32,970 nt of DNA from Spartobacteria bacterium (GTDB lineage: Bacteria > Verrucomicrobiota > Kiritimatiellia > RZYC01). This document shows positions 1-32,970 of the stretch, in pieces (the stretch's first letter is position 1; the number at the start of each line of letters is the position of its first letter). The stretch lies in assembly GCA_009929845.1 (NCBI GenBank), contig RZZM01000015.1, forward strand, positions 1-32,970, written 5' to 3'. The translations under genes were made by a program, and so were the position numbers. The notes under the pieces were generated by a model that saw only the letters and a program-made list of their open reading frames with translations, was not told where the DNA came from and did not search any database.

Positions 1-59
1 GGAAATAGTTCGTGGGAACTGTGGTACAGATGCAGAACCCCGAAACAGGAGGAACAGGT

Positions 60-1079
60 ATGCATTTGCAGCATATTCGGTGGCAACAGATAGATGTGGA
101 GCTGAGGAAGGCCAGAGAGCGCAGGAAACGGGTGGCAGCCGGTGGCCATGCTGATTACCTGGAATATGATGTATTTCATCCCAACTGTAACACGCTGGCT
201 AAGAAATTCGGGTACAGCACTAAGACCATCCAGCGCGATATCGAATTCCTGCGCGATGAAGGCGCGCCCATTGAATACGATAAATGCACCCATGAGTATT
301 ATTATTCAGAAGACAACTATTCGCTGCCGGCCATCCAGCTTGATGAAAGTGATTTATTCGCCATATGTATCATGCAGCGGGCCATGCAGCAGTACCGCAA
401 TACACCGCTATATGAAAAATTAGAACAGGTATTCAAAAAGATTGAAGAGGGCCTGCCTGATGAAGTCAATATCCATCCTGCCTGGTTAGATGAACGTATT
501 TCTTTTTTTCAATCACCGCACCGCCATATTGATCCCGCCATCTGGGATATGGTAGCTAAGGCACTGAGCAACAGTCAACGTATCAGCATTGACTATGATT
601 CCCGCAATGCAAAAAAACGATCTATGCGGCAAGTTGATCCCTATCACATGATTCATTTCAAAGGAGACTGGTATTTGCTGTGTCATTGCCATAAACATAA
701 TGAAATACGAAATTTTGCAGTATCGCGGATCAAAAAAGTAAAGCCGCTTAAACAATCATTTGTGCGCCCTGAAAGTTTTAATCCCGATGCATATTTTGGC
801 AAGCACTTCGGAATCATTTTCGGTAAGGAAAACCACCAGGTGAAAATTCAATTCACTAAGGCAGCCGCACCCTACGTCTCAGAACGCGAGTGGCATCAGA
901 ACCAGGTGTTTAAGATCCAAAAGAATGGCACAGGCATTCTTTCTTTCGAAACAAATCATCTGGCGGAAGTAACCGCATGGATACTCTCCTGGGGGAAAGA
1001 GGCACAGGTACTGGAACCAAAAGAACTCGTTGATAAGGTGAAAAGTGAACTGGAAACCGCAAGAAAGGCGTACCAGTAG
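60..1079 (+). CDS. HTH/WYL-domain transcriptional regulator (start at 60 preferred over 12)
   Basis: N-terminal HTH-like segment (NTLAKKFGYSTKTIQRDIEFLRDEGAPIEYD) and a WYL core (SQRISIDYDS...VDPYHMIHFKGDWYLLCHCHKHNEIRNFAVSRIKKVKPL). AGGAGG about 7 nt upstream of the ATG at 60. Confidence 0.9.
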   Translation: MHLQHIRWQQIDVELRKARERRKRVAAGGHADYLEYDVFHPNCNTLAKKFGYSTKTIQRDIEFLRDEGAPIEYDKCTHEYYYSEDNYSLPAIQLDESDLFAICIMQRAMQQYRNTPLYEKLEQVFKKIEEGLPDEVNIHPAWLDERISFFQSPHRHIDPAIWDMVAKALSNSQRISIDYDSRNAKKRSMRQVDPYHMIHFKGDWYLLCHCHKHNEIRNFAVSRIKKVKPLKQSFVRPESFNPDAYFGKHFGIIFGKENHQVKIQFTKAAAPYVSEREWHQNQVFKIQKNGTGILSFETNHLAEVTAWILSWGKEAQVLEPKELVDKVKSELETARKAYQ

Positions 1080-1080
1080 G

Positions 1081-1154
1081 CAGCGACTGACTTTCGGGAG
1101 GGTCGCTGTCCCCAGCGACTGCTTGGCCTAAGGAATCGCTACCCCGGCGATTCC
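1081..1154. repeat. Cluster of inverted repeats downstream of the WYL gene
   Basis: CAGCGAC (1081-1087) / GTCGCTG (1102-1108) / CAGCGAC (1113-1119), then GGAATCGC (1132-1139) / GCGATTCC (1147-1154). No T-tract. Confidence 0.6.
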
Positions 1155-1355
1155 GGAACATCATGCATACAACCGTTGCGTTGTCCATCTCATCCCAACA
1201 GCATTGGCCATGCACCCGCTGTATAAGGAACTATTCCGTGAGCTGGAAGGCATTGAGGACAATGCCCCTCCCTGATATGCGTAGCCGCTTAATTGTTTAC
1301 GGTCGCCGGTTTCGTGGCCTTTCGTGGACAAATAAAAAAAGATAACCAATTTTAG

Positions 1356-1391
1356 GTGTCGGACACTCTTTGGCCGACACACTATTATAAT
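1356..1391 (+). promoter_or_regulatory. Palindromic operator-like motif plus -10-like TATAAT upstream of the 1456 ORF
   Basis: GTGTCGG-N11-CCGACAC at 1356-1380, followed by TATAAT at 1386-1391. Related 25-mer at 2402-2426. Confidence 0.5.
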
Positions 1392-1455
1392 GTGATGCTA
1401 TATTCAGTGATGAAAATTTTGCTGGCAAGTATGGCAGACTAGTTGGGAGTGTATA

Positions 1456-2154
1456 ATGGAGCATTACGATTTTAATCAAAGGGATTGCTGGGTGGTTGGG
1501 ACTACCATGCAGTTATTGGATAAAGTTATTCAATCCAAATTGTATACCGGGGCACAGTTGATCAGCCTGGGTAAGATTAAACACTTTTTTGATCGTATAC
1601 CGTATTGGACGGACGATATTTCTGTTCATATGATTCTTTCCAGTCCGACACGGCAGTTTGGTGATCACCGGATTATGCACTGGTGGGATATTGATATTCA
1701 AGATGCTGAAATCCATATCTCTTCAGGGGGATATTTTGAACGCCCTGAAACAGGTGGGGATTCGTTTACCTGTATGGACTGGCGGATAACGCCTAATGAT
1801 GAATCTATATACACTGATTTTATCGATGACATTTCACGCCTGGCGGATGATGCAAAAAGTTATGACCAAGAAGTCCATGAAATGAATATTGCTCAAGGTG
1901 GTTATTCGCTGGACGTTAGCGATGAGTCTAATTTGTTTTTAGACAAAACAGTTGAAGGTAAATGCCTGGGTAAGTCACTGGATGACTTTATCAACAATAG
2001 AGCCAGGGCCGGGCAATGCGGTCGATGTAGTGGGCCCGTAGCGGATAAGGATGACCCAGTGTTCAGAGGTACTGGATTATGTAAAACATGCCAATATGAA
2101 GTCATTCAGGAACTGGAAAGTATGGGGGTGTTTGATTTTTTGAAGAATAGCTGA
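1456..2154 (+). CDS. Hypothetical protein with C-terminal four-Cys zinc-ribbon-like motif
   Basis: 232-aa ORF; C-terminal CGRC...CKTC. No family recognised for the N-terminal part. Confidence 0.75.
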   Translation: MEHYDFNQRDCWVVGTTMQLLDKVIQSKLYTGAQLISLGKIKHFFDRIPYWTDDISVHMILSSPTRQFGDHRIMHWWDIDIQDAEIHISSGGYFERPETGGDSFTCMDWRITPNDESIYTDFIDDISRLADDAKSYDQEVHEMNIAQGGYSLDVSDESNLFLDKTVEGKCLGKSLDDFINNRARAGQCGRCSGPVADKDDPVFRGTGLCKTCQYEVIQELESMGVFDFLKNS

Positions 2155-2401
2155 GCAGCCGTTGTCCTGAACCACAAATGGACACTAATAAACACTAATA
2201 TGGGTTACTTCTCTTTCAAAACAGGTCTGTACTGAATTAGAGAAAATGTTTCTCAACATCTGTAAGTGATAAACAAGATAATGATCCAGTCCATCCTGTT
2301 AATCCCGTCCAAAAAAAGCATTTGGTTGCGGCTTGCTGCGCCAGGCATTTAGTGGTCCATTATTCATTCGTGGGATTGGTGAGATTCGTGTTCTTTTTCA
2401 A

Positions 2402-2426
2402 GTGTCGGTCACTTTTTGACCGATGC
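2402..2426 (+). promoter_or_regulatory. Second copy of the palindromic operator-like motif, upstream of the phosphatase
   Basis: GTGTCGGTCACTTTTTGACCGATGC; TCGGTCA-N5-TGACCGA perfect core at 2405-2423; close match to 1356-1380. Confidence 0.45.
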
Positions 2427-2479
2427 TTTGGTGTAGTATTTGTTAATCATGAATAAACAAACTCTAACAGGAGAATAAT

Positions 2480-2863
2480 ATGAAAACCGTTATCGCTAAT
2501 GTTTTATACCGCAGTAGTCGTCCAGGCTATCCGAGTAAACAAGTGGATATGCCTGCTGTAGACCATTGGATCGCTCAAGCAAAGGAACTTGGCGTGTCGA
2601 CGATTATTTGTCTGTTGGACGATCGCCAGTTAGGGTTCTATGCCGCACTTGGTGAAACCGGGCTTCTGGGGCGATACCGTGAAGCAGGCTTTGCTGTTAT
2701 TCCTTATCCTATAGCAGATTACGCCCACCCACCGGTTAAGAAAAAAGATCTTGAGAAAATCGCTTCCATTTTTGATGATGCCAAACGACCGGTACTGGTA
2801 CATTGTTCTGCGGGTGTTGATAGAACGGGTGCCGTTATCAGGTATCTGACAAAGAGTGAATAA
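2480..2863 (+). CDS. Protein-tyrosine/dual-specificity phosphatase-like protein
   Basis: 127-aa ORF with the CX5R signature HCSAGVDRTG. RBS-like GGAGAA upstream. Confidence 0.85.
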   Translation: MKTVIANVLYRSSRPGYPSKQVDMPAVDHWIAQAKELGVSTIICLLDDRQLGFYAALGETGLLGRYREAGFAVIPYPIADYAHPPVKKKDLEKIASIFDDAKRPVLVHCSAGVDRTGAVIRYLTKSE

Positions 2864-2936
2864 GAGTGATGAGTTTCTGATTTTAGATTTTTTGGATTGG
2901 TGATTTTACAATGACTATTTTTTACTGGTGTAACTT

Positions 2937-4196
2937 ATGAAAATTCTACACACATCAGATTGGCATTTGGGGCGTTCGTTGCATGGACGGAAACGCTATG
3001 ATGAATTTGAGGCATTTCTTGATTGGCTGGCGAAAACGATTGAAGACGAAGGTATTGATGTGCTGCTGGTGGCCGGGGATATTTTTGATACCAGCACACC
3101 GAGTAATCGAGCCCAGGAGTTGTATTATCGGTTCCTTTGCAGGGTTGCCAATTCCTGTTGTAGGCATGTGGTTGTGACGGGCGGCAATCATGATTCACCG
3201 ACGTTTCTTAATGCCCCGAAAGAACTTTTGCGGGTGCTCAATGTGCATGTTGTTGGAGCAATGACAGGAGCCTTAGAAGATGAAGTGATTGTTATAAATA
3301 ATGATGCTCAGCCAGAGGCAATTGTCTGCGCTGTACCATATCTGAGAGATCGGGACATCCGTACGGTTGAAGCAGGTGAATCCATTGAAGATAAGAATGC
3401 TAAGATCGTGGAAGGTGTCAAAAATCATTATGCCCAGGTGGTTGCCATTGCAGAACAAAAACGAGACGAACTCCTGAAAAAATCAGCAATTAACAATCAA
3501 CAATCAAAAATCCCCATAATTGCCATGGGGCACCTGTTTACAGACGGCGGGAAAACCATTGTTGGTGACGGGGTGCGGGAACTTTATGTTGGCTCCCTGG
3601 CCCATGTGGGTGTTGATGTTTTCCCTCCTTCGGTGGATTATCTTGCTATGGGACATTTACATGTTCCTCAAGTCATTGGAGAGGCACAACACATGCGTTA
3701 CAGTGGTTCGCCCATACCCATTGGATTTGGTGAAGCAACTCAGGAAAAGCAGGTTGTCGTCGTTGATTTTGGATCTGATAATGAAAAATCCACAATCAAA
3801 ACGTTGCCGGTTCCTCGTTTTCAGCAGATGGAGCGAATCGCCGGTTCCCTTGAGGATATTCAAGACAAAATCAATACACTTAACAAGGCCGGTTCCACTG
3901 CCTGGCTGGAAATTGAATATAAAGATTCGGCTGTTGTCGGCAATCTTCGCGAATTGCTTGATGAGGCGTTGATTGATTCTGAAATGGAAATCCTGCAAGT
4001 CAGGAATGCGCGGGTTATGGCCCGGGTCCTCAGTCGCATTAATGATGAAGAAACACTTGATGATCTGGATGTACATGATGTTTTTAATAGATGCCTTGAT
4101 TCATGTGGCGTACCTGCTGAGGAAAGAGATGAAGTTATCCAGGCATACCAGGAAATAATCGCTTCAATTAATGATGAGGACCGAAATGCGGAGTAG
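2937..4196 (+). CDS. sbcD: Exonuclease subunit SbcD (Mre11-like metallophosphoesterase)
   Basis: HTSDWHLGR, GDIFD, GGNHDSP and MGHLHVPQ metallophosphoesterase motifs; followed directly by sbcC. Confidence 0.93.
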   Translation: MKILHTSDWHLGRSLHGRKRYDEFEAFLDWLAKTIEDEGIDVLLVAGDIFDTSTPSNRAQELYYRFLCRVANSCCRHVVVTGGNHDSPTFLNAPKELLRVLNVHVVGAMTGALEDEVIVINNDAQPEAIVCAVPYLRDRDIRTVEAGESIEDKNAKIVEGVKNHYAQVVAIAEQKRDELLKKSAINNQQSKIPIIAMGHLFTDGGKTIVGDGVRELYVGSLAHVGVDVFPPSVDYLAMGHLHVPQVIGEAQHMRYSGSPIPIGFGEATQEKQVVVVDFGSDNEKSTIKTLPVPRFQQMERIAGSLEDIQDKINTLNKAGSTAWLEIEYKDSAVVGNLRELLDEALIDSEMEILQVRNARVMARVLSRINDEETLDDLDVHDVFNRCLDSCGVPAEERDEVIQAYQEIIASINDEDRNAE

Positions 4197-4205
4197 GGGC
4201 ACGGC

Positions 4206-7200
4206 ATGAAAATTCTAGAGCTAAGATTCAAAAACTTAAATTCACTTTACGGGCATTGGTTTATTGACTTTACAGTGCCGGAATATGTGTCGGATGGCAT
4301 ATTTGCGTTGACGGGGCCGACTGGTGCGGGCAAATCAACGATCCTGGATGCGATTTGTCTGGCGTTGTACGGGATGACTCCCCGGTTGGGGAAAATAACA
4401 AAAAGCAGTAACGAGATTATGTCGCGGCAAACAGGCGAGTGTTTTGCGGAAGTTTTGTTTGAATCGCAGGCGGGCCGGTATCGTTGTTACTGGGCGCAGC
4501 ACAGGTCCCGGAAAAAGGCTGATGGTGAATTGCAGCATCCACGCCACGAAATATCCGAAGGTATTGGCGATGGTAAGATCATTGAGTCTCAGCTCAGGCG
4601 TGTCCTTGCCGTAATCGAAGAGAAAACCGGGATGGATTTTGAACGGTTTACCCGCTCGATGCTGCTTGCCCAGGGGGCTTTTGATACGTTTCTTAAAGCT
4701 GATGTGGAAGAGAAATCCAGGATCCTTGAGCAGATCACAGGGACAGAAATCTATACGGATATTTCAAAAGCCGTCCATGAACGATTACGTTCAGAAAAAG
4801 ACCAACTGAATGTCCTTCAGGCTGAAAAAGAAGGCCTGGTTTTGCTGGATGATGAGCGGGTTTCTGCTCTACAGCATGAACTTGATGAAAAAACGGGTGT
4901 CTTGACTGAAAAATCCGGTCAAAAGACTCAATTAGATGCCGCTTTTCAGTGGAGAACCGGTATTTCAAGGCTTCAAAAGGAGTTGGAAGCCCTGGAAAAG
5001 GAGATTTCAGCTACTGAGCTTGCCATCATCGACTTCGAACCGCGGCGGCTATTGCTACAAGGAGCGCGAAAAGCATCTGAACTGGATGGTGCTTTCGCCA
5101 CATTGACCGCCACACGTAAGCAGCAGTTTGACGACCGGCAGGCACTGAAAAAGCTGGAAACAGGACGTCCGGAATTGGAGCAGAAGCTTGAAACCGGAAA
5201 AGAGCAGTTGGCCCATGCTGAAAAAGCACTGTTGGATGCCAAAAACCGGCAGCATATCGAATCAGAAACCATCAAAAAGGTGCGGGTGCTCGATGAGCGG
5301 ATTGTGGATCAAAAAACGCATCTGCAAGGCCTGGAAAAGGAAAGTGAGGACAAACAGGCCGAATTGGCCGAAAATCAGCATAAAATGGCCAAAAATGAGC
5401 AAAAAATCGTCGAATTTGGGCGGAAAATGTCAGCAATTGATGATTTTTGTAAAAAACATGCCTGTGATGAGGTCTTAGTGGCGGAAAAATCAGGTATCGA
5501 GGCAGAATTGAAAAATCTGATGACATTGAGTACAGATGTTGATTCAGCGCAAAAAAAGGTGAATTCCTGCCAAAAATCACAAAAAAATGCCGAAAAATCG
5601 CAAAAAACAGCCGTGCAGTGCCTTGAAAAGGCCAAAATAGCCAAAAATGAGGCTAAAAAACAGAGAAATACGGATTCAACTGAGCTTGAGAAGGTTTTGA
5701 AGGGGCGTTTATTGCGGGAGTATCGCGCTGAGCATGAGGGTCTCATGCGCGAACGGGCGTATGTTCAAAAGATTACCAGCCTGGAAGAGGAACGGTCAAA
5801 ACTGGTGGCCGGTCAACCATGCCCGTTATGCGGGGCAACCGAACATCCGTTCGCGGATGGAACCGTGCCGCAACTTGATGATATGGACCGGAAAATCAAT
5901 GCCTTGTCCGCCCTGATCAAACAGGCGGAAAAAGGTGAAACAAAGGTGGCAGAAGTCGAAAAAGCATGCATTTCGGCCCAAAATCGAGCCGAAAATGCCG
6001 AAAAAGACCTCAAAAATGCAAATAAATCGCTTCTTGAGGTCCAAAAAGCGGTCGATGAGGCTGAAACGGCCTCAAAAAGCATCGCGGAGCGTTTTGAAAC
6101 CAATAAAGGCCATGTTCTTCAATTATTGCAGCCCATGGGTGTAGAAGCATTGCCCGATGATCTTGTGGCATTTTTCGAAGAACTGACCCAACGCGCAACT
6201 GCGTGGCAGGAACAACAGACCAAACGCGAAAACCTTGAAAAACAGCTTCATCAGGTGGAGTCAGATCACAAACAGCTCACCGGCATCATTCAGACACTCG
6301 AAACCGCTCAAAATGAGCGAAAAAACGTGCTGAAATCGAAAAATGATGCGTTGAATACCCTTTTTGAAGAGCGGAAGGGCCTTTTTGGTGAGAAGGATGT
6401 CGAAAAAGAGGAAAAACGCCTCTCAGAGGCTGTTTCAACGGCTGAAAAGGCCGAAAAATCACTCATGAACGAACTGCAGGCTTTAAATGAAAGCTATACG
6501 GCATTGAAAACCGGAATTTTGAACCTGCAGCAGGACATGGCCGAACGGGCAGCACCGTTGGAAGCACAGGAACAGGCTTTCCTGCTGGACCTGCAAAAGC
6601 TCGATTTCAAAGATGAAGAAGCCTTTAAAACTGCTCGTTTGCCCGTCGATGACCGCACCGCCCTGGAACAGGAGGAAAAAAGCCTGGAAGCCCGTCGGGC
6701 GGATGTTGTCGGACGCCAAAAAGATCGTCGGGAAAAATTAACTGTTGAAACAGAAAAACGGCTTACTGAGCAGTCCTTGGAAGAACTGCAACAGGAAATA
6801 GAAGGTTTCTCGGTTGTATTAAAAGAACTGGGGGAAAAGATCGGTGGATTGAAGCAGCGCCTGGCAGATGACGCCGATGCAAAAAACCGATTCGCGGAAA
6901 AACAGCAGATGATTGAAAAGCAGAAAAGGGAATTTCAGCGGTGGAGTCGACTGCATGAATTGATTGGCTCCAGTGATGGCAAGAAATACCGGAACTTTGC
7001 GCAAGGGCTGACCTTCGAATTGATGGTCTCCCACGCCAACCGCCAGCTTGAAAGCATGAGCGACCGTTACCTGTTGATTCGCGACGACAAAGAACCCCTT
7101 GAACTCAACGTGGTCGACAACTACCAGGCCGGAGAAATCCGATCCACCCGCAACCTTTCCGGGGGCGAAAGTTTCATTGTCAGCCTATCGCTGGCCCTGG

Positions 7201-7499
7201 GTCTGTCAAAAATGGCCAGCCGCAAAGTACGGGTGGACTCCCTGTTCCTGGACGAAGGCTTCGGCACCCTTGACGAAGACGCCCTGGAAACCGCCCTGGA
7301 AACCCTCGCCGGCCTGCAGCAAAACGGAAAACTAATCGGCATCATCTCCCATGTCCCGGCCCTGAAAGAAAGAATCAGCACCCAACTAACCATCCACCCC
7401 CAGTCAGGCGGAAAAAGCACCGTCACCGGCCCCGGTTGCCAGAAGGCTAAGGAGAAAATTTTAGAAGATGTTAAAGCTGATATAAAGAATGTAGTTTGA
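4206..7499 (+). CDS. sbcC: Exonuclease subunit SbcC (Rad50-like ATPase)
   Basis: Walker A GPTGAGKST, long coiled coil, zinc hook CPLCG (around 5820), LSGGESF signature and Walker B LFLDEGFGTLD. Confidence 0.95.
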   Translation: MKILELRFKNLNSLYGHWFIDFTVPEYVSDGIFALTGPTGAGKSTILDAICLALYGMTPRLGKITKSSNEIMSRQTGECFAEVLFESQAGRYRCYWAQHRSRKKADGELQHPRHEISEGIGDGKIIESQLRRVLAVIEEKTGMDFERFTRSMLLAQGAFDTFLKADVEEKSRILEQITGTEIYTDISKAVHERLRSEKDQLNVLQAEKEGLVLLDDERVSALQHELDEKTGVLTEKSGQKTQLDAAFQWRTGISRLQKELEALEKEISATELAIIDFEPRRLLLQGARKASELDGAFATLTATRKQQFDDRQALKKLETGRPELEQKLETGKEQLAHAEKALLDAKNRQHIESETIKKVRVLDERIVDQKTHLQGLEKESEDKQAELAENQHKMAKNEQKIVEFGRKMSAIDDFCKKHACDEVLVAEKSGIEAELKNLMTLSTDVDSAQKKVNSCQKSQKNAEKSQKTAVQCLEKAKIAKNEAKKQRNTDSTELEKVLKGRLLREYRAEHEGLMRERAYVQKITSLEEERSKLVAGQPCPLCGATEHPFADGTVPQLDDMDRKINALSALIKQAEKGETKVAEVEKACISAQNRAENAEKDLKNANKSLLEVQKAVDEAETASKSIAERFETNKGHVLQLLQPMGVEALPDDLVAFFEELTQRATAWQEQQTKRENLEKQLHQVESDHKQLTGIIQTLETAQNERKNVLKSKNDALNTLFEERKGLFGEKDVEKEEKRLSEAVSTAEKAEKSLMNELQALNESYTALKTGILNLQQDMAERAAPLEAQEQAFLLDLQKLDFKDEEAFKTARLPVDDRTALEQEEKSLEARRADVVGRQKDRREKLTVETEKRLTEQSLEELQQEIEGFSVVLKELGEKIGGLKQRLADDADAKNRFAEKQQMIEKQKREFQRWSRLHELIGSSDGKKYRNFAQGLTFELMVSHANRQLESMSDRYLLIRDDKEPLELNVVDNYQAGEIRSTRNLSGGESFIVSLSLALGLSKMASRKVRVDSLFLDEGFGTLDEDALETALETLAGLQQNGKLIGIISHVPALKERISTQLTIHPQSGGKSTVTGPGCQKAKEKILEDVKADIKNVV

Positions 7500-7521
7500 A
7501 GCTGAAAAACTACTATTTTTC

Positions 7522-8829
7522 TTAACTTTCTTCCGCGGTCAGAAACCATTTCCAGGCCGGTTGTGCGGGGATGGTTTGGTCGGCCACATCCAGATGGTCT
7601 TCTGTGAACAGGGTGATCAATAGTCGTTCGGTTGAGTTCTCTGTATCCACCAGGGCGCGCAGCTCGCGCTCGCGTGTGGCTGGATCGGTCGGATCTGCAC
7701 AAACCTGTATGGCCAGACGCTGTCCATCAGGACCAACCACAACGAAATCGAGTTCATAGCCGTTTTCCGTGAGTCCATAACGAGGTTCGTATCCCCGGCG
7801 GAGGAGTTCGGTATGCACGGCCTGTTCCAGGGCGCGCCCCTCGCCCCAGTGATTGCCCGGAGGCACGCAGGCCCAGACCAGTCCATGATCCGCCGCATAC
7901 ATCTTGCGCGGATGCACCATCCGTCGCCGCTCGGACGGGGTATCCAGGAACATCCCCGCGAAGAGAAAGGTATCCTCCAGATGCTGCAGGTATTCGTGCA
8001 GGGCATCCTTGCCGCACTTCAACCCCTGGGATTTCAGCTCGTTGTAGAATTTGTTGACACTGAAATGGCATGCGCTCGCGGCCAGCAGACGGCGGGTCAG
8101 GTAACGCAGTGCCGCGATCCCGGTCAACCCGTGTCGCTCGACCACATCGCGCAGCACCACGATATTGACATACCCTTGCAGCACCTGTCGTCGGTCGCGC
8201 TCTTGCAGTCCCTGCACCGCCGGAAATCCGCCAATATGCAGGAATTCCCGGAACGCATGTTCGATGATGGCCCGTTGCTTACGGCCCACCATGTCCGGAT
8301 TCCCGGGCACATCAAGTTCCCTTGCCCGCAGAAACTCCCGGAACCCGTAGGGGAACATCCGGGTTTCAACCGCCCGGCCCCGCATTGAAGTGGCGACTTC
8401 GCGGCTGAGCAGCTTAGATGACGAGCCTGTCAGGAATATGCGTACATCGCGACGATCCAGTAACCGCCGAACGAACCGCTCCCAGCCCGTCACATATTGA
8501 ATCTCATCAAAAAAATAATAGCTGACGGCTCCGCCCTCGGGGGGGTAGGCCCGCATGTAAGCCTCGTCCACCAACCGCAAACAATCCGCATCAACCGAGC
8601 CCAGTCGCTCGTCCTCAAAATTCAGGTACAGGATGCGCTGACGGTCCACGCCGTCCTCCAACAGCTTGCGCATGCGCTGGAACAGACGATACGTCTTGCC
8701 CGTGCGCCGCATACCGGTCAATACTGTCGCCATCTCCGGAATCTCTCCCAGCACGCCCTCGCGCGTAAGTAAAGCAGGCCATTCCTGTTCCATCGAGTCC
8801 GCGATCAATTGACGTATCAAGCTTTCCAT
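7522..8829 (-). CDS. ATP-binding protein, AAA_14/DUF4143 type
   Basis: VLTGMRRTGKTYRLFQRM P-loop, YYFFDEIQYVTGW, LTGSSSKLLSREVATSMRGR, and a C-terminal nuclease-like YELDFVV...LAIQVCAD segment. Confidence 0.9.
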   Translation of the reverse strand: MESLIRQLIADSMEQEWPALLTREGVLGEIPEMATVLTGMRRTGKTYRLFQRMRKLLEDGVDRQRILYLNFEDERLGSVDADCLRLVDEAYMRAYPPEGGAVSYYFFDEIQYVTGWERFVRRLLDRRDVRIFLTGSSSKLLSREVATSMRGRAVETRMFPYGFREFLRARELDVPGNPDMVGRKQRAIIEHAFREFLHIGGFPAVQGLQERDRRQVLQGYVNIVVLRDVVERHGLTGIAALRYLTRRLLAASACHFSVNKFYNELKSQGLKCGKDALHEYLQHLEDTFLFAGMFLDTPSERRRMVHPRKMYAADHGLVWACVPPGNHWGEGRALEQAVHTELLRRGYEPRYGLTENGYELDFVVVGPDGQRLAIQVCADPTDPATRERELRALVDTENSTERLLITLFTEDHLDVADQTIPAQPAWKWFLTAEES

Positions 8830-8832
8830 GTC

Positions 8833-8893
8833 TATTTATCCTTTCCTATAAGGATAAATAATAGCATGTTAGTTCTTATTCGCAAGGATAAAT
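8833..8893. promoter_or_regulatory. Operator-like inverted repeat plus a third half-site upstream of the DUF4143 ATPase
   Basis: TATTTATCCTT (8833-8843) / AAGGATAAATA (8850-8860), plus AAGGATAAAT at 8884-8893; immediately 5' of the minus-strand gene. Confidence 0.55.
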
Positions 8894-9021
8894 ATCCCCT
8901 TTGTTGCCATGGTGCTCTACACCGTCTTGTGACTAATCATACGTGAAACACTTCAGATATGTGTCATGTAATTAAGTGATTGGGTCCTATTGTTATTGCC
9001 TTAATAAGAGTCTTCTTTATC

Positions 9022-10452
9022 ATGCTTACGATGAACAGGGAACTACACAACCTGATTGTACTTGGCGAAGGCTTCTCGACGGAGTTCAAGCGTTCCGGCA
9101 CGAGTAATCTTGGGCGTGAGCTGTGTGCATTTGCGAATGCGATGGGGGGAACGATTTTAATCGGGGTGAGTGACAAAGGGGTGATTGTTGGTGTCAGAGA
9201 CGCAAATCGATTGAAGTCAGAAGTGCAGTCGTTAGCCCGTTCTATTGATCCGCCACTGGTCGTTGATATTGAGCTGGTAGATCAGGTGCTGGTGGTTGAT
9301 GTGCCCGCCCAAAACAGCAAGCCGTATTCCTTTGCCGGCAAATTCTATATTCGCGAAGGAGCCTCATCGCAGCAGTTGACGCGCAATGAAATCCGGGAAT
9401 TCTTCTTCAAGGAAGGCGTCATTCATTTCGATGAAATGAAGAATGACTGGTACAACCTGGAAAAGGACTTAACAGATTCGCTTTATCAGCGGTTTGCGAA
9501 ACGCGCCAAGCTTCCCGATGGTATGGATAAAATGCAAGTGCTGGAGAATCTGAACCTGATACGTAATGGCAGTATGACCAATGCGGGAGCCTGGTTGCTG
9601 GCAGAAAATATCATGAAGTTCAATAGTGCCGGAAACGTCTCCTGTGCGCTTTTTCAGGGCACCACGAAAACGCACATTCTGGATCGAAAAGACTATGACG
9701 GGGATGTTTTTTCCATGATCCAGGATGCCGTTGCCTACATCATGTCCAAGATTAACACAGCGCTGATCATCAAACACGTAAAACGTGAAGAACGCCCCGA
9801 ATTGCCTGAGGAAGCGATGCGCGAAGTCGTGGTTAATGCCTTTGCCCACCGCGACTACCGGAGCACAGCCAATGTGCAGGTCTACGTCTTTAAGGATCGC
9901 GTTGAAATTGTGAACCCCGGGGGACTGCCAGCGGGAATGACGCCGGAGTTACTGGGGAAGAAAAGCATCCCCCGTAATCCATTGCTGTTCAGCATGCTTT
10001 ACCGAATGGATGCTGTTGAGCATGTGGGGTCGGGCTGGAAACGAATCAGGAAACTGTGCGTTACTGCCGGTGTGGATGCTCCCGTTGTTGAAATCGATGA
10101 AAGCTGGTTCACGGTAAGGTTCAGGCGTTCTGTTGAACGAGTTGACAAGGGGTCCCAGTCAGTCACCCCACCAGTCACCCCACCAGTCACCCCACCAGTC
10201 AACGAGTGTGTTGCTAGACTGCTCATGTTGTTATCTGATGAAGGTGAACTGGGAAACGCTGGCATTAGAGATGCGTTGTCGCTTAAGGATAGGCAGCATT
10301 TGCGTGAAACTTATATTGCTCCAGCGCTAAACGCTGGATTAATCGAATACACCATCCCTGAGAAACCGACCAGTCGCCTGCAGAAATACCGTTTAACGGA
10401 GAAGGGGCGTCAGCTCTTACAAACCATGCAGGAGAAAAAAGCGCATGACTAA
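9022..10452 (+). CDS. AlbA_2 (Schlafen-like) / RecG-like ATP-binding protein with C-terminal winged-helix region
   Basis: LIVLGEGFSTEFKRS...LCAFANAMGGTILIGVSDKGVIVG (AlbA_2), REVVVNAFAHRDYRS and VEIVNPGGLPAGM motifs, C-terminal wHTH-like segment. Track ORF begins at 8980; 9022 or 9031 is the likelier start. Confidence 0.87.
   Translation: MLTMNRELHNLIVLGEGFSTEFKRSGTSNLGRELCAFANAMGGTILIGVSDKGVIVGVRDANRLKSEVQSLARSIDPPLVVDIELVDQVLVVDVPAQNSKPYSFAGKFYIREGASSQQLTRNEIREFFFKEGVIHFDEMKNDWYNLEKDLTDSLYQRFAKRAKLPDGMDKMQVLENLNLIRNGSMTNAGAWLLAENIMKFNSAGNVSCALFQGTTKTHILDRKDYDGDVFSMIQDAVAYIMSKINTALIIKHVKREERPELPEEAMREVVVNAFAHRDYRSTANVQVYVFKDRVEIVNPGGLPAGMTPELLGKKSIPRNPLLFSMLYRMDAVEHVGSGWKRIRKLCVTAGVDAPVVEIDESWFTVRFRRSVERVDKGSQSVTPPVTPPVTPPVNECVARLLMLLSDEGELGNAGIRDALSLKDRQHLRETYIAPALNAGLIEYTIPEKPTSRLQKYRLTEKGRQLLQTMQEKKAHD
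10161..10200 (+). repeat. In-frame 12-bp tandem repeat (AGTCACCCCACC x3 + partial)
   Basis: 10161-10172, 10173-10184, 10185-10196, then AGTC. Encodes VTPPVTPPVTPPV. Confidence 0.95.
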
Positions 10453-13400
10453 ACCGTCCAAGCCTTCAGAACATATACCCCGTGTGGGGATGGTGGCGAC
10501 GGTGCGGAACCGGCGGGGTGTTTTGAGTGGTGTTCAACCACATGATGGGCCAACCGGGGCCATGCATGTGGTGGATATCGAGTATAATGACGGGGAAACG
10601 CCTGGCGAAGAGCGTTTGATCTGGGAGTGTGAACCCCATGCGCGACTGTTACCGCCCAGTGCGTTGCCTGATCCATCCGCATCTGATCCGATGCGGCGGG
10701 AAGATTTACTGGCTTTGCAGCGGGCTTGTCGCTGGCTGGCTAACCGGCCGTATGTCGATCCTGACGGCAATGGGCCGCTGGATCGTTTGCCGGTTATCTC
10801 TCCTTTTCATGGAGGGGTTGAGGTTGAGGATTATCAACTGGTTCCTCTACTGAAGGCCTTGCGGATGCCGCGGGTTTCGTTGCTGATTGCTGATGATGTC
10901 GGTCTGGGTAAAACCATTGAGGCGGGACTTATACTGAGCGAGCTGCTGTTGCGCCGCCGGGTTCGGCGGGTGCTCATCATGACCCCGGCGCCGTTACGTA
11001 TCCAGTGGCGCGATGAACTCTGGTCGAAATTTTCACTGCCCTTTGAAATCGTGGACAGGCCGGCCACCTTGCATCTGCGCAGGCAGTTGGGGATGGACGC
11101 CAATCCCTGGCGCAGTTTTTCGCGTATTGTAACGAGTTATCATTACCTGAAACAACCAGATGTGCTGGAATCTTTTCTTTCCGCCTGCCGTGCCGAAACC
11201 TCGGATGCTTTATTGCCCTGGGATTTACTGATTGTTGACGAGGTGCACAACCTGACCCCGGCGCCCTTTGGGGAGGAAAGTGAACTCTGTCGTATGCTGC
11301 GCCGGGTGGCGCCGTTGTTTGAACATCGACTTTTCCTGACCGCCACACCGCATAACGGGCATACCCGGTCTTTTTCCGGCCTGCTGGAATTACTCGATCC
11401 CGTACGATTCAGTCAAACCGAGGAATTTAAACCGGCGGAACGCGCACGAATCCAGGATGTGCTTGTGCGCCGATTGAAACGTGAAATCAACCAGGCTGAT
11501 ACCGTCCAGCGCTTTTCCGAGCGGCACCCCCCGCAGGCATTACTGTTAGAGCGCGATGCCGCGGAAAAAGTTCTTTCTGATGCCTTTGCGGTTTTCCGGG
11601 AACGAATACGGGCCTTGATTGCGGATGGCGCAAAACGCCGTCGTCTGGCCGGGGCTTTTGCTGTTGAGATACTCGGGAAACGCTTGCTTTCCTGTCCGGT
11701 GGCGTTTGCGGACAGTTGGTGGCGTTGCCGGGAAGGGTTAGCGCAGGATGCGGCTGATGACCGTGAAGTGTTGACGGCCTGTAGAGGGCTGGATGACGAC
11801 CTGGATGACGACCTGGAAACAGAAAGCCGGACCCGCGTGGCTTCGAAAACCATCGGGGCCTGGCTTAAACCTTTTGCCGATGAACTCAGCACGGAAATGG
11901 CGGCATTGAATAGCGCGCTTTCCGGTCTTGATCTCGGACCGGATGCGCTGGATGCACCTGTGCCATGCGCGGATGCCCGTTTTGATGCCCTGATAGAATT
12001 GATTGAAACCCGGCTTTGGCGAGATGGTTCATGGCGGGAGGATGAACGCTTGGTGGTCTTTACGGAGTATAAGACCACCCTGGATTACCTTTTGCAGCGT
12101 ATGCGGGAGCACTGGTGCGGAGATGAGAATCGCATGTTGTGTCTGTATGGAGGGATGGATGATACACAGCGCGAGGATATTAAGGCGGCCTTTAACGATC
12201 CGGCTCATCCTGTACGCATTCTCCTTGGCACCGATGCGGCTGCGGAAGGATTAAACCTTCAACAAACCGCACGCTATCTTTTGCATTACGACGTGCCCTG
12301 GAATCCGGCCCGTCTTGAACAGCGCAACGGCCGCCTGGATCGGCATGGCCAGGCCCGTGATGTTACGGTATTCCATTTTGTCAGCCCCGACGATCAGGAC
12401 CTGGCCTTTCTCGACCTGGTTGTGCGCAAGGTGGATACCATTCGCGAAGATCTGGGCGCCACCGCCGAGGTATTTGATGAAATTACGTACCGGCGGCTGG
12501 TCGAAGGGGAAGATTTTGATCATATCCGGGCCGACCTGGACCGCCGGGTCGCTGCGGCGAGTGGGCGCGCGGACACGCCGCGTGATGACCGCACGCGTAC
12601 CGTTGAACCGGAAGTGGTCCATCCGCTGGATGCCGTTGCCGCTGAAATCGACTACAACGCGGAAACGGTTCGAGATACACTCGAAGCAGCCATGGCCGTT
12701 GGTGTTGGACATCCGCGGCTATCCGAACCCGAAACCGATGGGTGTTGCCGGATACTCAGTCCACACCCGCCATCCTGGAGTGCCGTTATTGATGATGCCG
12801 TTCGCCTGTCCGGCCGTGGAGAACAACAGGGGCCGCTGCCCAGGCTGGCCTTTGATGCCCGGGCACTCCTGTGTAAAATCGGAGAGCGGCGTGTTTTTCG
12901 TCCCCGCGCGGACACCCTTTTGCTGCATTTGAGCCATCCCCTCATGCAGCGTGCGCTGAGTACACTGAGCCGCTTGCGTTTCCCGGGCAGCGGGTCCATC
13001 GAGGTTTCACGGTGGACCGCGCTTCATGCGCCTGTAGCTGATGGTGCGATAGCTGAACTGCATCTTACCGTGGAAGAACTGGCCGTGAATGATTTACGCG
13101 AAACGTTTCATCACTGGGTCCGTACGGTATGCATCCCGGTTTATGATGACGGGCTGGGGGATGCGCTGCCGCACAGGCCGGCACGCATGTTGCAACAGGA
13201 TGCGCGGAAAGCTGTGGCGGATGAACAGTTGGAGCGTGCACGGGACTTGTGGATTGATTATGCCCCTGATGTACGGACTCGACTCAAAGGTTTTGCCGAA
13301 GAGTTGACCGTGCAGTTACGCGAGCAAATCAATATGGATCGTCAACAGGCTGTAAACAATGAAAATGAACGGTACCAGAGCCGACAGGGGGAGATTTCCG

Positions 13401-13702
13401 CCCTGATTGAAAACAGCACACTGGTCCGTCTTGAACGGGAACTCGATGGGTTGCGGCATGCACGTCAGCAGGGACTCCTGTTTGACCAGAACCGTGTCTT
13501 TGACGAACTGGACCGCGATATCAATCTTAAAGAAGACGAACTGAAACGCCGCCGCCAGCACTACGGGGAACTGCGCGATCAGCTTGCCCGTGAACGTGAG
13601 CGCATACTCAAGCATCTCATTCCTGCACGCTATACCATGCGGGGGAATGCCCAGGTCATGCCGGTTTCTGTTGAAATCATCCTGCCGGAGGTGTCCGTAT
13701 GA
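10445..13702 (+). CDS. drmD: SNF2/HepA-type helicase, DISARM DrmD-like
   Basis: LLIADDVGLGKTIEAGLIL, LLIVDEVHNL, FLTATPHNG, LLGTDAAAEGLNLQQTARYLLHYDVPWNPARLEQRNGRLDRHGQ. Overlaps the preceding gene by 8 bp and the methyltransferase by 4 bp. Confidence 0.85.
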   Translation: MTKPSKPSEHIPRVGMVATVRNRRGVLSGVQPHDGPTGAMHVVDIEYNDGETPGEERLIWECEPHARLLPPSALPDPSASDPMRREDLLALQRACRWLANRPYVDPDGNGPLDRLPVISPFHGGVEVEDYQLVPLLKALRMPRVSLLIADDVGLGKTIEAGLILSELLLRRRVRRVLIMTPAPLRIQWRDELWSKFSLPFEIVDRPATLHLRRQLGMDANPWRSFSRIVTSYHYLKQPDVLESFLSACRAETSDALLPWDLLIVDEVHNLTPAPFGEESELCRMLRRVAPLFEHRLFLTATPHNGHTRSFSGLLELLDPVRFSQTEEFKPAERARIQDVLVRRLKREINQADTVQRFSERHPPQALLLERDAAEKVLSDAFAVFRERIRALIADGAKRRRLAGAFAVEILGKRLLSCPVAFADSWWRCREGLAQDAADDREVLTACRGLDDDLDDDLETESRTRVASKTIGAWLKPFADELSTEMAALNSALSGLDLGPDALDAPVPCADARFDALIELIETRLWRDGSWREDERLVVFTEYKTTLDYLLQRMREHWCGDENRMLCLYGGMDDTQREDIKAAFNDPAHPVRILLGTDAAAEGLNLQQTARYLLHYDVPWNPARLEQRNGRLDRHGQARDVTVFHFVSPDDQDLAFLDLVVRKVDTIREDLGATAEVFDEITYRRLVEGEDFDHIRADLDRRVAAASGRADTPRDDRTRTVEPEVVHPLDAVAAEIDYNAETVRDTLEAAMAVGVGHPRLSEPETDGCCRILSPHPPSWSAVIDDAVRLSGRGEQQGPLPRLAFDARALLCKIGERRVFRPRADTLLLHLSHPLMQRALSTLSRLRFPGSGSIEVSRWTALHAPVADGAIAELHLTVEELAVNDLRETFHHWVRTVCIPVYDDGLGDALPHRPARMLQQDARKAVADEQLERARDLWIDYAPDVRTRLKGFAEELTVQLREQINMDRQQAVNNENERYQSRQGEISALIENSTLVRLERELDGLRHARQQGLLFDQNRVFDELDRDINLKEDELKRRRQHYGELRDQLARERERILKHLIPARYTMRGNAQVMPVSVEIILPEVSV

Positions 13703-16700
13703 ATGAGTTGCATCAAGATTGGTGGGAAAGTCCGAGGCATTTCGGTTTGTTGCTGAACCTTTCGCAGGCGCGTCATATCGAGCAGGAGTATTCATCGGAA
13801 GAGCTGCCGGTATATCGCGTAGACCGATTACGACGGGAGATGCAGCGCTTTGAATCCGGCCAATGTGATGCCGGCCCCTGGGTGGCATGGGTGCTGGATA
13901 ATATTTGCGGGTTCAACAGCATACTGGGTTCAAAATGGAAACGCGGGTCGGACGTGCCGGTTGAATTCAGCCGCGTTCTGCTCACCGGTGAGAGTTTTCA
14001 TCCCAGGCAGCTTTGGCGGGGCCCATGCGGTGCTGCACTGCCGGTATTCATCGAGAAGCATTTCCGCGTAGGCATTGGTCGCGGAAGACGCACACTCAGC
14101 CAGGTGCATGAATGGCTGCGTTCCGCTGAGCAACCCTTTGCCCTGTTAACGAACGGTATGCAGTGGCGCCTGGTGTATGCCGGACCGGATTACGAGGCCG
14201 CCTGTGAGTGGGATGCGGCTCAGTGGTTTACTGAAGGGCAACCGGGTGTTGCCCTGGCATCCCTGCGCCAACTCCTGCAGCCTGCGCTTTTTGTTCCTGC
14301 AGGCGAACATGAACCCGCACCGCTTGAGCAGGCCGTATCGGCCAGTCGCAAAGGACAGTCCGAGTTGTCCGCCGGGTTGGGGTCCCGTGTGCGTGAGGCG
14401 GTGGAAGTGCTGGTTCATGCCCATGGCGACGCGTTACGGCAGGCCGGACTGGACGCGCATGGCGCCGATATTTACCGGGCCGCCGCAAGAACCATCATGC
14501 GCATGGTGGTTATTCTCTTTGCTGAAAGCCGTGACCTGCTGCCCTGCAGCCAGCCGCTGTACTACGACAACTACAGCCTTCAGGGGTTGTTTGAACAGCT
14601 CCAGCGGCTTGCCCTGCGCGGGCGGGGACGTCTTGCGCACCGGTACGGTGCATGGCCGCGCATCCTGGCCCTGTTTCGGCTGGTCCATGACGGTTCACAT
14701 CATGAAGCGCTGACCATTCAGCGCTATGGTGGAACCCTCTTTGCCCCCGGCGCTCCCGCGGATGCCGACCCGATGCGCCACGCACTCGGTATTTTTGAGG
14801 CCGCCTGTTTTGATACGCAGCAGGCCGTCATGCCTGATGCCGACGTGCATCGCATTCTTGAACTGCTCACCCGCACCCGTGTACGCATCCGCCAGGGGCG
14901 GGGCAGCACCTCCGTGCTGATGCCGGTCGATTTTTCCGAACTCTCCTCCGAGTATATCGGTATCCTGTACGAGGGATTGCTGGACTATGAACTGCGCACC
15001 GCCTCCGCGGACGACCCGGTTTTGTTCCTTGCCGTAGGGAAGGAGCCCGCTCTGCCGCTGTCGCGACTTGAGGCCATGAGCGATCAGGACATAAAAACCC
15101 TTTTCGAGAAACTTAAAAAAGATAAGGACGACAAAGAGGAGGAATCCGAAGAGGAAGAACAGCCGGAATCCGGGGAGGAAGAGGAATCCGAAGAATTGAT
15201 CGAGGATGAAGCCGTTGATGCTGCCGACGATGATTTGGATGAGGCCCGTCTGGCTCGTGAAAAGGCCTATACCTGGGCACACCGTGCCTGCCAGGCAGCC
15301 GGGTTGGCGCCAAAAATCCGCGACAGGATTACACCTGAAAAACGAATGGAACACGACCGGAAGACCGCCGCTGCTGCACGCGGGTTGATTCGGAAAATAG
15401 TATTGCCCGGCGGATGGTATCTTGTGCGCTGGGGCGGCACACGCAAGGGCAAAGGAAGTTTCTACACACGCCCCCAGTTGGTCGAACCTACGGTCCGTCG
15501 CACCCTGGAGCCGTTAGTGCGCGAAGAGGATCGCTCCCGGTTGCCTGAGGAGATCCTGGCGCTGAAGGTCTGTGATCCCGCCTGCGGGTCCGGTTCTTTT
15601 CTCGTCGGAGCCCTGCGCTTTATGACCGATGCCCTGTATCGCTCCCTGCATGAACACAAACGCTTTAATGGCGAGCATGACCGTACGTTCCTGCACCTGT
15701 TCGGTGATAAATCGGAAATGCGGATAAACGGCGAGGGGGCGCTCTCGAACGAATACATCAATGCCCGTCCCGAAGATGATGATTTCGAGGAACGGTTGAA
15801 GGCTCAGTTGCGGCGTCATATCGTCGAACGCTGCCTGTACGGGGTCGATCTTGATCCGCTGGCCGTGGAACTGGCGCGCTTGTCCCTCTGGATTGAAACC
15901 ATGCACCGGGATCTGCCATTTTCATTCCTGGATCATAAAATCAAGTGCGGCAATGCCCTGATCGGTTGCTGGTTTGACCGCTTTCGACATTACCCGGCCA
16001 TGGCCTGGAAAAACCGCGATGGCGGCGACAGCACCCATACCAATGGGGTTCACTATGAGCAGAAAGAACGTACAAAGGCCCTGAAGGCTTTTGACAACAA
16101 CGTACTCAAGGCGGATATCGAACAGGCCATTGATCGGCATGCTTACGAGCAGTCCATGAACCGCACCCGGGCCGCCCAGGTGCATGACGGGGCGCTGAAA
16201 GCCCTGCGCGAGCTGCATGCGCTGCCGGTACATGATGCCGAAGGACGGGCCGAGGCTTACCATCAGTTGCAGGAAGATAAAGACTGGCAAACCCTGAAAA
16301 CCGCCTTTGATGCCTGGTGTGCCTGCTGGTTCTGGCCGGTCGATCATATCGATCAGGCTCCGTTGCCCACAACCTTTGCCTGTCTGCCGGAACAAACTCG
16401 TTCCCTGGTCCGGGAACTTGCCGCCCGAAAACGCTTTTTCCACTGGGAACTGGAATTTCCCGATGCCTTTGACCGGCCCGACAGCGGCTTTAATGCGATT
16501 CTTGGGAATCCGCCATGGGATGTTGCTAAACCCAGTTCAAAAGAGTTTTTCTCCAATCTGGACCCCTTGTATCGCACTTATGGCAAACAGGAGGCGCTGA
16601 AGACGCAAACAGAACTCTTTGAAAAGCCCGACATGGAATCGGAATGGCTGGATTACCAGGGCGATTTCAAGGCGCAGTCGCACTTTGCCAAATATGCCGC

Positions 16701-18981
16701 CCGGCCTTTTGGTGATCCCCAGCGTAACGATACAAGTGCAGATCGGTTCAGTATTGTAAGGGGAAAACGGAACAACGAACTGCACACCCGGTGGCGATCC
16801 GAACGCTCCGGTGATAAAGGCTATGCCGACCCCCAACACGCCTTTCAGCACCAGGGATCGGCGGATATCAACCTGTACAAACTCTTTCTCGAACAATCGC
16901 ACGTGCTGCTGCGTCCCGGAGGGCGACTTGGTTTTATTGTGCCGTCCGGGCTTTACTCCGATCATGGATCCGGTGCCCTGCGCGAACTCTTTTTGGATCA
17001 CTGCCGGTGGGAATGGCTGTTCGGATTCGAGAACCGGGAGAAGGTTTTTGATATTGATGGTCGCTTCAAATTCAACCCCGTCATCATCCGGAAGGGTGGT
17101 CGAACCGAAGCGATCCAGGCCGCCTTTATGCGGCGGGACCTGACCGACTGGGCACGGGCCGAGACCCTTGTTGTGCCCTACAGCCGGGAACAGGTCGACC
17201 GGTTCTCTCCGCAATCCCAAGCCATCCTCGAAATCCAGTCCGAACGTGATCTTGAGATACTGGAAAAGATCTATGCCAACTCCGTGCTGCTCGGTGACCA
17301 GGGACCCGATGGATGGGGGATAAAGTATTCAACAGAATTTCATATGACCAATGACTCCAACCTCTTTCCACCCCGTCCCAAGTGGGAAGAGAAGGGGTAT
17401 CGTCCCGACGAGTACAGCCGCTGGCTCAAAGGCAACTGGCAGCCGGTTTCCAACCTTTGGAAAACACTGGAGGTCGATTTTCCAACCATTGGAAAAAACG
17501 ACGCGGAAATTTCCAATGATTGGAAAAAAGCCGAAAAAAATTCCCAACCACTTGTCCCGCCTTCAGCGGGATTGGAAAACCCGGATCGACCCCGCCTGCG
17601 CATCGCCCAGCCGCCCTACGACCAGATCCCCATACCCCGCGCCGATATCCCCCCCGGCATCATCCTCTCACGCGAAGCCGATGCCTATATCCGGGAAGAC
17701 GAGATCGAAGATGTCGCCCTGCCGCTCTACGAAGGACGTATGATCGGCCAGTTTGATTTCAGTCAGAAAGGCTGGGTCTCCGGTAAAGGTCGCACCGCCG
17801 TCTGGCGCGATATCCCATGGGCGCACAAGGTTATTGAACCCCAGTACCTGATGGCACAGGAGACCTTCCAGAAAGAGTCACTGAAAAAATACCTCGACCA
17901 ATACAAAAAACGCTATGGCGCCGATGCCGCCGAAGCGGAGGAAGGACGACTATGCAGTCCTGATGAATTTGCTGGGTGGTGGTTAAACTGGAATATAAAA
18001 TGTTCTATTATGGATGTTACATCATCCACGAATACTCGAACAACCATAGGTACAGTATCTTTGTGTGTCCCGCATGGACATAAAACTCCCGTTATGAAGT
18101 TGTGTCTTGGCGAGCATGTTTATAGTACAATCGGTCTGGTTGCTGTGCTGAATTCGTTTATATTTGATTGGTTGATTCGGCTTAGACTAAGCGGAAATTC
18201 TCTTATTTGGGCAGCTTTAGCCGAAACAGCTTGTTTAAGAAAACAACAAGTTCTGAACAGTTATCTTATAGAATCAGCGAAAAGGACTGCAGTTACCAGT
18301 CAATTCTTTCCGAGTTTAGAGACATTACATAATCGTTATTCTAACAAGTTATTCTGGGCTTTAACACATTCAGAGCAAATTAGAAATCGCGTTATTCAAG
18401 ACGTTTTAATAGCTGAACATTTTAAACTCAGTTACATTGATCTCAACGACATCCTTATAGACTGTGATCATCCTTCAGGCAATGAAGTTGATAAAGATCC
18501 CAAAGGCTTCTGGCGTGTAGACAAAGACAAGGACCCTGAGTTACGGCACACGGTATTGACGCTGGTGGCGTTTCATGACCTGCAGGAAAAGATACAAGCG
18601 TGCGGCGGTGATCGGGATGCGGGGATACAGGCGTTCATGGAGCAGAACGACGGTGAAGGCTGGATGCTGCCGGAGACATTACGGCTGGCCGATTACGGAT
18701 TGGGGCATGATGAGCGTGCGCAGGAACATCAACCGGTAGCCTCCCGGCTGGGCCCGCGCTTCCTCGACTGGCAACTGGAACAATCCGCCGAGGAATCCTG
18801 GCGCGAATGCGAACTGCATGCGAGAAACCTGCTGGGCAAAGAAGGCTTCAAGGCTTTGAAAAATCAGAACACCGCGGGAAAAGAGACTTCGTCGATGAAG
18901 GTAAAGGAAGACCAGATAGAGTATGCGCCGGCTGGTAAGAAAATGACGCAGGGAACCTTATTTGACGAAGCGGGAGCATAA
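13699..18981 (+). CDS. drmMI: Large N6-adenine DNA methyltransferase, DISARM DrmMI/PglX-like
   Basis: Motif I DPACGSGSFLVGAL, motif IV ILGNPPWDVAKP, LYGVDLDPLAVELARLSLWIETM. 1760 aa, with an acidic linker around 15110-15245. Confidence 0.85.
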   Translation: MNELHQDWWESPRHFGLLLNLSQARHIEQEYSSEELPVYRVDRLRREMQRFESGQCDAGPWVAWVLDNICGFNSILGSKWKRGSDVPVEFSRVLLTGESFHPRQLWRGPCGAALPVFIEKHFRVGIGRGRRTLSQVHEWLRSAEQPFALLTNGMQWRLVYAGPDYEAACEWDAAQWFTEGQPGVALASLRQLLQPALFVPAGEHEPAPLEQAVSASRKGQSELSAGLGSRVREAVEVLVHAHGDALRQAGLDAHGADIYRAAARTIMRMVVILFAESRDLLPCSQPLYYDNYSLQGLFEQLQRLALRGRGRLAHRYGAWPRILALFRLVHDGSHHEALTIQRYGGTLFAPGAPADADPMRHALGIFEAACFDTQQAVMPDADVHRILELLTRTRVRIRQGRGSTSVLMPVDFSELSSEYIGILYEGLLDYELRTASADDPVLFLAVGKEPALPLSRLEAMSDQDIKTLFEKLKKDKDDKEEESEEEEQPESGEEEESEELIEDEAVDAADDDLDEARLAREKAYTWAHRACQAAGLAPKIRDRITPEKRMEHDRKTAAAARGLIRKIVLPGGWYLVRWGGTRKGKGSFYTRPQLVEPTVRRTLEPLVREEDRSRLPEEILALKVCDPACGSGSFLVGALRFMTDALYRSLHEHKRFNGEHDRTFLHLFGDKSEMRINGEGALSNEYINARPEDDDFEERLKAQLRRHIVERCLYGVDLDPLAVELARLSLWIETMHRDLPFSFLDHKIKCGNALIGCWFDRFRHYPAMAWKNRDGGDSTHTNGVHYEQKERTKALKAFDNNVLKADIEQAIDRHAYEQSMNRTRAAQVHDGALKALRELHALPVHDAEGRAEAYHQLQEDKDWQTLKTAFDAWCACWFWPVDHIDQAPLPTTFACLPEQTRSLVRELAARKRFFHWELEFPDAFDRPDSGFNAILGNPPWDVAKPSSKEFFSNLDPLYRTYGKQEALKTQTELFEKPDMESEWLDYQGDFKAQSHFAKYAARPFGDPQRNDTSADRFSIVRGKRNNELHTRWRSERSGDKGYADPQHAFQHQGSADINLYKLFLEQSHVLLRPGGRLGFIVPSGLYSDHGSGALRELFLDHCRWEWLFGFENREKVFDIDGRFKFNPVIIRKGGRTEAIQAAFMRRDLTDWARAETLVVPYSREQVDRFSPQSQAILEIQSERDLEILEKIYANSVLLGDQGPDGWGIKYSTEFHMTNDSNLFPPRPKWEEKGYRPDEYSRWLKGNWQPVSNLWKTLEVDFPTIGKNDAEISNDWKKAEKNSQPLVPPSAGLENPDRPRLRIAQPPYDQIPIPRADIPPGIILSREADAYIREDEIEDVALPLYEGRMIGQFDFSQKGWVSGKGRTAVWRDIPWAHKVIEPQYLMAQETFQKESLKKYLDQYKKRYGADAAEAEEGRLCSPDEFAGWWLNWNIKCSIMDVTSSTNTRTTIGTVSLCVPHGHKTPVMKLCLGEHVYSTIGLVAVLNSFIFDWLIRLRLSGNSLIWAALAETACLRKQQVLNSYLIESAKRTAVTSQFFPSLETLHNRYSNKLFWALTHSEQIRNRVIQDVLIAEHFKLSYIDLNDILIDCDHPSGNEVDKDPKGFWRVDKDKDPELRHTVLTLVAFHDLQEKIQACGGDRDAGIQAFMEQNDGEGWMLPETLRLADYGLGHDERAQEHQPVASRLGPRFLDWQLEQSAEESWRECELHARNLLGKEGFKALKNQNTAGKETSSMKVKEDQIEYAPAGKKMTQGTLFDEAGA
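17447..17526 (+). repeat. Three-copy palindrome array inside the methyltransferase ORF
   Basis: TTTCCAA-CCT-TTGGAAA (17447-17463), TTTTCCAA-CCA-TTGGAAAA (17478-17496), TTTCCAA-TGA-TTGGAAA (17510-17526). Confidence 0.9.
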
Positions 18982-18989
18982 AATGATAA

Positions 18990-19020
18990 TGCACAATAAA
19001 GCCTGCATATTTATTGTGCA
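18990..19020. terminator. Perfect 11-bp inverted repeat after the methyltransferase (terminator-like or operator)
   Basis: TGCACAATAAA-N9-TTTATTGTGCA, starting 9 nt after the methyltransferase stop. Confidence 0.45.
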
Positions 19021-19042
19021 GAAATGGTTTATCCAGGATGCA

Positions 19043-19080
19043 TTGACGATGCCTGACAGAGTGTGTATAGTTGGTACACA
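19043..19080 (+). promoter_or_regulatory. Sigma70-like promoter with overlapping palindromic operator for vapBC
   Basis: TTGACG (19043-19048) - 17 bp - TATAGT (19066-19071). TGTGTA-N7-TACACA at 19062-19080 overlaps the -10. Confidence 0.6.
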
Positions 19081-19095
19081 TAAACAAGGTGTATT

Positions 19096-19287
19096 ATGAG
19101 AACAAATGTAGTGATAGATGATCAATTAATGAATCGTGCATTGCGGTTCAGTGGGTGCCGCACAAAGCGAGCGGCCATCGAATCGGGCTTGCGTCTGCTG
19201 GTGCAGGTAAGTAGCCAGAAGAAACTCAGATCGCTCCGCGGGAAAGTTACCTGGGAGGGGGATCTGGAGGAAATGAGGAGGGATTAG
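19096..19287 (+). CDS. vapB: VapB-type antitoxin
   Basis: RTNVVIDDQLMNRALRFSGCRTKRAAIESGLRLLV ribbon-helix-helix-like fold; 63 aa, directly upstream of a PIN-domain ORF. Confidence 0.88.
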   Translation: MRTNVVIDDQLMNRALRFSGCRTKRAAIESGLRLLVQVSSQKKLRSLRGKVTWEGDLEEMRRD

Positions 19288-19288
19288 A

Positions 19289-19678
19289 ATGGTTGTGGTC
19301 GATACGTCCGCGTGGATTGAGTATTTTCGGGAAGGGATTCCCGCTGTGGCTGATAAGGTGGATCTATGCCTGGAACAGGACCTGGTGTGTATTGGTGATC
19401 TGGTTTATTGCGAAGTTATGCAGGGGATTCGTTCAGCCAGACAGCAAAAAGAGGTGTCAGCTTTGTTGTTGTCATTGCCACGCTTCAATATGGTTGGCTT
19501 CGAGATGGCTGAGAAGTCAGCGGCAAATTACAGGTCTTTACGACAAAAAGGGGTAACGATTCGAAAAACCATTGATGTATTGATTGGGACATTCTGCATA
19601 GAGCATGGATTGCCATTGATTCATAATGACCGTGATTTTGATGGAATGGAGAAACACCTGGGGCTTGAAATTGTTTAA
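19289..19678 (+). CDS. vapC: VapC-type PIN-domain toxin
   Basis: MVVVDTSAWIEYFR, conserved acidic residues, ending HNDRDFDGM; 129 aa. Confidence 0.92.
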   Translation: MVVVDTSAWIEYFREGIPAVADKVDLCLEQDLVCIGDLVYCEVMQGIRSARQQKEVSALLLSLPRFNMVGFEMAEKSAANYRSLRQKGVTIRKTIDVLIGTFCIEHGLPLIHNDRDFDGMEKHLGLEIV

Positions 19679-19697
19679 CTACTGAGGGAACTGAAAA

Positions 19698-22600
19698 ATG
19701 GCCATAAATCCCATCGTCTATACAGAAAATGTCGTACGGAGTTTTCTTCGCTACCAACTTACAACGTATGCATTTGCTGACGAACGACTGAATACACGTA
19801 TGCGTGAATTATTGTCGCTGGATGAAACGCGCGAAACCCCGCTGTTAAAGGGGCCGTACATCAGTTTGTCACGGGCCTTTCGCTCTGGAGTTTCCGTTGA
19901 ACAACTCGTGTCGGATGGCGTGCTTCATGAGCACCTGCGGCAGTTAATTCCCTTTCCACATGTGTACGGCCACCAGGAAGAGGCTATTCGCGCGATTCAA
20001 CAGGGGCGTTCCACGCTGATTTCGACGGGTACGGGTTCGGGTAAGTCGGAATGCTTCCTGTATCCCATTATCAGCCGTTGTTTGGAACTGCGGGATGTCG
20101 GCGCCGAACCGGGGATCTGTGCGGTTATTGTTTATCCCATGAATGCCTTGGCCGAGGACCAGTTGCAGCGGTTGCGTGAACTGCTGGCGGGTTCGGGCAT
20201 TTCGTTTGGCATGTACGTGGGCAAGACACCGGAACGTGAAGCGGATGTCAGCGGGGTTCGTATGTATCCTGTCGATTCTCATGCTGCCTACATGGCCCAA
20301 CTTGCAGAAGTGCGTGCCTCCAAAGAGGGGAAAGGGGTATCGGTGCATCCTTCGGATGAGGTTTGCAGCCGGGAGATGATGCGCAAGGCAGGCCATCAAC
20401 CCCGCATCCTGTTGACCAATGTCAAGCAGTTGGAACTGCTTCTGACCCGGCAGCGTGATATTGAACTGTTTGATCATGCCCGCCTCGATTACCTGGTGTT
20501 TGACGAAGCGCATACCTTTACCGGCGCCCAGGGGGCCGAGTCCGCCTGCCTGGTCCGGCGATTGCGGAGCTTTTGCGGTCGTTCGCCTGAGGACACGGTT
20601 TGTGTGGCCACGTCGGCAACCATTGTTGACAGTCGTAATACAGCGGCTTCGCGTGAGTTTGCTGCGCGATTTTTCGGTGCTCCGGTTGAGGATATCACTA
20701 CGGTTACCGAGACCTATGAACCACAGACCTGGGCATCCGAACGTACGGTGCCAACGGCGCCTGATGACCCTGCGGCTGCGTTGGACGCCGCCCGTATGGC
20801 CGTGGATGCGGAAAATCCAGGAGAAGCTGTTTGTGCGTTCTGGAGTCGGTTTGTAGGGACATCCTCTGCGATTAGCCCGGATCACTGGGAAGAGGATCTG
20901 TATGTTGTTCTCTCGCGGAATGAATTACTGTGGCAGGCCGCTGATTTGCTGGCGACACCACGTGATCTGGCTGGTTTGCTGGACGATTTGGTCGAACGGG
21001 TCGGCCGTCCGGTCAGTGAAGAAGAATTGATGATGTGGCTGGTACTCGGGACAGCGGCACGTTATGAGAACAGGCCATTGGTACGCCCGGTGGTTCATGC
21101 CTTTGTGCGGGGTGTTCCCGGCGCGATGGTTTCTTTCACGGAAGATGGCACGCCTCAGTTGCATTTATCGGCCGAGGAGGATACGGATGATGACGCGGAT
21201 ACGCTGAAATTAAGAGTCAGCACCTGTACCACCTGTGGACAGCACTATTTCGAGCATTATCTGGCCGACTTCGAATATACAGGGTCGGTGCCGGGCGGTG
21301 GTCAGGCCGATGGTGAAGTTACCTATTGGGAGACGCAGGATGTGGCCCAGGGAGGGCAACGCGTATTATTGGTGGATCGGCTTATTTCATCGGATGATAA
21401 TGACGAGGAAGAAAGCAGTCGGCATCTGTCGGCTATACATATCTGTCGTAGATGCGGGGCTGCGCATTCCGATGACCAATCACGGTGCCTGGCTTGTGGT
21501 GTGGCGGGTGAGTTAATTCCTTTGTACGTGGTGGTGCAGCAAGCCGATCATGAGGGCGCCCTGACTCGTTGTGTATGCTGTGGTGCGAACGGCCGTACAT
21601 TGGCCGGCCGTTTCCGTGAACCGGCCAAACCCGTTCGGGCTACGAATGTAGCGGACGTGCATGTATTGGCACAGGATATGGTCCACCATGCGGAACGAAA
21701 GCGTCTGCTGGTTTTTGCGGACAATCGCCAGGATGCCGCATTTCAGGCAGGTTGGATGCGGGACCACTCACGTCGTTTCCGCCTTCGTGAACTGATGGCG
21801 GAAAAACTCGCGGAAGGGCCTGTCTCAATCGGTGATATGGCCTATTATCTGGATACCTTGATGGAGGCGGATGATGCGCTTTCCAGGGCCCTGCTGCCGG
21901 AAGTCTGGGCCATACATCCATCAAAAGAAGCAGCGGGAACAGCCCATAGGGAGGATCGACGGCATGCATTGCGTATCCAGGTGCTGCTGGAAATCACGCA
22001 GTCGGCCAACCAGCAAATTGGCCTGGAGCCCTGGGGACGTCTTAAAGTTAATTATGTGGGTCTTGATGAAACGACCTCGTTCATACAGAACTGGGCTCGC
22101 GAGCTTCGCTTGCCCGCGGATGAACTGGCCGGAGGAATAGCGGCGTTGCTGGATCATCACCGTCGCCGTAAAATACTGCACTACAGCGCTGATGACATTT
22201 TTTCGTCATTCCAGGGCGACGGAAATCGTGATTTACTGAGTGGATATATCCCCGAGCTGAAGGGCATTCCGCAGGGTGTTAAGTTCAGCCGGGACGCCAA
22301 TGATGATCAAAATCGTGTTAAACAGTGGGTGTCGCAGGGCCGTCGAACTATGCTTTCAGATTTAGCTTTGAAATGGGGAGTGCCTTCAGAGCGAACCCAT
22401 GACTTCCTGCAAGAACTATGGGGCTTCTTAACGGACCCAGACAGAGCCCTTCTCGTGCCGGTAACCCTTAAAGGTACAAGAGGGGGCGTGTTGCCCAATA
22501 CGCATGGTTCACACCAGGTGAATGGCGATAATATTGTTCTTACGCTGAACCAGACAGGATTCTTTCGCTGCAAAACCTGTCGTCGGCGCATGGCGGCCCG

Positions 22601-25600
22601 TAGGGTTCCGCTTAACAGGTGCCTTGCCTGGAACTGTAATGGCGAAATGGAGCATTGTCCGGAAGATGCGGATAACTATGATCTATCATTGATTGATCGC
22701 GAATACACCATGTTGCGTCCGCGTGAGCATACGGCCATGGTTCCCAATGCGGAGCGTGAGAATCTGGAACAGATATTTAAAGGGCAGAGCGATTCAATCA
22801 ATACATTAGTGTGCACGCAGACATTAGAGTTGGGAGTCGATATTGGTGCGTTGGATGCGGTCTTGATGCGCAATGTCCCTCCACTGCCTGCCAATTACTG
22901 GCAGCGTGTGGGCCGTGCCGGGCGCCGGCATCGAATGGCGGTTGATCTGACCTATTGTCGCCAGGTCAGTCATGACCGGGCCTATTTTGCTGATCCCCCC
23001 AAAATGCTGGATGGGCGTGTAGAACCTCCAAGCTTCAATTTGTCGAATCCGCTCATGGTGGCAAAGCATGTACACGCTGCTGTGATTACTCAGTTGTTTA
23101 AACTGGGACGTGATAACAGTCCTTTATTGGAAGCCGACCGTATGGAGGTGCGTGAAGTTTTGCGTGATGTGTTACCTGCGATGGTCTGTTCGTACCTGTT
23201 TCATGAGAATGGTCAGATCCGTACGGAACCTAAAGATATCACCGCACTGAATACAATTATCACAAAACACCGCGAACATATCGAGTACGCGATCGTATGT
23301 GCCTTTCGCCAGGGCTGGCCGGAAGCGGATGGCGATGTGGTTTCGGGAGAAGCGTTGTCCGGTCATGTGCTGGGCATGACAGAAGCACTTGAAGCGGTAC
23401 TTAAGCGCTTGTTTCGCCGGTTGCGCTGGGCTATGGAACAAATGCGGCAGCTTAATGTGAAACAAGAGAATCTGGGCTCGCTGCCGGAGGAGGACCAGGC
23501 TTTTCATCGTCGCTGCAATCACCTGGTGCAACGACTTAAAGGGGTTGGCAGGCGGCGCCGGCACGAGGCGGAAGGATATGATGATTCGTTTACCTACGGC
23601 GTATTGGCTGCCGAGGGTTTTCTGCCGGGATACGGCCTTGAAACAGGGTCGGTAAGGGGTATGGCTGAAGTGCCTTCTTTTGTGCGTGGATTGGGAGATT
23701 TTGATTTGCCACGGCCTCCAGCCATCGCCTTGCGGGAGTATGTGCCCGGAAATCTTATCTATGCCAATGGGCAGCGTTTTGTCCCTCGGCGGTATGCCTT
23801 TGATGCTGAAGAACGCAGTGAGCGCGTAGTGTTGGAAGTCAGCCGGGAACGAGAAGCTGTTCGTCAGATTCAGGGTAGTGCGACCAGTGACCCCGCCGCC
23901 GATATACTGACCAGCATTCCAATTTGTGATGTGACATTGATGCATCAGTCACGAATCTCCGATGAAGAGGAAAACCGTTTTCAGATGGGCGTTTGCATTT
24001 ATGGCCGAGATCTGGGACAGCATCATGGCGGTCAAGTATTCACATGGGGTGATTGTGAATTGCAACTGAGAAAAGCCATGCATGTACAACTGGTGAATGT
24101 AGGGGCGCGGTTGGGTATAGCTCGTGATAATCATTTGGGCTATCCGGTATGTCAGACATGCGGACAAAGCATCTCACCCTTTTCTTCACAGCGCCAACAG
24201 GAAGTATTCCGGGAAAACCATCTTGAGCGTTGTAATTGCCGTCCGGATGGCGTGGCCTTTCACGCCAACTTGACGGCCGATGCCCTGCTGTTACCTGACT
24301 GCAGCAACCGTATAGAAGCCTATTCGCTTTTCGAGGGGCTGCGGTTCGGAGCGACGCAGGTATTGGATATGGACCTTGAAGACTTGCAGGTTATCGTACT
24401 GGGGCGTTTTGATTCCGATGAGTGTGATGCTGTATTGTATGATCCTATGCCGGGCGGTTCTGGCTTGCTGGAGCAATTACTCGAACGGTTTTCCGAGGTT
24501 GTCACGGCTATGGAAGAGATAGCGCAAGCATGTCCGGCCCAATGTGATACCAGTTGTATTGACTGTTTCCGTACGTATCGGAATGCCTTTTATCATGAAC
24601 ATCTTGACCGCAATATGATGATAGAGCGCATTCATGACTGTGGTTCCCGGCTGGGCGATCCGATGGATATTCCCCCACGACGGCCCGTTCACGAACCGGA
24701 GCAGAACGAACAACCGGTTAACGTTGCTGAACGTCGTTTGCAAGCTATGCTTGAGCGTGCTGGTTTTCCGCCAGGTGAGTGGCAGCAGCAAATTCGATTT
24801 AATGATCTGCCGCATACTATGAATTCAACGACGCCGGATGTGTCCTTCCATGATCCTGATGATCCAAACCTGCTCATTTTGATCTATCTGGATGGTCTTT
24901 CGGCGCATATCCATGGCCATGCGGCCACGCAGCAGCGTGACCGGCAGATTCGGGCGGATTTGCGTGCCCGTGGTCATGAAGTTATCGAAATAGCCGTCAG
25001 TGATATGGATGACCGTAACGTGATGTTGCGCCATTTTCGTAAACTGGCCCGTTACCTGTTAGGGCGTGATGACGCCCGGCGAGTTGGTGAAGATGTCGAT
25101 GATTGGTTTGGGGGAAATAACGACGACAATGTGGAGACGGATTTTGAACAGGAGCGGGAGGATAATAACATCCTGCCATTTGAATGGGTTGACCCCGACC
25201 CCTCAGAATATGGGATAACATGCGTGCCCGTCTATTCGTTACAAGCTGTCGCCGGAACATTCGGAGAATTCCAGCACCCGGAACCCGAGGGATGGGCCCG
25301 TTTTGACACATCGCGCAACTTCAATAACAAAATGTTTATTGCGCAGGTGTCAGGCCATTCTATGGAGCCAACCATTCCTGATGGTAGTTGGTGCCTGTTT
25401 ACCAGTGAAGTAGGAGGCCCCCGCGATAACCGTATTCTCATACTGCAACATCGAGATATCTCTGATCCTGAAACCGGTGGCTGTTATACAATCAAAAAAT
25501 ACAAGCGACTACCCCAAGGTGACGGGGAAAGAGGCGGGAGAATTACTTTACAACCTAATAATCCAGATTATGAACCAATTATAATTGATAGTGGTGAGGC

Positions 25601-25637
25601 GTTAAGCGTTATTGGCGAATTACTTGAAATTCTGTAA
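19698..25637 (+). CDS. Giant DEAH helicase with DUF1998/MZB region, PD-(D/E)XK-like segment and C-terminal S24 (LexA/UmuD-like) domain; DruE/DrmA-like
   Basis: STGTGSGKSECFLYPII, LVFDEAHTF, VATSAT, TLELGVDIGALDAVLMRNVPPLPANYWQRVGRAGRR; YDPMPGGSGLLEQL...CPAQCDTSCIDCFRTYRN (DUF1998/MZB); TTPDVSFHD...LIYLDG...RDRQIRADLRARGHEVIEI; C-terminal AVAGTFGE...SGHSMEPTIPDGS...YTIKKYKR. Confidence 0.88.
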   Translation: MAINPIVYTENVVRSFLRYQLTTYAFADERLNTRMRELLSLDETRETPLLKGPYISLSRAFRSGVSVEQLVSDGVLHEHLRQLIPFPHVYGHQEEAIRAIQQGRSTLISTGTGSGKSECFLYPIISRCLELRDVGAEPGICAVIVYPMNALAEDQLQRLRELLAGSGISFGMYVGKTPEREADVSGVRMYPVDSHAAYMAQLAEVRASKEGKGVSVHPSDEVCSREMMRKAGHQPRILLTNVKQLELLLTRQRDIELFDHARLDYLVFDEAHTFTGAQGAESACLVRRLRSFCGRSPEDTVCVATSATIVDSRNTAASREFAARFFGAPVEDITTVTETYEPQTWASERTVPTAPDDPAAALDAARMAVDAENPGEAVCAFWSRFVGTSSAISPDHWEEDLYVVLSRNELLWQAADLLATPRDLAGLLDDLVERVGRPVSEEELMMWLVLGTAARYENRPLVRPVVHAFVRGVPGAMVSFTEDGTPQLHLSAEEDTDDDADTLKLRVSTCTTCGQHYFEHYLADFEYTGSVPGGGQADGEVTYWETQDVAQGGQRVLLVDRLISSDDNDEEESSRHLSAIHICRRCGAAHSDDQSRCLACGVAGELIPLYVVVQQADHEGALTRCVCCGANGRTLAGRFREPAKPVRATNVADVHVLAQDMVHHAERKRLLVFADNRQDAAFQAGWMRDHSRRFRLRELMAEKLAEGPVSIGDMAYYLDTLMEADDALSRALLPEVWAIHPSKEAAGTAHREDRRHALRIQVLLEITQSANQQIGLEPWGRLKVNYVGLDETTSFIQNWARELRLPADELAGGIAALLDHHRRRKILHYSADDIFSSFQGDGNRDLLSGYIPELKGIPQGVKFSRDANDDQNRVKQWVSQGRRTMLSDLALKWGVPSERTHDFLQELWGFLTDPDRALLVPVTLKGTRGGVLPNTHGSHQVNGDNIVLTLNQTGFFRCKTCRRRMAARRVPLNRCLAWNCNGEMEHCPEDADNYDLSLIDREYTMLRPREHTAMVPNAERENLEQIFKGQSDSINTLVCTQTLELGVDIGALDAVLMRNVPPLPANYWQRVGRAGRRHRMAVDLTYCRQVSHDRAYFADPPKMLDGRVEPPSFNLSNPLMVAKHVHAAVITQLFKLGRDNSPLLEADRMEVREVLRDVLPAMVCSYLFHENGQIRTEPKDITALNTIITKHREHIEYAIVCAFRQGWPEADGDVVSGEALSGHVLGMTEALEAVLKRLFRRLRWAMEQMRQLNVKQENLGSLPEEDQAFHRRCNHLVQRLKGVGRRRRHEAEGYDDSFTYGVLAAEGFLPGYGLETGSVRGMAEVPSFVRGLGDFDLPRPPAIALREYVPGNLIYANGQRFVPRRYAFDAEERSERVVLEVSREREAVRQIQGSATSDPAADILTSIPICDVTLMHQSRISDEEENRFQMGVCIYGRDLGQHHGGQVFTWGDCELQLRKAMHVQLVNVGARLGIARDNHLGYPVCQTCGQSISPFSSQRQQEVFRENHLERCNCRPDGVAFHANLTADALLLPDCSNRIEAYSLFEGLRFGATQVLDMDLEDLQVIVLGRFDSDECDAVLYDPMPGGSGLLEQLLERFSEVVTAMEEIAQACPAQCDTSCIDCFRTYRNAFYHEHLDRNMMIERIHDCGSRLGDPMDIPPRRPVHEPEQNEQPVNVAERRLQAMLERAGFPPGEWQQQIRFNDLPHTMNSTTPDVSFHDPDDPNLLILIYLDGLSAHIHGHAATQQRDRQIRADLRARGHEVIEIAVSDMDDRNVMLRHFRKLARYLLGRDDARRVGEDVDDWFGGNNDDNVETDFEQEREDNNILPFEWVDPDPSEYGITCVPVYSLQAVAGTFGEFQHPEPEGWARFDTSRNFNNKMFIAQVSGHSMEPTIPDGSWCLFTSEVGGPRDNRILILQHRDISDPETGGCYTIKKYKRLPQGDGERGGRITLQPNNPDYEPIIIDSGEALSVIGELLEIL

Positions 25638-25724
25638 TTATAGATCCAAGAGGAAGCCATGTGTTATGATAAACATAAATCTTTGGTCGGTTGATGATTT
25701 CGCAGTACACTTGCAGGAGAAGAT

Positions 25725-26318
25725 ATGAAAAAGACACTTGAGACATTTTGTAATTGGTTAAACGTATCGAAGTTTCCAATTCATCCGTGGACGAATGAGA
25801 AGACAATTCAGAATCAGTTAGGATTATTTCTTAACTTTTGGCTTCCCAGAACCAGCACCGTAGAACTGGAAGTGAATACGACCAAGCTGCCTGGCGTTCC
25901 CAAAGGACTGCGGAAGAAAGAGGCAGATATCATCGTAACTACTGGACAGAAACGCTCTGTAATTGAAGTCAAGTTCTGGAGAGACCAGGGCACATACAAC
26001 ATCGGTATGTTTCGCTGTTACGAAGACATATGCTTTGTAGAACAGCTCTGCAAAAAGGGCTTCGGGTCATCTGCCGTCATCTTCTTCACAGATATCCCTT
26101 CGCACTATACGAAAGCCGCGTCGAGTCCAAACCCAAGGAACCCCCAAAATACAGATCTTTACACAACATTTCGATACGATCAGGTACTATGTGGCAAAGT
26201 ACAGATAAAAACGGGGAAACTGAATCAATCCATCACCATCGCTGGAACTTATCCACTTCAGTGGCATCATCTTTGTGGAGATACGTGTTACACAATCATA
26301 GAAATTGGTGCGAAGTAA
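25725..26318 (+). CDS. PD-(D/E)XK nuclease-like hypothetical protein
   Basis: EADIIVTTGQKRSVIEVKFW matches a D-X(n)-EXK core; upstream Glu in NEKTIQNQL. Confidence 0.6.
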   Translation: MKKTLETFCNWLNVSKFPIHPWTNEKTIQNQLGLFLNFWLPRTSTVELEVNTTKLPGVPKGLRKKEADIIVTTGQKRSVIEVKFWRDQGTYNIGMFRCYEDICFVEQLCKKGFGSSAVIFFTDIPSHYTKAASSPNPRNPQNTDLYTTFRYDQVLCGKVQIKTGKLNQSITIAGTYPLQWHHLCGDTCYTIIEIGAK

Positions 26319-26370
26319 AGCCTGGATTCGCATGCGAAAAATAATGGACACAACAAATGTGATTTTTTCT

Positions 26371-26429
26371 GCCCGTGCGCCGCAGACCGGTCAATACTGT
26401 CGCCATCTCCGGGATATCTCCCCGGCACG
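26371..26429 (-). pseudogene. Short remnant of a DUF4143-type ATPase gene (P-loop region)
   Basis: About 59 nt closely matches 8698-8756, including cgtgcgccgca-accggtcaatactgtcgccatctccgg. Confidence 0.75.
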
Positions 26430-26510
26430 CTTTGTTTGAAGACGCAGAGGCGATCTTCGGTAAGTGTCTTATAAACCACCTCCTTTTCAGCGGACCGGGT
26501 TCGTGCGTAA

Positions 26511-26666
26511 ATGGGTGGCATGAAAACTACATTCAGGAAAACAGGACGTCGGAATCAGCTTCGCAGCGAAGAAGAGCGCTCACGGCTGATTAAACTGTAT
26601 AAATCAAGCGGCTTGAAGCCATCAGAATTCTGTCGGGAGCACGGCATTCATTTGTCAACATTCTGA
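26511..26666 (+). pseudogene. IS66 TnpA-like N-terminal fragment, prematurely terminated
   Basis: MGGMKTTFRKTGRRNQLRSEEERSRLIKLYKSSGLKPSEFCREHGIHLSTF*, a TnpA HTH-like N-terminus with an early stop. Confidence 0.6.
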
Positions 26667-27283
26667 TGTATAATCGTCAGCGCGTTGCGGCCGGTCAGGA
26701 GCCGTTGTCTTTGTTTGCCTGCCGGGCTCATGCCCGCCGCTATTTTTATAAAGCCGAAGACGAAAGCGGGTTCGCCCGATGGATGCTTCGCCAGGTACAG
26801 CTTCTCTATCGGGTTGACACACGACTGCGTGAAAGCAATGCCGGGCCGGCCCTGCGTGCAGCGGTACGCCAGGCCGAAAGTACGATGATCCTGCAGCGTA
26901 TAGAGAAGGCGCTCAAAGCGCGGAAGTTCAGCCACCTGTCCGGCAGCCTTACCGGTCAAGCCGTTGTCTATACACTGCGCTTGTGGGATCAACTGGTTCG
27001 GTATACGCAGGATGGACGGGTAGAGATCGATAACAATCTGGTTGAAAATGCCATCCGCCCCACTGCCGTTGGGAAAAAGAACTGGCTGTTCTTCGGCAGC
27101 GAAAATGCCGGGTGGCAAAGTGCAGTCCTGTTCAGCATCCTGGAAACATGCCGCAAACTTGAAATCAATCCGCAGGAGTACCTGCTGGATGTACTTACAC
27201 GCCTGCCACACATGACGAACCAGCAGGTTCGCGATCTGACGCCCTCAAAATGGCGCCAAACCAGAATGAAAATCGCCTGTTGA
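26666..27283 (+). pseudogene. IS66 transposase (TnpC) C-terminal fragment
   Basis: CRAHARRYFYKAEDES...RYTQDGRVEIDNNLVENAIRPTAVGKKNWLFFGSENAGWQSAVLFSILETCRKLEINPQEYLLDVLTRLP is typical IS66 C-terminal sequence; N-terminal half absent. Confidence 0.88.
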
Positions 27284-27306
27284 CCAGCGTTGTCAATAAG
27301 GTGAAT

Positions 27307-27348
27307 TATAAGACGCTTACGTATCAGATCAATCGTAAGCGTCTTATA
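27307..27348. repeat. Perfect 15-bp inverted repeat built from two IS66-like ends
   Basis: TATAAGACGCTTACG (27307-27321), N12, CGTAAGCGTCTTATA (27334-27348). Confidence 0.9.
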
Positions 27349-27408
27349 GTCCGATGTCGATGTCCCCTAACAACCTAACACCTAACCCCCTAAACACCTA
27401 TACCCCCA

Positions 27409-28569
27409 TCACTTCCACCGGTTTTGCACATAGGCGACCAGATCGGGGCCTTGCATTTCAAGGCTTTGGTTGCCGGAGCGGACATACAGGCGCTTGTCGA
27501 TATATACTGGCGCGTCGGCCGGTTTCACCACAATCTGGCACACATCGCGATTGTCTATCTTGTGCTGCGTAATCTTGTAAAACCGAAATGGATTTTCAAT
27601 GCCCAGGCGCGCGCGCAGGGTGTTGCGCAGGTGCAGCAGGTAGCCGTCCCAGTTCGGCTTCCCTTTGTCGATACGGCGATATTCGCGGTTGATGCCCTTG
27701 ATGGAGCCGTCATCATAGACGCCGATTAAAAGCGTTCCCCCGGAATAGCTGTTCATGAAGGCGGCCACGGTACGGACCACGCCGTTGATGCGCTTCTCGG
27801 TCAGACGATGATCGGAGCGCCGGGCCAGCAACCCTTCCTTGAACTCAAGTTGCTCGGATTCACCACTGGCGATCAGGGCCATCAGGCGGGGATCAGAGGC
27901 AAATTTTACATACTGGTCCAGTTCGCCCGGTTTTTCGGGGGCTTCCAACATGTTCAGACTCTTGAAGATCGGGTAGGGGTTCTCATCTTTCTCCAACTCA
28001 ATGCGCACTACCATGAAGTTCTTTGAAAGGTATTCGGCAAAGGCGTTGATGTCGAGGCGTGGCTCCTCCTCAAGCTCTTCCCGGAAAAATGCAGCCGCCG
28101 GAAAGGCGGTGGAGGCGGCGCTGGTCTCCCCGCCCAGCGAATTGAAAAAGAGGGTCCGATTCTTCGGCAGTGGCAGGAGCTTGTAATGATAGCCACCTTC
28201 CTCCCGTTCATTGAGCATGAAGGCGCGGGCGATGGTTTCCGCCCGGCGCGGGTCCTGTTCGCGGATAATATCACGCAGCGCCGCGAGGAGTGCGAGCATG
28301 GTGATCAGTCGTTGCTGTCCGTCCACCAATAGATATTTTTGCAGTCCCGACAAGGTGGACTGCACCGGCATGATGACAATGGCGCCCAAAAATATCTCAT
28401 GCCCCGGATCGCGCCGATGGGTATCCAAAACCCCTTGCAGGAAGGTGGCCCACCGGTCGTCCTTCCAGTTATATGGCTGTTGAAAAGACGGCACCACATA
28501 CTGCAACCGTCCCTGCATCAACTTTTCCAATGTGCATTCCTGCGCCTTCATGAGTGCCCATGCTACCAT
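27409..28569 (-). CDS. DUF262 (GmrS/SspE/ParB-like) - AlbA_2 (Schlafen-like) fusion protein
   Basis: VPSFQQPYNWKDDRW, YLLVDGQQRLITMLALL and IFKSLN (DUF262), then EQLEFKEGL...AAFMNSYSGGTLLIGVYDDGSIKGI (AlbA_2). Start may be 28551. Confidence 0.87.
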   Translation of the reverse strand: MVAWALMKAQECTLEKLMQGRLQYVVPSFQQPYNWKDDRWATFLQGVLDTHRRDPGHEIFLGAIVIMPVQSTLSGLQKYLLVDGQQRLITMLALLAALRDIIREQDPRRAETIARAFMLNEREEGGYHYKLLPLPKNRTLFFNSLGGETSAASTAFPAAAFFREELEEEPRLDINAFAEYLSKNFMVVRIELEKDENPYPIFKSLNMLEAPEKPGELDQYVKFASDPRLMALIASGESEQLEFKEGLLARRSDHRLTEKRINGVVRTVAAFMNSYSGGTLLIGVYDDGSIKGINREYRRIDKGKPNWDGYLLHLRNTLRARLGIENPFRFYKITQHKIDNRDVCQIVVKPADAPVYIDKRLYVRSGNQSLEMQGPDLVAYVQNRWK

Positions 28570-28678
28570 AAACAGTCACGGAAAACCAAGCGCGAGTCGC
28601 CGGAAAATATTTTTGCCCAAAAATCCATCTTGCCTTTACAACAGGGGTACTTTATTAGTGTCCGACATCAACAACGGC

Positions 28679-28755
28679 GCCCCCGTAGCTCAGTTGGATA
28701 GAGCAACGGATTTCTAATCCGTGGGTCGTGAGTTCAAATCTCGCCGGGGGTGCCA
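28679..28755 (+). tRNA. tRNA-Arg (anticodon TCT), CCA encoded
   Basis: GCCCCCG/CGGGGGT acceptor, GCTC/GAGC D-stem, ACGGA-TTTCTAA-TCCGT anticodon arm, GTGAG-TTCAAAT-CTCGC T-arm, G discriminator, CCA. Confidence 0.95.
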
Positions 28756-28824
28756 GTTTATTGAGGTCGTAGGGATGCGGGTGCAGGTTGCACGTTGCCA
28801 AAACGAGCCGCGAGGTTCGTTGTA

Positions 28825-28838
28825 CGGGCTTTAGCCCG
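28825..28838. repeat. Short palindrome CGGGCT-TT-AGCCCG downstream of the tRNA
   Basis: CGGGCTTTAGCCCG read directly. Confidence 0.6.
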
Positions 28839-28877
28839 CCGCGCACGTTGAGCTGCGAACGTACGGGAAATCATCCA

Positions 28878-29651
28878 TCACCCCGTTGCCGTCCCCCGCT
28901 TGCGGATCACGGCAATGGTGATGCGCCCCATCAGGTTGGCGGGGGTAAGCATCCATTTGATGTGGCGGCGGTACAGGGGCTGTAGGTCGGCGTATTCCTT
29001 GCGGATGAGTTTGCCCCGCAGCGCAAGGGCAAAGAAGGGGTAAAGGAGCAGCATGGGCAGGCGCGCGCTCCGGCGGATGCGGTTGGTGGTCAGGTTCACC
29101 AGCTCGCCACCGAAGCGTTCGGCCAGGAACATGATCTGGGGCAGGCCGATGGGATTGATGTGCTGCATGTAATAGGCGTCCATGGCGGGATCCAGAGGGC
29201 GTGGCGCGCAGTCGGTGTATCCGTAGGTGAAGAAGTGCCATCGCGACGGAATGCTGAGGATGTTGGGTGTTGTGATAACGGCGTGGCCACCGGGGCGCAG
29301 TACACGGAGGGTTTCTTTGACAAACTGGATGTGATTTTCGATGTGCTCAATCACCTCGATGGATACCGTCCAGTCAAAGGTGTCGTCCGCTAATGGAATC
29401 GCCCGGTTTAAGTCGGCCTGGTGAAACGGGATGTCCGCGGCCTTGAAATTGTCGCGCAGATAGTCCGTGGCCTCGACGTGGTATCCCTTTTGAGCCAGGA
29501 GCTGGGCAAAGTACCCTTCGCCGGCGCCGATATCCAGAATGCGCGTGTTTGTGTCCCTTGGAAGCAGCGAAAGGACGCGGGGATAGATATCCGGCTGGAA
29601 AGTGATACCTTTCGGTTCCTGGACGTTCGCGGCCATTGCCCCGTCCGGCAT
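28878..29651 (-). CDS. Class I SAM-dependent methyltransferase
   Basis: TRILDIGAGEGYFAQLLAQKGYHVEATDY (motif I), FDWTVSIEVIEHIENHIQFVKETLRVLRPGGHAVITTPN. Confidence 0.92.
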   Translation of the reverse strand: MPDGAMAANVQEPKGITFQPDIYPRVLSLLPRDTNTRILDIGAGEGYFAQLLAQKGYHVEATDYLRDNFKAADIPFHQADLNRAIPLADDTFDWTVSIEVIEHIENHIQFVKETLRVLRPGGHAVITTPNILSIPSRWHFFTYGYTDCAPRPLDPAMDAYYMQHINPIGLPQIMFLAERFGGELVNLTTNRIRRSARLPMLLLYPFFALALRGKLIRKEYADLQPLYRRHIKWMLTPANLMGRITIAVIRKRGTATG

Positions 29652-30721
29652 TATTCGCGTTCGCCGATCCGTGCGTGGACCACGGGGGCGCCCGGATGCA
29701 CAGGTTTTCCGCTGGCGGCGGACTCGTACAGTGCGGTCAGGATTTCCACATTCTTGCGGCCCTCGTCCCCGCCGACGGCGGCGGGCTTGTCCTCCAGGAT
29801 CGCGTCGATGACGCTGGCCAGGTAGGGCATATGGCCATGCCCGTAGACATTCTCCACTTCATGGGAATGCAGTTCGCCCATCGCCGCGTCTTCGGGTTCC
29901 TCGACTTCAAACTTCCAGTGTTCAATCATGTTGACGGCTGGGCCGCCGATAATGACGCTGCCTTTTTCGCCCAGAATGCTCAGCGATCCTTCCAGGTCGT
30001 TCGGGCGGGTCGCGGTCGTGGCCTCAAACACGCCCAGGGCGCCGTTTTTAAAACGCATGATGGCCGCGGCGGTGTCTTCCACTTCGATATCCATCAGCCG
30101 GGTTGCGATCTGGGACTGGATGAAATCAATAGGGCCCATGAACCATTGCAGCAGGTCGAGATGGTGCGTGGCCTGCTGGGCCACCACGCCCCCGTCCAGT
30201 TTCCAGGTGCCGCGCCAGTTGGCCTGGTCGTAATAGCCCTGGTCGCGCCGCCAGCGCACACGGACGGTCCCGAGCACCAGCTTGCCGAACCGCCCCTGTT
30301 CCAGGGCGCGCCGCGCTGCGAGTATGGCGCGGTTGAAACGATTCTGTTTGACGATGAACAAGCGGCAGTTGTTGTGTTGGCAGGCCTCAATCATCCGGTC
30401 GCAATCTTCCACGCGCAGGGCCATCGGTTTTTCACAGATGATATGCCTGCCGAATTGCGCGAATTCAACGACATTTTCGGCGTGATAGCCCGTGGGCGTC
30501 AACACGTCGATCACGTCAATTTCCGGGTGCGCCTTTATCATGTCGTGGGCGCTCAGGTAGTAGGGCACATTGTATTGTTCGCCTTTTTCTTTGGCCTTTT
30601 CTTCGATGAGGTCGCATACCGCGACAAGGTTGGCTTTCACATGGTCCGAGGTAAGGGCGGCCAGGTGTTTGCCGGCAATGCGTCCGCATCCGACGGTACC
30701 GATATTAAGACTCTTTTTCAT
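29651..30721 (-). CDS. Gfo/Idh/MocA family oxidoreductase
   Basis: NIGTVGCGRIAGKHLAAL nucleotide-binding motif, DVIDVLTPTGYHAENVVEFAQFGRHIICEKPMAL. Confidence 0.94.
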   Translation of the reverse strand: MKKSLNIGTVGCGRIAGKHLAALTSDHVKANLVAVCDLIEEKAKEKGEQYNVPYYLSAHDMIKAHPEIDVIDVLTPTGYHAENVVEFAQFGRHIICEKPMALRVEDCDRMIEACQHNNCRLFIVKQNRFNRAILAARRALEQGRFGKLVLGTVRVRWRRDQGYYDQANWRGTWKLDGGVVAQQATHHLDLLQWFMGPIDFIQSQIATRLMDIEVEDTAAAIMRFKNGALGVFEATTATRPNDLEGSLSILGEKGSVIIGGPAVNMIEHWKFEVEEPEDAAMGELHSHEVENVYGHGHMPYLASVIDAILEDKPAAVGGDEGRKNVEILTALYESAASGKPVHPGAPVVHARIGERE

Positions 30722-31533
30722 CCTTCTACTCTTTCATTCGGTGCTTGCTGAGGGGCTGCATTCAGCGATGTTGCTTCACTTTTCATAAGAAGTTTTACTT
30801 TTTGAGCATGTTTGGCTGCAAAGTACCAGATAAATGCCAGCATGGCCACGGCAAAAACGATACTGGCGATCCCTTTGGTGCGCGAGGCATAGATCATGCC
30901 ACTGCCGAAGAGGGTGAATGGAATGGCCTCGGGCAGGTTGCCGAGCAGGGTGCCCAGCAGGAAGTCACGGTGTTTGACAGGGGTCAACCCCAACACCACA
31001 TTAATCAGCACGCCGCCCACCGGCAACTGGCGCGCGGCGATGACCGCGGGAATGCCCATTTTATGGAAAATATGGCTCAGCCGGTCCACTTTCGGCCATT
31101 TGCGGATGACAAACTCACGTCCGCCCCAGCGCACAAACTCGAAGGTGGCGTAGGCCCCGATGAGGTTGCCCAGTTGGGAGAGGAGCAGCCCCAGCCAGAA
31201 GCCGAACACCACGCCGCCGATGGTGCACAGCGGCAGGCGGGGAACGCCGATGGCGATCAGCGCGGCGGTCGCGAGCATGAAAATCAGCGGCGCCGCCCAA
31301 CCGAGCTTGTCCAGCTCGCCCTGAATGGCGGTCATCTGCTTGAGGTACGAAACCAGCGGCGAGGAGTAGACGGCCACCAGCGCGGTGAGCAGCACCACCA
31401 GCACCACAATCGCCTTGATCAGCGGCTTCCTGAGCGACACCTCCTCCGAGGTCTCAATCGTTTCTGCTATTTCAATAAATTCTTCCATATTCAATTGGTC
31501 CGATATGTCACGGGGTACCCGTAAAACGGGCAA
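30718..31533 (-). CDS. TVP38/TMEM64 (VTT) family membrane protein
   Basis: Multiple hydrophobic segments, GVVFGFWLGLLLSQLGNLIGAYATFEFVRWGGREFV, RQLPVGGVLINVVLGLTPVKHRDFLLGTLLGNLPEAIPFTLFGSG. Confidence 0.88.
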   Translation of the reverse strand: MPVLRVPRDISDQLNMEEFIEIAETIETSEEVSLRKPLIKAIVVLVVLLTALVAVYSSPLVSYLKQMTAIQGELDKLGWAAPLIFMLATAALIAIGVPRLPLCTIGGVVFGFWLGLLLSQLGNLIGAYATFEFVRWGGREFVIRKWPKVDRLSHIFHKMGIPAVIAARQLPVGGVLINVVLGLTPVKHRDFLLGTLLGNLPEAIPFTLFGSGMIYASRTKGIASIVFAVAMLAFIWYFAAKHAQKVKLLMKSEATSLNAAPQQAPNERVEG

Positions 31534-31858
31534 ACAAATAGAGAAATTTACCCCGCATTGGCAAGCGCAATCGAAGATTTTGTTATAAAGCGATACATGA
31601 TAAACCTTCTTTGACCAACGCAGGTCAACCTGACATTTCGACTAACCTTTGATCCTGTGTATATTTGCTTTGCGGTTCAGGCGCGTTTTGGACGTATTTC
31701 AAAGGCTTCCGCCTGGCCAAAGAAAAAGAGACATGTCGGAATAGCGCTTTTTCCCGTGCGTGCGTGGTCGCCTGCAGGCTGGACAACGAGTATTATTCAC
31801 GGTTTAACAGTAACTCGATAAATCCCCATATCATCATCACATGTTGTAGTATGTGTAT

Positions 31859-32617
31859 TCAGGGGAGGGTGATTAATTCCGCAACATGCTGATAATTTGT
31901 CATTTGTGTATAAAGCAGCACGCTGTTTGAATAAGCAACGGTTGCATCACCAGTCGAATGCAGCATCATGCCCGATGGTTTGGTCGTGTTTGTAAGTATA
32001 TCAATGGGCCAATATATATCCAGAAGTCCTAAATTATAATGAGTTAAGCCTCCGGAATGCTCGGCAAAAGCAGTGATGCGATTGCTTAAACATATGGCAG
32101 AATAGTAACTGAACATGGCGCCATAGGAGTGTCCGGTTGTGAAGACATGGGATGTGCGGACATGGTAATGGGCTTCCAGCCAATCCAGTATAGCATCGGT
32201 AAATTCAATGTCCTGTGATGTATAGCGATTGGATTGAATATGGCCAATATCCCAACGCTTCCCTGTCAGGTCATAATTGGTAAACACTATCGTTCCCAGG
32301 ATTTCTATATTTTTTCCGGGAGGCGAAAGTGAATCCGGGAAGACAACAATGAACCTGTTGCTGTCTGCTACAGGTTGCCAGTCATAGTTAGCGGAAGCCG
32401 CCCCCGCTGCTGATCCGTAATGCCCGTGAAACATGAATAGAACCGGTGTCGGGTAGGAGTCGGTATAGTTGGTTGGTATGTGTACAATGTAGGATCGATG
32501 TTCTCCCTGAATCATTGTCGTGTTGGTAAAGTCGCACTGTCCGATCATGGTGGACATGCCTAGGACCATGATCATATACATAGGTAGTGCATACGTGTTA
32601 TGGCTCGTAATCTTCAT
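31859..32617 (-). CDS. PHB-depolymerase/feruloyl-esterase-like alpha/beta hydrolase, possibly C-terminally truncated
   Basis: N-terminal signal-like segment, VLFMFHGHYGSAAGA, TGHSYGAMFSY nucleophile elbow, HSTGDATVAYS. Ends soon after the last motif. Confidence 0.7.
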   Translation of the reverse strand: MKITSHNTYALPMYMIMVLGMSTMIGQCDFTNTTMIQGEHRSYIVHIPTNYTDSYPTPVLFMFHGHYGSAAGAASANYDWQPVADSNRFIVVFPDSLSPPGKNIEILGTIVFTNYDLTGKRWDIGHIQSNRYTSQDIEFTDAILDWLEAHYHVRTSHVFTTGHSYGAMFSYYSAICLSNRITAFAEHSGGLTHYNLGLLDIYWPIDILTNTTKPSGMMLHSTGDATVAYSNSVLLYTQMTNYQHVAELITLP

Positions 32618-32660
32618 CTGCTTGAATAATACAGCAAAGAGTAGGATTGGTAAATTGATC

Positions 32661-32755
32661 GCAAGGGGGGACAGAGCAATCGCAAGCGCAAGGGGGGACG
32701 GAGCAATCGCAATTGGGGACAGAGCAGAAGTTGCTGGGCAATTGGGGACAGAGCA
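32661..32755 (+). repeat. Four-copy degenerate repeat, consensus GCAAKKGGGGACAGAGCA
   Basis: Copies at 32661-32678, 32688-32705, 32709-32726, 32738-32755. Confidence 0.9.
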
Positions 32756-32889
32756 GAATTTTCTAAGGAAAACGACTGAAAAGTAAGAAAGTCAAAAATA
32801 GTTGAAGATTTTTTCGGAGAAAGTGGAAAAACCGTTCTTAGAGTAGGCAAGCAGAAACAGGTATAGCAAAAAACCATAAGGAGGAAGAT

Positions 32890-32970
32890 ATGCTATCCAT
32901 CAATAAAGTAATGCTGGCAGGACGGTTGACACATGATCCGAAAGTGCGTGTGCTGAAGACAGGGACCTCG
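32890..32970 (+). CDS. ssb: Single-stranded DNA-binding protein, N-terminus (truncated by window end)
   Basis: MLSINKVMLAGRLTHDPKVRVLKTGTS resembles the SSB N-terminus; AAGGAGGAAG RBS upstream. Confidence 0.85.
   Translation, partial: MLSINKVMLAGRLTHDPKVRVLKTGTS

Follow-up and report, generated by a model that had tools for sequence, protein, structure and literature searches.

Most short palindromes dispersed through bacterial genomes have been put down to relics of transposons or to RNA hairpins. Rickettsia palindromic elements, to which a sequence-only reading of the locus described here had likened it, are units of roughly 100-150 bp that are copied whole. Other dispersed palindromes, such as the matS sites of MatP or the sites of Noc, belong to a dimeric protein and are scattered along the chromosome. 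The marks for DNA uptake and those of the Chi type are, as far as is known, short and occur singly. REP and BIME sequences are high-copy short palindromes, often paired or arrayed, that lie mostly in intergenic DNA downstream of genes and sometimes inside them, as set out by Di Nocera et al. (2013, PMC3733652). HIP1 of cyanobacteria is a highly iterated 8-mer palindrome connected with methyltransferases (PMC4390886).

The arrays we describe resemble each of these systems in part. Like Rickettsia palindromic elements, they can place a palindromic repeat in frame within a coding region (33 codons here relative to a homologue in genome G092), but they consist of a 19-bp site with variable spacers rather than a long copied unit with a conserved interior. 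They share with REP/BIME a location mostly between genes and near gene ends, and differ in lacking a foot and any tracking with Y1 transposases and in having helical-turn steps and independent half-sites. As with HIP1, the palindrome is clade-limited and highly iterated; unlike the 8-mer, the Kiritimatiellae arrays are tandem and helically phased. They are palindromic and dispersed on the chromosome as matS and Noc sites are, with a binder that is putative, but they are tandem and, in dense genomes, far more numerous. A search of open-licence papers returned nothing on this motif or on such repeats in Kiritimatiellae.

Results

A palindrome array inside a restriction-methyltransferase gene

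The window, by which we mean the whole 32,970-nucleotide stretch analysed, carries three copies of a 19-bp palindrome with the consensus TTTTCCAANNNTTGGAAAA. Together they cover 82 bp; from one start to the next it is 32 bp and then 31 bp. Allowing up to three mismatches, the window holds 3 matches against 0.22 expected, and 0 of 100 shuffles reached 3, which upholds the earlier observation of three palindromes within the methyltransferase gene. The features of the locus are as follows.

13699..18981, + strand: host open reading frame, type IIG restriction enzyme-methyltransferase / DrmMI-like protein, 1760 aa
17446..17464, no strand: unit 1, GTTTCCAACCTTTGGAAAA, perfect 7-bp arms, right half over LWK codons shared with the homologue
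17478..17496, no strand: unit 2, TTTTCCAACCATTGGAAAA, exact consensus, 32 bp past unit 1
17509..17527, no strand: unit 3, ATTTCCAATGATTGGAAAA, 31 bp past unit 2
17541..17579, no strand: apparent broken fourth unit, read partly by eye from the sequence; TTCCCAA left half (17541), CCCGC/GCGGG hairpin, ATTGGAAAA right half (17571-17579)
17500..17598, + strand: 33 codons with no counterpart in the G092 homologue; boundaries approximate, ~17465 to 17601 possible

A half-site and a CCCGC/GCGGG hairpin had also been reported past the array, and both are there, the hairpin arms at 17556-17560 and 17566-17570. Together with TTCCCAA they look like a degraded fourth copy of the palindrome, in which the left half lies 30 bp past the left half of unit 3 and the right half 52 bp past that of unit 3. 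The array had further been described as in frame. The 1760-aa reading frame does stay open through it; with steps of 32 and 31 bp, however, unit 2 falls in another frame than units 1 and 3, and thus no peptide repeat is encoded. The gene itself sits in a defence island (window 8980-25637) that comprises a DrmD-like SNF2 helicase, the IIG/DrmMI-like enzyme and then a 1979-aa DruE-like helicase, with an SbcC/SbcD-like pair and a WYL regulator upstream.

The best profile match of the host protein has a best stretch that stops at residue 1252, and the array starts at residue 1250. The best homologue, from G092 (family f25, an array-free lineage), is 60% identical and lacks 33 codons, residues ~1268-1300, and the second half of unit 1, read as LWKTL, aligns to a homologous LWKKL. 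Since these codons are missing in G092 while LWKTL has its counterpart there, most of the window array, compared with the closest homologue, appears to have been inserted in frame at the edge of a domain, and unit 1 would lie at least partly on ancestral sequence; this polarity is taken from a single close-enough homologue, with a deletion in G092 as the alternative. The view of a short palindromic element inserted into a coding region is thus borne out in part: the repeat is short, palindromic and dispersed, and the segment is mostly an insertion relative to G092, from which unit 1 is in part exempt. Of the outcomes named as speaking against that view, neither arose, since the best homologue is without most of the segment and the motif returns hundreds of times elsewhere in the genome.

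The array recurs across much of Kiritimatiellae

A search of the own genome with the motif, one of the checks proposed for the sequence-only reading, returned 296 palindrome copies (up to 2 mismatches) and 0 for a reversed-pattern control. By the looser tandem pattern described below, this genome has 199 tandem pairs in 5.6 Mb, far sparser than in G008, the densest genome. Relatives carry 0 to 1355 copies (up to 1 mismatch), with copy number patchy between them. A looser tandem pattern found tandem copies in 95 of 346 Kiritimatiellae genomes and its control found 0 in each; the exact motif undercounts, and many genomes negative by it turned positive with the looser one. By the looser pattern, families f1, f13, f16, f17, f21 and f26 are filled with arrays, f7 also has array-bearing genomes, f2, f10, f18, f25 and f37 are without them and f31 is nearly so. 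Outside the class, 1 of 78 sampled genomes of other Verrucomicrobiota was positive, with 3 tandem copies. When public genomes were searched with the exact tandem pattern, the titles among the matches listed were those of Kiritimatiellae, Lentisphaerae or Verrucomicrobia metagenome-assembled genomes (MAGs), with a few entries named 'uncultured bacterium'. The genomes compared here are likewise MAGs. Across much of Kiritimatiellae, a genome carries the array in anything from tens to many hundreds of copies.

Half-site letters differ between array variants, with a switch between TTTTCCAA and TTTTCCAT. In G132 (family f26; L252, ~6591-6693), a variant motif, TTTTCCATNNNATGGAAAA, stands at unchanged 31 + 22 bp steps, suggesting that the site and its putative binder may change together.

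Several related elements were seen alongside. One array-bearing contig among the matches listed, L108, has a Bacteroidales label and is possibly a mis-binned Kiritimatiellae contig. Three contigs filed as viral (L056, L057 and L059) carry the same arrays with the 31-bp step, and viruses or proviruses of these bacteria may also carry sites. Three lower-GC viral contigs (L053-L055) hold a pair that looks related, its step being 28 bp and its flanks conserved; it is probably unrelated to the arrays. Family f30 has a two-copy element (L320 in G155 and L323 in G113) whose step is 33 bp and whose spacer, which bears GCCGGC, is similar in the two genomes, in contrast to the unrelated spacers of G008.

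Sites are helically phased and constrained by position

Arrays mostly hold 2-5 copies. Over all loci, adjacent copies lie 19-23 bp (n = 47), 28-33 bp (n = 451) or 41-42 bp (n = 5) apart, with a few distances larger, and the typical steps of ~22, 31/32 and 42 bp correspond to 2, 3 and 4 helical turns. Distances above 40 bp cluster at multiples of ~10.5 bp (R 0.85, p ~1e-5), some of which may equal sums of 31 with one lost unit. The sites of an array share one face of the helix, as would be expected of operator arrays.

What is conserved is the 19-bp symmetric site only, recurring at helical-turn intervals. The 12-13 nt spacers of G008 are unrelated, being no more similar within arrays (0.377) than between them (0.388), and their middle is GC-rich (78% vs 59% in intergenic DNA). 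Own-genome spacers are partly alike within arrays (0.55 vs 0.42), as are adjacent units, indicating that local tandem duplication contributes there. Where arrays of the own genome were aligned between loci, the best matches stay inside the arrays, and copying of whole arrays between loci was dropped for that reason. The analogy with Rickettsia palindromic elements breaks down at this point: the 100-150 bp copied unit is absent, G008 spacers are unrelated, half-sites are independent and the arrays are mostly intergenic. A link to RAYT/Y1 transposases was also dropped because counts and copies were uncorrelated: across 38 relatives, Y1_Tnp counts did not track palindrome copy number (a comparison at the level of counts). 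G002 (family f1) has 86 Y1-transposase matches, far above its neighbours. The frequencies of a GTAG/CGTC foot beside the palindrome were at or below background in the three genomes searched.

Within the stem, compensatory paired double changes occur at or below expectation and half-sites vary independently; among mismatches, G-U is roughly equal to A-C. When half-sites of phased units were folded together, the CC/GG core was changed in ~1%, the inner A/T positions in 3-11% and the outermost base in 30%. Changes were heterogeneous across the A/T positions (p 5e-9), and the transition/transversion spectrum differed by position (p 1e-9). Each half-site is under mirror-symmetric, position-specific constraint of the kind seen in a dimer operator, a pattern not to be expected if an inserted element were decaying neutrally. 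From these features we infer that a protein binds the palindromes, a reading they support well, and we consider it likely that the arrays serve a dimeric protein as tandem operators, bound in a manner that depends on phase and is probably cooperative.

Arrays lie beside transcription units and are evenly spaced in the densest genome

In G008 and G035, a simple gene finder places the majority of arrays between genes. Within codirectional gaps, 26 of 71 arrays begin 0-14 bp past the upstream stop codon, a preference that G008 and G035 show clearly and the other genomes do not. When sigma-70 promoters were scanned for stringently, 21 were aimed away from arrays with the -35 box within 50 bp and 1 was aimed into an array, at 50 bp; both the gene calls and the promoter calls are home-made. 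This placement after stops and before promoters could be mere tolerance. Arrays also occur between convergent genes, and 12 of the 77 multi-unit arrays of G008 lie deep in open reading frames. At the syntenic loci compared, G008 and G035 have the same layout; array positions mostly differ and some are common, and arrays come and go between these two genomes. Neighbouring genes are diverse, with no gene family recurring beside arrays in the sequence examined. An XRE gene adjoining an array in G012 was considered as the binder and rejected, as its distribution does not track the arrays.

We analysed spacing in G008 and G035, the two genomes with enough contiguous sequence, against nulls matched for gap class and location in open reading frames. 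The 116 intervals of G008 average 4.4 kb with a coefficient of variation (CV) of 0.58, compared with 0.88 ± 0.07 for the null, whose 1000 runs never gave less than 0.69. G035 has a CV of 0.77, its null being 0.84 ± 0.07, and one of 0.62 when a single 19-kb gap is dropped. Spacing is thus clearly more even than the matched null in G008 and at most weakly so in G035, where the result hinges on that gap. The array-free 19 kb (G035:C18, mostly L031) are a surface-polysaccharide cluster of low GC, as though arrays were missing from DNA gained recently.

Discussion

The best explanation, to which we give about an even chance, is that these are cooperative operator arrays for a putative dimeric protein, forming nucleoprotein nodes along the chromosome. 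Each 19-bp palindrome, TTTTCCAA-N3-TTGGAAAA, would be the site for one dimer of a sequence-specific DNA-binding protein, and neighbouring dimers, 2 or 3 turns apart on one helix face, would bind cooperatively. Hundreds of such arrays would yield nucleoprotein nodes that most likely organise or insulate the nucleoid between transcription units. The window array would be one node, having arisen within a large defence gene mostly via an insertion that kept the reading frame and was tolerated at the boundary of a domain. The regular G008 spacing, the phasing, the constraint on a symmetric site, the distribution over the class and the preferred placement, all of them computed, count for this explanation, and from them we infer both the cooperativity and the architectural role. 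Against it count the lack of a binder among the neighbours of arrays, an evenness that is clear only in G008, and the sparseness of the own genome.

The rivals grow less probable from a global regulator through a selfish repeat and an uptake or self mark to RNA hairpins. A global transcription regulator of the ordinary kind, whether activating or repressing, with operator arrays upstream of many promoters would account for arrays directly upstream of -35 boxes and for a palindrome constraint resembling that of a dimer operator. We regard it as unlikely, given the very many arrays beside diverse genes with no recurrent family, their presence between convergent genes and deep within open reading frames, the mostly unlike positions at syntenic G008 and G035 loci and the over-regular G008 spacing. 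The same over-regular spacing, together with unrelated G008 spacers, helical phasing and position-specific constraint, makes it quite improbable that the arrays are selfish palindromes of the REP/BIME or MITE type, copied by a transposase and tolerated after stops and occasionally in frame within genes. Such repeats would fit the patchy copy number among relatives, the in-frame insertion in the window gene and the placement after stops, which is that of REPs (PMC3733652); however, the GTAG/CGTC foot is absent and Y1 counts are off, with 1355 palindrome copies and 2 weak matches in G008 against 17 copies and 86 matches in G002.

A self mark, for DNA uptake or Chi-like, would be kept by biased uptake or repair and so become abundant and evenly spread. 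G008 is indeed both dense and even, arrays occur on some viral contigs and unit 1 lies partly on what appears to be ancestral sequence, but tandem, helically phased arrays are left unexplained and many class members are sparse, and we find this reading very doubtful. Least probable, it seems, is that the arrays work as RNA hairpins which terminate transcripts or stabilise their 3' ends. Helical phasing is meaningless for RNA, compensatory changes and a G-U preference are both absent, the U tract is missing past the stem and an Rfam search matched RNase P and a tRNA only, leaving the arrays without a match; the predicted fold is modest for the window array (z -1.85) and strong for two others (z -6.0 and -6.9), and it is these folds and the after-stop placement in G008 and G035 that speak for RNA.

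Unlike most bacterial dispersed palindromes, the arrays bear features that speak for a bound protein, namely half-sites that vary independently, helical phasing and spacers that are unrelated. They point to a previously undescribed DNA-binding protein that would grip the chromosome at many places. We tentatively raise the further possibility of a new chromosome-organising system of Kiritimatiellae, in which a dedicated, co-evolving binder and up to several hundred phased operator arrays, set near-regularly between transcription units and in some genes, would divide the nucleoid into domains of a few kilobases. If the node explanation is confirmed, the arrays would make it possible to map chromosome-binding nodes by computation, from sequence, in a large class that is mostly uncultured, and the series of lineages in which they are dense, sparse or absent would allow a direct comparison of having and lacking such nodes.
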